Shown here piece by piece: positions 1 to 64,000 of a stretch of 64,000 nucleotides of DNA. Position 1 is the stretch's first letter; each line of letters starts with the position of its first letter. Below the pieces are notes generated by a model. The model was not told the origin of the DNA. It worked only from the letters and a program-made list of their open reading frames with translations, and did not search any database. The DNA comes from Gemmatimonadota bacterium (lineage in GTDB: Bacteria; Gemmatimonadota; Gemmatimonadetes; Gemmatimonadales; Gemmatimonadaceae), in NCBI GenBank assembly GCA_014192065.1, contig BJHH01000005.1, positions 62,001 to 126,000 on the forward strand. The letters run 5' to 3'. Both the position numbers and the translations under genes were made by a program.

Positions 1-1906
1 AGGCGCTGTTGTCACCGCTGAGATGCACCCGCACGAACGATGCATTCGCGTCCACGATGAGTGTCACGGTGGCGTCGACACGCTCGCGGCCAGCCGCGAA
101 AGACCAACGCATCTCGATCGCGGCCCGCACCGGACCTTTATGAAGAACTGTCGAGCCGCGAAACCGCGCGACGAGTTTGTCGCCGCGGATGGACGGTGTG
201 TAGAGGTCGCCGATGTCCGTCCGGTTGTCCCAGACGAGGCAGTCGTCGAGCGCTCGCCCGCTCGGTGCGTGCGCAATGCGTACATGGCCGTCGTCGTCTA
301 CGCTCACGGTCACGATGCCGTTGCTGATGCCACCGGCATCAGCACGCGCCGGATTCGGCGGGAGCTCGCGACGTGACCGCGACTGGTGTGGGAAACAGCG
401 CACACCGTACGCCGGCACTTCGGGAATCCAGGCGGCTACATCGCATGCCAGCACGATGTCGTCATCCGGATAGTGACGGGGCGCCTCGGTGCGTTCGTGC
501 GCCATCGCCTTGCCGAGCAGTTGCAGCGCTCCGACCCCGCCGAGCCCTGGCACGGTTGCTTTGACGGTCTCGACCGGCCCGGGCGATGCGTTCGCACCAA
601 CCTTCACGTCCGAAGCAAACGCCGTGAGGCGGAGCAGCGCCACGCCGCCGCGCGGGCGCGCCGCGGGGTTTCGTACCACGGCCATCGGCTTCCATCGGTC
701 ACACGACTCGCGCGCCGCGTCGGCGTTGTGGCCGATCAGGTCGAGCAGTGCGTCACCGCGAAGGCCGACGCCCTGGGTGTCGGCTTCGTCGAGCCGCGCA
801 TCCATCGCGCGGGCGACCTCGTCGGTGGAGCAACCGCATACGGTGTCGTGCGGGTGGCAGAGCAGCAGGGAGCGCCACGCGGCACGCAGTAATGCGCTAC
901 GGTTTACACCACGCGAACGATATGCGAGCGCCAGCCAGGGCTCTGTGTCACGGGTGAGCAGACGCTCGATGCGTGCGTTGCGGCGCTTTTGGTGAGCGCG
1001 TGTCGCGAACGTCCCCTGCAGTGTCCACATAGAGCCGTAGGAGTCGCGCAGCTCGCCCTGAACCGTCGGTAGCGCGCGGGTGGCGGCCCGGGCGATCGCG
1101 TCGCGCGCGAATGCGTGGAGCGAGCTGCCCCTCGTATCGTGCGGGAGCGCCGCATCGTGCAGGGCCGCGAGCGCACTGTCGAGGTTGGTCTGCCGCGCAT
1201 GATGGTCGGCGCCGTTGGGGAGCAATACCACACCGAGCCGCGCGCGCGTGACGAGATCGTCGCGCATCGACGCCCAGCGTTCCCGCGCGGCATTCGCGCC
1301 GGCTGGAAGATTCTCGCCGATATCGTACCCTTTGCGCGACAGGTGATAGAGGTACGCCTCCTCTCCACTCGGTGCAGCCCATCGTACCGCATCGTCCGAT
1401 GGCCAGCGCGAACCGCCGAACCCGCGCGAGAGCACGATGAGCTGGAGCCCGAACCCGGCCGCGAGTGTGGGTAGTGCCGCCGGATGCCCAAACGAATCGG
1501 GGCAGTAGAGCACGGGTGGCGCCGCTGCGCCAAGCTGGGAGAGCATCTGCCGGCCCAGCAGAAGGTTGCGCACCAAGGCTTCGGCGCCCGGGATGAGCTC
1601 GTCGGCGAGCACGTACCACGGACCTGCTTCTAGGGCGCCGCGCGCCAGCAGTTCCCGGAGTGCGAATTCGCGTTCCGGCTTCACCGCGAGATAGTCCTCG
1701 ATCACGCTCAGCTGCGCATCAAGCAGGAAACTGGATCCCGCAGCCGGCGGATCGTCGATCAACTCGTCCACAAGCGCGACCAGCATCTGCCGGAACCGCA
1801 CGGCCGGGAGGTACCACTCGCGGTCCCAATGGGTGTGCGACACGACGTGCACCGTTACCGGTTCGTCGTCTGCCTGCTTCGCGTTTGCCCGCGTATCGTG
1901 GTTCAC
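1..1906 (-). CDS. GH38 alpha-mannosidase-like glycoside hydrolase (3' end outside window)
   Basis: The minus frame from GTG 1906 stays open to the window edge, giving about 635 residues with no stop. Near the N-terminus it reads VVSHTHWDREWY (residues 21-32), the GH38 metal-binding His/Asp motif, then CPDSFGHPAALP (135-146), where Asp137 matches the family's nucleophile and zinc ligand. A later CHPHDTVCGCSTDE block is also typical of GH38, and a beta-rich C-terminal part follows. The family hydrolyses alpha-mannosidic bonds with retention. No signal peptide is visible, so it probably acts in the cytoplasm on imported oligosaccharides. Its start lies 17 bases from the divergent GHMP kinase start. 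Family assignment is firm; linkage specificity (alpha-1,2, -1,3 or -1,6) is unknown. Confidence 0.88.
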   Translation of the reverse strand, partial: MNHDTRANAKQADDEPVTVHVVSHTHWDREWYLPAVRFRQMLVALVDELIDDPPAAGSSFLLDAQLSVIEDYLAVKPEREFALRELLARGALEAGPWYVLADELIPGAEALVRNLLLGRQMLSQLGAAAPPVLYCPDSFGHPAALPTLAAGFGLQLIVLSRGFGGSRWPSDDAVRWAAPSGEEAYLYHLSRKGYDIGENLPAGANAARERWASMRDDLVTRARLGVVLLPNGADHHARQTNLDSALAALHDAALPHDTRGSSLHAFARDAIARAATRALPTVQGELRDSYGSMWTLQGTFATRAHQKRRNARIERLLTRDTEPWLALAYRSRGVNRSALLRAAWRSLLLCHPHDTVCGCSTDEVARAMDARLDEADTQGVGLRGDALLDLIGHNADAARESCDRWKPMAVVRNPAARPRGGVALLRLTAFASDVKVGANASPGPVETVKATVPGLGGVGALQLLGKAMAHERTEAPRHYPDDDIVLACDVAAWIPEVPAYGVRCFPHQSRSRRELPPNPARADAGGISNGIVTVSVDDDGHVRIAHAPSGRALDDCLVWDNRTDIGDLYTPSIRGDKLVARFRGSTVLHKGPVRAAIEMRWSFAAGRERVDATVTLIVDANASFVRVHLSGDNSA

Positions 1907-1923
1907 GGTATCTTCTCGCCCGC

Positions 1924-2904
1924 GTGGAATCTTCAGTCGACCGCCCCCGCCGCACCGTAACGGTCCGCGCGCCAACCAGAATTGATCTGGGTGGCGGATG
2001 GACCGACGTGCCGCCGTATTGCCACGAACTCGGCGGATTCGTCTGCAACCTCGCGATCAACCGCTACGCAGTCGCGACGGTACGAGCAGCCGAAACCTAC
2101 CGCGCCGGAGCGGCGTCGGCATCGCGGCGCGATGCGCGGGCGAACCCGCTGATCGACGCAGTCGTGCGCCGATCGGGAGTTCGGGATGTCGAGGTGACCG
2201 TCGACAGCGACTTTCCGGTTGGAGCCGGGCTCGGAGGGTCGTCGTCGGCCAGCGCAGCGGTTTTATACGCGCTCGCACGGTGGCGCGGCGTCGAGCCAGT
2301 CGCGGCCGACATTGCGGAGGAAGGTCGCCGTATCGAGGTCGAGGAACTTGGTATCGCTGGCGGCAGGCAGGACCACTACGCGGCGACGCACGGTGGTGCG
2401 CTGGCGCTCACGTTCACCGAACGCGTGGCCGTGCGGCGTCTCACACTCTCTAACGAAACGCGGAAGGCGTTCGAGTCGCGCGCCTTGCTCATCCACACCG
2501 GCGAATCGCGTATCTCTGGTAGCACCGTCAGCGCCGTGCTGAACGCCTACCGGGCGGGCGAACCGCTGGTGCTCGACGCGCTCGCGGCGATGAAATCGTT
2601 GGCAGTGTCCATGGCTCAATCATTGGAAGCGGGCAATCTCGATGCGCTCGGCGCGCTCCTCGCGGAGCATTGGATACATCAACGCGCGCTGCACCCGGCG
2701 ATCACCACCCTGCGGATCGACCGCATTGTGAGCCGGGCGCGCGACGCTGGTGCGGCCGGATGGAAGGCGATGGGCGCGTCGGGCGGTGGCTGTGTGCTGG
2801 TGCTGGCCGGCGCAAACAATGTCGCGGATGTTCGGCGCGAGATTGCGCCGCTTGGCGAACTCCTCGACTTCAGGCTTGATACGGCTGGGTTGACCGGGCT
2901 CTGA
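1924..2904 (+). CDS. GHMP-family sugar kinase (heptose-7-phosphate kinase/fucokinase-like)
   Basis: A 326-residue protein from GTG 1924. The open frame continues upstream, but that part is non-homologous in character and overlaps the divergent mannosidase. Motif 1 is VRAPTRIDLGGGWTDVPPY (14-32), motif 2 is the ATP-binding GAGLGGSSSASAA (100-112), and motif 3 is GASGGGCVLVLAG near the C-terminus. The GGGWTDVPPY form resembles HddA-type D-glycero-D-manno-heptose kinases and the kinase domain of L-fucokinase/GDP-fucose pyrophosphorylase, so the substrate is probably a free or phosphorylated sugar. It is transcribed away from the mannosidase and converges on the DapA-like gene with only 12 bases between stops. 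The true substrate cannot be read from sequence. Confidence 0.85.
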   Translation: MESSVDRPRRTVTVRAPTRIDLGGGWTDVPPYCHELGGFVCNLAINRYAVATVRAAETYRAGAASASRRDARANPLIDAVVRRSGVRDVEVTVDSDFPVGAGLGGSSSASAAVLYALARWRGVEPVAADIAEEGRRIEVEELGIAGGRQDHYAATHGGALALTFTERVAVRRLTLSNETRKAFESRALLIHTGESRISGSTVSAVLNAYRAGEPLVLDALAAMKSLAVSMAQSLEAGNLDALGALLAEHWIHQRALHPAITTLRIDRIVSRARDAGAAGWKAMGASGGGCVLVLAGANNVADVRREIAPLGELLDFRLDTAGLTGL

Positions 2905-2916
2905 CCTTCTGGCGCG

Positions 2917-3951
2917 CTACCGCAGCCACTCGTCGAGGTGTTCCGCCACGAAGGCGTCGTCGGCGAGTTGGGGGTGCAGGGCGACGACCCTATCGATCTC
3001 TGCCATCTGGCCCGGTGACAACCCTTCGTTGGGGTCGATGCACCAAGTGCCGGCGAGCAATCCCTGGCGGCGCAGCAGTTCGTGGATACCGGCAATGCAT
3101 CCGGCGAATCCGTGGCGTACGTCGAAGAGCGCGCTGTTTGCGTCGGTGAGCGCGGCCCCTTCGCGCAGAAGCACCTCGGGGACGGATCCGGCCGCTCGTG
3201 CTGCTCTCGCCGCCGCGACCAAGATGACCGCGCTCCGAGTCCACACCGCCCACTGGCCGAGGAGTCCGCCAACCATCCAGCGTGAACCGCCGCGCACGGC
3301 GTACGGCGTCACGAGGTCGTGCAGGATACTGTCGTCGTTGCCGGTGTAGAGGGCGATGTCGTCACGACCTGAATCGGCGACGGCGCGTACCACGTCGAGC
3401 GTCTGATAGCGATTGAACGGCGCGATCTTGACGGCGCACACCTGCTCGATTTCTGAGAACACGCGCCAGAAGTCGTAGCTGAGCACACGACCGCCGACCG
3501 CCGGCTGCAGGTAAAACCCGAAGAGCGGCATCACGGCCGCCACCTCACGGCAGTGGGCGATCAACTCGGCATCGGTCGCGTCTTTGAGTGCGCCAAGTGA
3601 AAGCAGAGTGCAGTCGTAGCCGAGCGACCGCGCGAGTGCCGCCTCGTGCACGGCCTGTGCCGTCGTGCCGATGGCACCGGCGATTTTGAGGAATGGACGG
3701 GGCTCGAGCGCGAGTTTTGTGTCCACGGCTTCCGCCGCCAGCGCGAGCACTGGCTCGTACAGTCCGCGATCGCGAATGGCAAACTGGGTGGTATGTACGC
3801 CCACGGCCACGCCGCCGGCACCCGCGTCCACGTAGTACCGCGTGAGCGCGCGCTGACGCCGCTCGTCGAGGGCACGCGACTCGGTGAGCGCCAGCGGGTG
3901 CGCGGGAATCACGCATCCGGCGCGTAGGAGCTGTTTTTTGGCGGTGTCCAT
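2917..3951 (-). CDS. DapA-family lyase/aldolase (dihydrodipicolinate synthase-like)
   Basis: 344 residues from ATG 3951, which shares one base with the stop of the upstream epimerase-like gene (TGATG), implying translational coupling. The frame runs 23 codons further upstream into that gene; I reject the longer form. The sequence fits a class I TIM-barrel: CAVKIAPF places the likely Schiff-base lysine at Lys175, and GFYLQP gives the partner Tyr147. Members cleave or condense 2-keto acids, for example lysine biosynthesis, N-acetylneuraminate lyase and keto-deoxy sugar acid aldolases. At 344 residues it is longer than biosynthetic DapA (about 290-300), and no lysine genes are nearby, so a catabolic sugar-acid role beside the epimerase is more likely. 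Substrate unknown. Confidence 0.8.
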   Translation of the reverse strand: MDTAKKQLLRAGCVIPAHPLALTESRALDERRQRALTRYYVDAGAGGVAVGVHTTQFAIRDRGLYEPVLALAAEAVDTKLALEPRPFLKIAGAIGTTAQAVHEAALARSLGYDCTLLSLGALKDATDAELIAHCREVAAVMPLFGFYLQPAVGGRVLSYDFWRVFSEIEQVCAVKIAPFNRYQTLDVVRAVADSGRDDIALYTGNDDSILHDLVTPYAVRGGSRWMVGGLLGQWAVWTRSAVILVAAARAARAAGSVPEVLLREGAALTDANSALFDVRHGFAGCIAGIHELLRRQGLLAGTWCIDPNEGLSPGQMAEIDRVVALHPQLADDAFVAEHLDEWLR

Positions 3952-5012
3952 CAGAACTTTCCGTCGCGCACGTCGAACTGTGTCGATTTGGCGAGCCGCA
4001 ACCCGCCGCGTTTCGTCCACGCGGCCGTCCAGTCCAGCATCTGCTCGATCGGTACCTCGGGCTCACCGAGCAGCGATTGCATGAGCGATGCGTCGCTGAG
4101 CAGGGCATCGGGCGCTTCGGTGCCCTCGAAGACCGGCTCGCGTTCAAGTCTCACTCCGAGTTGCGTCGCCAGCCAGCGCACGGAGAGGCGTTCCATGCCG
4201 GTCACGTTCACCGGGCGGGCCGGCGACGCCGCGTGCGGCAGTAGTTCGATCGCGGCGCGATTGGCATCGCCCTGCCAGATGACGTTCACGTAGCCCATGG
4301 CCAGTGCAATTGGTGTGCCGGCCAGCATCTGGCTCGCGAGATCGGCGAGTACGCCGTAGCGCAGGTCAATGGCGTAGTTGAGACGAACCAGGGCAACCCG
4401 GGAGCCTCGCGGCTTGGCCGCGCCCTCGAAGATCTGCTCGCGTCCGAGGCACGATGCGGCGTACACACCGACCGGCGACGTCGGGTCCGTCTCCTTCGCA
4501 CCGGCTGACGTCACTGGTAGGAGCGGGTACACATTCCCAGTCGAGAACACCACAATACGCGACGTCGCATAGCGCTCCGCGCAGATCGCGGGAACCACCA
4601 CGTTCATCAGCCAGGTGCGTTCCGGTGCCTCGGTGGTGCCGAACTTCTGGCCTGCCATGAAGATTATGTTCGGCGCATCTGGCAGTTGTCGCACGGCGTC
4701 CCGATCGAGCAGGTCGCACGAAATCGTTTCGACGCCGGCCGTCTGCAGCGTTCGCTGCGCGCCGGGTGACGAAAAACGCGACACCGCGATCACCCGTCGC
4801 CCGCCCGCGCCGTCGGCCAGTCGCGCGGCGCGCACCGCCATCATCGCGAGGGTTGGGCCCATCTTGCCGCCCGCGCCCAGAATCACAATGTCGCCAGGGC
4901 AGGCGGCAACCGCGCGTACGGTCGCGTCGCGCGGGCGCGAGAGCCGCTCGTCGAGTTCCTCTACGTTGCGAGGGGCGCCGGTCGATTTTGACTTGTCACT
5001 CGGATGGGTCAC
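3951..5012 (-). CDS. NAD-dependent epimerase/dehydratase-like protein (extended SDR)
   Basis: 353 residues from GTG 5012. A Rossmann glycine motif, DIVILGAGGKMGP, lies at 41-53, and the fold of an extended short-chain dehydrogenase follows (FSTGNVYP at 156-163; VNVTGMERLSVRWLA near the C-terminal third). The position of the catalytic YxxxK reads Y184-A-A-S-C188, so the usual lysine is replaced by cysteine. This makes ordinary UDP-sugar epimerase chemistry doubtful and suggests altered catalysis or a specialised subfamily. It is the first gene of a two-gene unit with the DapA-like lyase. It is divergent from the BNR propeller gene, with 119 bases between starts that must hold both promoters. 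Confidence 0.8.
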   Translation of the reverse strand: MTHPSDKSKSTGAPRNVEELDERLSRPRDATVRAVAACPGDIVILGAGGKMGPTLAMMAVRAARLADGAGGRRVIAVSRFSSPGAQRTLQTAGVETISCDLLDRDAVRQLPDAPNIIFMAGQKFGTTEAPERTWLMNVVVPAICAERYATSRIVVFSTGNVYPLLPVTSAGAKETDPTSPVGVYAASCLGREQIFEGAAKPRGSRVALVRLNYAIDLRYGVLADLASQMLAGTPIALAMGYVNVIWQGDANRAAIELLPHAASPARPVNVTGMERLSVRWLATQLGVRLEREPVFEGTEAPDALLSDASLMQSLLGEPEVPIEQMLDWTAAWTKRGGLRLAKSTQFDVRDGKF

Positions 5013-5131
5013 GTTGCGTCTGGTTCGCTGGGCCGGGGTCGCTCGCCTTGTCCCTGCTTCGACGTTAACATCTTGCTGATACCTCGGCTCCCGTACCGCA
5101 CGGGCTGGCCCGACGACCCATCGGAGGATTG

Positions 5132-8100
5132 ATGACCCGCATGCTCCCCGCCGTCCGGAACGCGCTCGCCATATTGGCGCTCGCGGCCACCTCGCTCGTC
5201 GCGCAGACCCTGAATGGATCTGTCGCGACCGAGTTCGAAAAACTCCACTTCCGGTCCATTGGCCCGGCGACGATGTCGGGCCGTATTGCCGACATCGCCG
5301 TCTACGAGGCCAACCCTGCCATCTGGTACGTCGGCACCGCGCACGGCGGCGTCTGGAAGACGACGAGCAACGGCGCGATGTTCACGCCGCTGCTTCAGGA
5401 CAAGGGCCTGATGTCGATCGGTGACATCGCCGTCTCGCAACTCAACCCCGACGTCGTGTACGTCGGCACCGGCGAGTCGAACAATCGCCAGAGCGGATCG
5501 TGGGGCGAGGGTCTGTACAAGTCCACCGATGGCGGCAAGACGTGGAGCCACATCGGCCTCCGCGACTCGAAGCACATCAACCGCATCGTGCTCGATCCGA
5601 ACAACAACGACGTCGTGTTCGTCGCGGCGACGGGCGCGCTGTATGGGCCGGGCGGCGATCGTGGGGTCTACAAGTCCACCGACGGCGGCCGCACCTGGCG
5701 CAACGTGCTCAAGGTCGATGAGAACACCGGAGCCAACGACCTCGTGGTCGCGGCGACCGACCCCAACATCATGTACGCCTCCACCTACCAGCGCCGTCGT
5801 TCCACCTGCTGCATGAATGGCGGTGGACCCGGCTCGGGCATCTGGAAGTCGACCGATGCCGGTGAGCACTGGATGCGCCTCTCAGGTCCCGGCCTCGCGT
5901 CCGGTGCGCTGGGCCGCATCGGGCTCGACACGTACCGGCGTTCGGCGAACATCCTGTTCGTCAGTGTCGAGGGTCCCGCCGGCGCTGGCGGTCGTGGCGG
6001 CCCCGCAGATGTGGGCATCGATCAGCCCGCTGCCGGAACCGGGACATATCGCTCGGACGACGGCGGTACGACCTGGCGCAAGACGAGCGTCAACAATCCG
6101 CGCCCGATGTACTTCAGTCAGGTTCGGATCGATCCGAACAACCCCGATCGCATCTATATGGGCGGCGTCGGCCTGCAGATGACGATCGACGGCGGCAAGA
6201 CGTGGGAAACGGATGCGTCGCTCGTCATTCACGACGACCTGCACGCGCTCTGGATCAACCCGTCGAACTCCGATCATATCATCCAGGGCAACGACGGCGG
6301 CATCGCGCTGTCGTACGACGGCGCGAAGACTTGGAGCTTCATTCCGAACCTGCCCGTCGGGTTGTTCTACCATGTCGGTTTCGACATGGAGACGCCGTAC
6401 AACGTGTGTGGCGGCATGCAGGACAACTACGACTGGTGCGGCCCGAGCCGTTCGCGTCACACGTCAGGCATTTACAACTACGACTGGTTCCAGATTCAGG
6501 GCGGCGACGGCTTCGTCGCGATCCCCGATCTTCGCGATTCACGCATCATCTATACCGAGTCGCAGGACGGCAACATCACGCGCCGCAACAAGGTCACCGG
6601 CGAATCGAAGAGCATCCGACCGTCGCCGGCGAACGTGGTAGGTGCGGTTGCCGGCGAGCCGGCGTTTCGCTTCCATTGGGACACGCCGCTCATGATCTCG
6701 CCCGTGGACAACGGCACGCTCCTCGTGGCCGCGAACAAGGTGTTCAAGTCCACCGACCGCGGCGACTCATGGGTCGCCATCAGCCCTGATCTCACCACGG
6801 GTGCCAATCGCGACACGATCGTCACGATGGGCCTCAAGGGGAGTGACATCACCATCGCGCGCAACGACGGCGTCTCGAACTGGCCCGCCATCGTCGCGCT
6901 CGCCGAATCGCCGAAGCAGGCCGGCATGTACTTCGCCGGCACAGACGACGGCAACGTCCAGATGTCGAAGGACGGCGGCAAGGCCTGGCAGAACATCACG
7001 AGCAGGATCCCCGGCTTCCCGAAGGGTGCGTTTGTCTCGCGCATCGTGCCGTCGCGGTTCGACGCCGCCACGGTCTACGTGACTGTCGAGAACCATCGCG
7101 AGAACGACTACGAGCCGCACATCTGGGTGAGCAACGACGGCGGCAGCAGCTTCAGTTCGCTCAACGCCAACCTGAAGGGCGAAGTCGCCCGCACGCTCAC
7201 CGAAGACATCAAGAACCCTGACCTGCTCTACGTCGGCACCGAGACGGGCATCTTCATCACGCTCGACCGTGGCAAGAGCTGGCGTCGCCTGAAGGCGAAC
7301 TTCCCGACCGTCCGCGTGGACGAGCTCACGATCCACCCGCGTGACAACGCACTTCTCGTGGCGTCACACGGCCGCTCGCTCTGGATCCTCGACGACCTGT
7401 CGCCGATCCAGGAATACGCGGCGGCGAACGCAGCCGACGCTAAGCTCTTCACGCCGAGTCCGGCGCTGCAGTGGAAACAGATGGACAATCGCAACGAAGA
7501 GTTCTGGGGCCACCAGTTTTTCGTCGGTGAGAACCCGCCGCTCGACGCGGTGATCAGCTTCAATCTCAAGAAGAACATCCCCGGCCTCGGACTCCGCATC
7601 ACGGATGCGAGCGGCCGAACGATTCGCGGACTGAGTATTCCGGCGTCACGCAACCAAGCCGGTATTCAGACGGTCTGTTGGGACCAGCGCGTGGAACCGA
7701 TCATGGGTGACACGACCGGTGCCGGCGGCGGTGCCGGTGGCGGTGGTGGTGGCGGTGGTGGTCGCGGGGGCCGTGGTGGCGCAGCGCCAGCGGTTCCGGG
7801 CATCCCGGTTCCGCTCCCGACGGCCGGCTACCTGCCGGCGAACCCGTGCAGCGCAGCGGCGGAGGACGGCAGCGGCGGATTCGGCTTCTTTACCGGACTC
7901 GGCAACGCCGGTCCGCACGTGTTGCCCGGCAACTACAACGTCCAGCTCATTGCGGGTGACGCGGTGCTCGACACCAAGCCGCTCCGTATCGTCGGCGACC
8001 CGGCCGTTCGCATGGCTGACACCGAACGCAAGAAGTACAACGATGTCGCGACAGATTTGCATGAGTTGCAGCGTCGCGCCACGGCGGTTCAGACCACGTT

Positions 8101-8512
8101 GAGCGCGCTCAACCGCCAGATCAGCGATGCCAGTCCGAAGGTGCGCGACGGTTCGGCGATTCCAGCCGACGTGAAGTCGCAGTTCGACGCGTTCAACAAG
8201 GAATGGGAAGGCGTTCGCCGGAAGTTTGGAGTGGGCGCGCCAACGGCGCCGGCAGGTCGTGGCGGTGGCGGCGGTCGTGGCGCGGCACCGGATCCCGACA
8301 ACGTGATCGGGCGAATCGGCGCGGCGAAGTCGAGCGTCGCTGCGTTCTGGGAGAATCCGAGTGCGGCGACCATGCAGCAATACACCGAGGCCAAGGCAAT
8401 GCTGCCCAAGGCGATCGCGGACGCCAACGCGTTCATCACGAAGGCGAATGCGATGAGCAATACCCTGAAGGCGCACAACGTCACCCTCACCGTGCCGGCG
8501 GCGATCAAGTAG
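5132..8512 (+). CDS. Secreted sortilin/VPS10-like BNR beta-propeller protein (glycosyl-hydrolase-like), paralog 1
   Basis: 1126 residues from ATG 5132, with GGAGG at 5123-5127; an in-frame TTG sits one codon earlier. The N-terminus (MTRMLPAVRNALAILALAAT..VAQ) is a Sec signal peptide. About ten Asp-box/BNR repeats of the STDGGKTW type run through residues 55-760, forming one or more propellers like VPS10/sortilin, Ycf48 and sialidase-like proteins. A Gly/Arg-rich linker (about 7723-7790) precedes a beta domain, and a second GGGGGRG tract (about 8256-8290) sits in a C-terminal helical region. Databases often label such proteins glycosyl hydrolase, but I see no defined catalytic residue set. It probably acts in the periplasm or at the cell surface in binding or degrading polymers. 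The next gene is a paralog 39 bases downstream. Confidence 0.85.
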   Translation: MTRMLPAVRNALAILALAATSLVAQTLNGSVATEFEKLHFRSIGPATMSGRIADIAVYEANPAIWYVGTAHGGVWKTTSNGAMFTPLLQDKGLMSIGDIAVSQLNPDVVYVGTGESNNRQSGSWGEGLYKSTDGGKTWSHIGLRDSKHINRIVLDPNNNDVVFVAATGALYGPGGDRGVYKSTDGGRTWRNVLKVDENTGANDLVVAATDPNIMYASTYQRRRSTCCMNGGGPGSGIWKSTDAGEHWMRLSGPGLASGALGRIGLDTYRRSANILFVSVEGPAGAGGRGGPADVGIDQPAAGTGTYRSDDGGTTWRKTSVNNPRPMYFSQVRIDPNNPDRIYMGGVGLQMTIDGGKTWETDASLVIHDDLHALWINPSNSDHIIQGNDGGIALSYDGAKTWSFIPNLPVGLFYHVGFDMETPYNVCGGMQDNYDWCGPSRSRHTSGIYNYDWFQIQGGDGFVAIPDLRDSRIIYTESQDGNITRRNKVTGESKSIRPSPANVVGAVAGEPAFRFHWDTPLMISPVDNGTLLVAANKVFKSTDRGDSWVAISPDLTTGANRDTIVTMGLKGSDITIARNDGVSNWPAIVALAESPKQAGMYFAGTDDGNVQMSKDGGKAWQNITSRIPGFPKGAFVSRIVPSRFDAATVYVTVENHRENDYEPHIWVSNDGGSSFSSLNANLKGEVARTLTEDIKNPDLLYVGTETGIFITLDRGKSWRRLKANFPTVRVDELTIHPRDNALLVASHGRSLWILDDLSPIQEYAAANAADAKLFTPSPALQWKQMDNRNEEFWGHQFFVGENPPLDAVISFNLKKNIPGLGLRITDASGRTIRGLSIPASRNQAGIQTVCWDQRVEPIMGDTTGAGGGAGGGGGGGGGRGGRGGAAPAVPGIPVPLPTAGYLPANPCSAAAEDGSGGFGFFTGLGNAGPHVLPGNYNVQLIAGDAVLDTKPLRIVGDPAVRMADTERKKYNDVATDLHELQRRATAVQTTLSALNRQISDASPKVRDGSAIPADVKSQFDAFNKEWEGVRRKFGVGAPTAPAGRGGGGGRGAAPDPDNVIGRIGAAKSSVAAFWENPSAATMQQYTEAKAMLPKAIADANAFITKANAMSNTLKAHNVTLTVPAAIK

Positions 8513-8551
8513 TGCCGGCGGTACGCTCGCACCCATCACAGGACTGAATCG

Positions 8552-11500
8552 ATGCGTTTCCCGAAACCCACACTCGTCCTGCCGTTTATGGCGGCAGGCG
8601 CCCTCATACTCACCGCCGCGTGGCGAAGCGATCGCGTGGTCGAAGCACGGGCTGGCACTGCCGCGGCACGCGCGTCGGTGGACTCCATCGTCCTGCGTAG
8701 CTATCGCTGGCGGTCGATCGGCCCCGATCGTGGCGGCCGTTCGATCGCGGCCAGCGGCGTGCGTGGCCGTCCCCTCGAGGCCTACTTCGGTGCCGTCGGT
8801 GGCGGGCTTTGGAAAACCACCGACGCCGGCGTAAACTGGGCGCCGGTTACCGACGGACAGCTGAAGAGCTCCTCCGTTGGCGCGGTCGCCGTGTCCGAGA
8901 GCCACCCCGACGTCGTGTACATCGGGATGGGTGAGACCTGCATTCGCGGCAACATCATGGCAGGCGATGGCATCTACAAGAGCACCGACGCCGGCAAGAC
9001 CTGGACCCCGTCTGGCCTCGCGTCGAGCGAGAACATCTCCCGGATCCGCATTCATCCACTCAACCCGGACATCGTCTTCGTCGCGGCATTCGGCAAGCAT
9101 AGCGCGCCGAATGCGGACCGTGGCGTGTTCAAAAGCACGGACGGCGGAAAAAACTGGAAGAAGGTGCTCTATCGCGACGACAAAACCGCCGCGATCGACC
9201 TCACGATCGACCGCACGAATCCGAACGTGATGTATGCGGCCATGTGGGAAGCATTCCGCAAGGAATACACCATGTCGTCGGGGGGCCCTGGATCGGGTCT
9301 CTTCAAGTCCACTGATGCGGGCGAGACGTGGACCGAGATCACGCGCAATCAGGGACTCCCGGCGGGAATGGTCGGACGCATCGGCGTCTCGATGTCGCCG
9401 GTCAATCCGAATCGCATCTACGCACTTGTCGAAAATGAGAATGGCGGGCTCTTTGTCTCGAGCGACGCCGGAAAGACCTGGGCACTCAATACTGCGGACC
9501 GCAACGTCCGTCAGCGCGCGTTCTATTACACGCACGTCTTCGCCGACACCAAGAGCGAAGATGTGGTGTACATGGAAAACACGTCGCTCTTCCGCTCGGC
9601 TGACGCCGGCAAGACGATGCAGAACGTCTCCGGCGGAACGCACGGCGATTTCCACGATCTCTGGATCGATCCCGACAATGCCGCGCACATGGTCGTCGCC
9701 AACGACGGTGGCGGCGCGGTCACCATGAATACCGGGCAGAGTTGGACCGACCAGGACTTCCCGACCTCACAGTGGTACCACGCGATCACCACGGCGCACC
9801 TGCCGTACCATGTGTGCGGCTCGCAGCAGGACAACTCCACGCTGTGCGTGCCGGGTAACTGGAACCTCGGCGCCGGCGGTGGGCGCGGCGGTCGTGGTGG
9901 TGCGACGCAAGCGGCGAATCGCACGGACGCCGAGATGGCGGCCGGCGCCTCGGCTGTCTCGTATCAGGCTGGCGGTGGCGAGCCAGGGTACATCGCGACG
10001 GATCCGAACGATCCCGATCAGTTCTTTTCGGGCACCAACAACGGCGGCTACCTCAACAAGTTCAACCGCCGTACCGGCTACAGTCGTGAAGTGAACCCAT
10101 ATCCCTGGTTCTATTCTGGCGAACCAGCGAGCGAGATTCCCGAGCGCTGGCAGTGGACGTTCCCGATCCTTTTCTCCAAGGCCGACCCGAAACTGCTCTT
10201 TACGTCGTCACAGCGCCTCTGGAAAACGACGAACGGTGGCACCAATTGGACCGCAATCAGTGGTGATCTCACGCGCCACGACCCGAAAACGCAGGGCCAC
10301 TCAGGCGGGCCGATCACGGGCGACATGAACGGTCCCGAAGTGTATGGCGTGATCTTCTCGGTCGGACCGGGGAAGAAGAATGTCAACGTGATCTGGACTG
10401 GCTCGGACGACGGCCTTGTCCACGTCACGAAGGACGGCGGCAAGGTGTGGGTCAATGTGACGCCCAAGGATCTGCCAGAGTTTTCACGCATCAGCCAGAT
10501 CGACGCCTCGTCGTTTGGCGATGGCACGATGTACTTCTCGGCGCGTCGTCCGCTGCTCGACGACAAGTCGCCCTATCTCTACCGCACGCACGATTTCGGC
10601 AAGACATGGACCAAGATCGTCACGGGCATTCGCGCCGACGATTGGATGCACGCCATCCGCGAAGATCCCACGCGGAAGGGGCTGCTCTACGCCGCCGCTC
10701 AGCACGGCGTCTACATCTCGTACAATGACGGCGACACCTGGGAGTCGCTTTCGCTGAACCTACCGGACGTGCCGGTTGCCGATCTGATTGTCGAAGCCAA
10801 CGACCTGGTGATTGGCACGCATGGAAGAAGTTTCTACGTACTCGACAACATTGGACCGCTGCGGCAATACAACGCCGCCGTCGCGGCCGCGCCAGACGGA
10901 TGGCTGTTCGCGCCATCGAACGCGGTTCGCTCATCGATGCCGGCGAGTTTCGTCTATCTGCTCAAGAAGCCGGCGCGCCGTGTCGTGGTGGATGTGATGG
11001 ATTCCACGAACAAGGTGATCCGCTCCTTCGCGCCGCCGGAACCTGCCGCGCCGGACGCCGCGCCGGCTGGTGGCGGTGGCGGCGGACGTGGCGGCGGAAT
11101 CACCGCCGCTCCGCCGAGTCAGGTGGGACTCAACCGCTTTTCCTGGGACCTCCGTTATCCCAATGCCGTGAGTTTCCCGGGGATGATCCTCTGGGGCGCG
11201 AGCACAGCGGGTCCCGTCGCGCCGCCGGGCGCGTACAAGGTGCGGGTCACGGCTGACGGGTTCACGCAGACGCAGGCGTTTCGCGTGGTGCGCAACCCGA
11301 ACTTCAAAGACGTGACCGATGCTGACCTGCGCGCGCAGTTCAGCTTCTCAATGCAGATCATGGCGAGGGTAAACGAAGCCAATCAGGCGGTTGTCGACGC
11401 ACGGCGGATCAAGACCGATGCCGCGGACCGGCTGAAGCAGAACACCGATGCAAAACTCAAGGAAACCGGCGCGAAGCTCACGGCCAATCTGAGCGATGTT

Positions 11501-11800
11501 GAGGACGACATCTATCAGGTGAAGAATCAGAGCGGACAGGACCCGTTGAACTTCCCGATCCGGATCAACAACCGGATGGCGAACCTCCTTGCGATGGTTC
11601 AGCGTGGCGACGGCGCGCCGCTGAACTCGTGGCCCGCGCTCTTCGACGAGTACAAGAAGGCACTGGCCGTGCAGTCTGGCCGGATGCAGGCCGTGATCAC
11701 GGCCGATCTCGCGGCGTTCAACGCGGAGCTGCGGCGGCTCGGACTGCCGCCCGTTCCTCCGCCCTGCCCCACGGGGCAGACGTGCAACATCGTTCCGTAG
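8552..11800 (+). CDS. Secreted sortilin/VPS10-like BNR beta-propeller protein, paralog 2
   Basis: 1082 residues from ATG 8552. The N-terminus (MRFPKPTLVLPFMAAGALIL) is a signal peptide or anchor. Repeated Asp boxes such as STDAGKTW, STDGGKNW, SSDAGKTW and TKDGGKVW form the propeller. Gly/Arg-rich inserts occur at about 9867-9906 and 11068-11106, then a helical tail ends with PPCPTGQTC. The overall plan matches the preceding gene: signal, propeller, Gly-rich linker, beta domain, helical tail. They are therefore tandem duplicates that diverged, with the Gly/Arg insert in different places. Only 39 bases separate them and no terminator intervenes, so co-transcription is likely; the long hairpin at 11832-11882 ends the unit. 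Enzymatic activity is unproven. Confidence 0.85.
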   Translation: MRFPKPTLVLPFMAAGALILTAAWRSDRVVEARAGTAAARASVDSIVLRSYRWRSIGPDRGGRSIAASGVRGRPLEAYFGAVGGGLWKTTDAGVNWAPVTDGQLKSSSVGAVAVSESHPDVVYIGMGETCIRGNIMAGDGIYKSTDAGKTWTPSGLASSENISRIRIHPLNPDIVFVAAFGKHSAPNADRGVFKSTDGGKNWKKVLYRDDKTAAIDLTIDRTNPNVMYAAMWEAFRKEYTMSSGGPGSGLFKSTDAGETWTEITRNQGLPAGMVGRIGVSMSPVNPNRIYALVENENGGLFVSSDAGKTWALNTADRNVRQRAFYYTHVFADTKSEDVVYMENTSLFRSADAGKTMQNVSGGTHGDFHDLWIDPDNAAHMVVANDGGGAVTMNTGQSWTDQDFPTSQWYHAITTAHLPYHVCGSQQDNSTLCVPGNWNLGAGGGRGGRGGATQAANRTDAEMAAGASAVSYQAGGGEPGYIATDPNDPDQFFSGTNNGGYLNKFNRRTGYSREVNPYPWFYSGEPASEIPERWQWTFPILFSKADPKLLFTSSQRLWKTTNGGTNWTAISGDLTRHDPKTQGHSGGPITGDMNGPEVYGVIFSVGPGKKNVNVIWTGSDDGLVHVTKDGGKVWVNVTPKDLPEFSRISQIDASSFGDGTMYFSARRPLLDDKSPYLYRTHDFGKTWTKIVTGIRADDWMHAIREDPTRKGLLYAAAQHGVYISYNDGDTWESLSLNLPDVPVADLIVEANDLVIGTHGRSFYVLDNIGPLRQYNAAVAAAPDGWLFAPSNAVRSSMPASFVYLLKKPARRVVVDVMDSTNKVIRSFAPPEPAAPDAAPAGGGGGGRGGGITAAPPSQVGLNRFSWDLRYPNAVSFPGMILWGASTAGPVAPPGAYKVRVTADGFTQTQAFRVVRNPNFKDVTDADLRAQFSFSMQIMARVNEANQAVVDARRIKTDAADRLKQNTDAKLKETGAKLTANLSDVEDDIYQVKNQSGQDPLNFPIRINNRMANLLAMVQRGDGAPLNSWPALFDEYKKALAVQSGRMQAVITADLAAFNAELRRLGLPPVPPPCPTGQTCNIVP

Positions 11801-11831
11801 TGTCGGTGTAGCGCGGTTTATCAGGAAAGGA

Positions 11832-11882
11832 GCGATGGCGACCGGCGCGCAGAGACAGACTCTCCGCGCCGGTCGCCATCGC
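11832..11882. terminator. Bidirectional terminator hairpin between convergent genes
   Basis: A perfect 18-bp stem (11832-11849 pairs with 11865-11882) encloses a 15-base loop that can add a 4-bp GAGA/TCTC stem. It lies between the stop of the second propeller gene and the stop of the convergent alpha-hydroxyacid dehydrogenase. There is no clear U-tract, so termination may rely on the very stable stem or on Rho. Confidence 0.75.
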
Positions 11883-11887
11883 GCGTA

Positions 11888-13144
11888 TCAGCCGCGGCCT
11901 GATGCCACCACTGCCGATCGCGGAATCGACTTCACACTCGTGGCACCGACATGCCGCATCGCCGTGATGGTCTCGACGCGTATGAGATCGAGCACCTTCT
12001 CCACGCCCGGCTGCCCGAACGCCCCCAGCCCCCAGAGATAAGGCCGGCCGATACCGACAGCGTCGGCGCCGAGTGCGAGCGCCTTGACCACATCGGTGCC
12101 GCGACGAACCCCGCTGTCAAAGAGCACGGGAACTCGGCTTTTCACCTCGGCGACGATCTCCGGAAGCGTCTCGATCGACGACCGGCCGCCGTCGTCTGCC
12201 CGCCCGCCATGATTGGAGACGTAGACGCCGTCGAGTCCGTGTTTGATGGCGAGCGCCGCATCCTCGCGGGTCGCGATGCCTTTCACGATGATCCGCATTT
12301 TCACCGTGTCGCGCAGCTTCTTGATGAGTTCCCAGGTCACGCTGGGGTACGTGTACGGCAGCATGTCGGGCCCAAGTCCGTCGAACATCGGCTTGCGCTT
12401 CATGTCGCCCAGTCCGCCGCCCCGTCCGCCGCCGGCCGACTCGTGGCAGGTCTCGCACTTGCGTGTGTCGGCGCGGCGCCCACGATCGAGTGTAATGCGG
12501 TCGCTGCCAGGGTTCAGGTCCGCCGTCAGCACAAGCACCGTCGATCCCGCCGCTTCCACCCGCTTCACCATCTTCTTGCATGCTTCCCAGTCACGCGGTG
12601 GGTAGAGCTGGTACCAGACCGGGGCGCCCCGCGCAGCGATCGCGTCTTCAATGGAAGTGGTCGCCACCGTGGACAGCATCTGCAGCGTGTTCTTTGCCTT
12701 CGCGGCACGCGCGACCGCGACCTCGCCCTCGGCGTGCGCGAGCTTGTTGCTGCCTGTCGGGCAGATGAACACCGGGCTGTCGAACTGCTGTCCGAACAGT
12801 GTGATCCCAAGGTCCATCCTTGACACGTCAATGAGGCGGCGCGCGCGGAGTCCGAACCGTTGGAAACCGGTGCGGTTAGCACGTAGTGTGTCCTCATTGT
12901 CCACGCCCGTCGCGACGTAGGCCCAGTGTGCCGGCGGCATCTTGTTTTGTGCGGCCGACTCGAAGTCGAACACTTCGAGCGCTTGGCCCGCCTCAGTAAT
13001 GAGTGCGTGCTGCTGCTGCGCCGGCGCGGCAAGAATGCGGCGCGCCACCTCGGGAAGGCCTCCGGCGATCGGACTGGCCGCGAGAAATCCAATGAATGCC
13101 CGACGATCCCAGTCGTGCGATGGCGTTGGTGCGGAATGCGACAC
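11888..13144 (-). CDS. Tat-exported FMN-dependent alpha-hydroxyacid dehydrogenase with a CxxCH motif
   Basis: 418 residues from GTG 13144, preceded by GAGAGGG five bases upstream; the frame extends 79 codons further but without a sensible protein. The N-terminus has a Tat-type signal (DRRAFIGFLAASPIAGG, Arg14-Arg15). The flavoenzyme core of the L-lactate dehydrogenase/glycolate oxidase family is clear: FICPTGSNKLAH, QLYPPRDWE, VYVSNHGGRADDGG with the catalytic His, and DSGVRRGTDVVKALALGADAVGIGRPYLWG. Members oxidise 2-hydroxyacids through FMN. Unusually, the lid loop contains C230-E-T-C-H234, a c-type heme motif, followed by GGGRGGG. Location outside the cytoplasm would make heme attachment possible and suggests electron transfer to the respiratory chain. 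It may instead be a structural cysteine pair. Confidence 0.87.
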   Translation of the reverse strand: MSHSAPTPSHDWDRRAFIGFLAASPIAGGLPEVARRILAAPAQQQHALITEAGQALEVFDFESAAQNKMPPAHWAYVATGVDNEDTLRANRTGFQRFGLRARRLIDVSRMDLGITLFGQQFDSPVFICPTGSNKLAHAEGEVAVARAAKAKNTLQMLSTVATTSIEDAIAARGAPVWYQLYPPRDWEACKKMVKRVEAAGSTVLVLTADLNPGSDRITLDRGRRADTRKCETCHESAGGGRGGGLGDMKRKPMFDGLGPDMLPYTYPSVTWELIKKLRDTVKMRIIVKGIATREDAALAIKHGLDGVYVSNHGGRADDGGRSSIETLPEIVAEVKSRVPVLFDSGVRRGTDVVKALALGADAVGIGRPYLWGLGAFGQPGVEKVLDLIRVETITAMRHVGATSVKSIPRSAVVASGRG

Positions 13145-13206
13145 GACGTCCCTCTCGAAAGGTGTGGTGCGACAACCCATCCGGTGTGCGGCGAAAGTCG
13201 GCTCGG

Positions 13207-13677
13207 CTACACCAGCCGAAGCTGGTAGCAAAGATCGTTGGGGAAGAGCCCGTCGCGATAGTGTGGAATCGGCATGAATCCGAGTCGCTGGTAGAGCGCC
13301 TGCGCCGCCGTGAGTTCGGCCGCCGTATCGAGACGCATCGTGGAGTAGCCGAGGTGGCGCGCCTGATCTACCAGCGCGCACACCAGCAGTTCGCCGACTC
13401 CTTCCCCGCGGGCTGGTGGTCGCACGTAGAGGCGTTTCATTTCACAGACCCCGGGTTCGTCGAACCCGCAAATACAGCCGCAGCCGATTGCTTCGTGGCC
13501 ATCTTTCGCGATCAGGATCGACCCACTTGGTGGCGCATATCGCTCAGGCAGTGCGTTGATTTCGCGCTCTGGATCAACCCAACGGCCGACCACATGCGAC
13601 ATGGCCGCGTATTCGCGGATGAGTTCGCGGGCGACGTCGACGAGATCCGGTGTGGCGGCGTGGTGGAGTGTGGTCAT
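13207..13677 (-). CDS. GNAT-family N-acetyltransferase
   Basis: 156 residues from ATG 13677, chosen because the longer frame overlaps the upstream acetyltransferase. The acetyl-CoA pyrophosphate-binding motif A is seen as MKRLYVRPPARGEGVGELLV, and motif B as ALYQRLGFMPIP. These folds transfer an acetyl group from acetyl-CoA to an amine on a small molecule, peptide or protein. It is the last of three consecutive minus-strand GNAT genes, 20 bases after the previous stop, so one transcript is likely. The substrate cannot be inferred. Confidence 0.82.
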   Translation of the reverse strand: MTTLHHAATPDLVDVARELIREYAAMSHVVGRWVDPEREINALPERYAPPSGSILIAKDGHEAIGCGCICGFDEPGVCEMKRLYVRPPARGEGVGELLVCALVDQARHLGYSTMRLDTAAELTAAQALYQRLGFMPIPHYRDGLFPNDLCYQLRLV

Positions 13678-13697
13678 CCGTGACAACGATTGCCGGG

Positions 13698-14213
13698 TTA
13701 CCCAGCTGCGATCGCGAACAACTGTACATCCTGCGTCGCGTCGGGCGCGCGGACCATTCCGCACGGCTCCATCCCCAGCCGGCCGAGTAATGCGACCGAC
13801 TTCGTGTTATGCGGCGACACGATCGCCGTGACTCGCGAGGCCGCGAGTGTATCGAGCGCATATGCGAGCACGGCCGAAGCCGCATCGAATGCGTAGCCGG
13901 TACCGCGGAATGCCGGCAGGAATGCGAACCCGAGATCCATGTCGTCCAACCAGTCACGTTGCAGCAGTCCGCAGATGCCGATCGGCGTCTGCGTCGCGCG
14001 CAGTTCCACGCACCAGAGTCCGAATCCGAGTCGCGCGTACATCGCCATCGGACCGCGCGTGAGGTATCCGCAGGCGTCGTCCACCGTGCGCACGCCGCGG
14101 TCGCCGATATTGGCGATGAAGTCTGGGTCGTTCAGCAGTTCCCAGATGAACGGCGCGTCGTCGAGCGTGAGTGGGCGCACGACGACCCGGCGCGTCTCGC
14201 AGATATTGCTCAC
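13698..14213 (-). CDS. RimJ/RimL-type GNAT N-acetyltransferase
   Basis: 171 residues from GTG 14213. The start overlaps the upstream gene's TGA (GTGA), so translation is probably coupled. The opening RRVVVRPLTLDDAPFIWELLNDPDFI and later AFLPAFRGTGYAFDAASAVLAYA are characteristic of the RimJ/RimL branch, which acetylates alpha-amino groups of ribosomal proteins in E. coli but serves many small-molecule substrates elsewhere. The final VALLGRLGMEPCGMVR is the usual motif B. It is a cytoplasmic enzyme and the middle member of a three-GNAT run; substrate unknown. Confidence 0.82.
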   Translation of the reverse strand: MSNICETRRVVVRPLTLDDAPFIWELLNDPDFIANIGDRGVRTVDDACGYLTRGPMAMYARLGFGLWCVELRATQTPIGICGLLQRDWLDDMDLGFAFLPAFRGTGYAFDAASAVLAYALDTLAASRVTAIVSPHNTKSVALLGRLGMEPCGMVRAPDATQDVQLFAIAAG

Positions 14214-14785
14214 CTCGTGGTGCCGCTGGCGTCGCGGTTGGCGGGCACGCTGATGGGCCGTGTCATGCGCACGAATGGTAGCGATACGCCGTCTGGCAAC
14301 AGGTCGCGGACCGACTCGATTGAATCAAATCCAAGTGCCCCATAAAATGGTACGCCGGGCAGCGTGGACATCAGTTCGAGCGACCGAAACCCTGCCTGTG
14401 CCGCCGCGGTCACGCAGTGGGCCAGCAAGATCCGACCGAATCCACGTCGTGCATATTGCGGCGCCACGAAGAACGCGCGAATCCGTGCGGCGTCTATTGC
14501 CGAGTCGAGTAACTCCGCAGGCGCGCCAATCGGCCTTTGATCGCCGCCGTACAGCGTGCGCCGCCGGCTCCATCCCCCGCACGCCACGAGCACGCCATCT
14601 GCTTCAATCACGTAGTATGTGCCGTCCGCAATCAGGCTCGAGTCTACGCCAAAGACGTAGGTGATGGCCGACTCGGATTCTTGCTCGGTGTAGTACCCGC
14701 GCGAGAGCTGCCGTGCCGACCGCACGATCAGTGTCGTGAGCGTCGGAATGTCTGTCAGGACGGCTGCGCGAATCGCACCGGTCAC
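14210..14785 (-). CDS. GNAT-family N-acetyltransferase
   Basis: 191 residues from GTG 14785. A longer frame runs into the SusD gene and is rejected. The start gives VTGAIRAAVLTDIPTLTTLIVRSARQLS, a normal GNAT N-terminus. AFFVAPQYARRGFGRILLAHC is the acetyl-CoA site and PFYGALGFDSIESV is motif B. It is the first of three tandem acetyltransferases and lies 28 bases after the SusD stop, so it may be co-transcribed with the SusC/SusD genes. No feature specifies the substrate. Confidence 0.8.
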   Translation of the reverse strand: MTGAIRAAVLTDIPTLTTLIVRSARQLSRGYYTEQESESAITYVFGVDSSLIADGTYYVIEADGVLVACGGWSRRRTLYGGDQRPIGAPAELLDSAIDAARIRAFFVAPQYARRGFGRILLAHCVTAAAQAGFRSLELMSTLPGVPFYGALGFDSIESVRDLLPDGVSLPFVRMTRPISVPANRDASGTTR

Positions 14786-14813
14786 GCGTTGTGCACCGTT
14801 CCGGCTTGTAGTC

Positions 14814-16421
14814 CTACGGGCACCTTGGCAGGGCGACCGGACACCTCGCCCAATCGATCGCCGGTGCACTGCCCGCACCCCCACCACCGAATGAATAGAT
14901 CGGTTGCCGGATGATTTCGAGTTCGCGTCCAGGAATTGGGAAGTGGACGAACGAATTTGCCGCCAGCGTTCCCCAGCCGCGCGCGTCCCACATCGCGACC
15001 TGTCCGTCCACGCCTGCTCCCTCGATCCGCTTCTCGTACTTGAGCGCGTCCCAGAGACTACCGCATTCGCCCGTGTGCCGCCGCGGTACGCATCCCGCCA
15101 CGTTCGTCGGTCCGTTGATGTCGATCACCGGCAACTCGCCGTTGGCGACACGGCTCTTGTTGATCAGCGGTATCGCTTCCGCGGCCCGATTGAGTCGGAC
15201 CAACGCCTCGGCCTTGAGCAGATCAAGTTCCGTGCGCGTGATGGCGACCAGCGGCCCGGACTCGTAGCTGGTGCCCGTTCCGTAACGGTAAAACGCGTAG
15301 AACGACGCATTGTACAGTCCACGTGCAGCGGAGTAGAAGCTGATGCGCGAGTCGTAGCCGAAGTACTTCCCCTTGGATCCCACGCCGGTCGGCCCCTGGA
15401 TGCGCCGGTCCTGCGTGCGAACCTGAAACGCGGTACGAACGTCGACGAGCTGTGCAGCCCAGGTCTTGAACGCGTCGGTGGAGTCGGCCGGCCCGACGAG
15501 CCAGCCGTTGCCGCGCATGTAATCGCTGGGGATCACCGTGCGCAGTCGTGCGGCGCGCTGCTTGTACTGGTCCGAGAACACCAGGGGGATCCCGATCGGC
15601 GCAAAGTCAGTCGTGATTCCGGCGTCAGCTTCGGTGATGACCGCGGCCCAGTTGACTGCGGCGCGTTCGGCTGCATTGCGTGCGACGTACGCCGAGAAGC
15701 GCGCGATGTAGGTGTGCGCGAGCTTCGACAGGTCCTTGTTGGTGTAGGCGAGTCCGGGAATCCAGCCGACGTTCGGAAGCGTGAAGGTGTTTGCGTCGGC
15801 GAGCACGATGGACTCGCGCAGCATGGCGATCGCTGCCGCCATCACCTGCGGGTAGGGCGTGTAGGTCGGCGTGGTCAGGGTGTCGACATCGGTCTTCTCG
15901 GTCAGGATCACTGCCCTGTCGTACATCAGGGCGAGGTAACCCGTGGAGAGGCCCTGCATGAACTTGCCGAAGGCCTGGGCGCGCTTGGTGTCCGCGCCGT
16001 TAGTGCCGATCTTCACGCCGCGATCGATCGCCTGCAGGCCGTCATTCACCTGCGAGATCACCCCATAGAGGGTGAGCCAGGTGCCGGACGAGATGTCGGC
16101 CCTCGTATACACCGTCGTATTGTTGTACTGGGCACGCGGCTCGATGGCGTTGTCCTGCTGCCCATAGTCGACGAACGGTGAACTGAATTCGTAGGCCAGT
16201 TGCGACCACATGATGGTAGGCGACGTGCCGTAGACGCGGGGCCACCAGGTCTGGTACGTGGAGGCGATCAGGCTCTCCACGTCGCCCGGGGTGGCGGTTG
16301 CACGCACGCGATCCGGGTTGTTGTTGTTCGGGACGGTCAGATCCAGACACGCCACGAGCGAGATGAGCGACACGGCCGCGACAATCGGGCCGACGCGTCG
16401 AAAGTTTGAAAGACGGGTCAT
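14814..16421 (-). CDS. SusD/RagB-family outer-membrane nutrient-binding lipoprotein
   Basis: 535 residues from ATG 16421, with GGAG seven bases upstream. The N-terminus ends in a lipobox, SLISLVAC, so Cys25 is probably lipidated and the protein surface exposed. The helical, TPR-like body (SQVNDGLQAIDRG, ELDLLKAEALVRLNRAAEAIPLINKSR) and the C-terminal KYEKRIEGAG region fit the SusD family. These proteins form the lid of a SusC barrel and bind oligosaccharides or peptides. The SusC partner ends 22 bases upstream on the same strand. A peptidase lies just before SusC, so peptides are a plausible ligand, but this is inference. Confidence 0.87.
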   Translation of the reverse strand: MTRLSNFRRVGPIVAAVSLISLVACLDLTVPNNNNPDRVRATATPGDVESLIASTYQTWWPRVYGTSPTIMWSQLAYEFSSPFVDYGQQDNAIEPRAQYNNTTVYTRADISSGTWLTLYGVISQVNDGLQAIDRGVKIGTNGADTKRAQAFGKFMQGLSTGYLALMYDRAVILTEKTDVDTLTTPTYTPYPQVMAAAIAMLRESIVLADANTFTLPNVGWIPGLAYTNKDLSKLAHTYIARFSAYVARNAAERAAVNWAAVITEADAGITTDFAPIGIPLVFSDQYKQRAARLRTVIPSDYMRGNGWLVGPADSTDAFKTWAAQLVDVRTAFQVRTQDRRIQGPTGVGSKGKYFGYDSRISFYSAARGLYNASFYAFYRYGTGTSYESGPLVAITRTELDLLKAEALVRLNRAAEAIPLINKSRVANGELPVIDINGPTNVAGCVPRRHTGECGSLWDALKYEKRIEGAGVDGQVAMWDARGWGTLAANSFVHFPIPGRELEIIRQPIYSFGGGGAGSAPAIDWARCPVALPRCP

Positions 16422-16443
16422 CGGGATTCTCCGGGGGCGCTGG

Positions 16444-19400
16444 TCAGAACTGGATCTGGAGTACGGCCGTGAACGTGCGGTACTGCGGATAGTCGTTGCG
16501 GTCGACCCGCTGGTTCACGGTGCCGACTTCCGGGTCGTATCCGGAGTACGTCGTCCAGGTGTACAGGTTGCGCCCAATGAGCGAGACGGACGCCCCCAGT
16601 GCCGATGTACCGGGGATGCGCGAAAACAGCCGCTTGGGGATCTGGTACTGCACGGACACTTCACGAATCTTCATATAGCTGCCGTTCTCAACGAACCAGT
16701 CCGTCGTCGTGTTGCCGTTGTACAGATTCACGTAGTAGTCGATCGGCTTCTTGTCGCCATCCGCCTTGCCGACCTGATCCACGTCTTTGCTGCGCTGGAA
16801 CTGGTACATGCGCTGCTTGGTTCCGTTGTAGGCGTTACCTCCCAGCTGCGTGTCGAGCAGGCCATAGAAACGCAATCCGCGCCAGTCGATGTTGTTCGTG
16901 ATGCCGTAGTGGAGGTCGGGATTGCCAGCGCCGATCTTGACGATTGAGTTGAGGCCCGTCGCATCGCGCAGACTAATCGGCATGCCCCAGGGGTACGTCG
17001 TGCCGTTGACGAGAACGTTTGTTCCCCACTTGGCGTCCGTGTACTTGCCTCCAGGTCCGACTGCCACGAGGAGTCCGTCGTCGTTGATCGCGAACTGATC
17101 GGCGGCAGGCACCATCGCGGTCGGGAGGCCGCTCGGATTGCGCAGAAACGACGTGCCGTACATCGTCGTGAGGTCTTCGCCGGCGCAGCGGTAGGTGATG
17201 CCGGTGCGGAAGCAGCTGCTGTTGAACTCCGAGATGTGATTGCGCGATCGGTCAACCGTCAGACCTGCGCGCCAAGACGTCGTCCCCTTGCGATAGAGTT
17301 GGGCTTCGATCGTCGCCTCGATGGTATTGCCCACCACGGTGCCTGCATTCTGCCACTGGGTCGTAAAGCCGAATGCGCCCGCCAGCGGGATCTGCAGCAG
17401 CTGGTCGGTGCTTTTCACAGACGCGTAGGACAGCTGCAGCGAATACTTGTTGTCCACGATCACGTCGAGGCCGACTTCCGTCTCGTTCGACGTTTCCGGC
17501 TTCAGGAACCGATTGCCGAGCGTGCCTTTCGCGATACTGCCGTTACCGCTCACCGTGTAGGTCTCGAACTGGTCGGCGAATGACGGCCGGTTGCCGGCGG
17601 TGCCCTGCGACACACGCAACTTGAACTCATTCACCTTCTGCCACGGCCACCAGCGTTCCTGGGCCATGCGGTAGGCCATGCTGCCGCGGTAGTAGGTGTG
17701 CCACTTCTCGCCCGGTCCGAAGAGCGAGCTGCCGTCCTTGCGAATCAGGCCGTCCACAATGAGCCGGCTGTCGTAGTCCAACGCGCCGTTGAAGAAGTAG
17801 CCCTGTGATTGAATCTGAGAGCTGGACGACGAGCTGTTCTTGACCGTGGCGGCGTTGAGTCGTGGTGTGCCGGCAACCGAGAAGTTCGAGCCGGATGCCG
17901 TCGAGGTCTCCGTCTTCTCGTCCTCGATCAACATGCGCACGGTGGAGCGTAGCGTCAGTGGTCCAAACTGCTTGAGCACATTGGCGCTCGCCGATGCGTT
18001 GAGGGCGCTCGTCCACTGGTTCGTTAGCTCGAGCAAGCCGGGGGAGATACCGGGCGCTTCCGCGGTTTTGGAACCGCGATCCAGGAACTGCCGGTAGTTC
18101 CGGTCGGACCGGTCGTAACTGAGGTCCGCGTCGGTGGTGAGCCACGCCAGCGGTGCGTACCGGACGCCGAGGCTGCCGAGTGTACGTGTGCGCTGCGTGG
18201 TCTGATCGTTTGTTTCGGCGATGTAGAGCGGGTTCGGGCGGATACCCACTGGATCGGGCTGGAAGATGTACTTCGTTCCGTCCGGATCTACCTGCAGCAG
18301 GTTTGCGTCGGGCGCCTGATTGATGAGGTCGAAGAAGGTGTTGTCGTCGAGATCTTCGCGGTTCGAGCGCGAGCTGTAGCCGCTGAGTGCGATCGACAGG
18401 TCGGATCGCGGTCGGTGGTCGAGGTTGATGCGCGCGTCAGTGCGTCCATATCCGCCGTGTCCGAGAATCACACCATCCTGCTTCTGATTCGACAGCGTGG
18501 AGAGCCAGTTGGTCCGTTCCGTGTTCTGCGCCACGGTAAATGCATTCGTGGAGAAGTTGCCGGGATCAAAGAACTGCTGCACCGGATCATAAATCGGATC
18601 GATGTATGCGACATCCTGGAATCGCGTCGCCGCGGACCGCGCGATGCGCGCGTCGCGCCCAACCACGGTGCCGGCTGCGTTCACGTACTGGCCCGCCGCG
18701 TTGGTCTGATAAAAGTGGTTCTCGGCCCAGTGCAGCTTGCGGCCGAGCGAGTTGCTGCCCATTTCGGAGCGGAATGTGAACCGCGTCGTGCCCACGCCGA
18801 GGCCGTTGCCGCGTGAGGTGCGGATGTTGATGACGCCGTTGGCCGCGCGCGATCCGTAGAGCGACGCACCGGCGGCACCCTTCACCACTTCGATGCTCTC
18901 GATGTCCTGTGAATTGATGTCGGCGCTGGTCCCGGACAGAATCACGCCGTCAACCACGAGGAGCGGCGCACTCGACTTGTTGATGCTCGTTGGCGTCCGG
19001 ATCTGGATGCTGACCGGGTCACCCGGCTGCGCCGGCGCGATCGTCGAGATGCCGGCGATCTTGCCCTGCACCCCTGCGATGGCGTTGATTGGTGGAACCG
19101 GGGCGTCGGCGCGCGTTATGCGCGCGACGGTGAATGGCACCTTCGTTCCGGACGTCGGGTCGACAACGCCCGTAACGACCGTTGCCTGCAGGTGCAGTAT
19201 TGCACCCTCCACGCGGAAGTTGACGATCGTTGCGGCATCGGCTGTGACAACGACTCCGGTCCGCCGAACGGCCGAGTAGCCGATGCGCCGAGTTTCGAGC
19301 GTGTAGGTGCCTGGCGGCACGCGGAGGATCGTGTACTTCCCGTCATCGGTCGTCATCATCGCGAGCGAGCTGCCCATGATGGCGACGGTCACCGAGCCGA

Positions 19401-19542
19401 TCGGGGCGCCGGCTGCCGAGTCGGTGACGGTGCCCGTGATGCGTCCCTGCTGGGCACGGAGCGTCGTGGTCCCGATCACGAGCAGAAAGAGCGCCGTTGC
19501 CAGTGTCCTGGCGGTGTGGCGGACGTCAGATACGCAGATCAT
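16444..19542 (-). CDS. SusC/RagA-family TonB-dependent outer-membrane transporter
   Basis: 1032 residues from ATG 19542. It has a signal peptide (ending ..TTTLRAQ), then a carboxypeptidase-regulatory-like domain (GRITGTVTDSAAGAPIGSVTV, residues about 33-110), then the plug (GVQGKIAGIS, APLLVVDGVILSG, DIESIEVVKGAAGASLYGSRAANGVINI) and a long beta-barrel ending in FTAVLQIQF with the C-terminal aromatic used for BAM insertion. It imports ligands bound by SusD using TonB energy. The companion SusD gene follows 22 bases later. An S9 peptidase and a TPR lipoprotein lie upstream on the same strand, consistent with a peptide or polymer utilisation locus. Confidence 0.92.
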   Translation of the reverse strand: MICVSDVRHTARTLATALFLLVIGTTTLRAQQGRITGTVTDSAAGAPIGSVTVAIMGSSLAMMTTDDGKYTILRVPPGTYTLETRRIGYSAVRRTGVVVTADAATIVNFRVEGAILHLQATVVTGVVDPTSGTKVPFTVARITRADAPVPPINAIAGVQGKIAGISTIAPAQPGDPVSIQIRTPTSINKSSAPLLVVDGVILSGTSADINSQDIESIEVVKGAAGASLYGSRAANGVINIRTSRGNGLGVGTTRFTFRSEMGSNSLGRKLHWAENHFYQTNAAGQYVNAAGTVVGRDARIARSAATRFQDVAYIDPIYDPVQQFFDPGNFSTNAFTVAQNTERTNWLSTLSNQKQDGVILGHGGYGRTDARINLDHRPRSDLSIALSGYSSRSNREDLDDNTFFDLINQAPDANLLQVDPDGTKYIFQPDPVGIRPNPLYIAETNDQTTQRTRTLGSLGVRYAPLAWLTTDADLSYDRSDRNYRQFLDRGSKTAEAPGISPGLLELTNQWTSALNASASANVLKQFGPLTLRSTVRMLIEDEKTETSTASGSNFSVAGTPRLNAATVKNSSSSSSQIQSQGYFFNGALDYDSRLIVDGLIRKDGSSLFGPGEKWHTYYRGSMAYRMAQERWWPWQKVNEFKLRVSQGTAGNRPSFADQFETYTVSGNGSIAKGTLGNRFLKPETSNETEVGLDVIVDNKYSLQLSYASVKSTDQLLQIPLAGAFGFTTQWQNAGTVVGNTIEATIEAQLYRKGTTSWRAGLTVDRSRNHISEFNSSCFRTGITYRCAGEDLTTMYGTSFLRNPSGLPTAMVPAADQFAINDDGLLVAVGPGGKYTDAKWGTNVLVNGTTYPWGMPISLRDATGLNSIVKIGAGNPDLHYGITNNIDWRGLRFYGLLDTQLGGNAYNGTKQRMYQFQRSKDVDQVGKADGDKKPIDYYVNLYNGNTTTDWFVENGSYMKIREVSVQYQIPKRLFSRIPGTSALGASVSLIGRNLYTWTTYSGYDPEVGTVNQRVDRNDYPQYRTFTAVLQIQF

Positions 19543-19626
19543 CGCGGTAGGGCCTCTTGAGACATCACGTAATTGGGAACTGCCGGGTTTGTGCTGCTGC
19601 CACTTTTCGCCCTGCGAACAGGCCTT

Positions 19627-20814
19627 TTACCGCAGCGGCGGTGGTACGCGCGGGCTCGCGATGCGCGGATCCTTCTTCCATTCCTGGTTGTCTTTCCGGA
19701 ATTCGCTGGACGGTCGGAGGTTCCATGCGAAGAAGGTCCACGTCCGGTCCCACGAGTCGATCTGCTCGGGTGTGTCGTCGCGCTCGGTGCTCGCCTCGTT
19801 CACGCGCCGGTTGAACGTGTGTCCGCATCCGCCACCGCCTTGCGGCGGATTGACGTAGATCTTGGTTTCAGCCAGCTCCGGCTTCAGCGCGCGCAGCGTG
19901 TAGACGAACTGCTGATTTTCGCGGAAGAAGACGTCGCAGTCGTTCGTTGCCACGTGGACGAGCATCGGAACCTTGAGGTTCTCCGCGTGGAATACGGGCG
20001 AACGCTTGATGTACTCCTCGACGTTTTCAAATGGCAGGCCCTGAATGCCTTCTTCCGCTGCATAGTCCCGCGCATAGCCGGGGCCGTGGTCGGAAAGACG
20101 GAAGATCAGGTTCGTCACCGGCACCATCGCGACGCCGGCACGGAACGGCTGAGGTTCGCGGAACAGGTTGAGCGCCGTGATGAAACCTCCGTGGCTCCAC
20201 CCCATCATGCCGAGGCGGTCCATGTCCACGTAGTTGAGCGTCTTCAGGAAGTCCACGGAGGCCAGCGCGTCGTCCACTTCCTTGCCGCCGTAGTCGATCT
20301 TGCGGTGAAAGTCGTTGCCGTAGCCGGTGCTGCCGCGGTAGTTGGGCGTGATGACCACGTATCCGCGCTGGACCGCTTCGCGAACGAAGGGCCACATGCC
20401 GAGGCCCCAGTTCGAATGCACGCCGCCGTGTACCCAGACGAGCGCCGCATGCTTCGTCGCCTTCTTGGCAAGCGGCGCGAATAGGTAGGCGGGAATCTCG
20501 AGCCCGTCCACTCGGCTCTTGTACGTCACCTTCCGAAACTCTAACACCCCTTTCGCGCGCGCTTCGTACGCACTGTCCGTTTCGATGCGCTGGCGAATCT
20601 GGTTGTCGCAGTTCGCGCCGCAGCCGGCGAGGTCGGCCGGTGCCTTGCTCACGAAGAGAGCGCGCGCGCGCGCGGTATCGGTGATGACAACACCTCGACC
20701 ACCTCCACCTCCAGCTCCACCTCCACGGCCCGCGCGGCCGCCGCGGCCGGCGGTGGTGTCCTGCGCGATCAAAGGTGCGGCAACCAGCAGTGCAGCAATG
20801 ACGAGGCGTTTCAT
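19627..20814 (-). CDS. Secreted S9-type prolyl oligopeptidase-like serine hydrolase
   Basis: 395 residues from ATG 20814, preceded by GTGAGG; the 64 extra upstream codons are rejected. The signal peptide MKRLVIAALLVAAPLIAQ is followed by a Gly/Arg-rich tract (residues 23-41), then an alpha/beta-hydrolase domain. GWSHGG gives nucleophile Ser207, VATNDCDV holds the likely acid, and GGGCGHTF the likely His. Family members cut short peptides or act as esterases. The usual N-terminal propeller of S9 is absent, leaving only the catalytic domain plus a short lead. It lies 84 bases upstream of SusC on the same strand and could supply peptides to that transporter. GC/NC cysteines (residues 65 and 69) may form a disulfide. 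Confidence 0.83.
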   Translation of the reverse strand: MKRLVIAALLVAAPLIAQDTTAGRGGRAGRGGGAGGGGGRGVVITDTARARALFVSKAPADLAGCGANCDNQIRQRIETDSAYEARAKGVLEFRKVTYKSRVDGLEIPAYLFAPLAKKATKHAALVWVHGGVHSNWGLGMWPFVREAVQRGYVVITPNYRGSTGYGNDFHRKIDYGGKEVDDALASVDFLKTLNYVDMDRLGMMGWSHGGFITALNLFREPQPFRAGVAMVPVTNLIFRLSDHGPGYARDYAAEEGIQGLPFENVEEYIKRSPVFHAENLKVPMLVHVATNDCDVFFRENQQFVYTLRALKPELAETKIYVNPPQGGGGCGHTFNRRVNEASTERDDTPEQIDSWDRTWTFFAWNLRPSSEFRKDNQEWKKDPRIASPRVPPPLR

Positions 20815-20909
20815 CGAGGTCCTCACGTCGGGTGAAAAGGCGAGGGCTATAGTTACAGCCCTACACACGTCCTGCCAAAGTTGTTGACCAGTTTCTGGTG
20901 CTCGCGAAC

Positions 20910-20925
20910 CCGCGTTTTGACGCGG
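20910..20925 (-). terminator. Hairpin after the TPR lipoprotein gene
   Basis: A 6-bp GC-rich stem, CCGCGT/ACGCGG with a four-base loop, begins 24 bases after the TPR stop. A second small palindrome, ACCAG-TTT-CTGGT, follows at 20887-20899. Together they could terminate the TPR transcript before the S9 gene, though no U-tract is present. Confidence 0.35.
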
Positions 20926-20948
20926 TCGGCACCAGCCAGCGTCGCCGG

Positions 20949-21932
20949 CTATCGGCGCGATCGTGCCAGTTCGGCCTCCGCCGCGATGTAACCGAATGCA
21001 CCCCATTGTCCGCCGGCGATTATTCGCCGCCAGGTCTGCTCCGCCAGCATCGTCCGGCCATTATACCAGTGCCAATTCGCGAGTCCGTACGCGGCCGTGG
21101 CATCCGTCACGCTCATCTCACCGCTCGGGCCAACTGAGAGCACGGAATCCGGCGACACCAGTCCGCGGTACATCAACATCAGCTGATGATACTGCATGTT
21201 TTCGAGCACCTGCATCGTCGGCGTGAACTGGGCCGCGAGCTGCGCGGCCTCCGCGTTTCGTCCGAGGCGACGCAAGGACATGTACAGCCAGTGCGCGATC
21301 GATACGCGCCGATCGTCGTTACGCGCGTCGGTCATCTCGCGCCGGTACACCGGCAGCGCCTTTTCGTAGTCGCCCTTCAGGTAGTACGCGAGCGCGAGAT
21401 GGTAGCGGATGTTGGAGTGCAGTGTGCCGATCGGCTGGTTGGCCGCGTTCGGCTGCCCGTCGGGCTCGACGATGTCCGGCTTTCCGTCCACCAGCTTCTC
21501 CGCGCGCTCCAGATCACGAATCGCATTGTCGAACTCGCGCACGCTGATGTAGCGATGGCCGCGGTGCCGGTAGAGCCACGGGTTGTCGGGATGCAGTTCA
21601 GCACCGCGCGTGTAGATCGCGATCGACTCGCGCAGGCGACCGAGGTAGCCGAGCCGTCGCGCGTACCAGATGATCGAATCCACATTCGTCGGGGTGTGAT
21701 CGTACGCGCGCTTCGCCTCGGCGAGTTGCTGCTCGTACCGCGCGCGCACCGCAGGCGCGATCGGCAGCGTACGCAGCGTGTCTCCGAGCAGTGACATCGC
21801 CTCGACACCGGCGGGTCGGGCAGGTGACGTCGGGATCCGTTCGACTCGGATGCGAATGCACGATCCGAATACCACGATCAGCCCGCATCCCACTGCCAGC
21901 GCCCGCCCTACACGCCTCAGTTCGCCAGTCAT
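20949..21932 (-). CDS. TPR-repeat lipoprotein of unknown role
   Basis: 327 residues from ATG 21932. The N-terminal helix ends in VVFGSC, a lipobox-like sequence, so membrane anchoring is likely. At least four tetratricopeptide-type helical pairs follow: VDSIIWYARRLGYLGRLRESIAIYTRGAELHPDN, then HRGHRYISVREFDNAIRDLERAEKL, IRYHLALAYYLKGDYEKALPVYRREM and WLYMSLRRLGRNAEAAQLAAQF. TPR scaffolds mediate protein contacts, so this may organise an envelope complex. It is transcribed towards the S9/SusC/SusD genes. No enzymatic motif is visible and the role is unknown. Confidence 0.8.
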   Translation of the reverse strand: MTGELRRVGRALAVGCGLIVVFGSCIRIRVERIPTSPARPAGVEAMSLLGDTLRTLPIAPAVRARYEQQLAEAKRAYDHTPTNVDSIIWYARRLGYLGRLRESIAIYTRGAELHPDNPWLYRHRGHRYISVREFDNAIRDLERAEKLVDGKPDIVEPDGQPNAANQPIGTLHSNIRYHLALAYYLKGDYEKALPVYRREMTDARNDDRRVSIAHWLYMSLRRLGRNAEAAQLAAQFTPTMQVLENMQYHQLMLMYRGLVSPDSVLSVGPSGEMSVTDATAAYGLANWHWYNGRTMLAEQTWRRIIAGGQWGAFGYIAAEAELARSRR

Positions 21933-22288
21933 ATGAAGTAGTCCGCCTGATTCGGGTGGAGATAGAGTATGCCCATCTGCTCGCCGTTCGCCATCCACCG
22001 CGCCGCCGGATACCCCTCCTCGGCGGCCGGTAGGTTGCAGAACTCGTCTGGATCTTCTTGTAATGAAGAGCGCGTGGTGATGCTAAGTCGTTTACAAACA
22101 TAGTGTTATGCGACAACTGCCAGCGCGAATCGGCTTGGCATAGAGGCCGAGCGGAAGAATACACTGTTACGCCCGCTGCTGGCTGACTCTCAAAGCAGGT
22201 ATCGCTCGGGGTGACTGAATTGCCAGTTCGGCACCCGTACACGATCATTCCGAACACGTAACAGCATGCCCCATCGAATCCGCGAGAA
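21933..22288. other. 356-bp divergent intergenic region
   Basis: This stretch lies between the TPR gene and a GNAT gene and looks more AT-rich than its surroundings. No convincing gene is present. It contains small inverted elements (CTGTTACG at 22164-22171 and CGTAACAG at 22257-22264) and a possible but weak promoter for the GNAT gene (TTGGCA, then TACACT 19 bases later). Both divergent promoters must lie here. Confidence 0.5.
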
Positions 22289-22831
22289 ATGCCACCGTTC
22301 GACGTTATCATCACGCACCTCGAACTTTCCCCAGAAGACTTCAAGCCGAAGCGTTCTGGTCGCGGAGATGTAGCATTTTCGCAGGTCGGCAAGCCAGTTC
22401 CTGAACTCAACCGGTTCTTCTACGCGGCGATCGGCGGCCGGTGGTTCTGGCTCGACCGGCGCCCCTGGACTCTTGCCCGATGGGCCGCTCACCTAGCGGA
22501 CGCCAGCCGGATTGAGACCTGGATTCTGTCTGCCGGCGGTGTCCCGGCCGGCTATGTGGAGCTCGAACATAAGGACGGCGGAGCGGTCGAAATCGACTAC
22601 CTCGGTCTGCTCGACGCCTTCATCGGTGAAGGGCTCGGCGCGCACCTCCTGACCTGCGCCGTCGAGCGCGCCATCGCCATGGGCGCCACCAAGGTCCTGC
22701 TCAACACCTGTAACCTCGACCACCCCAAGGCTCGTGCCAACTACGAGTCCCGCGGATTCCAGGCCGTCCGAACTGAGGTCAAAACCATGGAAGTTCCGGC
22801 TCAACCGCCTGGTCCTTGGGAAGGCGCGTAA
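22289..22831 (+). CDS. GNAT-family N-acetyltransferase
   Basis: 180 residues from ATG 22289. The sequence has RPWTLARWAAHL, GVPAGYVELEHKDGGAVEIDYLGLLDAFIGEGLGAHLL (motif A with GEGLG) and ARANYESRGFQAVR (motif B), so it belongs to the acetyl-CoA-dependent GNAT superfamily. The N-terminal half is aromatic rich (RFFYAAIGGRWFWLDRRPW), a pattern seen in a GNAT subgroup of unknown substrate. It stands alone in the divergent region and is followed 118 bases later by an amidohydrolase. It is not closely similar to the three GNATs at 13.2-14.8 kb. Confidence 0.83.
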   Translation: MPPFDVIITHLELSPEDFKPKRSGRGDVAFSQVGKPVPELNRFFYAAIGGRWFWLDRRPWTLARWAAHLADASRIETWILSAGGVPAGYVELEHKDGGAVEIDYLGLLDAFIGEGLGAHLLTCAVERAIAMGATKVLLNTCNLDHPKARANYESRGFQAVRTEVKTMEVPAQPPGPWEGA

Positions 22832-22949
22832 ACACCAGTTTGAGCGAAAAAGCGCCACGCGGGACCCGATTGTCTCGAATCGCCCGTTGTTTTTTCGTAC
22901 ATTTTTCGCGTACCGCCACCGCACCGCGCGCCACCATTGGGAGGATCTA

Positions 22950-24623
22950 ATGAAGAGCCGTACTCTCTCCGTTTTCGGTCTCATCGTCACCGTTTTGGTT
23001 GTGCCTGGCAACGCGGGCGCTCTTCCTGCGGCGCCGCAAACGGCCGCCCAAGCGACCGTCACACCGCAGAACCTCCGCGCTGAGCGCGCCGACGACCCGG
23101 CCGCGGCTCCTGCGCGCCGCGAAGGCGATGGTCCGTTCACCCGGCTCATCATTCGAGGCGCCACCCTGATCGACGGAACCGGCGGCCCGCCGCGCGGACC
23201 GGTGGATATCGTGATCGAAGGCAACAAAATCGTGGATATCGCCGGCGCCGGTACGCCGGGGCTCCCGATGAACGACTCCACGCGCCGTCCGAGGGGCGCC
23301 GTGCGTGAAATCCAGGCCGCCGGGATGTATGTGATTCCCGGATTGGTCGATTTGCACGTGCATCAGGGTACCAAACAGAAGGCGCCCGACTCCGAGTACT
23401 ACAACAAGCTCTGGCTCGCCCACGGCATCACCGCCGTGCGCGGCGTGCCGTTCGCCAGTTTTGACTATTCAATGAAGGAAAAGGCGCGCAGCGCAAAAAA
23501 CGAGATCACCGCGCCACGGTACATCGTCTACCAGCGCCCCGGCAGCGGTTGGGAGAAGGGTCCGGTGCGCACTCCGGAGCAGGCACGCGAATGGGTGCGT
23601 TGGCTCGCCCAAAATGGCGGCGATGGACTCAAGGTTGGTGCAGAGCGCCCCGACATCATGGCCGCGCTGCTCGATGAAGCGAAGAAGCTCGGGCTCGGAT
23701 CGACTGCCCACTTGCAGCAGACCGGCGTCGCGCAGATGAACGCCGACGAAGCGACCCGGCTCGGCCTGCAGACCATCACGCACTTCTATGGACTGTTCGA
23801 GGCGATGTATGATCGCAACTCCGTGCAGCCATGGCCTGTCGACATCAACTACAACGACGAGCAGAATCGCTTTGGCCAGGTTGCGCGCCAGTGGAATCTC
23901 GTCACCCCGCGCGGCGAGAAATGGAACTCGCTGCTCAAGAAGTTCAAAGAGCGCGACGTGACGCTCGACCCGACGATGGTGGCGTACCTCACCGGCCGCG
24001 ACCTGACGCACCACATGGCCGCGCCTTGGCACCAGAAGTACACGCTCCCGACGCTCTGGGACTACTACACACCGAGCCGTGCGAATCACGGATCGTACTG
24101 GTACTACTGGACCACGGCCGACGAAGTCGCGTGGCGTAACTTCTACCGCGTCTGGATGGAGTTTCTCAACGACTACAAGAACATGGGCGGCCGCGTCGTA
24201 GCGAGCTCGGACGCGGGATTCATCTACAACACGCCGGGCTTCTCGACGATTCAAGAAATGGAACTGCTCCAGGAAGCCGGATTCCATCCGCTCGAGGTGA
24301 TTCGCGCGGGCACCTATCACGCCGCCGAGACGCTCGCCAAGAATAAGACGACACCGATGGAGTACGGCAGCGTGCAGATCGGCATGCTCGCCGACCTCGC
24401 GGTCGTGGACCAGAACCCGCTCGAGAATCTGAAGGTTCTGTATGGAACGGGCGCGCTCAAGCTCAACGACAAGACGGGCAAGCCAGAGCAGGTGGGCGGG
24501 GTGAAGTGGACGATCAAGGACGGTATCGTCTACGACGCAAAGAAACTCCTTGCCGACGTCGCGAAGATGGTGGACGACCAGCGCAAGACGCGTCCCGCGA
24601 CCGACGCGATCAGGCCGAAGTAG
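22950..24623 (+). CDS. Exported metal-dependent amidohydrolase
   Basis: 557 residues from ATG 22950, with GGGAGGA just upstream; the extra 72 codons of open frame overlap the GNAT gene. A signal peptide (MKSRTLSVFGLIVTVLVVPGNAGA) comes first. The amidohydrolase fold then shows LIDGTGGPPRGPVDIVIEGNKIVDI and VIPGLVDLHVHQGT with the HxH metal site, a later STAHLQQ histidine, ITHFYGLFE and ASSDAG with the final Asp. Members hydrolyse amide or imide bonds in cyclic or N-acyl substrates; the substrate here is unknown. The C-terminus ends exactly where ABC-exporter-like sequence begins in another frame, so the last few residues may come from a recombination junction. Confidence 0.87.
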   Translation: MKSRTLSVFGLIVTVLVVPGNAGALPAAPQTAAQATVTPQNLRAERADDPAAAPARREGDGPFTRLIIRGATLIDGTGGPPRGPVDIVIEGNKIVDIAGAGTPGLPMNDSTRRPRGAVREIQAAGMYVIPGLVDLHVHQGTKQKAPDSEYYNKLWLAHGITAVRGVPFASFDYSMKEKARSAKNEITAPRYIVYQRPGSGWEKGPVRTPEQAREWVRWLAQNGGDGLKVGAERPDIMAALLDEAKKLGLGSTAHLQQTGVAQMNADEATRLGLQTITHFYGLFEAMYDRNSVQPWPVDINYNDEQNRFGQVARQWNLVTPRGEKWNSLLKKFKERDVTLDPTMVAYLTGRDLTHHMAAPWHQKYTLPTLWDYYTPSRANHGSYWYYWTTADEVAWRNFYRVWMEFLNDYKNMGGRVVASSDAGFIYNTPGFSTIQEMELLQEAGFHPLEVIRAGTYHAAETLAKNKTTPMEYGSVQIGMLADLAVVDQNPLENLKVLYGTGALKLNDKTGKPEQVGGVKWTIKDGIVYDAKKLLADVAKMVDDQRKTRPATDAIRPK

Positions 24624-24835
24624 TCGCGGGCATTGAAGCCGCGATGCGCGGACGCACCACCGTGGTGATCACGCATCGACTGGCGCTCGCACAATGCGCC
24701 GATCGGATCATCGTCCTGCAGGGCGGTTGCATTGTGGAAGAGGGCACGCCAACGGAACTGATGGCCAAGGGCGAGGCGTTCACGGCGCTCTTCGTCGAGA
24801 GCGCCGCGGCCGCGTCGTTAGATTCCCATGCATGA
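24612..24835 (+). pseudogene. C-terminal remnant of an ABC exporter ATPase
   Basis: Only about 74 codons resemble an ABC exporter: AEVVAGIEAAMRG, then TVVITHRLALAQCADRIIVL with the H-loop His, and VEEGTPTELMAKGEAFTALF, the usual C-terminus of MsbA-type half-transporters. Walker A, the signature motif, Walker B and all membrane segments are missing. Upstream in this frame lies the out-of-frame 3' end of the amidohydrolase gene. The remnant ends with TGA overlapping the start of the subtilase (ATGA), as expected for a former operon partner. I infer a deletion that removed most of the transporter. Whether any part is still translated is unknown. Confidence 0.75.
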
Positions 24836-25539
24836 GCCTCTCGCTGCCGCGCGGTATTCGCGTCGCCATTGTCGATAGCGGCATCGCCACCGGGCATCCG
24901 CATGTGGGAGAAGTCGGTGAAGGGGTCTCGCTCTTGCCCTGGGTGGAAGACACGCTCGACCGCATCGGGCACGGCACCGCCGTCGCCGGAGCGATTCGCG
25001 AGAAGGCGCCGAGCGCGGAGCTCATCCCCGTCAAGGTGTTCGACCGCAATCTCCGCACCGACGGCGTGTCGCTGGCCGCCGCCATCCGGTGGGCCGCCGA
25101 GCACGACTGCCAGTTGATCAACCTTTCGCTTGGCACTGCGAACGTCGAGCATCAGGCGCTGCTCGAGTCGGCGGTGGATTTCGCCATCCAAAACGGTTGC
25201 ATGGTGATTGCGGCATACGAAGCCGAGGGCAAGCGATATTTGCCCGGGTCGTTCGACAGCGTGATTGGCGTGGTCGGGAGCGCTGCGCTCGGACGCGAGC
25301 GCCTCGTGATCAAGCCAGCGGCGAAGGGTGGCCTTCGACTCGGCGCGTCTATCTATCCTCGGCCGATTCCCGGTGTGCCGAAAGAAAAGAACCTCCACGG
25401 GATTTCATTCGCCGTCGCCAATGTGACGGGCACCCTCGCGCGGTACCTCGCCAACGGTACCACGAAGGACCTCCGAGGTTTCATCAAGCAGCTTCAGGAT
25501 CAGAACCACAAGGGTTCCTCGCGCCGGAGTGCGCCATGA
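24832..25539 (+). CDS. Small cytoplasmic subtilisin-like (S8) serine peptidase
   Basis: 235 residues from ATG 24832. The triad is readable: Asp15 in VAIVDSGI, His47 in RIGHGTAVAGAI and Ser192 in HGISFAVANVTG. The usual oxyanion-hole Asn of the AAGN motif is absent; the sequence there is VIAAYEAEG (125-133). No signal peptide, prodomain or C-terminal extension is present, so it probably acts in the cytoplasm. Small leaderless subtilases of this kind occur in peptide-maturation gene sets, where they trim precursor peptides before ABC export. The ABC-exporter stub directly upstream (ATGA overlap) fits that idea, but no precursor peptide or modifying enzyme was found. Activity may be reduced by the missing Asn. 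Confidence 0.8.
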   Translation: MSLSLPRGIRVAIVDSGIATGHPHVGEVGEGVSLLPWVEDTLDRIGHGTAVAGAIREKAPSAELIPVKVFDRNLRTDGVSLAAAIRWAAEHDCQLINLSLGTANVEHQALLESAVDFAIQNGCMVIAAYEAEGKRYLPGSFDSVIGVVGSAALGRERLVIKPAAKGGLRLGASIYPRPIPGVPKEKNLHGISFAVANVTGTLARYLANGTTKDLRGFIKQLQDQNHKGSSRRSAP

Positions 25540-26057
25540 TTTGCATCTGCCGAACATTCGCTGGACTCGCGTTCGTTACGCTCATCGCAAACGCGGCACA
25601 GGCGCAGGTGCGCATCATGCTTCCTGCCTGGAACGAGGCGGTGCTGATGGATTCGATGAAGGTGGAGCAGGCGCTGCGCGCCGCACCCGAGGCGGTATAC
25701 GCCGCCGTCCTCAGGGCGTACGCCGATCTGGAAATTCCGACCGGCAATACCGACAACATCAAGGGCATTATCGGTAGCGAAGTCTTTGAAAAAATCCACC
25801 GTTTTGTCGGGGCCACGCTCTCCCGTTCATTCAGTTGTGGCGACTCAGCAAACGGCCCCAACGCCGATTCATATCGTCTGAGCATCGCCGTCGTCACCTG
25901 GGTCGCGCCAGGCGCGAATGGGGGCACCACGCTCGCCTCAGCGACGGTCGCGAGCGGCAGGGATGTTGCCGGCGTCTCGCGCGTGCCGCGTCACTGCGCA
26001 TCGACCGGCGCGATCGAGGCTAAGATTGCCGCTGCCGTGGAGCGGTACCTCAAGTAG
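25536..26057 (+). CDS. Secreted protein of unknown function
   Basis: 173 residues from ATG 25536, which overlaps the subtilase stop (ATGA). The N-terminus MICICRTFAGLAFVTLIANAAQAQ is a clear signal peptide. The mature part is about 150 residues with two cysteines (SFSCGDS and RHCAST), possibly a disulfide, an alpha-helical first half (VEQALRAAPEAVYAAVLRAYADL) and a beta-rich second half. I do not recognise a family. Coupling to the subtilase suggests it could be a substrate, inhibitor or partner, but this is only contextual. Confidence 0.7.
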   Translation: MICICRTFAGLAFVTLIANAAQAQVRIMLPAWNEAVLMDSMKVEQALRAAPEAVYAAVLRAYADLEIPTGNTDNIKGIIGSEVFEKIHRFVGATLSRSFSCGDSANGPNADSYRLSIAVVTWVAPGANGGTTLASATVASGRDVAGVSRVPRHCASTGAIEAKIAAAVERYLK

Positions 26058-26080
26058 GCTCGCCCGGCGCGTGAGTTTCC

Positions 26081-27040
26081 GTGGTGCTCCCGCTACTATT
26101 CCGAGTGCCCGCTGACATAAAGACTCACGACCCGACGGCCCTGCCGCACCCCTCGCCCCTGATCGTCCATGGGGCGCTGTTTCTGGTGGGGCTTCTCTTT
26201 GGCGCGAACTACTTCGTCGCCAAGGTCGCCATGCGCGAGATCACGCCGCCAGCGCTCGTAGCGATCCGTACGCTTGGCGCCGCCGCGGTGCTCTTTGCCG
26301 CGTCGGCGTTCTGGCGCGGTCGGGCACCGCGAATAACACTCAGCAAATCCGACTTCGCCCAGCTCTTCGCCTTCAGTTTGCTCGGCGCGTCTATCAACCA
26401 GCTCTGTTTCCTCGAAGGGCTCACGCGCTCAACGGCCACCAACGCCAGCATCATCTTTGTCGCGACACCGGTCGTGACACTTGCGTTCGCCGTGCTGCTC
26501 CGCCGTGAACGCGCGTCCTGGCGGGCGATCACGGGGATCATCCTTGGCCTCATCGGTGCGCTGATCCTGATCGTCCCGCGTGGCGGCGTGGACATCACGA
26601 CGAACGCCATGACGGGCAACATCCTGCTCTTCCTGGGTGCGGCGTCGTACTCCCTCTACCTCGTGCTCACGCGGCCCATTCTCACCCGGCACGACCCGCT
26701 CCGTGTGGTGAGCTGGACCTTTCTGTTTGCCGGGCTAACGATGGTGCCGATCGGGTACAGCGGTCTGAAAGCCGTGTACGCATCGGGACTCAGTCCGGCC
26801 GCTTGGTGGAGCGTGGCCTACGCCGTCGTCGGCGCGACCGCGCTACCGTACCTGCTCAACAACTGGGCGCTGGTACGGGTGCAGGCCTCGACGGTGGCGA
26901 TCTACATCCTGGTGCAGCCGCTCGTTGCCGGCGGGTTAGGGCACATCTTCCTTGGCGAACGCCTCGGCGCGGACACCGCGGTCGCAGCGATACTGATCGT
27001 TGGGGGTGTTGTGGTCGCCGCATCGAGGCGCACGGCCTGA
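26081..27040 (+). CDS. EamA/DMT-family transporter
   Basis: 319 residues from GTG 26081; a second GTG follows one codon later. About ten membrane helices are arranged as two EamA repeats, the first beginning HGALFLVGLLFGANYFVAKVAMREITPPALVAIR and the second GNILLFLGAASYSLYLVLTRPIL. The ending GHIFLGERLGADTAVAAILIVGGVVVA is the family's typical GE-containing last repeat. These inner-membrane proteins export amino acids, nucleotides or other metabolites. It starts 23 bases after the secreted unknown protein, so it may belong to the same transcript, but a functional tie is not evident. Confidence 0.85.
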   Translation: MVLPLLFRVPADIKTHDPTALPHPSPLIVHGALFLVGLLFGANYFVAKVAMREITPPALVAIRTLGAAAVLFAASAFWRGRAPRITLSKSDFAQLFAFSLLGASINQLCFLEGLTRSTATNASIIFVATPVVTLAFAVLLRRERASWRAITGIILGLIGALILIVPRGGVDITTNAMTGNILLFLGAASYSLYLVLTRPILTRHDPLRVVSWTFLFAGLTMVPIGYSGLKAVYASGLSPAAWWSVAYAVVGATALPYLLNNWALVRVQASTVAIYILVQPLVAGGLGHIFLGERLGADTAVAAILIVGGVVVAASRRTA

Positions 27041-27112
27041 ATAAATCGGCTACAATCTGAACCCAATACCCGTGCAAACGGGTATCTTTCAGCACACACC
27101 CGGAGCGTGCAC

Positions 27113-27307
27113 GTGGCAAAGCCGAATTTCAGTTTTCAGAAGCGTCAGCGTGAACAGGCCAAGGCCGCCAAGAAGCAGGACAAGCTCGCGCGTCGCGCGG
27201 AGCGGGCCAACGACCCGAACGCGGAGCCCGAGATTCCTGATTTCGACTTCAATGCCCCGGCTGCGCCCGCCGTGGATGCCCCGACGGAGCCAGGCACCGA
27301 GCTGTAG
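27113..27307 (+). CDS. Small basic conserved protein, function unknown
   Basis: 64 residues from GTG 27113, placed by GGAG at 27102-27105 with seven-base spacing; another GTG lies two codons earlier. The protein starts VAKPNFSFQKRQREQAKAAKK and is strongly basic and helical in its first half, then acidic and Pro/Ala rich. The MAKPN-FQKRQRE opening is a recurring pattern in short conserved hypothetical proteins of several Gram-negative groups, as far as I recall; this needs checking. A basic head and acidic tail would suit nucleic-acid or ribosome contact, which is speculation. A hairpin follows the stop. Confidence 0.65.
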   Translation: MAKPNFSFQKRQREQAKAAKKQDKLARRAERANDPNAEPEIPDFDFNAPAAPAVDAPTEPGTEL

Positions 27308-27365
27308 GTCGCGCCGATCCTGGCGACGCCGCGCACCCGGCAAATACAATCAGGCCAAAATGAAA

Positions 27366-27397
27366 CCGGGCTCCTTCGCTCTCGCGAAAGGGCCCGG
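27366..27397. terminator. Bidirectional terminator hairpin
   Basis: A 14-bp stem (27366-27379 with 27384-27397, two G-T type wobbles) closes on a TCTC tetraloop. It sits between the stop of the small basic protein and the stop of the convergent PD40-amidohydrolase gene, so it can serve both transcripts. There is no obvious U-tract. Confidence 0.65.
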
Positions 27398-27416
27398 GTC
27401 ACTGGAGAGCCGAGAA

Positions 27417-30400
27417 CTACTTCTTCGCCGGTGGATCTTCCTTCCACCACCACTGCGGAGGAAGGGCTTTCGCGCGCGGCCACACCTCAGTGAGATTGTT
27501 GCCGTCATAGAGCCGACCATTCTTCATGACGTACTTGACCGAGTTCGTGTTGCGGATGTCGATCAACGGATTCATGTCGAGTACCTGCAGGTCGGCGAGC
27601 TTGCCGATTTCGAGCGACCCGAGATCCTTCGCTAGGCCAATCGCGTCGGCGCCGTGGATCGTCGCGGCGCGCAACGTCTCCAAGTTCGTCATCCCGCCAG
27701 ACTGCATCATCCACAACTCCCAGTGCACGCCGAGCCCTTGCAGTTCGCCGTGCGACCCGAGACCCACGCGTCCACCGGCCTTCACGAACTTCGCCAACTG
27801 CTCGGCGTGTCCCTTGTAGATGTACTGGTCGTCACGATTGTACGTGAGCGACTTCCACGAGTCGAGTTCGTCGTGCGGAGTGAAATAGCGGAGCTTCTTG
27901 TCTTCATCGACGTTGTAGTGCGTCAGCCAGTAGTTGAGTCCCGTCGGGCCACCGTAGCCAACGACCAGTGTCGGCGTATACGTGATGCCGCTGGTCGCTT
28001 GGAGCTGCACGACATCCTTGAACAGCGGGAAGATCGGTATCGCGTGCTCGAGACCGGGATAGCCGTCCTGCATTAGCGTCAGGTTCATGGAGAGGTTCGA
28101 CCCACCCTCAGTGGTGGTGGTGAGCCCCAGTTCCTTCGCCGCCATGATCACCCACTGCCGCACCTTGCGGTCGCCGGCGAGGTACTGCTTGATGGTCTTC
28201 GTGTTGAAGTGGTCAGCGTAGCGGCGCAGGACGTCGCGCGCCTCATCGAGGCTCTTGATGTTGTCTGCCCCAAAGATGCCGGGGCCTGTCGAGTACAGCC
28301 GCGGCCCGATCAGCGCGCCGGTCTCCATCAGGTCGGTGTAGGTGAGGATGTCGGTGGCCGACGTCTGCGGATCGCGCTGCGTCGTCACGCCATAGGCGAG
28401 GTTCGCGAGCAACTGCGTTACCTGATCGCGGTGCACGCCCCAGCCAAACCAGTTGTGCGCGTGGATGTCCACGTACCCCGGAATGATCGTCTTGCCAGCG
28501 ACGTCAATCACCTTCGCGCCAACAGGCACCTTCACTGAACCACGCGCGCCGATCGCTGCGATGCGGTTGTTGGTTACGACGATGTCGCCCGTCTCGATGA
28601 TCTTGTCGCCATTCATCGTGACGATGCGCGCGCCGCGTAGCACGACGCTGCCGCTGGGTCTGTCTTTCATCGCGGTGATCGTCACGTCGAACCGAAGCGC
28701 CTCGTAGGCCATCAACGGCTTTTTCGTTGTGTCACGGGCCGCGGCCGCACCAGCGCCACCAGCGCCAGCGGCCGGTGGGGCACTCGCGATAGAATCCGCA
28801 CGCGACACCGAATCCCGAACGGCCGCCTCCGCGGCGCCCACATCGTACCGGAACCAGCTGCGACCAATTGAATAAAAGGCCGTCGCGCCGTCGGCGGACC
28901 AGCCGATGAATTCGCCACCCACGCGGGTGAGCCGTCTGGTCGGTACTCCGGCTCCTGACACACCGATCGCCGGCGCCACGCCAACCACCGGCGGCACCGT
29001 GATCATGAAAACGTTGTTGTTGGCGAGCACGAGCGCGCGCTTGCCGTCTGGTGAGAGCAGCACTTCATCCGGAGATGGCGGTGGCGGCGGCGTTGCCCCC
29101 GGCGGCAGCGGCTGTGCCGGCGGCGGCGGGCCCGCGACGCGAGCCACGATTTTCCGGTCGCTGCCGTCGAAGCGCATCGACACGAGACCCTCGTTGCCAG
29201 CCCATACATAGAGACGTGCGCTGTCGGGCCCCACATGTGGCACGCTGCGGCCCTGCTGCGACTGGCCGCTGCCGGCCCATGCGATGCGTACCGCGTCGCC
29301 GCCGGCCGCGGGGATCGTCACGTACTCGAGTTCGCCGTTCGCGATATTGCCGAAGTCCTCGAACTGTCGCATCCGGCTGAAACGCGAGCCGCGCACGGCC
29401 ATCAGCCGCGTGCCGTCTTTGGTGTACGCGATCTTGTCGAAGTACGCAGCCGTGCGCGTGAGTCGTTCCGGCGTTCCACCGGCCGCGGCTACTCTATAGA
29501 TGTTGCCTCCGGCGGTGTCGGTCCACGTCACATACGCGATGTAGCGGCCGTCGGGCGACCAGACGGGCGCGTGTTCCACCATTCCGCCCGCCGTGAGTTT
29601 GCGCGGATTCTGGATCTGGCGCATGGCGGTGTCGCCGCCGGCGGGAACGGCACCGAGTTCGCCGACGTAGAGCGCGTCGAGCGCAGTGAATGCGACGAGC
29701 CGGCCGTCTGGCGACGGCTTTGCGCCGCGAATCTGCGTGACGACGAGCGTCGAGTCATTGATGGGATACTCGAACTTGGCGAGCGCGCCCATCTGTTGGT
29801 CCACCTGGGCGGTGAACGGGACAGCTGTCACGGTGCCCGAGGGAATGGCCACGCGCCAGATCTTGCCCCCGTAGCTCGTGATGAGTGACCGGGAATCAGG
29901 CGTGAACGCCGAGGCGGGGTAGAGGTCGCGATCGTTGACGCCGCCGCCCTGCGAGTTGTCGCGCTGCACATCCATCACGAGCCAGCGTTCCTCGCCAGTG
30001 TTCAGGTCGCGGAGCTTGAGCGCTTCGCGCGCGTCGGTGCGTGTGGCGTAGACGAGCCACTGACCGTCCGGGCTCGCGACTGGGCGAAAGGCGCCGTCAG
30101 TCTCGTGCGAGCGAACGAGCGTGCGGCCCGTCTCGCGGTCGAACTGCGCGATCTGATACAGCCCGATACGGCGCGCATTGCTGCGGGCTTCGAGTATCTC
30201 ATTCTCTTCGCGCGCCGAGCTGACGTCGGTGTGCAGCACTGCGGTGGCGAGGGCAGGCGGTGTGCTGCCGCTCACGTTCACCCAGAGGTAGCGTGCATCG
30301 CCGCTCGGTGCCGCCCCGTAGTGCGAGGGAGTCGCTGCGGCGCCGGCTGGTGCGGCGCCCTCGGGGCGGAGGCCCGTGAGCTGCACGCCCGAGCCGCCGT

Positions 30401-30911
30401 TCGTGTTGTACATCCAGAGTTGGCCCGCGCGTCCGGCGATGACGTACTGGCCGTCGGCCGACCAGATCGGCGACGCAAAATTAATGCGCTCGCTCTTGGT
30501 GATGATACGCGGCTTCGTGCCGTCAGCGTTGGCGATCCAGACGTTCTTGGAACCATTGCGATCGCTGATGAACACGATCTGCTTGCCGTCCGGCGAATAG
30601 CGCGGCTGCTGGTCCCAGCCCGTGCCGTTCGTGATGCGCGTGGCGGTGCCGCCCGCGACCGGGATCGTGTAGAGGTCGCCGAGTATGTCGAAGGCGATCG
30701 TATGGCCATCGGGCGAGACGTCGAGGGAGATCCATGACGCCTCGTCGGTGGAGAATGTCAGTGTGCGAGGCGCGATGAGCGGTAGCGCGCTCGTGCGGGC
30801 CGCGGCCTTGATTGCGCTGTCGTTTTGGGCTGGGGTTTGGGCGCTGAGGGGCGCCGCCGCTCCGAGCGCGAGGGCCAGGGTGCGGGCGAGTAGGCGCAGG
30901 GGGTTCATCAT
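27417..30911 (-). CDS. Secreted PD40 beta-propeller fused to amidohydrolase
   Basis: 1164 residues from ATG 30911, with GGGAG eight bases upstream; ATG 30908 and ATG 30926 are alternatives. A signal peptide precedes TolB/WD40-like PD40 repeats (YSPDGKQIVFISDRNG, WSPDGRYIAYVTWTD, LSPDGKRALVLAN) over roughly residues 50-700. The amidohydrolase domain follows: IIPGYVDIHAHNWFGWG contributes HxH, and LVGYGGPTG, VGLGSHGE and GADAIGLAKDLGSLEIGKLADLQVLDMNP complete it. The enzyme part should hydrolyse amide-type bonds outside the cytoplasm and the propeller may bind substrate. A short Gly/Ala-rich hinge (GAGGAGAAAA, about 28740-28775) separates them. It lies 85 bases downstream of the Kor operon on the same strand but is probably independent. 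Confidence 0.87.
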   Translation of the reverse strand: MMNPLRLLARTLALALGAAAPLSAQTPAQNDSAIKAAARTSALPLIAPRTLTFSTDEASWISLDVSPDGHTIAFDILGDLYTIPVAGGTATRITNGTGWDQQPRYSPDGKQIVFISDRNGSKNVWIANADGTKPRIITKSERINFASPIWSADGQYVIAGRAGQLWMYNTNGGSGVQLTGLRPEGAAPAGAAATPSHYGAAPSGDARYLWVNVSGSTPPALATAVLHTDVSSAREENEILEARSNARRIGLYQIAQFDRETGRTLVRSHETDGAFRPVASPDGQWLVYATRTDAREALKLRDLNTGEERWLVMDVQRDNSQGGGVNDRDLYPASAFTPDSRSLITSYGGKIWRVAIPSGTVTAVPFTAQVDQQMGALAKFEYPINDSTLVVTQIRGAKPSPDGRLVAFTALDALYVGELGAVPAGGDTAMRQIQNPRKLTAGGMVEHAPVWSPDGRYIAYVTWTDTAGGNIYRVAAAGGTPERLTRTAAYFDKIAYTKDGTRLMAVRGSRFSRMRQFEDFGNIANGELEYVTIPAAGGDAVRIAWAGSGQSQQGRSVPHVGPDSARLYVWAGNEGLVSMRFDGSDRKIVARVAGPPPPAQPLPPGATPPPPPSPDEVLLSPDGKRALVLANNNVFMITVPPVVGVAPAIGVSGAGVPTRRLTRVGGEFIGWSADGATAFYSIGRSWFRYDVGAAEAAVRDSVSRADSIASAPPAAGAGGAGAAAARDTTKKPLMAYEALRFDVTITAMKDRPSGSVVLRGARIVTMNGDKIIETGDIVVTNNRIAAIGARGSVKVPVGAKVIDVAGKTIIPGYVDIHAHNWFGWGVHRDQVTQLLANLAYGVTTQRDPQTSATDILTYTDLMETGALIGPRLYSTGPGIFGADNIKSLDEARDVLRRYADHFNTKTIKQYLAGDRKVRQWVIMAAKELGLTTTTEGGSNLSMNLTLMQDGYPGLEHAIPIFPLFKDVVQLQATSGITYTPTLVVGYGGPTGLNYWLTHYNVDEDKKLRYFTPHDELDSWKSLTYNRDDQYIYKGHAEQLAKFVKAGGRVGLGSHGELQGLGVHWELWMMQSGGMTNLETLRAATIHGADAIGLAKDLGSLEIGKLADLQVLDMNPLIDIRNTNSVKYVMKNGRLYDGNNLTEVWPRAKALPPQWWWKEDPPAKK

Positions 30912-30996
30912 TGGGCGGGCTCCCATTCCATAGAAGGCGTCGCGCGCTGGGGCGCAGAAGTCGAGCTTGCGTCGTCAACCGGCTAGCAAAGCGTCG

Positions 30997-32058
30997 TTAC
31001 CGATACTCGGCCATCAACTCCTCGAGCGCCTTCGATCCTGGGCAGAGTTCGCTGAACGGCAGGTCCACCAGCGGCGTCTTCACGGTTCGGTTCATCGTGT
31101 GCATCTCCGTGGTGCCGCCCTCGTCCAGATAGAGCAACCCGGTTGCGACTTCGCCCTTGTCGATGCACCCCTTCACGTGCGTATACGCGTTGCTGCGGTT
31201 GGTCGCGTTGTAATCCGAGTTGGGCTGGCGGAACCGCACAATGCTGCCGTCGTGCATGGTCACCGACGTGAGCCCGCCGGCTGCACCGCTTTCGGATGCG
31301 ATCTCCTTCCGAAGCGGTACGAAGTCGATCGGCGCAACTTCCACCTCGTGCTCGCGCGTGAACTTGTAACTCTTTGTGCTCCCTTCGTGATCGTTGAAGC
31401 TCACGCAGGGCGAGATGATATCGATCAGGGCGAATCCGTTGTGCCGGAGGCCGGCCTTCAGGATCGGCACGAGCTGTGTTTTGTCGCCCGAGAACGACCG
31501 GGCCACGAAGGTCGCGCCAAGCGTCAGTGCGAGCAGCACGGGATCGATCGGGGCCTGTTGATTGGCCTCGCCGCGCTTGCTCGTACTTCCCACATCGGCG
31601 CTCGCCGAGAACTGGCCCTTGGTCAGGCCGTACACGCCATTGTTCTCGATCACGTACAGCATCTGCACGTTGCGGCGAATGGCATGGCAGAGCTGGCCAA
31701 GGCCAATGGACAAGGAGTCGCCATCACCAGAAATGCCGATGTACATCAACTCACGGTTCGCCGCATTGGCGCCGCTCGTAAGCGACGGCATCCGTCCATG
31801 CACGCTGTTGAAGCCGTGCGACTGCTTCATGAAGTACGCCGTGGTCTTGGACGAGCACCCAATGCCGCTCATCTTGGCCGCGCGGTGCGGCGGCACATCG
31901 AGTTCCCAGAACGCCGTGATCAGCGCCGCGGTCACGGAATCGTGGCCGCATCCGGCGCACAACGTACTCATCGCCCCTTCGTAGTCGCGCTTGGTAAGGC
32001 CGAGCGCGTTCTTCTGGAGACTGGGGTGTTTGACGGGAGGCTTCGCAATCGACGTCAT
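30997..32058 (-). CDS. korB: 2-oxoacid:ferredoxin oxidoreductase, beta subunit
   Basis: 353 residues; ATG 32058 overlaps the alpha-subunit stop (ATGA). The thiamine-diphosphate binding region reads ISGDGDSLSIGLGQLCHAIRRN with NNGVYGLTKGQ downstream. Cys34, Cys37 (CAGCGHD) and Cys68 (GIGCSSK), with a later SPCVSFN cysteine, match the [4Fe-4S] ligands of Kor/Por beta subunits. With the alpha subunit it decarboxylates 2-oxoglutarate (or another 2-oxoacid) to the acyl-CoA, passing two electrons to ferredoxin. The choice of 2-oxoglutarate over pyruvate or branched-chain acids is by general resemblance and remains open. Confidence 0.88.
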   Translation of the reverse strand: MTSIAKPPVKHPSLQKNALGLTKRDYEGAMSTLCAGCGHDSVTAALITAFWELDVPPHRAAKMSGIGCSSKTTAYFMKQSHGFNSVHGRMPSLTSGANAANRELMYIGISGDGDSLSIGLGQLCHAIRRNVQMLYVIENNGVYGLTKGQFSASADVGSTSKRGEANQQAPIDPVLLALTLGATFVARSFSGDKTQLVPILKAGLRHNGFALIDIISPCVSFNDHEGSTKSYKFTREHEVEVAPIDFVPLRKEIASESGAAGGLTSVTMHDGSIVRFRQPNSDYNATNRSNAYTHVKGCIDKGEVATGLLYLDEGGTTEMHTMNRTVKTPLVDLPFSELCPGSKALEELMAEYR

Positions 32059-33848
32059 GACTTTACTCCGGCGAGCTGGCCGGCCACGGCGTCCACCACG
32101 ACCTTCGCGGTGAGCGGCAGGCCTGCATAGTCGAGTACGGGGATGAGTGTGTCGGGCGAGCAGTTGGTCTCGATCATCAGCATCGAGCGTAGCTGTGCGT
32201 CACGGTTCTGCTCCACGACGAAGATGCGTTCGTGGCTCTCGAGGAACGCGATCACTTCGTCACCGAACGGGAAACCGCGGATCCGCATATAATCGCAGGC
32301 GATGCCCTGTTCTTTGAGGTGGGCGACCGCTTCCTGTACGGCGCCATTCGTGCCGCCAATCGCGATGATGCCGGCATCGGCGTTCTTGACCGTGGAGATC
32401 ACGGGCTTGGGGAGCGCGTTGCGTGCCGTTTCAAACTTGACCGCGATGCGGTCCATCACGGCCTGATACTCCGGCGAATCCTCGGTGTACGCGCCGTTCA
32501 GGTTGTGGCCCGATCCACGCGTGAAGAACGCGCCCTTGCCGCCGCTGCCTGGCAGCGTACGCGACGGAATGCCACCGCCGGTGTCTTGGAACCGCCCCCA
32601 CTTGGGCAGCGCCGCGACCTGCTCGGCCGTCAGCACCTTGCCGCGATTGGGTGTGTACGAGTCGTCCCACCTGAGTTTCGGGATCATCCAGTCGTTCATG
32701 CCGATATCCAGGTCGCTGAGCACGAACACCGGCGTCTGGAAACGCTCGGCGAGGTCGAACGAGATGGGCGCCATCTCGAAGCACTCGCCGGGGTCGGCGG
32801 GATAGAGGCAGAGGTGTTTCGTGTCGCCGTGCGACGCATACGCGCACGAGAAGAGGTCGGCCTGCTGCGTGCGCGTCGGCATGCCGGTGCTGGGGCCCAC
32901 GCGCTGCACGTCAACGAGAACGGCGGGCACTTCCGCGTAGTACGCGAGGCCGAGAAACTCCTGCATCAGCGAAACGCCCGGGCCAGCCGTGCAGGTGAAA
33001 CTCCGCGCGCCGGCCCAATTCGCGCCGATCACCATTCCAATGGCCGAGAGTTCATCCTCGGCCTGGATGATGATGTAGTTCTTGGTGCCGTCGGCGTTGG
33101 TGCGGTAATCCTTGCAGAAGGCGGTAAACGCCTCCATCAGCGAGGTTGAGGGCGTGATCGGATACCAGGCACCGACGGTCGCACCGGCGTAGACGGCGCC
33201 GAGCCCGAAGGCGGTGTTGCCGTCCATCAGGATGTGGTTGTTCGTCTCGTTCATTCGCTGGAGCGAGAATGGCAGTGGGCACTGAAAATTGGCCTTGGCG
33301 TAGTCGTAGCCGAGCCGAATGGCTGTGAAGTTCATCTCGAGCACTTTTGGCTTCTTGCCAAACTTCTCGCGCAGCAGCTCGCTGATGACGTCGAGGTCGA
33401 TGTCCAACAACGCGGCCAATGCGCCGGTATAGACGATGTTGCGGAGCAACACGCGATCACGGTCGCGCTGGAAGGTGTTCACGCAGAGTTCGCCGCAGGG
33501 CACGCCGATAACGGTGATGCCCTCACGCGCTAGCTCAGCGTCCATCGGCCACGACGCATCGTACAGGAGGTAGCCCCCGTTCCGAACGGTGGCCACGTCC
33601 TTGGAATAGGTCTCCGGGTTCATCGCAACGACGAGGTCGATCTCTGCTGGACGGGCGTTGTAGCCGTCTTTGGAAACCCGGATCTCGTACCAGGTGGGCA
33701 ATCCCTGAATGTTCGACGGGAAGATGTTCTTGCCCGTGACGGGGATGCCCATGCGGAAAATGGATTGCATCAGCAGGGTGTTCGCTGAGGCAGAGCCTGT
33801 GCCATTGACGGTCGCGATTTTGAAACTGAAATCGTTTTGAGAAGGCAT
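32055..33848 (-). CDS. korA: 2-oxoacid:ferredoxin oxidoreductase, fused gamma-alpha subunit
   Basis: 597 residues from ATG 33848. The N-terminal gamma domain (about 10-190) reads VNGTGSASANTLLMQSIFRMG and PAEIDLVVAMNPET. The alpha pyrimidine-binding domain follows (MDGNTAFGLGAVYAGATVGAWYPITPSTSL, TCTAGPGVSLMQEFLGLAYYAEVPAVLVDVQRVGPSTGMPTRTQQADL), then a C-terminal transketolase-like domain with VVEQNRDAQLRSML. Fusion of gamma and alpha is standard for many KorA proteins. It partners the beta subunit in oxidative decarboxylation coupled to ferredoxin. The gene begins 24 bases after the FAD oxidoreductase stop and overlaps korB, giving a compact three-gene operon. Confidence 0.9.
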   Translation of the reverse strand: MPSQNDFSFKIATVNGTGSASANTLLMQSIFRMGIPVTGKNIFPSNIQGLPTWYEIRVSKDGYNARPAEIDLVVAMNPETYSKDVATVRNGGYLLYDASWPMDAELAREGITVIGVPCGELCVNTFQRDRDRVLLRNIVYTGALAALLDIDLDVISELLREKFGKKPKVLEMNFTAIRLGYDYAKANFQCPLPFSLQRMNETNNHILMDGNTAFGLGAVYAGATVGAWYPITPSTSLMEAFTAFCKDYRTNADGTKNYIIIQAEDELSAIGMVIGANWAGARSFTCTAGPGVSLMQEFLGLAYYAEVPAVLVDVQRVGPSTGMPTRTQQADLFSCAYASHGDTKHLCLYPADPGECFEMAPISFDLAERFQTPVFVLSDLDIGMNDWMIPKLRWDDSYTPNRGKVLTAEQVAALPKWGRFQDTGGGIPSRTLPGSGGKGAFFTRGSGHNLNGAYTEDSPEYQAVMDRIAVKFETARNALPKPVISTVKNADAGIIAIGGTNGAVQEAVAHLKEQGIACDYMRIRGFPFGDEVIAFLESHERIFVVEQNRDAQLRSMLMIETNCSPDTLIPVLDYAGLPLTAKVVVDAVAGQLAGVKS

Positions 33849-33872
33849 GTGCGGTCAGGAGAGGTCTCGGCC

Positions 33873-35690
33873 CTATCGGTTGATTCGGAGCGTGCCGGAT
33901 GCTCCGGATTCTTCGGGTTTCGCGAAGGCATACGGCACGACCAGCTCGAACTTTCTCATATCCCACGCCGCGGTCGGGCAGCGTTCGGCGCAGAGACCGC
34001 AGTGCAGACACATGTCTTCGTCCTTCACCATCACGCGCTTGGTCTGCGGTAGCGCGGTGCTGACATAAATCTCCTGCGACAGGTTGAGCGCTGGTGCCAT
34101 GAGCCGCGTGCGGAGCTCGTCTTCCTCACCGGCTGGCGCGATGGTGAGGCAGTTCACCGGGCAGATGTCGACGCAGGCGTCGCACTCGATGCAGAGCGTG
34201 TCTTCGAAGTGCGTCTGGATATCGCAGTTGAGGCAGCGTTCGACTTCGCGCGCGGTCTGCTCTGGCGTGAAGCCGAGCTCGACCTCGGTGTGCACACTGG
34301 CAAAGCGCTTCACGAGTTCCTCGTGATTCATCTTTTGCCGCTGCGACGGGTTGTAATCGTTGCTGTAGCTCCAGGCGTGCATCCCGACCTTGGCGCTGAC
34401 GAGATTCATGCCGTACGCCGGTCGGTCGGTGACGGGCAGCGACTGGCAGTGTTGGTGGATCGAGATCGCCGCCTGATGCCCATGTTCCACCGCCCAGATG
34501 ATGTTGGCCGGGCCCCACGCGGCGTCGCCGCCAAAGAACAGGTGCTTCAGTGTGCTCTGGTGTGTGGCTTTGTCCACAACGGGCATGTCCCACTTCTTGT
34601 CGAACTCGATGCCGATGTCGCGCTCGATCCACTCGAACGCGTTGTCCTGACCGATCGCGAGAATCACGGCATCGCACGGGATGACCTTCGTTTCGAGCAC
34701 CGTGCTCGTGGCTTGGCCGTTCTGTTCGGTCCACTCGAGTACCTCGAACTCCATGCCGACGAGCTTGCCATTGGCGTAGACGAAGCTTTTGGGCGCGTGG
34801 TGCTCGATGATCTCGACGAGTTCCTCCTCGGCGTCCTCGAGTTCCCACGCGCTGGCCTTGAAGTGCTTGCGTCCGCGGCGCGCGATGACCTTCACGTCGG
34901 TGGCGCCGAGCCGTTTGGCGGTGCGACAGCAATCCATCGCCGTGTTGCCGACGCCGATGATCAACACCGTGGGCTCAATCTTTTCGATGTGGCCGAAGTG
35001 CACGCCGCCGAGCCACTCGATGCCGATGTGAATCACATCGCTCGCGTTCCCGTCGTGGCGACCGGGGAGCACGAGCTCCTTGCCCTTGGGCGCACCGCTT
35101 CCGACGAAGATCGCGTCGTAGCCTTCGGCCAAGAGCGACTGCATTGACGTGACGGGCGAGTTGTACCGGAGTTCGACGCCGGTGTCGAGAATGGCGTTGA
35201 CTTCTTCGTCGAGCACTTCGGGCGGCAGTCGGAACGACGGAATGTTCCAGCGCATCAGTCCGCCGGACTGGTCACGCTTCTCCAGAATCGTGACGGCGTA
35301 GCCGAGTGGGCGGAGATCGTTGGCGACGGTGAGTGACGATGGGCCGCAGCCAATGAGGGCGACGCGCTTGCCATTCTCGACAGCCGGCGGTTTCGGGAGA
35401 AACTCGTCGATATCACCCTTGAGGTCCGCGGCGACGCGTTTGAGTCGGCAAATAGCGACGGGCTTTCCGTCGATGCGGCCGCGGCGGCAGGCCGGTTCGC
35501 AGGGGCGATCGCAGGTTCGTCCGAGAATGCCAGGAAAGACGTTCGATTCCCGGTTCAGCAGGTACGATTCGGCGTACTTCCCCTGGGCAATCAGCCGGAT
35601 GTACTCGGGGACGTTGGTGTGGGCGGGACAACCCCACTGGCAATCGACGACTTTGTGGTAGTAGCGCGGATCGGCGACGTTCGTCGGCAC
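33873..35690 (-). CDS. GltD-like FAD/NAD(P) oxidoreductase with two ferredoxin-type Fe-S motifs
   Basis: 605 residues from GTG 35690; no strong ribosome-binding site is visible. The N-terminal Fe-S domain has CQWGCPAHTNVPEYI and CDRPCEPACRRG. Two Rossmann domains follow: VALIGCGPSSLTVANDLRPLGYAVTILEK for FAD and VLIIGVGNTAMDCCRTAKRLGATDVKVIARR for NAD(P), with the FFGGDAAWGP flavin motif. The C-terminus adds a bacterial ferredoxin unit, CIECDACVDICPVNC and CLHCGLCAERCP. It resembles the small subunit of glutamate synthase or NfnB/SudA-type enzymes. No glutamate synthase large subunit is nearby. Its place first in the korAB operon suggests it oxidises the ferredoxin reduced by KorAB and reduces NAD(P)+. 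Direction is inferred. Confidence 0.87.
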   Translation of the reverse strand: MPTNVADPRYYHKVVDCQWGCPAHTNVPEYIRLIAQGKYAESYLLNRESNVFPGILGRTCDRPCEPACRRGRIDGKPVAICRLKRVAADLKGDIDEFLPKPPAVENGKRVALIGCGPSSLTVANDLRPLGYAVTILEKRDQSGGLMRWNIPSFRLPPEVLDEEVNAILDTGVELRYNSPVTSMQSLLAEGYDAIFVGSGAPKGKELVLPGRHDGNASDVIHIGIEWLGGVHFGHIEKIEPTVLIIGVGNTAMDCCRTAKRLGATDVKVIARRGRKHFKASAWELEDAEEELVEIIEHHAPKSFVYANGKLVGMEFEVLEWTEQNGQATSTVLETKVIPCDAVILAIGQDNAFEWIERDIGIEFDKKWDMPVVDKATHQSTLKHLFFGGDAAWGPANIIWAVEHGHQAAISIHQHCQSLPVTDRPAYGMNLVSAKVGMHAWSYSNDYNPSQRQKMNHEELVKRFASVHTEVELGFTPEQTAREVERCLNCDIQTHFEDTLCIECDACVDICPVNCLTIAPAGEEDELRTRLMAPALNLSQEIYVSTALPQTKRVMVKDEDMCLHCGLCAERCPTAAWDMRKFELVVPYAFAKPEESGASGTLRINR

Positions 35691-35700
35691 AGAAATTAGT

Positions 35701-35723
35701 CTTATGAGATAAGAAATAAGAAC
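35701..35723 (-). promoter_or_regulatory. Candidate operator upstream of the FAD-korAB operon
   Basis: A 15-bp palindrome, TCTTAT-GAG-ATAAGA (35701-35715), is followed by a second direct ATAAGAA copy (35717-35723). The palindrome lies about 11 bases before the GTG start, in an AT-rich island. A repressor bound here would block transcription or translation start. The regulator is unknown. Confidence 0.4.
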
Positions 35724-35917
35724 TGCGATTTGACCGGAAAGGCCTATCTAATGATTGTGGCAGTCCGCGCAGGGGATTTCAAGGAGAGATTCCCAGCCAG
35801 AATCGCACCAATCGGCGATGCAATCGATTGATCTTGCGCGAGATGGGCCCCTCTGGGCCTGGCGTTGCGCTCTACCTGGCAGCGATCAGGCCTAGGCGCA
35901 CGGATCCCTACGGGACC

Positions 35918-37507
35918 CTACGGGACGATGCCCTTGATCGTCGGGTACTTGATGCCCAGCTGTTCCAGATACGTCCCGTACTTCGTGGGATCGTAGTAGA
36001 ACTTCTTCATCTCGTCGCGGTACTTGAGCATCTTGTCCGCGTTGAGCCAGGTGGCCGGCAGGTCGCTGGGCGCGATGAACGGTTTGTACTTGGTGGTCGC
36101 GGTCTGGACATCGCGGAAGTAGGTCCATGCGTCGGCGACGACCTTGGGCGTGAGCATCAGGTCGAGGATTGTCATCGCCGCGAGCTTCGCGCCGGCGACC
36201 GCCCCCTTGTGGGCGATTGGCGTCGCCATGGCGATCGAGTTGACCCAGTTGTGGCCTGGCAGACCGGGGATGTTTGCCGGGAAGGTGAGCGTCACCATCG
36301 GGACGTTCCAGCTCACGTCGCCAATGTCGTCAGAACCTACGGCCCCGCCGAGTCGTTGGTTGGCCGGTGTGCGCAGTGGTGCGACGGAGGTGCGCAGCCC
36401 GGAATCGGGCACACCGATCTCGCGCTGTACCGCCTTCGCGAGCTTTTGATCGTCAGCGCTCCAGAGGGGCATCCCCACCTTGAGAGCGTTCGCGTGCATC
36501 ACTTCGGCGACCGCGCGATTCATGTGCGGCTGCCAGGCCGAACCGAGAATCTGCGCGCTCTCGAGTTGCGTGCCGGTCATCTTGGCGGCGGCGGCAGCCT
36601 TGGCCTTCGCATCGTCATACATCGCCATCGTTGCTTCGTACGAAGTATTCCTGAAGTAGAACCAGATGGATGAGGTCGGTGGCACGACGTTCGGCTGGTC
36701 GCCGCCATCGGGAATCACGTAGTGCGACCGCTGCGCGAGTTCGATATGTTCGCGCTGGAATTCCCAGCTCGTTGCCATCAGCAGCACGGCGTCGAGCGCG
36801 CTCTTGCCGCGCGAGGGTGCGCTGGCTGCGTGCGAACTCGATCCCTTGAAGTTGAACCGTGCCGAGATGAGATACAGGGCAGGCTGGAGGCCCCAGTTGA
36901 TGTCGTAGCCGTCGCTCACATGGGCGAAGAGCGTGACGTCGACATCCTTGAACAGGCCGGCGCGCACGAGAAACGCCTTGCTGCCAAGCTGTTCTTCGGC
37001 CACGCCGGGCCAAAGCACGAGCGTGCCTTGGATCTTTTCGCGTTCCATGATCTTCTTGACCGCGAGCGCCGCGGCGATCTGCACCGGCATGCCAGAGTTA
37101 TGGCCTTCGCCGTGACCCGGCGCGCCCTTGATGATCGGATCGAAGTAGCCAACGCCGGGCTTGTTGCTCGCCTGTGGGATGTCGTCGATATCGGAGCCGA
37201 GCGAAATCACCGGCTTGCCAGACCCCCATCGGGCGACGAACGCGGTGGGAATCCCCGCGACGCCCCGCTCAATCGTGAAGCCGTTCTTCTCGAGAATGCC
37301 GGTGAGGTACTTCGACGTCTCGAACTCCTGGAATCCGAGCTCACCGTACGAGAAGACCTGATCCACCATCTGCTGGATGTTCTTGGCCTGCGCGTCGATT
37401 GCCTTGACCGCCTCGGCTTTGAGTGCGGCGAGTCGTGGATCCTGCGCTGGCGCGATCTGGGCTGAGCCGAGGATGGCTGCGGCGAGGACGAGCGTTCGGA
37501 GCTTCAC
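35918..37507 (-). CDS. Exported M20-family amidohydrolase (AbgB-like), copy A
   Basis: 529 residues from ATG 37507, with signal peptide MKLRTLVLAAAILGSAQIAPAQ. The M20 core is seen as VISLGSDIDDIPQ, APGHGEGHNSGMP (129-141), GTLVLWPGVAEEQLGS with the Glu pair, and the dimerisation-domain segment FNFKGSSSHAASAPSRGKSALDAVLLM. In aminobenzoyl-glutamate and N-acyl amino acid hydrolases the second motif usually has a metal-binding Cys (HGCGHN); here Glu134 takes that place. The enzyme probably cleaves an N-acyl or amide bond in the periplasm. Copy B lies directly upstream. A 10-bp tandem duplication (35906-35925) covers the stop codon and gives a second TAG just after it. Confidence 0.87.
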   Translation of the reverse strand: MKLRTLVLAAAILGSAQIAPAQDPRLAALKAEAVKAIDAQAKNIQQMVDQVFSYGELGFQEFETSKYLTGILEKNGFTIERGVAGIPTAFVARWGSGKPVISLGSDIDDIPQASNKPGVGYFDPIIKGAPGHGEGHNSGMPVQIAAALAVKKIMEREKIQGTLVLWPGVAEEQLGSKAFLVRAGLFKDVDVTLFAHVSDGYDINWGLQPALYLISARFNFKGSSSHAASAPSRGKSALDAVLLMATSWEFQREHIELAQRSHYVIPDGGDQPNVVPPTSSIWFYFRNTSYEATMAMYDDAKAKAAAAAKMTGTQLESAQILGSAWQPHMNRAVAEVMHANALKVGMPLWSADDQKLAKAVQREIGVPDSGLRTSVAPLRTPANQRLGGAVGSDDIGDVSWNVPMVTLTFPANIPGLPGHNWVNSIAMATPIAHKGAVAGAKLAAMTILDLMLTPKVVADAWTYFRDVQTATTKYKPFIAPSDLPATWLNADKMLKYRDEMKKFYYDPTKYGTYLEQLGIKYPTIKGIVP

Positions 37508-37551
37508 GAGTGGTTCCGTTGCAAAATGTTTGGCAGAGATCTCAGGGCCGT

Positions 37552-37668
37552 CAGGTGATCGGAAAAGGCCAGATGGTCTGGATCAAACGAATACTGAGTA
37601 TCCGAGGAATCCGCATCATCTGGCCTTTTCTGATTCGCGCGCTAGCGCCGCGACGCCGACATCACCTG
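37552..37668. repeat. Nested inverted repeats between the M20 paralogs
   Basis: The 189-bp gap holds an outer 8-bp inverted repeat (CAGGTGAT 37552-37559 with ATCACCTG 37661-37668), an inner perfect 14-bp repeat (37562-37575 with 37617-37630) and a central ATACTGAGTAT palindrome (37591-37601). On the minus strand it would form the 5' leader of copy A. It could be a structured RNA leader, an attenuator or a degraded small mobile element. Confidence 0.6.
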
Positions 37669-37696
37669 TAGGGACGAATCCGGAAAAGATGAACCG

Positions 37697-39343
37697 CTAC
37701 GGGACGATACCCTTCAGCGTCGGGTACTTGATTCCGAGTTGTTCGAGGTAGCTCGAGAACTTGGTCTCGTCGTAGTAGAACTTGATCATATCGGGACGGT
37801 ACTTCTCCATCCGCTCCTTGTTGAGCCAGATCGGCGGCTGGTCGGTCGGCGCGAAGAACGGCTTGTACTTGACGGTCGCCGTCTGCTCGCCGAAGTAGGC
37901 ATGCGCGTCGGTGACGAGCTGCGGCGTGGTGAGGATGTCGAGTATCGTCATCGCTTGCACCTTGGCGCCCGCCACGACGCCCTTGTGGGCGATGGGCGTG
38001 GCCATCGCGATCGCGTTGGCCCAGTTGTGGCCTGGCGTGCCGGGGATGTTCGACGGGAATCGCAGTGTGATTGTCGGCATAGACCAGGCGATGTCGCCGA
38101 TGTCGTCTGATCCGCCACCGGTGCGGCTGGCTTCAATGGCCGGGCCACCGAGCGAGCCGGTGGTCGCGGTCGAGAGTCCGGTCTCGCGGACGCCGAGTTC
38201 CTTTTGCAGGCCCTTGGCGAGCATCTGATCCTTCTCGTCCCACTTGGGCATTCCGACCTTGCTCATGTTCGCATACATCGCCTCGGCCACGGGGCGGCTA
38301 AAGTGCGCGCTCCAGCCAGAGCCGACCATCATGATCGTGTCGATCTGCGTGCCCGTCATCATCGCAGCGGCGCGTGCCTTGACCTTGGCGTCCTCGAACA
38401 TCGCCATGGTGCGGTCGTAGTCGAGATGGCGGAAGTAGAACCAGATCGACGAGGTTGGCGGCACGACGTTTGGCTGGTCGCCGCCGTCGGTGATCACGTA
38501 GTGCGAACGCTGCGGCAGGTCGAGGTGTTCGCGCTGGAACTCCCAGCTCGTGGCCATCAGCAGCACCGCGTCGAGTGCGCTCTTGCCGCGCCATGGTGCC
38601 CCGGCGGCGTGTGAACTTGAGCCCTTGAACTTGAAGATCGCGGAGATGAGGGCGTTGCTCGATGACTGGCCCCAGGACACGCCGAGGTCGTTGCCGACGT
38701 GTGTGAACAGCGTGACGTCAGCGTCCTTGAAGAGCCCTGCGCGCACGTACCAGGACTTGCCGCTCATCAGTTCCTCGGCGACGCCCGGCCAGAGGATCAG
38801 CGTGCCGGGCATCTTCTCGCGTTCCATGATTTTCTTGACCGCGAGGGCGGCCGCAATGTTCAGCGGCATGCCGGCGTTGTGTCCTTCGCCATGGCCCGGT
38901 GCGCCGGTGACCAGTGGATCGAAATACGCGACGCCGGGCTTGTTGCTCGCTTGCGGGATGTCGTCGATGTCGGAACCGAGTGTGATGACCGGGCGCCCAG
39001 AGCCCCAGCGTGCGACGAAGCCCGTGGGAATACCGGCGTATCCGCGCTCGACCTTGAAGCCGTTCTTCTCAAGAATCCCCGAGAGGTACTTCATTGTCTC
39101 GAATTCCTGGAAGCCCGGCTCGGCGAAGGAGAAAACCTTGTCGACCATCACTTGGATCGACTTGGCCTCTTTGTCGATCTCGGCGGCGACTTCGGTCTTG
39201 AGCTGGTCAAGCTTTGGCGTGGAGGCGTACTTGTACTTGATCGAGTCGGCGGCGCCGCCTCGACCACCACGGCCCTGTGCCGAGATCAGCGCGGGGGCGA
39301 GGAGGAGTGCGGCAAACGCGAGAGAGAACAAGCGGCGGGGCAT
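37697..39343 (-). CDS. Exported M20-family amidohydrolase (AbgB-like), copy B
   Basis: 548 residues from ATG 39343, with AGGAGA seven bases upstream. The signal peptide MPRRLFSLAFAALLLAPALISAQ is followed by GRGGRGGAAD, a Gly/Arg tract absent from copy A. The M20 motifs match copy A nearly residue for residue: VITLGSDIDDIPQASNKPGV, APGHGEGHNAGMP, GTLILWPGVAEELMSG, KGSSSHAAGAPWRGKSALDAVLL and GGDQPNVVPPTSSIWFYFR. This is a tandem duplicate. It again lacks the usual Cys ligand in the GEGHN motif. The C-terminal YLEQLGIKYPTLKGIVP is almost identical to that of copy A. It probably hydrolyses N-acyl amino acids or short peptides outside the cytoplasm. Confidence 0.87.
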   Translation of the reverse strand: MPRRLFSLAFAALLLAPALISAQGRGGRGGAADSIKYKYASTPKLDQLKTEVAAEIDKEAKSIQVMVDKVFSFAEPGFQEFETMKYLSGILEKNGFKVERGYAGIPTGFVARWGSGRPVITLGSDIDDIPQASNKPGVAYFDPLVTGAPGHGEGHNAGMPLNIAAALAVKKIMEREKMPGTLILWPGVAEELMSGKSWYVRAGLFKDADVTLFTHVGNDLGVSWGQSSSNALISAIFKFKGSSSHAAGAPWRGKSALDAVLLMATSWEFQREHLDLPQRSHYVITDGGDQPNVVPPTSSIWFYFRHLDYDRTMAMFEDAKVKARAAAMMTGTQIDTIMMVGSGWSAHFSRPVAEAMYANMSKVGMPKWDEKDQMLAKGLQKELGVRETGLSTATTGSLGGPAIEASRTGGGSDDIGDIAWSMPTITLRFPSNIPGTPGHNWANAIAMATPIAHKGVVAGAKVQAMTILDILTTPQLVTDAHAYFGEQTATVKYKPFFAPTDQPPIWLNKERMEKYRPDMIKFYYDETKFSSYLEQLGIKYPTLKGIVP

Positions 39344-39516
39344 GAGTGCTTCTCCTGTTGGGATCACTGGTGGAGCAATGTCATGAAACTACGACTTTGT
39401 GACGCAGTTGACCACAGAGTGCACGGACCAAGCGGCCAACAGCGAGCTTCACTTCGGATGGCACAGCACAGGCCGGCCAGCACCCGCAATGGATGATCCG
39501 TGTGCGTTGTGGTTGA

Positions 39517-40872
39517 CTACTTCCTCACCAGTCGACGGGTGATCAGGTACACCGGGTAGCTCGCCACGACTACGTAGGTCGCATGGAGGCTGTTCGCCGT
39601 GTCCGTGACATAACTCCCGGCGAGGAACCCCAGCGCGCCAACGAGCACGATGGCCGGAATGACCGGGTAGCCCCAAGCGCGATAGGGCCGCGGCGTGTCC
39701 GGCTCCTTGTAGCGGAGCACGAAGAGCGACGCGAAGGTGGTTGCGTACTGCACGACATAAAAGAAGGCCGCGAGCGCGATGACGGTCTGGAAGGTGCCCG
39801 ATACGATCAGGATGATGCTGACCATCGCGCTCAGGAAGAGCGCCGTGGTGGGCGTGCCGCCGGCGTTCACCGTCGCGATGCGACGGGAGAGTAGGCCATC
39901 CTCAGCCATGGCGTACGGGACGCGCGGTGCCTGCATGAGGATGGCACTCGCGTTGCCGAGCAGGCTCACGGCCATCACGACGGTCACGATCCGTTCACCG
40001 GTGGCGCCAAATACCGCCTTGGCCGCCGCCACGGCGGCGAACTTCTCACCCGAGAGGCCGTCAATTCCGAGTACGTGCAGGAAGGCCCAGTTGAGTGCGA
40101 GGTAGACAACGGTGACCGCGATCACACCCCACATCATCGACTTGGGAATCTCGCGGCCGGGATCCTTCACTTCACCGCTGAAATAGACGAGCCCATTCCA
40201 GCCGTCAAAGGTGTACAGCACACCTTGGAACGAGAGCACGAGCGCGCTCGCGAAGAACATCCCCGACGGAATCGTCCTCGCGGCGGCGTCGCTGGCGGCG
40301 TCGCTGGCGGCCACGTCGCCGGCGGCTGAACGGGAGAGGCAGGCGGCGGCAATGGCGAGGAGCGCGAGGGTCTTCAGAACACTCAGGAGCTGCTGCGTGC
40401 GGTCGCCGGAGCGCACGCCGATCCAATGGATGGCGGTGAACGCGAGCGTGGTCATGACGGCGATCCTCGTCTGATATGGAGCGAGCGATGGGATCAGCGT
40501 TGCGCTCAGTTCGCCGAGTGCGATAGAAGCGAGTGCCGTCGCGGCGCAGACCGAGATCCAGTCGGTCCAGCCAATGACGAAGCCTGGGTACTCACCGAGC
40601 GCGCGGCGCGCATACACGTACTGTCCGCCCGACTTGGGGATCATCACGGCGAGCTCGGCCATCGTCATCGCGCCGCAGAGCGCGTAGAGTCCGCCGGCGA
40701 ACCAGAGGCCCATGAACCAGCCAGCAGACGGCAGCGCGGCGGCGATCTCCCCCGGTGTGCGGAGGATGCCGGAGCCAATCGTGTTGCCGACGATAATCGC
40801 GATGCCGAATGCGACGCCGAGGACTTTGAGAAGGCTGCGGGCGGCGGGTTTGGCCGAGCTGGTTTTGGGCAT
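39517..40872 (-). CDS. APC-family amino acid permease
   Basis: 451 residues and about twelve membrane helices. The first helix, GIAIIVGNTIGSGILRTPGEIAAALPS, is the unwound substrate-binding segment typical of the amino acid-polyamine-organocation superfamily, and AVMIPKSGGQYVYARRALGEYPGFVIGWTDW is a further hallmark. The gene starts nine bases after the stop of the gamma-glutamyltranspeptidase fusion and ends a co-directional set with it and the HEAT-cyclophilin. It should take up amino acids released by the transpeptidase. A hydrophilic alanine/aspartate-rich loop (DVAASDAASDAA) between helices arises from a short internal repeat (GGCGGCGTCGCT-like) at about 40281-40312. Confidence 0.87.
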   Translation of the reverse strand: MPKTSSAKPAARSLLKVLGVAFGIAIIVGNTIGSGILRTPGEIAAALPSAGWFMGLWFAGGLYALCGAMTMAELAVMIPKSGGQYVYARRALGEYPGFVIGWTDWISVCAATALASIALGELSATLIPSLAPYQTRIAVMTTLAFTAIHWIGVRSGDRTQQLLSVLKTLALLAIAAACLSRSAAGDVAASDAASDAAARTIPSGMFFASALVLSFQGVLYTFDGWNGLVYFSGEVKDPGREIPKSMMWGVIAVTVVYLALNWAFLHVLGIDGLSGEKFAAVAAAKAVFGATGERIVTVVMAVSLLGNASAILMQAPRVPYAMAEDGLLSRRIATVNAGGTPTTALFLSAMVSIILIVSGTFQTVIALAAFFYVVQYATTFASLFVLRYKEPDTPRPYRAWGYPVIPAIVLVGALGFLAGSYVTDTANSLHATYVVVASYPVYLITRRLVRK

Positions 40873-40881
40873 CGGGTGAAG

Positions 40882-43830
40882 CTAGGGGATCGCTCCCGCC
40901 GCGCCAGCGCGCCGCGGATCGGCGCCAGCCGTCACACGTCGTCCGTCAATCGCGATCGCCGCGCCGTAGCCTTCACGCAGTTCGCCTTTGAACGAGACGA
41001 AATCGAAGTCGTAGCCCATCTCGCGTAGCCGTTTGATCACCTCGAGTGAGAATCCGTCTTCCACCTGAATGAACACAGGGCCGGCCGGCGCCGCGCCGCG
41101 CCCGCCCGCACCACCACCGCGGCCACCGGCGTCACCTGGCGCGGCCGCACTGAGCAACGGCGCCTCGGTGGGAATGAACGCCCCACCACCACCGCGCCCG
41201 CCGGGAAGGAATCGCGGCAACTCGAGTGCCTGCTGCGGCGTCATACCGTAGTCCATCAGGCCGAGCAGCGTTTCGTACACCGCCGACGTGATCCAGGCGT
41301 TGCCGGCCGCACCCACGGCGAACACCGGTCGCTTGTCACGCATGACGATCGTCGGCGCGAGCGTACTGCCGTGCCGCGCGAACGGAAGCCGCGCGCCGTA
41401 TGCCGTTGGATCTGTTCCGTACGATGTGAGCTTGTCGTTGTAGATAAATCCGAGGCCCGGCGTGACGTAGAAGTTGCCGCCCCAGGTGCCAAGCGTTTGC
41501 GTGACGGAGACGGCATTGCCGTCATTGTCGGCAACCACGAACGCTGTCGTGCCGGCCGCGTGACAATACGTCACCTCGATGGCATGGTCTGGTCCGCACC
41601 CGCGTTCCTGTACGATCTCGGCGATCTGTTCGATGAGTGGCCGAGTTGCCGAGCCGAGTTCCAGTGGAGCATCCGACGCGCGCGCGGCGGGCGGATTGCA
41701 CGCGAGGGTGTCCGCGCGGAGGTCCGTGGCGCGAATGGCGCGATCAGGGCGGAAACAACTCCATCGCACCTTCGCCGAATCCTTGCTCGTCATCGCGGTG
41801 ATGTCGACCGGCCAGAAACCGGGATCGGCTACGCGTCCGCGTGGTACGAGTGTCCACGAAGCAAGCGCGGCGTGCAGCGACGCTGCGTCATCGGTGTACT
41901 GGCGCACCGGGCCGTACTGCTCGAGCATGTTGAACTTACCCACGAGGTCGGCACCACCGGAGACTGGGGGCGCGCTCGAATAGATCGTATATCCGCGATA
42001 GGTGCCGCGCACCGGTTCGCGATCGGCGGCAAAATAGCGATTGAGGTCGCTCACTTTCATCGCATTGCCCTTCGAATGCAAATCGTCTGCGAGCTTCTGG
42101 GCGACGACTCCGCGATAGAATCCATCGGCGCCACGCTCGGCGACCTGCTCGAGCACCCAGGCCAGATCGGGATTTTTCAACGTGTCGCCCGCGGTGAGCG
42201 GCTTGTTGTCGCGGAAGAAGAGCTTCTTGCTCGACTCGTACTTGAGAAAATGCTCGCGCTCGGTGGACAGGGTCGTGGCGAGTCCATCGCTCACGATGTA
42301 CCCCTCTTTCGCCGCGCGAATCGCTGGCGCGACGATCTCCTTCCACGTGACCTTGCCCGACCCGTACTGTTTGAACGCGCTGTACATCCCGGCAATGGTG
42401 CCGGGTACGTTGGCGAGCACGGGGCCGTCGCTCGGATACCGGCCGTTCTGCAGGAGCGAGGTGTTCTGCAGGCCCGCGTCCTCGGGTACGCGGGTCATGA
42501 AGTCGATGAGCTTCGGGCTCTCCAACCTCGCCAGTGTGATCACCATCTGACCATATCCCCCAGGGCCGCTGGCGTCGGGCTCGACAACACCGAGCGCGAA
42601 GCTCACGGCCGCTGCCGCGTCGACGGCGTTGCCGCCAGCGCGGAAGATCTCAAGGCCGGCCGCGGTCGCGACGGGATGCGCGCTCGATACGGCCGCACGT
42701 CCCATGGCGGCTTCGCGGAGTGGCGGCCGCTCGCGAATCATCCGATACAACACGCGCTGCAGTTCGTCGTCGTCCTTCGCCGCCTCGGCTTGCGCCCGAA
42801 ACCGGTTCTTCAGTTGCGACCACTGGGCGAGGCGATCGGCGGCCGCCGGCGTGGAGAAGTAGAGTTTGGCCGACCGTTCCCAGATCTGGTCGAGCGCATT
42901 GCTGTTGCGCTCGGCGCGGTCACGCGGCGCATCGATCACCGCCTCGCGGCGGTCCGCATCGGGAGCAGTCGGCGCGGCGAGCAACACGAGCTGGCTTTGT
43001 GTGCCAAACGGATCGCGCACCGCGCGGTCGCCGAGTCGAGCGGGGTCGCCGTTATACCCGGGGCCACCCTCGTCGATTTCGGCGATAGCGAGCTGCGTGC
43101 CGCTGGGCGACCACGCGACGTCGCCGCGACGCGAGGCGACGAAGTTGGTGTAGCTGCCATTGGCGGGCACGGCGTAGATGCCCGCGCGACCGCCGATGGC
43201 CGGTGTCGAGAAGACGATACGCGATCCGTCGGGCGACCAGGCGAGGCGTTCCGGGGCGCGATCGGCTACCGCAACGCCGTCGCGGCTGTTCGCGAGCGTG
43301 CGGATGATCAGGCGTCGGCCCGTCTCGAAGAGCTGCACGTACGCGATGCGCGAACCGTCGGGCGAGTACGCGGGCGCGATCTCGGCCTGCTCGCGTGTGG
43401 TGAGTCGTGTCTCGCTGCCATCAGCCGCGCGGGTCCAGATCCGGGCGCCGCCGCCGAACCCTCGGACGAATGCCACACTGCCATCGGGCGCGAGGCTCGG
43501 CGCGCTGTCGTCATCCCGCGCGTTTGTGAGGCGCTCGGGTTCGGTGCCCGTGATGGCGACGGGAATGCGCCAGAGTGAAAAAACGCCCGCGCGGTTTGAC
43601 GAATAGATGATCGACTTGCCGTCCGTGCTCCACACCGGATCGCGGTCCCACGCGGCGCCCTTGGTGAGCGGCATCCATTTTCCGCCAGCCGATTGCTGGA
43701 CGTAGAGGTCGCCATCGATCGAGACGGCCATGCGACCGTCGGTGGCGAAGGCCGGTGTGCGCGCACCCTTGAGCGCGGAGTCCTGCGGCGCGATGACGAG
43801 CGCGAGTAGCAGTCCCAAAATGCTGTTCAT
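40882..43830 (-). CDS. PD40 propeller fused to gamma-glutamyltranspeptidase
   Basis: 982 residues from ATG 43830, overlapping the stop of the HEAT-cyclophilin gene (ATGA). A short N-terminal hydrophobic segment (MNSILGLLLALVIAPQ) may be a signal. Residues about 25-280 are PD40 repeats (YSPDGSRIAYVQ, WSPDGSRIVFST). From about 365 a complete GGT domain follows: MGRAAVSSAHPVATAAGLEIFRAGGNAVDAAAAV, FVVADNDGNAVSVTQTL and APTIVMRDKRP. The autoprocessing nucleophile should be Thr761 in GTTAF; the residue after the Thr pair is Ala where E. coli GGT has His. Two Gly/Arg-rich tracts lie near the C-terminus (about 41060-41215). It should cleave gamma-glutamyl peptides such as glutathione; products could enter by the downstream permease. 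Confidence 0.87.
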   Translation of the reverse strand: MNSILGLLLALVIAPQDSALKGARTPAFATDGRMAVSIDGDLYVQQSAGGKWMPLTKGAAWDRDPVWSTDGKSIIYSSNRAGVFSLWRIPVAITGTEPERLTNARDDDSAPSLAPDGSVAFVRGFGGGARIWTRAADGSETRLTTREQAEIAPAYSPDGSRIAYVQLFETGRRLIIRTLANSRDGVAVADRAPERLAWSPDGSRIVFSTPAIGGRAGIYAVPANGSYTNFVASRRGDVAWSPSGTQLAIAEIDEGGPGYNGDPARLGDRAVRDPFGTQSQLVLLAAPTAPDADRREAVIDAPRDRAERNSNALDQIWERSAKLYFSTPAAADRLAQWSQLKNRFRAQAEAAKDDDELQRVLYRMIRERPPLREAAMGRAAVSSAHPVATAAGLEIFRAGGNAVDAAAAVSFALGVVEPDASGPGGYGQMVITLARLESPKLIDFMTRVPEDAGLQNTSLLQNGRYPSDGPVLANVPGTIAGMYSAFKQYGSGKVTWKEIVAPAIRAAKEGYIVSDGLATTLSTEREHFLKYESSKKLFFRDNKPLTAGDTLKNPDLAWVLEQVAERGADGFYRGVVAQKLADDLHSKGNAMKVSDLNRYFAADREPVRGTYRGYTIYSSAPPVSGGADLVGKFNMLEQYGPVRQYTDDAASLHAALASWTLVPRGRVADPGFWPVDITAMTSKDSAKVRWSCFRPDRAIRATDLRADTLACNPPAARASDAPLELGSATRPLIEQIAEIVQERGCGPDHAIEVTYCHAAGTTAFVVADNDGNAVSVTQTLGTWGGNFYVTPGLGFIYNDKLTSYGTDPTAYGARLPFARHGSTLAPTIVMRDKRPVFAVGAAGNAWITSAVYETLLGLMDYGMTPQQALELPRFLPGGRGGGGAFIPTEAPLLSAAAPGDAGGRGGGAGGRGAAPAGPVFIQVEDGFSLEVIKRLREMGYDFDFVSFKGELREGYGAAIAIDGRRVTAGADPRRAGAAGAIP

Positions 43831-45383
43831 CGTCCAATCACCTCGATGCGGGCGATCACGTCGCCTTCGAGCACTCCGTCGGCGACGTCGATGCCCTCAA
43901 TGATTTCCGCAAACACCGTGTAGTCGCGATTGAGCCTGAAGTTGTCGCGCAGGTTCACAAACCACTGGGCATCTCCGGTATCGTGCTCGCCGGTGCTCAT
44001 GCCGATGGTGCCGCGGGCGTGCGGGACGATGCCGAGTTCGTCGCGGAAAAAGCGCGGAAACCCGAGGAACTCATTGGCGCCCGGGGCGCCACCCTGGGTC
44101 ACGAAGTCGGGTTCAACACGGTGCCAGGTATTGCCGTTGTACCAGCCGCTCTTCGCGAGCGCGAGCACCCGCGCGGCCATGACGGGCGCATTGTCGCCAC
44201 GGAGGCGCACGACGAATGACCCGCCGCCGCTCGAGTCGGCCATCACGACGCGCAGACGGAGATCCGCGCCGAGCGCTAGGCGCGCGGCGTCGGCCGGGAG
44301 CGCGATCGGCAGTGGCGTGCATTGTGCCGCGGGGCCGCTGACGCCGAGTGTCGTCCCGATGTCGGCGTAGGTGCGGGCGATCGCACAGTCGAAGTCCGCG
44401 GCGAGCGGCGCTACGCGTGCCCAGTCTCGCGCTTGGGCGAACTCGGCCACGCGCTCGGCCACCGCCGCTCGGACGCGGCGGGCGGTCTCACTGGAGTCGC
44501 GCTGTAGCTGCAGGCCGGCATGGATGGCTGCAGTGAGGGTCGCGTCGCCACGCGGTGAACCCTTGAGCGCGCGCGCGGCGGCGCGGATCACCGGATTCCC
44601 GCGGCCGGCGAGCGCGGCGAGCAAGAGGTCGTCCGCCGAGTGGCCAGCGACGCGGGCGAGCCCGTCAATGGCCGCCTCCTTCACGTTGTCGTCGGCATCC
44701 ATTGCGAGTGCGCGCAACGCCGCGGTGTCGGCGAGGGTGGAGGCCGCGCGTGCCGCGTACACTCGCAGACTGCTAATGCGACTGCCGGCCAGACGGGGAA
44801 GGGCCGTGCGTGCGTCGGCGGGCGCGATGCGCGCGAGCGCGGTCAGTGCGTGTGCCGCGGCATGCCACGACACACCGCCCTTGGCACGCACGGACGAGGA
44901 TGGCGCGCTGTTCGTCCAGATGCGGAGGGTCGCGACGATCGCGGCATCTGTGCCGCAGGGCGCCTGCAGCAAGTCGGTCGCGCGCAGGCGCACCTGCCAG
45001 GTGCTGTCGGCGAGCGCGGTGCGAAGTGCGTCGCACTGGTCGTTGCGTGCGCCGAGCGCGCGATAGCGGAGGCGCCACGCCGGGTCAGTGTACGCGGGCG
45101 GGGCAGGGAGCGGCGGTAGCGAATCGCGCCGTCCGAACAGTGCGTCCCTCGATCGGCCGAGTCCGCGTTGCGCGATGACTCGAATGCGAGGGTCGGCGCT
45201 GCGCAGTCCGTCGGCGTAGGCGCCGGCGGTGGTGTCGCGGCGCTCTTCGGCGAGTAAGAGTCGGGCGACGAGTGCGCTGTCGGCGGACGAGGTGCTTCGC
45301 TGTGCGAACGCGATCGAGCTCGCGATCGAGCTCGCGATCGAGCTCGCGATCAGCAGGGCGGCAATGATGGGCAGTCGGCTCAT
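43827..45383 (-). CDS. Exported HEAT-repeat cyclophilin-type peptidyl-prolyl isomerase
   Basis: 518 residues from ATG 45383. The signal peptide is MSRLPIIAALLIASSIASSIASSIAFAQ, whose IASS units come from a 12-bp tandem repeat. Residues about 40-330 are HEAT-like helical pairs (DPRIRVIAQRGLGR, WQVRLRATDLLQ, DDNVKEAAIDGLARV, NPVIRAAARALKG). The cyclophilin domain follows: FVVRLRGDNAPVMAARVLALAKSGWYNGNTWHRVEPDFVTQGG and RGTIGMSTGEHDTGDAQWFVNL. It should catalyse prolyl isomerisation in periplasmic proteins, and the HEAT part may hold clients. Coupling to the transpeptidase fusion hints that it assists folding of that large protein. Confidence 0.85.
   Translation of the reverse strand: MSRLPIIAALLIASSIASSIASSIAFAQRSTSSADSALVARLLLAEERRDTTAGAYADGLRSADPRIRVIAQRGLGRSRDALFGRRDSLPPLPAPPAYTDPAWRLRYRALGARNDQCDALRTALADSTWQVRLRATDLLQAPCGTDAAIVATLRIWTNSAPSSSVRAKGGVSWHAAAHALTALARIAPADARTALPRLAGSRISSLRVYAARAASTLADTAALRALAMDADDNVKEAAIDGLARVAGHSADDLLLAALAGRGNPVIRAAARALKGSPRGDATLTAAIHAGLQLQRDSSETARRVRAAVAERVAEFAQARDWARVAPLAADFDCAIARTYADIGTTLGVSGPAAQCTPLPIALPADAARLALGADLRLRVVMADSSGGGSFVVRLRGDNAPVMAARVLALAKSGWYNGNTWHRVEPDFVTQGGAPGANEFLGFPRFFRDELGIVPHARGTIGMSTGEHDTGDAQWFVNLRDNFRLNRDYTVFAEIIEGIDVADGVLEGDVIARIEVIGR
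45310..45351 (-). repeat. 12-bp tandem repeat inside a signal peptide
   Basis: The unit GCGATCGAGCTC is repeated 3.5 times and stays in frame, encoding repeated IASS in the hydrophobic core of the cyclophilin signal peptide. Copy number changes of 12 bp keep the frame but alter the length of the hydrophobic core. Confidence 0.9.
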
Positions 45384-45490
45384 GGCTGTAATGATATGTG
45401 CCGCCTTCGCGGTTGGCAGACGAAGCGTCCGGGTGCCACTGTTGGTCCGTGGAAGTAGGTTCATACCAAACCGGAATCGGAGTCTGCGCT

Positions 45491-47068
45491 GTGAATTTCC
45501 GCCTGCCCGCCGTCGCCCTCTTGTTCGTGTTGGCTGCCTCACCCGCTGGCGCACAGCAATACGACATCGTTCTCGCGAACGCCACGATCATCGACGGCAC
45601 CGGCGCGGCGCGATTCACCGGCGCGGTGGGGATCACCGGCGACCGGATCGCGATCGTCTCGCGCACGCCGATTCCGGCCGCACAGGCCAAGCGCGTGATT
45701 GACGTAAGGGGTCACGTCGTGGCGCCTGGGTTCATCGACCTGCACGCGCATCTCGAACCGCTCCTGCAGATGCCGGGCGCCGAAAGCGCCGCCCGGCAGG
45801 GTGTCACGCTGGCGCTCGGCGGCCCGGATGGCGGCGGCCCCTGGCCGTTCAAACCTTATCTCGATTCGGCAGAGAAGGCCGGGCTCGGTATCAACGTTGC
45901 ATTCCTCGTGGGGCACAATACGGTTCGCCGCGAGGTCATGGCCACCGCGAATCGCGCGCCCACGGTTGCTGAGCTCGAGAAGATGAAGGCGATGATCGCG
46001 ACGGGAATGAAGGAAGGGGCGTTTGGCATGAGCACCGGATTGCGGTACGTCCCGGGCTACTACTCCAAGACTGACGAAGTCATCGCGCTCGCCAAGGTCG
46101 CCGCCGCGTCAGGTGGCATCTATACCTCGCACCTGCGCGAAGAGGGGCTCGGTCTCATCCGCGGCGTCAGCGAAGCGATCGACATCGGTAAGCAGGCGCG
46201 CATCCCGATCGTCCTCACGCACCACAAGGCGGTAGGGCAACCGACGTGGGGCAAGAGCGCGGTCACGCTCGCCATGGTGGACTCGGCGCGCCGCGCGGGC
46301 ATCGACGTGATGATCGACCAGTACCCGTACACGGCGAGCTCGACGAGCTTCAGTGTGCTGATGCCGCCGTGGGCACTTGAGGGCGGCAATACCGAGTTGC
46401 GAAAAAAACTTGCGAACCCGGAACTGCGCAACGCGATCGAAAAGGGGATTCTTGAGCTTTTGCTCAACGACCGCGGCGGTGGCGACATCAAGCGGGTGCA
46501 GTTCGCGAGCGTGAGCTGGGACCCTTCGCTCAACGGCAAGACCCTCTACGACTGGGCCGTGAAGCGCGGTGTGCCGCCAACGCCAGAAGGCGCGGTGCAG
46601 CTCGTCATTGAGGGAGTGCTGAAAGGCGCGCCGTCGAGCGTCTTCCATGTGATGGACGAGAAGGACGTCCGGCGCATCATGGCGCACCCGCAGACGATGA
46701 TTGCGAGCGACGGCCGCCTCTCGGAGCCCGGGGTCAGCGTGCCGCACCCGCGCAACTATGGCACCTTCCCCCGCGTGCTCGGCGAATACGTGCGCGTGCA
46801 GCAAGTGCTTACGCTCGAGACTGCGGTGAAGAAAATGACCAGCATGCCGGCCAAGCGCCTCGGACTTGCCGACCGCGGCTGCCTGCGCGAAGGCTGTGCG
46901 GCGGACATCACGGTGTTCGACGCGGCGACCGTGGCGGACAAGGGGACATTCGCGAGCCCGCACCAGTATCCGGTCGGTATCGAGTGGGTCTTCGTGGGCG
47001 GGCAGGCCGTGGTGGCTGATGGGAAGTTCACGTCGGCGCGACCAGGCCACGTCCTACGAAAGCGGTAA
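45491..47068 (+). CDS. Exported N-acyl-D-amino-acid deacylase family protein
   Basis: 525 residues from GTG 45491, with GGAG eight bases upstream; the longer frame overlaps the divergent gene. The signal peptide VNFRLPAVALLFVLAASPAGAQ precedes an amidohydrolase of the D-aminoacylase type: LANATIIDGTGAARFTGAVGITGDRIA, VAPGFIDLHAHLEPLLQM, GAFGMSTGLRYVPGYYSKTDEVIALAKVAA, YTSHLREEG, VLTHHKAVG and IASDGRLSEPG. The GLRYxPG and SHLREE segments are typical of the family. It probably releases amino acids from N-acyl-D-amino acids or D-residue peptides in the periplasm. The canonical metal-ligand cysteine is not obvious. It diverges from the cyclophilin-transpeptidase-permease genes, with which it shares a scavenging role. 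Confidence 0.88.
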   Translation: MNFRLPAVALLFVLAASPAGAQQYDIVLANATIIDGTGAARFTGAVGITGDRIAIVSRTPIPAAQAKRVIDVRGHVVAPGFIDLHAHLEPLLQMPGAESAARQGVTLALGGPDGGGPWPFKPYLDSAEKAGLGINVAFLVGHNTVRREVMATANRAPTVAELEKMKAMIATGMKEGAFGMSTGLRYVPGYYSKTDEVIALAKVAAASGGIYTSHLREEGLGLIRGVSEAIDIGKQARIPIVLTHHKAVGQPTWGKSAVTLAMVDSARRAGIDVMIDQYPYTASSTSFSVLMPPWALEGGNTELRKKLANPELRNAIEKGILELLLNDRGGGDIKRVQFASVSWDPSLNGKTLYDWAVKRGVPPTPEGAVQLVIEGVLKGAPSSVFHVMDEKDVRRIMAHPQTMIASDGRLSEPGVSVPHPRNYGTFPRVLGEYVRVQQVLTLETAVKKMTSMPAKRLGLADRGCLREGCAADITVFDAATVADKGTFASPHQYPVGIEWVFVGGQAVVADGKFTSARPGHVLRKR

Positions 47069-47101
47069 GGTGTCGTCGGTATACGCTGCCGCCGGCGCGG
47101 G

Positions 47102-50100
47102 TTACCGCTTTTGCACCGCACTCGAGTCTGGCACTGTCACCGCGGCAACGGCCGCCCCCAGCATCCGCACCCGCAGGTCGTTCTGCTTCCGTGCGACCCG
47201 CTCGGCCATCCGGTTGAACACCGTGCGCGCCTTTGTGTACTGCCCCGTCCTGAGCAGCGACACGACGGCGCCGTCGCGGAAGGTGTCCGGATCAACCCAC
47301 TTGACGTCGTTCTCGATGGCGAAGAGCAGCGCATCCACCTGCGACGAGGCCTCGAGCCAGCTGTAGGTCGAAACGCCGTGCATGAACTTGATTGCGGCCA
47401 TCGCATCGGCAGGAGCGTTCTGTGCCTTGGCGAACTGTGTCAGTGATGCGTAGAACGATTCATCGGCCCATCCCATCGTGCCGCTGTGAAGATCCTGCTC
47501 GACGTCCATCGCCAGTGTCATGAACTCGGGCCAGTCGCTCGGCGCGTGGTTGGCGGCCATGCGGTCCTTGAGTGTCTGATACTTGGCCATCGCCGCCCTG
47601 AAGCGGGGGCGATCCTTGCTGTCCACGGCAGGACCACGCCCGAGACGCATCGCAGCCGACACCGCGCGGTACCGTACCCGCTCGACGTCGAGCGGAGCGA
47701 GCGGCTCATCGCTTGGGCCAGTCTTGCGACCGGTGAGCAGTGCGCCGAGGTCGAACCGGTCGTCGCCGAGCCCGGCGAATCCGCGTGAGAACCGCTTTTC
47801 GTAGCGTGTTTGCTCGCTCATGAGGTCGAGGGTCGGATAGAAATCCGAGTTCGCGCCTTCGGCGTCGCCGATGAGCGGCACCAACGCCTCGCGCGTGACC
47901 AGCTTTGTCCCTTCGGCCGCCTCGGGTGTGATCAGGTGAAAGTGCTTGAGGTCGGCTTGGATGTTCGGCAGTGAGAACACCGACCAGTCAGGCTTCGGCA
48001 GTTCGGGTTTGTTCGACGCGACGATGAGAATGTCCACGTCGGCCGTGCGGTAGATCTCATATGACGGAAAGTTCTTGTGCACCGCTTTGATCACCGAGAG
48101 CACGAGACCATCGTCGATCTCATACAGGTGCAGCCACTGGCCGAAGACGCCATCGGGCGTGAGGTAGGTGCGGACGCGCTTGTAAAATTCGTCGGTGAAG
48201 AGTCCGCTGACGCCGCTGACCCAGGGATTCGACGGCTCCGAGAGAATGAAGTCGAACGTCGAGTTCGACGCGGCGAAGTAACTCTTCGCATCGTCGTGCA
48301 CATAGCGCGAGCGCGGATCATCGAAGACGCGCTTGTTGACCGGATAGAACAGGCGCGAGCCGTTGATCATCTCGGGCTCGATGTCGATCGTGACGAGTTC
48401 CTCGATGGTCGGACTGCCGAGCAGGAAGTGACTCGACATACCGGAGCCGTTGCCGATGACCGCGCCGCGCTTGGCGTTCGGGACGTGGGCGAGCGTGGTG
48501 AGCGGCAGCAGCACCTGCGTCGACTCGTCGCCGTCGAGCCGAGAAGGGGCGATCGTCGACGTATCGCTGGCAAACCACTCGGGTGACAGCGACGCATCGG
48601 GCTTGCCGTTCGTCGAAATCGAGTAACTGCCGTCGTCACTCTTGCGTACGCTCACGGTCGCGGTGCGCCCGTCCTCATAAAAGACAATGCCGTGGTCGCG
48701 TTTGCCGGGCTGAGGGGTCGTGCCGTACCGGAAGACGCCGCTCGTGAGAATGCCGCGATCGAAGTCGGCGTTGATGAACCCGCCGGCGACGACGAGCACG
48801 GAAGCGCCGACCAGCGCGACGGCGAAACGGTGGGTGCTGGCGTTCGTGCGCCCGGCGATAAACATCAACCAGACGCCGAGTGCCATGTCGATCACGCCGC
48901 CCAAAATGAGCAGCGTCTTCAGTCCAACGACTGGGATGAGGACCAGCGCTGCGAGGGTGACGCCGACGATGGAGCCAAGCGTGTTGACGCTGTACACGGC
49001 GCCGATGGACCGTTCGCCCCCGCCCGCGCCGATGAGGATGCGCGTGATAAGGGGGAGCGTGATGCCGGCGCAGAACGTCGCCGGGACCATGACCGCCATC
49101 GCGATGCCGTACTTGGCGACGGTAAAGAATTGGTAGCCTTCGGCATTCTGGTCGAGTCCCTGAATCAGGAACGCCATCCAGTCGAAGCTCGAGAGGTAGG
49201 CCGTGAGGGTCGCGATGGCGAGAGCGCCCATGGCCCACTGCGTGACGGCGAGGGCGCGAATTGGACTGCGGAAGCTGTCGGCGCGGCTGCGGACCCAGTA
49301 GGCGCCGAGCGCGAGGCCGAGGATGAACGCCGAGAGCATGAGCTCGAACGAGTGCGTGGCGCTGCCTAGGACGAGCGACAACATGCGCACCCACGCGATC
49401 TCATAGATGAAGCTCGACAGGGCCGTCCCCGCGGCAACGCTGAGCATGATGCGCCAGAGCAGGGGGAGCTCAATGGCGATCGTGGGCGTTGCGGTACGGG
49501 TAGCGACTGGCGTTGGCGCCGAGACAGCAGTTGGCGTGGCCTCTGACGGATCCGGCATCTCGGTCGATCCGGCGGCTGAAGCAGGCGCGCCAACCGCAGG
49601 CGCGCCAACCGCAGGCACGCCAACCGCAGGCACGCCAACCGCAGGCGCCGCATCCTGCGTGAGTCGCACGCTCGCGAACACCGCGAGTCCGACGAGGATA
49701 TTGATGATGGCCGCCGTGAGAATCGTGCCCGGCAGTCCCACGACAGCGATCAGGTAGAAGCCCGCGATGAGCACGCCAGCCGCGGCGCCGATCGAGTTGG
49801 CGAAGTAGAGCAGGCCGAGCACTCGTCCGCTTTCACGTGTACCGTCTGACGACACGAGGCGGAGAAACCCTGACGTCATGAGCGGGAAGGTCATGCCGAG
49901 CAGAACCGACTGCGGCAGGATCAGCAGCGATGCGAGCGTCCACTTGACGATGACGAGCGTCGTGCCACTCGTGAGCGCTGGGAAGATCGACGTGTACGCG
50001 AACGCCGTCGTGCTCTCGAAAATGCCGTGAAAGAAGAGCCCGAGGATGCCTACGGCCACTTCGATGGCCGCGTATCCGACGAGCGGTTCCTTGATTCGGC

Positions 50101-50281
50101 TGGCGTACCGCGACGCGACAGCTGCGCCAGCCGACATGCCGCCCAGATAAATCATTAGGACGATGACCTGGGCGTATGCGGAGTGGCCGACGAAAAGGCC
50201 GAGGTACCGGCTCCAGATGGCCTCGTACATGAGGCCGGCGGCCCCCGAGAGGATGAAGCAGATCGTCAATAAGACCGGCAT
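47102..50281 (-). CDS. Membrane-anchored spermidine-synthase-like protein
   Basis: 1059 residues from ATG 50281; upstream open frame of 136 codons is rejected. The N-terminal half has about twelve or more membrane helices in two blocks (LTICFILSGAAGLMYEAIWSRYLGLFVG and IMLSVAAGTALSSFIYEIAWVRMLSL are similar halves), joined by a low-complexity linker with a PAVGV repeat. A methyltransferase-type nucleotide fold follows: AVIGNGSGMSSHFLLGSPTIEELVTIDIEPEM. The expected aminopropyltransferase loop is LSEPSNPWVSGVSGLFTDEFY, lacking the DSTDP-type catalytic Asp pair, so polyamine synthesis is uncertain. The C-terminal 250 residues are helical. Such fused proteins are widespread and of unknown function. 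It converges on the D-aminoacylase gene. Confidence 0.83.
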   Translation of the reverse strand: MPVLLTICFILSGAAGLMYEAIWSRYLGLFVGHSAYAQVIVLMIYLGGMSAGAAVASRYASRIKEPLVGYAAIEVAVGILGLFFHGIFESTTAFAYTSIFPALTSGTTLVIVKWTLASLLILPQSVLLGMTFPLMTSGFLRLVSSDGTRESGRVLGLLYFANSIGAAAGVLIAGFYLIAVVGLPGTILTAAIINILVGLAVFASVRLTQDAAPAVGVPAVGVPAVGAPAVGAPASAAGSTEMPDPSEATPTAVSAPTPVATRTATPTIAIELPLLWRIMLSVAAGTALSSFIYEIAWVRMLSLVLGSATHSFELMLSAFILGLALGAYWVRSRADSFRSPIRALAVTQWAMGALAIATLTAYLSSFDWMAFLIQGLDQNAEGYQFFTVAKYGIAMAVMVPATFCAGITLPLITRILIGAGGGERSIGAVYSVNTLGSIVGVTLAALVLIPVVGLKTLLILGGVIDMALGVWLMFIAGRTNASTHRFAVALVGASVLVVAGGFINADFDRGILTSGVFRYGTTPQPGKRDHGIVFYEDGRTATVSVRKSDDGSYSISTNGKPDASLSPEWFASDTSTIAPSRLDGDESTQVLLPLTTLAHVPNAKRGAVIGNGSGMSSHFLLGSPTIEELVTIDIEPEMINGSRLFYPVNKRVFDDPRSRYVHDDAKSYFAASNSTFDFILSEPSNPWVSGVSGLFTDEFYKRVRTYLTPDGVFGQWLHLYEIDDGLVLSVIKAVHKNFPSYEIYRTADVDILIVASNKPELPKPDWSVFSLPNIQADLKHFHLITPEAAEGTKLVTREALVPLIGDAEGANSDFYPTLDLMSEQTRYEKRFSRGFAGLGDDRFDLGALLTGRKTGPSDEPLAPLDVERVRYRAVSAAMRLGRGPAVDSKDRPRFRAAMAKYQTLKDRMAANHAPSDWPEFMTLAMDVEQDLHSGTMGWADESFYASLTQFAKAQNAPADAMAAIKFMHGVSTYSWLEASSQVDALLFAIENDVKWVDPDTFRDGAVVSLLRTGQYTKARTVFNRMAERVARKQNDLRVRMLGAAVAAVTVPDSSAVQKR
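49581..49649 (-). repeat. 15-bp in-frame tandem repeat
   Basis: The unit GCAGGCGCGCCAACC occurs four times plus a partial copy, with one substitution shared by copies three and four. It encodes PAVGV/PAVGA repeats in the linker between the two membrane blocks of the spermidine-synthase-like protein. Confidence 0.9.
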
Positions 50282-50712
50282 ATGCGGCTCAAAGCTACGT
50301 GAGAGTGGTGCGGGACGCTTCTCATGTCCCGCGCACCATCGTGACGCGGCGGTCGGTCTCCCGCGGTGCGACAGTTTTGCGGGCATGGACTGGATGCATA
50401 TTCTTCGCACTGCTGACTCACCTTCTCGACCGGTGCGCCCGCGCAACCGAACACAACGCGCGGTGTCCCATACGCACCACGGAGGGCCGATGGCCGAACG
50501 GTCGCAGGTGCTTGGCATCACGCGGATCGCCATGACGGTGCGTGACACGCCGGATACGCTCTGGCTCATGAGTGAAGTCATTATCAACCAATGAGTTAGC
50601 GTAACAGGCTGGCCGCGGATATATGCACCGCGACAACACCCGTTGTATGCAAGTGCGTGCTTGCTTATGATGCAAGCAGTCACTGGCATCGTTTTTTCAC
50701 CACGGATGGGTC
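50282..50712. other. 431-bp divergent region before the efflux operon
   Basis: No gene is supported here; open frames present are short and out of character. The half nearest the TetR gene is AT-richer and contains a small ACAAC-ACCC-GTTGT hairpin (50633-50646), a promoter and the operator half-sites listed separately. The promoter of the minus-strand spermidine-synthase-like gene must lie in the other half, but I could not pick it out. Confidence 0.5.
50643..50677 (+). promoter_or_regulatory. Sigma-70-type promoter with overlapping TetR operator half-sites
   Basis: A -35 TTGTAT (50643-50648), 17-base spacer and -10 TATGAT (50666-50671) give a good housekeeping promoter 41 bases before the TetR start. 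Three half-sites of GCAAG/CTTGC overlap it: GCAAG 50649-50653, CTTGC 50660-50664, GCAAGC 50672-50677. They form two overlapping inverted repeats, the layout expected for autorepression by the TetR product. Confidence 0.6.
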
Positions 50713-51315
50713 ATGGTTGCTCCAACTCGCGAGCATATTCTCACGGCCGCGGCGCGGCTCTACGCCGAGCACGGCTTTCGTGGCACCACCACCCGCGCGA
50801 TCGCCGAAAAAGCGGGGGTGAACGAAGTCACGGTGTTCCGGATTTTCGGAAGCAAGGAAACCCTGATCGTCGAGGCGATGCGTGCCCACGGGGTCCCCGT
50901 GAATGTCGGCACCTTACCGGCCACGCCGGTCGACCCCGAGCAGGAACTCGCCGCGTGGGCGATCCAGACGCGCAAGGTGCTCGTCTCCATCCGTGCGATG
51001 ATCCGCCAGGCGATGAGCGACGCGGAGCAGAATCCTGAGATGCCGCGTTCTGTCACGCGCGGAGCCGAAGCGATGTTCGACACGATCCATCAGTACCTCG
51101 AGCGCCTACGGGACGCGGGTTTTGTGCCCGAGGCCGCCGAAACGCAGGTGGCTGGCGGCATACTCGTGAGCGCGCTCTTTCACGACGCGATGTGGCGCGA
51201 GTTTATGCCACAACACTTCTCGCCCGTGGCGACCGCGCCGGCCAGCTACGCCCGGCTCTGCCTCAAGTCGATCGGCTTCAACGCCGCGGTACGAGAGCAA
51301 CGGGTGGCGTCGTGA
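50713..51315 (+). CDS. TetR/AcrR-family transcriptional regulator of an efflux operon
   Basis: 200 residues from ATG 50713. The N-terminal helix-turn-helix reads REHILTAAARLYAEHGFRGTTTRAIAEKAGVNEVTVFRIFGSKETLI (residues 6-52), the classic TetR DNA-binding domain. The C-terminal helices should bind a ligand. Its gene is immediately followed by TolC, MFP and RND genes, so it probably represses the efflux operon and itself until an effector binds. The reading frame of the outer-membrane protein begins at the overlap with its stop. Confidence 0.9.
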   Translation: MVAPTREHILTAAARLYAEHGFRGTTTRAIAEKAGVNEVTVFRIFGSKETLIVEAMRAHGVPVNVGTLPATPVDPEQELAAWAIQTRKVLVSIRAMIRQAMSDAEQNPEMPRSVTRGAEAMFDTIHQYLERLRDAGFVPEAAETQVAGGILVSALFHDAMWREFMPQHFSPVATAPASYARLCLKSIGFNAAVREQRVAS

Positions 51316-51353
51316 TCGCGCATCCGATTCCTGTTCCCGATTCACGCCTGTCC

Positions 51354-52868
51354 ATGACCCGCATCCATCCAGCACCCGACATGTCTTCCCTCCTCTCGCG
51401 CCGAGTGGGCGCCCTGATCCTGATTCCCGCCTTCGCGGCGGTCGCGTTTGCGACCGCGGCATCCGCGCAAGGCGCGAGTGGCGCACCGCCGATCGCGGTC
51501 TCCCTCTCCGACGCACTCCGTATGGCCGCGGGCGTTTCGCACACGGTGAACACCGCCGCGGCCGGCGCACGTCGTGCGCGGGGCCAGCAGCGGCAGGCCC
51601 GCGCGCAGTTCTTTCCGCAGCTTTCGGGCGGCGCCGGATACCAGCGCACGCTGCAGAGCCAGTTCGCGGAAATCCAGAAACGCGACGACGCATCGAAGCC
51701 GGCGTCCGGCGGCAGCGCCACGTCGAATTCGTCCGACAGTTTCGGCTCGATTACCAAAATCTTCTCGTCCGAAGTGACCGAGACGGTCACGCTGAATTTT
51801 TCACAGAACGTCTTTACCGCCGGCCGCGTGGAAGCGTCGAATGCGCTCGCTGATGCGGCACGCACAGCCGCAGACATCGGTCTTGATGCCGCGCGCGCTC
51901 AGGTGGCGCTCGACGTGGCGCAGGCCTATTACGACGCGGTCGCAGCCAAGCAGCTCGCGCTGATCGCCGACAGTACGCTCGCACAGGCGGAGCGTTCGTT
52001 GCAGCACACGACGCTCGCCAACGAAGTCGGCTCAGCGTCGGAGTTCGACCTCCTCCGTGCGCGCGTGGCCCGCGACAACCAGCGCCCGGTGGTCATCCAG
52101 GCCAAGGGCCATCGGGAGATCGCGCTCCTCCGGTTGCGACAGCTGCTCGGTGTGCCGCTCGCGCAGGCCCTCGTGCTGACGACGCCGATTCGCGACGAAG
52201 GCGCCGCGGAGCCGGTGTTGCTTGAGCGGCCGATCGAGATTCCCGGCGCGAATCGCGCGCTGGTGCCTGATACGTCGTCGGCACGACGCTCCACGGTTCG
52301 TCAGGCCGAAGCGAACGTGGAAGCGCAGCGCGCGGCGTTGCGTGCTGCGCGCTGGGAACGGTTGCCCTCAGTGCAGGTGACGTCACTCTACCAGCGTTTC
52401 GCGTATCCCGCGACCGGCGCGATCCTCCCGAACTCGTTCGGGCTTTCCTATCCGAACTGGGCGGTCACGGCGGGGTTCTCGTTTCCGATTTTCACTGGCG
52501 GCCGCATCGCCGGCGACCGGATGGTGGCGGAAGCCAACCTGACCGAGGCCGAGGAGTCACTGGCGCAGACAAAGGAATTCGCGGCACTCGACGCGCGCAC
52601 GGCCGTGATGCAGATGGAGCAGGCGCAGGCGGCCTACGCTGCGAGTGTCGGCACGGACGCGCAGGCGGCCAAGGCGTACGCGATCGCTGAAGTGCGCCAG
52701 CAGGAAGGAATTTCGACGCAGGTGGAGTTGCAGCAGGCGCGGACGCAGTACGAGCAGGCCCAGCTCAACCGGGTGCTGGCGGCGAAGGATCTCGAGATCG
52801 CACGGCTTCGCCTGGCGCTGCTGAAGGATCTGCCGCTCGCGACCCCGACCCCGGCCGGGAGACGGTAG
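51354..52868 (+). CDS. TolC-family outer-membrane efflux protein
   Basis: 504 residues from ATG 51354; GTG 51312 (overlapping the TetR stop as GTGA) and ATG 51381 are alternatives. A signal peptide is visible (SRRVGALILIPAFAAVAFATAASAQ). The body has the two repeated helical halves of TolC proteins: SLSDALRMAAGVSHTVNTAAAGARRARGQQRQARAQFFPQL near the N-terminus, and STVRQAEANVEAQRAALRAARWERLPSVQVTSLYQRF with FSFPIFTGGR in the second. It forms the trimeric outer-membrane channel for the adaptor and pump encoded next. Start choice is uncertain by 14 or 9 codons. Confidence 0.88.
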   Translation: MTRIHPAPDMSSLLSRRVGALILIPAFAAVAFATAASAQGASGAPPIAVSLSDALRMAAGVSHTVNTAAAGARRARGQQRQARAQFFPQLSGGAGYQRTLQSQFAEIQKRDDASKPASGGSATSNSSDSFGSITKIFSSEVTETVTLNFSQNVFTAGRVEASNALADAARTAADIGLDAARAQVALDVAQAYYDAVAAKQLALIADSTLAQAERSLQHTTLANEVGSASEFDLLRARVARDNQRPVVIQAKGHREIALLRLRQLLGVPLAQALVLTTPIRDEGAAEPVLLERPIEIPGANRALVPDTSSARRSTVRQAEANVEAQRAALRAARWERLPSVQVTSLYQRFAYPATGAILPNSFGLSYPNWAVTAGFSFPIFTGGRIAGDRMVAEANLTEAEESLAQTKEFAALDARTAVMQMEQAQAAYAASVGTDAQAAKAYAIAEVRQQEGISTQVELQQARTQYEQAQLNRVLAAKDLEIARLRLALLKDLPLATPTPAGRR

Positions 52869-53001
52869 TGGGTAACGGCAATTTCGAGCAGGCTGCACAC
52901 GGTACGCCGTAGCACGGCTACCGCCAACGACCAAACGATCCGAACGGACTACGGTCCGCGTACGACGAACCCAACAGCGAACCCAACTGAGACCAGCGCC
53001 G

Positions 53002-54177
53002 ATGTCACCGAAGAACCAAATCACCGCCGCAGTATTGATGACCGCCTCCGCCATCCTCGCTGCGTGCGGCGGGCAAGGCGCTGAATCCAACACCCCGGTC
53101 GCCGCGCCCATGATGAGCCTGAGCCCGGACAACATCGCGATCGCGCAGCGGTCGACGATCACGTCGGGTCCCGCGATCTCGGGCACGCTCGTCGCCGACC
53201 GGACCGCGTCGATTCGTGCCGAAGTGCCGGGTTCCGTGCTCGCGGTGCTGCTCGACCCTGGCTCACCGGTGAGCAATGGCACGCCGCTCGTGCGGATCGA
53301 CGACTCGGCGATTCGCGATGCCTTTCTCTCTGCGAAGAGCGGTGTGACGCAGGCCGATCTGGCCGCCGATATCGCCAAGCGCGAACAAAGCCGCGCCGAG
53401 AAGCTGCTGGCCGCCGGTGCGATTGCGGCCAACGTGGTTGAAATCGCCCGCCGCTCCGCGCTTGGCGCGGCTGCGGCGCTCGACGACGCCAAGGCTCGAC
53501 TCGCCAGCGCGCAGAAGCAGATGGACCACACGGTAGTGAAGGCGCCGTACGACGGCATCGTGAGCGAGCGGCAGGTGAATCCCGGGGATGTCGTGGCACC
53601 GGGCGCGCCACTGGTCACGATCGTGGATCCATCCACGATGCGTCTTGAGGGTTCGGTGCCCGCCGACCAGCTCGCCAACATTCGGGTTGGCGCGCCCGTG
53701 ACGTTCACAGTGACGGGCTACCCGAACCGCACATTCCATGGTTCGGTCAGCAACATCTATCCGAGCGCCGATCCGGGCACGCGTCAGGTGCGCCTCTACG
53801 TGCGGATCCCGAACGCTGGTCGCGGGCTCGTCGCGGGACTATTCGCGACTGGCCGGGTGGCCTCGTCAACGCACAGCGGCATCGTCGTGCCGATGACCGC
53901 GATCGATCAGCGCGGACTCCGGCCGTCGGTGTCGCGCCTCCGCGGCGGAACGACGGAACGGGTGGACGTCACGCTCGGCACGAAGGACGACGCCACGGAA
54001 CAGATCGAGATCACGACGGGCGTCACGCCGGGTGACACACTGCTCCTCGGCGCCGCGCAGGGAATCACGCCCGGTACGCCGCTCAGGATTTCGACTGGCA
54101 GCGACAAGTCCGCCGCCGCGCCGGTGCCCGTGCTCGACGCGCCCGCGAAAGCGACACCCAAGACGGCCAAGCCGTAA
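53002..54177 (+). CDS. RND efflux periplasmic adaptor lipoprotein (MFP family)
   Basis: 391 residues from ATG 53002. The signal peptide ends in a lipobox, SAILAAC (Cys22), so the protein is anchored by lipid. The usual order is seen: first barrel strand with TLVADRTASIRAEVPGSVLAVLLDPGSPVSNGTPLVRID, alpha-hairpin (LAADIAKREQSRAEKLLAAGAIAAN..AALDDAKARLASAQKQM), lipoyl strand VVKAPYDGIVSERQVNPGDVVAPGAPLVTIVD, beta-barrel and membrane-proximal domains. It links the RND pump to TolC. It lies between the TolC gene (133 bases) and the RND gene (12 bases). Confidence 0.9.
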   Translation: MSPKNQITAAVLMTASAILAACGGQGAESNTPVAAPMMSLSPDNIAIAQRSTITSGPAISGTLVADRTASIRAEVPGSVLAVLLDPGSPVSNGTPLVRIDDSAIRDAFLSAKSGVTQADLAADIAKREQSRAEKLLAAGAIAANVVEIARRSALGAAAALDDAKARLASAQKQMDHTVVKAPYDGIVSERQVNPGDVVAPGAPLVTIVDPSTMRLEGSVPADQLANIRVGAPVTFTVTGYPNRTFHGSVSNIYPSADPGTRQVRLYVRIPNAGRGLVAGLFATGRVASSTHSGIVVPMTAIDQRGLRPSVSRLRGGTTERVDVTLGTKDDATEQIEITTGVTPGDTLLLGAAQGITPGTPLRISTGSDKSAAAPVPVLDAPAKATPKTAKP

Positions 54178-54189
54178 GGACGACGACCC

Positions 54190-57100
54190 ATGTTCATTTC
54201 TGATTTTGCCATCAAGAAACCGATCGTCACCATCGTGTCGATGGTGGCGCTCGTGGTGTTCGGACTCTTCGCGCTGGGTCAGCTGCAGACCGATGAATTC
54301 CCCGACGTCGTCCAGCCGATCGTCAACGTGGCCATCCCGTATCCTGGTGCGTCCCCTGAGGTCGTCGAACGCGAAGTCCTCGATCGCGTCGAGGAGGCTG
54401 TTTCCGGTATTTCCGGCGTGGACCGGATGCAGGGCACGGCGCAAGACGGCTTCGCGAATGTGACGGTGTACTTCGTATTTGAGAAGGACATCCAGCAGGC
54501 GTCGCAGGACATCCGTGACAAGATCTCCTCGATTCGCGACCAGCTTCCCGCGGAAATCAAAGAGCCGATTCTCTCGCGCTTTGACCCGCAGGACCAGCCA
54601 ATCGTGCAGCTCTCGCTCAACTCGAGCTCGCTTGACGCACCGAGCCTGACGCGGCTCGCGGATCCCGGGATGACGAAGGACCTCCGCTCGATTCCAGGCG
54701 TGGCCGACGCCAACGTCGTGGGCGGTGTGCAGCGCGAACTGACCATCGAGATCCGACCGGACGCCATGCGCGCGGCTGGGATAAGTGTGGGTCAGCTCGT
54801 GGCGGCGCTTCAGTCGCAGAATCTGGCGGTGCCCGTCGGTAAGCTCACGGGTGCGCTCGACGAACGCGCGATTCGCCTCCGCGGCAAACTGGAGACGCCG
54901 GCGGATTTTATGAGTCTGGTGATCGCCGAGCGCGCGGGCCGGACGATCCGGCTCAGCGAAATCGCGACGGCGAAGGACGGGACGGCTGAGCCGACGACCT
55001 CCGCGAATTTTAGCGGCCGTGAGTCGATCGGCATCCTCATCAGGAAATCAAAGGGCTACAGTACGTCCGAAGTCGCGCGTGCGGTGCTCAAGCAGGTCGA
55101 GGTCATCCGTGCGGCGTTGCCGGCCGGCACCAAGCTCGACGTGGTGCAGAACGCTGGCGACCGCGTCGAGGCGTCAGTGCGCAATGTGAATGAGGCGCTG
55201 CTCGAGGGCGCGGCGCTCACGGTGCTCGTGGTCTTCCTTTTCCTGAACTCGTGGCGCTCGACCGTCATCACCGGCCTGGCGTTACCGGTCTCGGTGATCT
55301 CGGCGTTCATCGCGGTCTGGGCGTTTGGTTTCACGCTCAACACGATGTCGCTGCTCGGACTCTCGCTTGCGATCGGCATCTTGATCGACGACGCGATTGT
55401 CGTGCGGGAGAACATCGTGCGGCACATCGAAATGGGCAAAGACCATTTTCGCGCGTCGCACGAGGGCACCGATGAAATCGGACTCGCCGTCGCGGCGACG
55501 ACCTTCTCGATTGTCGCGGTCTTCGTGCCGATCGGATTCATGGGAGACGTGCCCGGCCAGTGGTTCAAGCCGTTCGCGCTGACGATCGCGTGCGCCGTCA
55601 TGGTCTCGTTGTTCGTGAGTTTCTCGCTCGACCCGATGTTGTCGGCGTATTGGGCCGACCCGCAGACGGAGGCCCACGAACGTCGCAATCCGATCGCGCG
55701 CGCCCTTGATGGATTCAACCACTGGTTCAACCGCCAGGCTGACCGCTACACGACGGTCGTGGCGTGGGCGCTCGACCACCGCTGGTCGATGGCTGCGTTG
55801 GCGACGCTCACCTTCGTTGGCGCGCTCTGGCTGCAGGCGACGTATGGCGGATTTGGCTTTGTGCCGGAGTCCGACCGCAGTGAAGTGTTCGTGGAAGTGC
55901 AGACGCCACCGGGCTCGAACCTTGAGTACACCAAGATGAAGGTCGAGGAAGCGGCACGGATCGCGCGCACACACACCGATCTGGTGGCGTATACGTTCTC
56001 GACGATTGGCGCGAGCAGCATCACGATTCCTGGTGCCAGTCTCGCTGCCGCGGATCTGGGCAGCCTCTATGTGCGCATGAAGCCCAAGGCCGAGCGCCGT
56101 GTGAGTCAGTCGGAGCTCGGTGAAATTCTCCGCAGTGAAATGCCGCAGGTGGGTGGCGCGACGGTCTCCGTGTTCACGAGCGGGTTCGGCGGTGCGCGCA
56201 AGCAGATCCAACTTCAACTCCGTGGCAAGGATGCCGCCGTACTCGGCCGGCTCGCGGACTCGGTGCTCACTCTCGTGAAGGCTGTTCCCGGTGCGGTGGA
56301 CGTGGGACTCTCGACCAAGGGCAAAAAGCCGGAACTCGAGATTCAGCTCAATCGTGAGCTCGCTGGATCGATGGGCGTGACCGTGGGACAGGTGGCGCAG
56401 GCGCTGCGTCCCGCGTTCGCGGGCGTCGATGCCGGTGACTGGGTGGATCCGTCAGGCGAGAACCGGAAGGTTCGCGTGCGGCTCGCACCCGAGTCGCGCC
56501 GCCGTGCGGCAGACATCGAGCAGCTTCCGCTGTTGGTGGGTGGACAGAACGGCGCGCCGCCGCGCACGATGCCGCTCGGCCAGATCGCTTCGATCCGTCC
56601 GTCGCTCGGACCCGCCGTGATCAGTCACCTGAGCCGTGAAAACGTGATCGTGATCGAGTCCAACACCCAGGGTCGTTCGCTCGGTGAGGTCAATGCGTCA
56701 ATCCAACAGGCCATCGCGGGGATGGTGTTGCCAGCTGGGTACCGCTTCTCGTCGGGTGGCGAAGTAGCTGATCAGGAAAAGGTGTTCAGCAAGATGCTGG
56801 CCGCGATGGGCATCGCGGTGCTGCTGATGTACCTCATTCTCGTGGTGCAGTTCGGCTCGTTCATCGAACCGCTCGCGATCATGGTCTCGTTGCCGCTCTC
56901 GTTGATTGGCGTGGTGCTCGCGCTGCTGTTGACCGGCAACACGCTCAACATCATGTCGATGATCGGCGTGCTGATGTTGATGGGCATCGTGGCGAAGAAT
57001 GCGATTCTGCTGATTGACTTCGCGAAGTGGGGGCAGGAGGGCGGGAAGGACCGGCGTACCGCGCTCATCGAGGCGGGCCGCGTGCGGCTCCGCCCGATCA

Positions 57101-57372
57101 TGATGACGACGATCGCGCTGATTGCCGGCATGATTCCCGTGGCACTCGGTCGCGGCGAGGGTGCCGATTTCCGCGCGCCGCTCGGGATCGCGATCATCGG
57201 CGGCGTGATCACGTCCACCTTCCTCACGCTGCTGGTGATTCCGACGGTGTACGAGATCCTCGACGATTGGCGTCTGAAGTTCAGCGCGATGTTCAAGTTC
57301 CCGGAGCGGCCCAATACCGAGGAGTACATGATTCCGAAGGACGTACGCGCCACGGTGCACACCGGGCACTAG
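54190..57372 (+). CDS. RND-family (AcrB/MexB-type, HAE1) multidrug efflux pump
   Basis: 1060 residues from ATG 54190, with AAGGA eight bases upstream. The two-fold repeated RND plan is clear: TM1 FAIKKPIVTIVSMVALVVFGLFA, porter sequence FPDVVQPIVNVAIPYPGASPEVVEREV, and TM4 GLSLAIGILIDDAIVVRENIVRH with the paired Asp of the proton relay. The second half mirrors it (GVLMLMGIVAKNAILLIDFAKWG, IMMTTIALIAGMIPVALGRGEGADFRAPLG). It uses proton influx to expel hydrophobic compounds with the adaptor and TolC products. It is full length and near the family norm of about 1030-1060 residues. Substrates unknown. Confidence 0.93.
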   Translation: MFISDFAIKKPIVTIVSMVALVVFGLFALGQLQTDEFPDVVQPIVNVAIPYPGASPEVVEREVLDRVEEAVSGISGVDRMQGTAQDGFANVTVYFVFEKDIQQASQDIRDKISSIRDQLPAEIKEPILSRFDPQDQPIVQLSLNSSSLDAPSLTRLADPGMTKDLRSIPGVADANVVGGVQRELTIEIRPDAMRAAGISVGQLVAALQSQNLAVPVGKLTGALDERAIRLRGKLETPADFMSLVIAERAGRTIRLSEIATAKDGTAEPTTSANFSGRESIGILIRKSKGYSTSEVARAVLKQVEVIRAALPAGTKLDVVQNAGDRVEASVRNVNEALLEGAALTVLVVFLFLNSWRSTVITGLALPVSVISAFIAVWAFGFTLNTMSLLGLSLAIGILIDDAIVVRENIVRHIEMGKDHFRASHEGTDEIGLAVAATTFSIVAVFVPIGFMGDVPGQWFKPFALTIACAVMVSLFVSFSLDPMLSAYWADPQTEAHERRNPIARALDGFNHWFNRQADRYTTVVAWALDHRWSMAALATLTFVGALWLQATYGGFGFVPESDRSEVFVEVQTPPGSNLEYTKMKVEEAARIARTHTDLVAYTFSTIGASSITIPGASLAAADLGSLYVRMKPKAERRVSQSELGEILRSEMPQVGGATVSVFTSGFGGARKQIQLQLRGKDAAVLGRLADSVLTLVKAVPGAVDVGLSTKGKKPELEIQLNRELAGSMGVTVGQVAQALRPAFAGVDAGDWVDPSGENRKVRVRLAPESRRRAADIEQLPLLVGGQNGAPPRTMPLGQIASIRPSLGPAVISHLSRENVIVIESNTQGRSLGEVNASIQQAIAGMVLPAGYRFSSGGEVADQEKVFSKMLAAMGIAVLLMYLILVVQFGSFIEPLAIMVSLPLSLIGVVLALLLTGNTLNIMSMIGVLMLMGIVAKNAILLIDFAKWGQEGGKDRRTALIEAGRVRLRPIMMTTIALIAGMIPVALGRGEGADFRAPLGIAIIGGVITSTFLTLLVIPTVYEILDDWRLKFSAMFKFPERPNTEEYMIPKDVRATVHTGH

Positions 57373-57391
57373 TCGGAGTTCAGCAGGGCAG

Positions 57392-57440
57392 GCAACGCAG
57401 AAGGGGAAGCGCGGTGAGAGCGCTTCCCCTTCTGCGTTGC
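57392..57440. terminator. Bidirectional terminator hairpin after the efflux operon
   Basis: A perfect 21-bp stem (57392-57412 with 57420-57440) around a 7-base loop lies between the RND stop and the convergent LTxxQ lipoprotein stop. It is the strongest hairpin found in the window and should end both transcripts. Confidence 0.85.
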
Positions 57441-57471
57441 GTTCACTCTCCGCCTTCGCGGAGCGACGACG

Positions 57472-58035
57472 TTACGGCGTCCTGGGTGGACGATCCGGCT
57501 TGTGCGCGTCGAGCCAAGCGCGCTGCTCGGCGGTCAGCAGGGCGTGAATTGCCGTGCGAAGCGCAGCAGCGGCGGCGTGCACACGATCGGCAGTCGGTTT
57601 GGCCGCAGCCAAAATGGCCCGAATCTCGTCTCGCGTCTTGCCGGCCTTGTGCGCTTGCCGTGCGGCGATGTGCGCGGCCTTCATGACAGCGATATCGGCG
57701 GCATTGGCCGTGTGAAAGGCCGTGACGAGGGCCTGGATCGCAGTCCGCTGCGTTTCTGTGAGCTTGAGGTTGTCGGGCAGTGCCGCGCCGGGACCTTTAC
57801 CGGTTGCCGCGCCCATCGGACCGCCAGCGAACGCCATGCCACCCATGAACGGCAGTGCGCCAACAGCGCTAAATGGACCACCGGGAAGGCCCTGAGACGC
57901 CGAGAAGGTGGCGACCACCGGATCCATCATGTCGAACTCAGCCTGCATCGTGTCGGGGCGCGTCGGCCAAACATCGCAACCGGCGGCGAGCACTGCGGCC
58001 CCGGAGACGACCGTCATCAGCTTGAACAACTTCAT
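57472..58035 (-). CDS. LTxxQ-motif (Spy/CpxP-like) lipoprotein
   Basis: 187 residues from ATG 58035, with AGGAG eight bases upstream. The signal ends in VLAAGC, a lipobox, so it is a lipoprotein. Two LTxxQ motifs occur (LKLTETQRTAIQAL and LLTAEQRAWLDAH), as in Spy/CpxP periplasmic chaperones, separated by an alanine-rich helical stretch (KAAHIAARQAHKAGKTRDEIRAILAAAK). The N-terminal quarter is Gly/Met rich. Spy-type proteins protect envelope proteins under stress; membrane tethering is unusual for them. It converges on the efflux operon and ends at the shared hairpin. Confidence 0.7.
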   Translation of the reverse strand: MKLFKLMTVVSGAAVLAAGCDVWPTRPDTMQAEFDMMDPVVATFSASQGLPGGPFSAVGALPFMGGMAFAGGPMGAATGKGPGAALPDNLKLTETQRTAIQALVTAFHTANAADIAVMKAAHIAARQAHKAGKTRDEIRAILAAAKPTADRVHAAAAALRTAIHALLTAEQRAWLDAHKPDRPPRTP

Positions 58036-58173
58036 CTGGGTTGCTCCTGAGAAGTGTTGGTGCAGAGGTGCGTTGGCTGCTGCAGCAACGGTGCGTCGAG
58101 CAGCGTCTCTTCGACGTTGGTTTGCGGGCAGGACCACCCGCTCAATCAATCTGACGCCACCGAGGTGTCGACG

Positions 58174-59682
58174 TTAGCCCGGCGCTGGTGCCGTGGCGCC
58201 GGCCGCCTGCTGGAGGAGTGCCCAGGCTCGGGCAAGATGGCCCCGATCGGTTCGCAGGTTCCCGATCGCCACCCGAAGGACATATCGCCCCCTCAGTACG
58301 GTATGGGACAGAAACACCTCTCCCGAGGCGTTCACTCGGTCGAGAATCCGGGCATTGTGGGCGTTGGATTCCGCGAGCGAGCCACCGGTGTCGTGCCGGA
58401 AACAGACGACCGAAAACGGGTGCGGAGCCTCGACCCCCCAGCCTGACGCAGCCTCGCTCCGCACCCAGCCCGCGAACTCCTGTGCCATCGCGCAATGATG
58501 ACGGATTCGGTCAGCAATGCCGCGCGCTCCAAATGCCCGAATCACCATCCAGAGCTTAAGCGCCCGAAACCGGTGCCCAAGCTGGAAGCCGTAGTCCATA
58601 TAGTTGAGTACGGTGTCCTGCTCGGCGGTTTCGAGATAGGCGGCGACGAGCGAGAAGGCCCGCTTGAGCGCCTCCGGACGGCGGGTGAGAAAGACCGAAC
58701 AGTCCATGGGGGTGAAAAGCCACTTGTGTGGATTCACCACCACCGAATCCGCCCGATCCAGCCCGGTGAAATGGTGGCGCATCTCCGGCACCGCGCCAGC
58801 GACTCCGGCGTATGCCGCATCCACATGGTACCAGAGCTGCTCGCGCTCGGCGATGTCGGCGATGGCATCAAGCGGGTCGACGCTGGTCGTGCTCGTGGTG
58901 CCGAGGACACCGACAACAGCAATCGGGCGATAGCCTGCAGCCCGGTCGGCGGTGATCGCGGCTTGCAATGCATCCGGCTTCATCCTGAACTCGGCGTCGG
59001 ACTCGACGGTGACGACGTTGTCGGAGCCGATGCCAAGTGTCATCGCCGCCTTCTGCACCGACGAGTGCGCTTGGTCTGAGCAGTAGACGCGCAGCGTCGG
59101 CAAGTCACGGCCCGCGAGTCCCTTTCGGCGGATGTCGAGCGCGGGGTCGGCCTCGCGCGCAGCCGCCAGCGCATACAGAGTCGACGTGGATGCGAGGTCG
59201 GTGATCATTCCGAACCAGCCGGGCTGGAGCCCGATGAGCTGGCGGATCCAGTCGGTCGTGAGCTGTTCGAGCTCCGCGGCGGCTGGGCCCGTTCGCCAGA
59301 GCATCGCATTGGAGTTGAGCGCGGTGGCGAGCAGTTCGCCGAGTATGCCCGGCACACTGGCGGTGTTGGCGAAGTAGGCGAGAAAGCCCGGATGATTCCA
59401 GTGGGTAAGTCGAGGAACGATGTCACGTTCAAAACCGTCGAGGATCTTCCGCATCGGCTCCCCATCGTCCGGCGGTGCGGTCGGCAGCGCGGCGAGCGTC
59501 GCGCCGGGGACTAGCGGCGGGAGCACGGGGTATCGTTCGGGGTGTCCGAGGTAATCGGCGATCCACGCGACAAGCTCGTTTGCGCGGGCGCGGAATTCGT
59601 CGAGCGGGAGGTCGCCTGTGTCGGGCGAAGGTGTAGTTTTTAGCGGCACGTTTATGGCGAACCCTCGAATGATGCGAAACAT
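58174..59682 (-). CDS. PLP-dependent group II (aromatic-L-amino-acid-type) decarboxylase
   Basis: 502 residues from ATG 59682; GTG 59649, eleven codons later, is an alternative. The group II fold is shown by LPLDEFRARANELVAWIADYLGHPERYPVLPP at the N-terminus, HWNHPGFLAYFANTAS, VYCSDQAHSSVQKAAMTLGI, LWYHVDAAYAG, and VVNPHKWLFTPMDCS with the lysine that binds pyridoxal phosphate. Aromatic, tyrosine, DOPA and histidine decarboxylases share these features; the HxxWFAYF-like segment is nearest aromatic-type enzymes. It should turn an aromatic amino acid into the corresponding amine with CO2 release. No pathway partner lies nearby. Confidence 0.86.
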   Translation of the reverse strand: MFRIIRGFAINVPLKTTPSPDTGDLPLDEFRARANELVAWIADYLGHPERYPVLPPLVPGATLAALPTAPPDDGEPMRKILDGFERDIVPRLTHWNHPGFLAYFANTASVPGILGELLATALNSNAMLWRTGPAAAELEQLTTDWIRQLIGLQPGWFGMITDLASTSTLYALAAAREADPALDIRRKGLAGRDLPTLRVYCSDQAHSSVQKAAMTLGIGSDNVVTVESDAEFRMKPDALQAAITADRAAGYRPIAVVGVLGTTSTTSVDPLDAIADIAEREQLWYHVDAAYAGVAGAVPEMRHHFTGLDRADSVVVNPHKWLFTPMDCSVFLTRRPEALKRAFSLVAAYLETAEQDTVLNYMDYGFQLGHRFRALKLWMVIRAFGARGIADRIRHHCAMAQEFAGWVRSEAASGWGVEAPHPFSVVCFRHDTGGSLAESNAHNARILDRVNASGEVFLSHTVLRGRYVLRVAIGNLRTDRGHLARAWALLQQAAGATAPAPG

Positions 59683-59757
59683 TTTCTCTGTCGCAACGTA
59701 TCATACGGACACGATCACCCACCACGTCAGAATTTCTCCGGGACACCAAAGCCACCC

Positions 59758-62199
59758 ATGGTGCTGTCGCTCGTCGTTCCATTCGCGCTGGCCCTGCAGG
59801 TCCAGATTCAGGTCGGGGTTGGCACGAAGCCGGCCCTGGATTCTGCGCGCCTCCGTGTGGCGAGGACTGAGGCGTTCATGGAGGAAATGCGGGACGATTC
59901 GTCACGGCAGCGGCAGCGGCAGCCGGTCCGGCGCATCGCGCTCACGCCAGAACATGTCGCGACCGCGTTTCGCGATGCGGATGCGAAGGCGCTCCTTCTG
60001 CGGGCGCGCCTGGCGCGCATGAACCAGGATTCCGCGCTCACCAGCTATGACGCCAAGGCGTACGAGCGCGTGTCGGTCGGGCTGGGCGCCAAATTTCTGG
60101 GCCGTGACCGTCTCGCGTTCCGGCAAGAGGAGGCATCGCGCGTACAGTGGCAGCGCGGCAAGGGCGTCCGGGTCGAGCTCACGGGAAGTCGCTCGGTGGT
60201 GCCCATCGCCAAGGAGTCCAGCGTCGGGGGCGACGCCGGCCTGAGCAACGTCGCCGTGCCCTACTATCCAGGCCGCGACAACCTGTGGTTGGGCAGCGGC
60301 ATCGCGCGCGCGGAAGTGGACGAGCGCAACTTGGTGCACCCGCTCGCGACCGGCGCCGAGGCGTACTACACGTACGCCATGGGTGATTCGGTGACGATGA
60401 CGCTGCCCGATAGGCAGAAGCTCACCTTGCGAGAACTGCGCATCGTGGCGCGCGAGCCGAAGTGGAATGTGACCGTCGGTTCGTTTTGGTTCGACATGGC
60501 ATCCGCGCAGCTCGTGCGCGCGGTGTACCGGCTGAGCACACAGATCGACATCTGGGCGGTATCTAGGGAGCAGAGTGCTCGCGAACGCGCCGATACGTTG
60601 GCGAACGGCCAGCGCGCCCGCCCGGGCCGGCGCAATCAGGACGGTGCGCCGCCGGCGTGGGTCAAGGCAGTGGTGTCACCAATGAAGGCCGACATCACGG
60701 CCGTTACGGTGGAGTTCGGGCTCTACAATCAGCGATTCTGGCTTCCACGCATCCAGGCGGTCGAGGGATACGCGCAGGCGAGTTTCATGCGCGTGCCGAT
60801 CACCTTCGAGCAGCGGTTCACCTACGAGAGCGTGAACGGACTCGACTCGATTGCCACGCTGCCGCCGGTGGAGCGGAGTCGCGTCGCTGTGTTGCGCGAC
60901 AGCTTGAGAACCGCCGGAGTGGACTCGGTGAAGCGCGACTCGATTGTACGCGAGGCGCGGCGTGAGCGGACCAAAGAGCTTGTCGCGGATCGCGAGCAGC
61001 AGTGTGCAAAGACCGGCACCCGCACGACGTACCGGACCCGGTATGAAGGATCGCTGCGGATTGCCGTGCAGGTGTCCTGTGATTCGGCCAAGCTGGCGAA
61101 CTCACCCGACCTGCCCGGCTCGATCTTCGATTCAAACGAGGAGTTGTTCGGCGCGTCGGATCGCGACGCACTGCTGAAGGCGCTGACGTTCGGGCTCCAA
61201 CCCGGCTGGGGTCCGCAAAAACCGACGCTCGAATACGGGCTCGCCCAGACGCGCTACAATCGCGTCGAGGGGCTTTCGACCGGTCTCACCGCCATCAGCG
61301 CACTCGGCAAGGGGTACGCGGCATCGCTCGGGGTGCGCGCATCGTACGCCGACCGCGAGCTCAATGGCGAGGCCGCCGTCTGGCGATCGAACGGCCGCAC
61401 GACGGTGCGTGGCGCTGTGTATCGCCGGTTGCAGGTGTCCAACGACTGGGGCAATCCGCTCTCGTTCGGCGCCTCCATGAGCTCTCTCCTTTATGCACGC
61501 GACGAAGGCGCGTACTACCGCATCTGGGGTGGAGAACTCACGAGCACTCCGGTGAAAGCGGGTTCGCTCGAGTGGCGCATCTTTGGCGAGCAACAATGGG
61601 GCGACAGCGTGCATTCGCGCTGGACGTTGTTCGGTCCCGGCAACGATCCGCGTTTCCTGGCCAACCCGATGGGTGCGCGTCTGACGCAAGCCGGCGCGTC
61701 GGTGCGTACGCGACCGCAGTGGGGGCTCAATCCCGACGGTCTCCGCCTGATGACCGACTTCCGGGTCGAAGCGGCGAGCGGTGACTCGACCTATGCTCGT
61801 GCCCTGTTCGATCTGACCGGAAGCTCGGTGCTTGGACCCATGGCGGCCGCGCTCACGCTTAGTGGCGGCGTGGCGGCTGGTGGAGTGCCCGTGCAGCGGC
61901 GCTTCTACCTCGGTGGATTGCAGTCGGTCCGAGGGCAGACGGCGCTCACGGCCAGCGGCGACGCGTTCTGGCTGGCCCGCGGTGAGATTGGCACGCGCAG
62001 TACCGGTGCCCGCGCGGTCCTGTTCGGTGACGTAGGCTGGGCGGGTCGGCGCGAAGATTGGAACCGCCCAGGGCGTCCACTCGGTGGTGTCGGCACCGGC
62101 ACATCGTTCCTCGACGGCCTGATTCGCATCGATCTCGCACGCGGTCTCTGGCCCACCAAGCAATGGCGGCTCGACCTGCATCTCGACGCAAAGTTCTAG
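59758..62199 (+). CDS. Omp85/BamA-superfamily-like outer-membrane protein with a novel N-terminal region
   Basis: 813 residues from ATG 59758; the hydrophobic start MVLSLVVPFALALQ could be a signal peptide. The C-terminal 350 residues are a beta-barrel: VQRRFYLGGLQSVRGQ matches the Omp85 motif (LGG..SVRG) in the loop-6 position, and the protein ends WRLDLHLDAKF with a terminal Phe. The N-terminal 450 residues do not form clear POTRA repeats but include DERNLVHPLATGAEAYYTYAMGDSVTMTLPDRQKLTLRELRIV, a beta-rich domain of unknown role. It may export or insert a specific substrate. A charged helical insertion (VLRDSLRTAGVDSVKRDSIVREARRERTKELV) is unusual. Confidence 0.72.
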   Translation: MVLSLVVPFALALQVQIQVGVGTKPALDSARLRVARTEAFMEEMRDDSSRQRQRQPVRRIALTPEHVATAFRDADAKALLLRARLARMNQDSALTSYDAKAYERVSVGLGAKFLGRDRLAFRQEEASRVQWQRGKGVRVELTGSRSVVPIAKESSVGGDAGLSNVAVPYYPGRDNLWLGSGIARAEVDERNLVHPLATGAEAYYTYAMGDSVTMTLPDRQKLTLRELRIVAREPKWNVTVGSFWFDMASAQLVRAVYRLSTQIDIWAVSREQSARERADTLANGQRARPGRRNQDGAPPAWVKAVVSPMKADITAVTVEFGLYNQRFWLPRIQAVEGYAQASFMRVPITFEQRFTYESVNGLDSIATLPPVERSRVAVLRDSLRTAGVDSVKRDSIVREARRERTKELVADREQQCAKTGTRTTYRTRYEGSLRIAVQVSCDSAKLANSPDLPGSIFDSNEELFGASDRDALLKALTFGLQPGWGPQKPTLEYGLAQTRYNRVEGLSTGLTAISALGKGYAASLGVRASYADRELNGEAAVWRSNGRTTVRGAVYRRLQVSNDWGNPLSFGASMSSLLYARDEGAYYRIWGGELTSTPVKAGSLEWRIFGEQQWGDSVHSRWTLFGPGNDPRFLANPMGARLTQAGASVRTRPQWGLNPDGLRLMTDFRVEAASGDSTYARALFDLTGSSVLGPMAAALTLSGGVAAGGVPVQRRFYLGGLQSVRGQTALTASGDAFWLARGEIGTRSTGARAVLFGDVGWAGRREDWNRPGRPLGGVGTGTSFLDGLIRIDLARGLWPTKQWRLDLHLDAKF

Positions 62200-62233
62200 C
62201 GGTCCGGTACGCCTGTGAGCGCGACCACGGCCC

Positions 62234-63604
62234 TTGCGTTTGACACGGAAACCGCGTCCCTTATCCGGTCAACCATACCCCAGAACGGGCGCGGCATCGT
62301 TGCACGATCACACGCCACTCGGCACGCAGTTGTCGATCGCGGAAACTCTCCTCTGGCAGGAGAAGTTCCGTCGTGCGTTGGCGGTCCTCGTCGGGTTCAT
62401 GGCCCTGAGCCTCATTTGGACCGGCCCGGTCGCGGCGCCGTCCGTGCTGTCGTCGCGCACTGGCGTCCAGCAGGCGCTCAGTGTCGCGGCATTGGCGGTT
62501 GCGGCGTACCTGCTGTTCAACGCGATCATCAGCCGCCGGGTCGCGAAGTCTGGCACGGCGAGTCGGGCGCTGCTTTACATCGTGCTGGCGGCGGACGTTG
62601 TGTTGCTTTTCACCGTGTTGTTCGCGGCGACGCCTCCTAGCGAATACGTGCGAGGGCTGATTCTCGCGACCTTCGCGCTGCCGTTCACACGGCTCTACTT
62701 CGGCCGGCGCGCGACAGTGGTGAGCGTGGCGGCGGTGGCTCTCGGTTACACGACGTTGATCGGGGTCGCGACGAACCTCGGCTTGCTCGACGCACCCCAG
62801 GAACAGTTCTGGAACCTCGGGATCTTCCTGTTGGGGACGCTGCTGCTCGGCGAACTCTATGGCGAGGTGGCCGGCCAGATGGACCGGATGCTCGCGCTAT
62901 TCGAGCGTGCGCAGGAGGGCGACTTTTCCGGCGCGTACGACGAGTCGCTCGACCGAATGCCCGATCCGATCACGATGATCGGACGCTCGTACAACACGAT
63001 GCGCGTGAGACTCCAGTCCCTCGTGCTCACCGACGCGCTCTCTGGTTGCTTCAATCGGCGCGGATTCGACCAACTGTGCGCGCGCGAAGTGTCCCGGGCG
63101 GTACGCGGCCGCTATCCGATCGCGTTACTCGCGATCGACGGGGATCAGTTCAAGCGCGTGAATGACGAATTCGGGCATCTCACCGGCGACGAAGTGCTGC
63201 GTGGCATCGGGGCGCGGCTGCGCGAGATGGCGCGCGCGGGCGATGTCGTGGCCCGGACTGGCGGCGACGAGTTCGAGATCCTTGCCCCCGACACGAACGC
63301 CGCCGGCGCGCAGATCCTGGCCGACCGCGTGCAAGCCGCCTTTCGCGGCAAGCCGTTTGACAGTCTGGGCGGCGTCCGCTCGGTGAGCGTGAGCATCGGC
63401 ATCGCGTCCGTCGACGCCGATACCGACCAGATCCTCAGCACGCTCATCGCGCGGGCCGACGAGGCGCTCTACGTGGCCAAGCGCAACGGTGGCGACCGTT
63501 GCCAGCTCTGGGAACCGGGATTGCGCGGATTAGACGACCCACTGCCGGGGCAACGCTCGATCGACGCCACGCTGCTGATCGATACGCTGACCGAAGACCA
63601 GTAG
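62234..63604 (+). CDS. Membrane-bound diguanylate cyclase (GGDEF)
   Basis: 456 residues from TTG 62234; TTG 62300 is an alternative and no ATG or GTG start is convincing. About six membrane helices occupy residues 45-215 (FRRALAVLVGFMALSLIWTG, ALLYIVLAADVVLLFTVLFAA, FWNLGIFLLGTLLLGELYG). The GGDEF domain follows: LVLTDALSGCFNRRGFDQL, ALLAIDGDQFKRVNDEFGHLTGDEVLRGIG, VARTGGDEFEIL. The active-site GGDEF is intact, and the allosteric I-site R-A-G-D lies five residues before it, so feedback inhibition by c-di-GMP is expected. It makes c-di-GMP from two GTP. No sensor domain besides the membrane region is obvious. Confidence 0.88.
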   Translation: MRLTRKPRPLSGQPYPRTGAASLHDHTPLGTQLSIAETLLWQEKFRRALAVLVGFMALSLIWTGPVAAPSVLSSRTGVQQALSVAALAVAAYLLFNAIISRRVAKSGTASRALLYIVLAADVVLLFTVLFAATPPSEYVRGLILATFALPFTRLYFGRRATVVSVAAVALGYTTLIGVATNLGLLDAPQEQFWNLGIFLLGTLLLGELYGEVAGQMDRMLALFERAQEGDFSGAYDESLDRMPDPITMIGRSYNTMRVRLQSLVLTDALSGCFNRRGFDQLCAREVSRAVRGRYPIALLAIDGDQFKRVNDEFGHLTGDEVLRGIGARLREMARAGDVVARTGGDEFEILAPDTNAAGAQILADRVQAAFRGKPFDSLGGVRSVSVSIGIASVDADTDQILSTLIARADEALYVAKRNGGDRCQLWEPGLRGLDDPLPGQRSIDATLLIDTLTEDQ

Positions 63605-63616
63605 CCTGCGCCGCGG

Positions 63617-63638
63617 TCTGCCTGTTAGGGCAGGCGGA
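63617..63638. terminator. Possible terminator hairpin between convergent genes
   Basis: An 8-bp stem with one wobble (63617-63624 with 63631-63638, loop TTAGGG) sits in the 20-base gap between the cyclase stop and the PhzF-family stop, partly inside the latter. It may terminate the cyclase transcript. Confidence 0.35.
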
Positions 63639-64000
63639 TCGTGCCTTCCATCATGAAGACCGCATGGCCGCCGACGCGGATTGCCGTAATCGCGCCGTCG
63701 ACTTTATCAGCTTCGATCTCGATGCGGCTTGGCCGACCCATCTCGACGCCCTGCGTCACGGTCCAGCCGAATGTGCCGGTGCGCTTTGGTAACCGTGCGG
63801 CGAGGAAGCCGGCGAGGCAGGCGCTCGCCGAGCCGGTGGCGGGGTCCTCAGGAACGCTCATGCTCGGCACGAAGCAGCGAGCGCGATACTGCGCGGTGCC
63901 GCGCTCGGTATCTGCCGCGAACACGAAGAGGTCTGGTGCCCACGAGTTGCGCATGGTGGTTTCCCACTGGTCAATGCGAAGGCGCGCGCGACCGAGGGCT
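63625..64000 (-). CDS. PhzF-family protein (5' end outside window)
   Basis: The minus frame is open from the window edge to TAA at 63625-63627, giving 124 residues. It holds SMSVPEDPATGSASACLAGFL, the C-terminal signature of the PhzF isomerase family (diaminopimelate epimerase fold), and ends MMEGTIRLP. The upstream half with the catalytic Glu lies outside the window. PhzF enzymes isomerise dihydro-hydroxyanthranilate in phenazine synthesis, but most genomic homologs have other, unknown substrates. No phenazine genes are visible here. Confidence 0.82.
   Translation of the reverse strand, partial: ALGRARLRIDQWETTMRNSWAPDLFVFAADTERGTAQYRARCFVPSMSVPEDPATGSASACLAGFLAARLPKRTGTFGWTVTQGVEMGRPSRIEIEADKVDGAITAIRVGGHAVFMMEGTIRLP

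Follow-up and report, generated by a model that had tools for sequence, protein, structure and literature searches.

The locus described here is very probably the scar of a deletion that removed most of a qhp operon, some 8.4 kb relative to the intact operon of a same-genus relative (G008). It lies in a 64-kb window (G000:C5:62001-126000, in whose numbering positions are given below) of a genome of 2.45 Mb that is assembled in 16 contigs and is 97.75% complete. On the plus strand of this window, an intact amidohydrolase gene (22950..24623) is followed by the 3' stub of an ABC exporter gene, qhpF (24617..24835), by an intact gene for a leaderless, cytoplasmic subtilisin-like protease of 235 residues, qhpE (24832..25538), and by a gene for a predicted secreted protein of 173 residues (25536..26057). 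The stub and the subtilase gene overlap in an ATGA (24832-24835), as do the subtilase and secreted-protein genes (25536-25539). The first-pass annotation had described this order with both overlaps, and we find it so. Its reading of the locus as the remnant of a peptide maturation and export cassette is also borne out, and the cassette can now be identified as the end of the qhp operon, the subtilase scoring above the cutoff of NCBIfam model NF049966.

The product of the qhp operon is the quinohemoprotein amine dehydrogenase QHNDH, a periplasmic amine-oxidising enzyme. According to the accessible part of PMC7876137, the radical SAM protein QhpD cross-links the small subunit QhpC, QhpG hydroxylates a QhpC tryptophan, QhpE cleaves off the 28-residue QhpC leader and the ABC transporter QhpF then exports QhpC; QhpA and QhpB are the remaining subunits. 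QhpE is described there as a single-turnover protease encoded alongside its substrate, QhpC. With the known qhp (pea) operon, qhpABCDEFGR, the window shares a QhpE family match, the 3' end of qhpF and the order of these two genes. Unlike that operon, it is without qhpG, A, D, C and B and most of qhpF, so that the enzyme could not be made from it. The accessible part of PMC4417212 gives no description of qhp in this phylum.

By sequence, the subtilase is QhpE and the stub corresponds to the end of QhpF, together forming the tail of a qhp operon. The subtilase scores 169.6 bits against NF049966 (QH_SP, QhpE), whose cutoff is 165. This cutoff is strict for these relatives, since the QhpE of G008 reaches 163.5 bits despite the full operon around it. 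The protein also matches the Pfam S8 family (9e-13), and its catalytic triad, Asp15, His47 and Ser192, aligns with that of QhpE from 11 other genomes (the alignment with subtilisin BPN' spans the Asp and His of the triad only), in keeping with the leaderless protease of the earlier description. The window protein shares 61-63% identity with true qhp copies and 36% with the QhpE-like copy of another genome, G011.

The stub comprises about 72 codons and includes the H-loop region. It matches the NCBIfam MsbA model (1.5e-14) over profile positions 506-565 of 572, its frame running to the TGA at 24833-24835, and it is 77% identical to residues 508-572 of the G008 QhpF (tblastn, E 3e-23). Thus the QhpF beside qhpE in the window is not full length: only residues ~508-579 are left and the first ~507 are gone. 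With nothing before residue ~508, the stub has, by inspection, no membrane part and no Walker A or signature motif, motifs that we take to lie in the missing part of QhpF. Among the 24 matches listed when the genome was searched with QhpF, the stub is the closest (69%), while the other 23 are at most 42% identical; two of these are long ABC exporters (30-32%). The first reading was thus right that this is an exporter C-terminus in another frame than the amidohydrolase. It put the remnant at about 74 codons beginning within about 15 bases after the amidohydrolase stop, and in fact the remnant overlaps that stop.

The left side of the joint is the amidohydrolase gene, which ends in a TAG at 24621-24623 and matches Pfam Amidohydro_1 (2e-10); the Pfam search used the open frame from 22734, and the start at 22950 was picked by eye for its signal-like MKSRTLSVFG. 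Its orthologues in G008 (88% identity) and in a second same-genus genome, G001 (81%), both have the qhp operon downstream. In G008, a single contig carries a GNAT gene, the amidohydrolase gene, a 186-residue open reading frame, qhpG-A-D-C-B-F-E and the secreted-protein gene. There, QhpA (477 bits, cutoff 274), QhpD (547, cutoff 453) and QhpC exceed their NCBIfam cutoffs; QhpG (227, cutoff 240) falls narrowly short, as does QhpE, and QhpB is weak (42, cutoff 223). In G001, the amidohydrolase gene, the operon and the secreted-protein gene lie on two contigs, and the 186-residue frame was not matched there. In a third same-genus genome, G010 (61% complete), the two ends of the operon lie on two contigs, with the GNAT gene and the 186-residue frame and with no amidohydrolase gene beside them. 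Both sides of the window's joint are thus collinear with an intact operon, and same-genus relatives have the known operon whole together with the window's left side.

How much is gone can be read from the G008 alignment. By blastn, window positions 23079-24606 match the G008 amidohydrolase gene (83.5%) and 24635-25450 match its qhpF-qhpE (68%). In the window only 29 bases separate the two blocks, against 8,393 in G008, so that about 8.4 kb are absent from the window; in G008, the corresponding stretch holds the 186-residue frame, qhpG, A, D, C and B and most of qhpF. The amidohydrolase homology extends to 24606 by blastn and to the last codon by protein, and the G001 qhpF block begins at 24612. 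The two homologies therefore overlap at about 24612-24623, which we place as the deletion junction, and the event may have made use of a short sequence common to both sides. Short repeats occur in 24560-24900, none of them long. An 8-base inverted pair near the joint (24594-24601 and 24623-24630) was taken as chance, and a search of 22000-27500 against Rfam was negative at gathering scores.

We propose that the ancestor would have carried the GNAT and amidohydrolase genes, then qhpG-A-D-C-B-F-E, then the secreted-protein gene, and that a deletion, of about 8.4 kb by comparison with G008, would have placed the final ~72 codons of qhpF directly against the amidohydrolase stop. After this event the genome would no longer make QHNDH. 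A deletion joining the amidohydrolase gene to the exporter end had been suggested at first sight, and it is the most likely course of events: in G008 and G001 the same left side comes with some 8 kb of additional sequence and with an exporter of full length. Transfer of a partial operon is less likely, since the two sides both match those of a relative with the operon intact. The direction of change rests on few genomes, QhpA being found in only 3 of the 17 other same-genus genomes searched. Beyond the secreted-protein gene, the window and G001 have an EamA gene next, G008 and G010 a helicase gene; that side was thus also rearranged among the relatives.

Could the missing genes be elsewhere, or simply have been lost by the assembler? 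Searches of the whole genome gave no match to QhpA, QhpB, QhpC, QhpD or QhpG. The same searches found QhpA in three same-genus genomes, QhpB in G001, and QhpC in G008 and G001 (not in the 61%-complete G010); that for QhpG had no positive control. An operon that is present and was skipped in assembly, for instance when two strains were joined, is improbable. The joint is admittedly known from a single assembly, of 16 contigs. Against such an artefact, none of these five proteins is matched anywhere in a genome of such completeness, there is no long repeat around the joint, and the genes on both sides stand in the order of the relatives.

The family-wide picture sets this genome apart. QhpA exceeds its cutoff in 15 of 179 family genomes, and QhpE-like matches at E 1e-20 occur in 18 of the 179. 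In the 12 family genomes where QhpE reaches at least 140 bits, it lies within a qhp operon in 11, whole or contig-cut (the cut ones include G001, G091 and G176); the window's genome has the only orphan. Four of the QhpA genomes (G010, G019, G177 and G184) have no QhpE match at E 1e-20, G010 having a contig-cut QhpE and the contig in G019 measuring 3 kb. The order qhpG-A-D-C-B-F-E was seen in full at eight loci (L032 and L175-L181) and is fixed in the Gemmatimonadaceae loci readable in full. Two checks proposed with the original reading gave positive results: a full-length ABC exporter precedes the subtilase in relatives, qhpE directly following a near-full-length qhpF at every one of the 12 Gemmatimonadaceae loci that show both genes (L032, L033 and L175-L184, one qhpE being cut by a contig end), and the short precursor gene nearby is qhpC. 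Outside the family, this gene order recurs on a named Leisingera plasmid, where peaA, peaB, qhpC, peaD and the ABC transporter are annotated. On a named Cupriavidus plasmid, genes annotated as peaA and peaB lie close to an ABC-protease pair, in a different order.

The case is one of ordinary gene loss within a family already known, and no new system. What makes it instructive is that nearly a whole operon was lost, apparently not long ago, with edges that can be placed within about a dozen bases. It also means that an equivalog-level QhpE match alone does not imply QHNDH production.

What, then, became of the protease? Bereft of its substrate and exporter, QhpE is probably a relic in which decay has not yet begun to show. 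The window protein has changes at 3 of 47 family-invariant residues, and when each of eleven others is left out in turn, it has 0-3 changes of 44-47 (G140, whose QhpE is cut by a contig end, and G011, with its lanthipeptide-type copy, are not in this count). The branch dN of qhpE is 0.135 for the window and 0.161 for G008. Synonymous distances between the two genomes are near saturation (dS ~1.5 for qhpE, 0.9 to 1.7 overall and infinite for one secreted-protein pair), and simulation was therefore used instead of dating by dN/dS. Under neutral change of 0.05 per site, in a model with uniform sites and a single chosen share of transitions, 31% of runs keep both frames open and 29% show no more than 3 changed invariant residues; at 0.075 per site or more, so few invariant changes occur in at most 4%. 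Since changes in QhpE are not in excess, either the loss is recent compared with the divergence from G008, or constraint on QhpE persists.

That QhpE was kept under selection for another job, acting on another peptide and perhaps with the secreted protein, is quite improbable. Such retention would agree with the intact frame, the branch dN and the invariant sites, and a QhpE-like protease does occur in the lanthipeptide-like cluster of G011. A recent deletion explains these data equally well, as the simulation at 0.05 per site illustrates; moreover, neither exporter nor QhpC is left beside qhpE, and the description of QhpE (PMC7876137, accessible part) is of a single-turnover enzyme whose gene accompanies that of its substrate. 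A further version, in which QhpE would have outlived its operon through a new substrate and now be a free-standing protease, perhaps linked to a BamC-like secreted protein, we consider very improbable. Finally, it is barely credible that the stub is a functional small gene re-initiated at an in-frame ATG (24644) some 20 bases past the amidohydrolase stop, given that everything before QhpF residue ~508 is absent, that QhpF is full-length in both same-genus loci with a readable gene upstream of qhpE (G008 and G001), and that a Cys stands where all five relatives compared have retained an arginine. Change in the stub is somewhat above that in G008 (0.077 versus 0.033), over 60 shared codons only.

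This leaves the secreted protein to be placed. Its signal peptide was judged by eye only. The protein has no Pfam or NCBIfam match, and nothing significant was found among PDB sequences (best E 0.55). It belongs to a Gemmatimonadaceae family with members in 32 of 61 genomes, including this one, which has four copies (paralogues at G000:C5:29432-29947, G000:C1:261544-261915 and G000:C4:140538-140912). The gene follows qhpE in all four same-genus genomes with a qhpE orthologue (the window's, G008, G001 and G010). No match was found at the ten other-genus loci (L175-L184), 8 to 9 of which can be judged, L184 ending within qhpE and L183 covering only 1.5 kb downstream. In G003, a genome without QhpA or QhpE matches, a relative of the protein lies ~1.2 kb from an EamA gene.

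A predicted model of the 173-residue protein (mean pLDDT 64) resembles the N-terminal domain of BamC, an outer-membrane assembly lipoprotein. Three Foldseek matches to PDB structures have E below 0.001 (1.5e-4 to 7e-4), to chain C of BAM complexes or to the BamC N-terminal domain; in the first two structures, we take chain C to be BamC. The sequence identity is only 7-8%, and the model is a fold hint only, weakly suggesting a BamC-like protein. It had been proposed that the secreted protein is a client or partner of the protease. We reject the client role as unsupported, and it appears unlikely given the four paralogues, the position beside qhpE in this genus only among the loci examined, and the weak BamC-like model. 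Members of the family also occur in genomes where QhpA was not matched, and the QhpE substrate described in the accessible part of PMC7876137 is QhpC. Thus the protein is better seen as a genomic neighbour of qhpE, perhaps co-transcribed with it.

A further observation concerns the active site of QhpE as a family. The Asn in the AAGNEG motif of BPN' is the oxyanion-hole residue of subtilisin, and it has no counterpart at the aligned site in the window QhpE and in eleven others. Because these eleven also lack it, its absence from the window protein is not decay. Judged from the alignment, this absence may bear on the reported single-turnover behaviour of QhpE.

QhpE-like proteases also occur in other settings. 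At L191 (G068:C327, 7593-9952), a second, more distant one precedes an ABC exporter, and the 15 kb examined contain no further qhp gene. Pairs of a RiPP subtilase and an ABC exporter, as in G011, share with the window the cytoplasmic subtilase beside an ABC exporter. In G011, proteins resembling LanB and LanC and a putative precursor accompany the pair, whereas the window has none of these next to the subtilase. The G011 subtilase (131 bits, under the cutoff) lies at L034 (G011:C154, 4295-12980) in a class I lanthipeptide-like cluster of ABC exporter, subtilase, LanC-like, putative precursor and LanB-like genes, and the putative precursor, of 99 residues, has many Cys and Thr towards its end.
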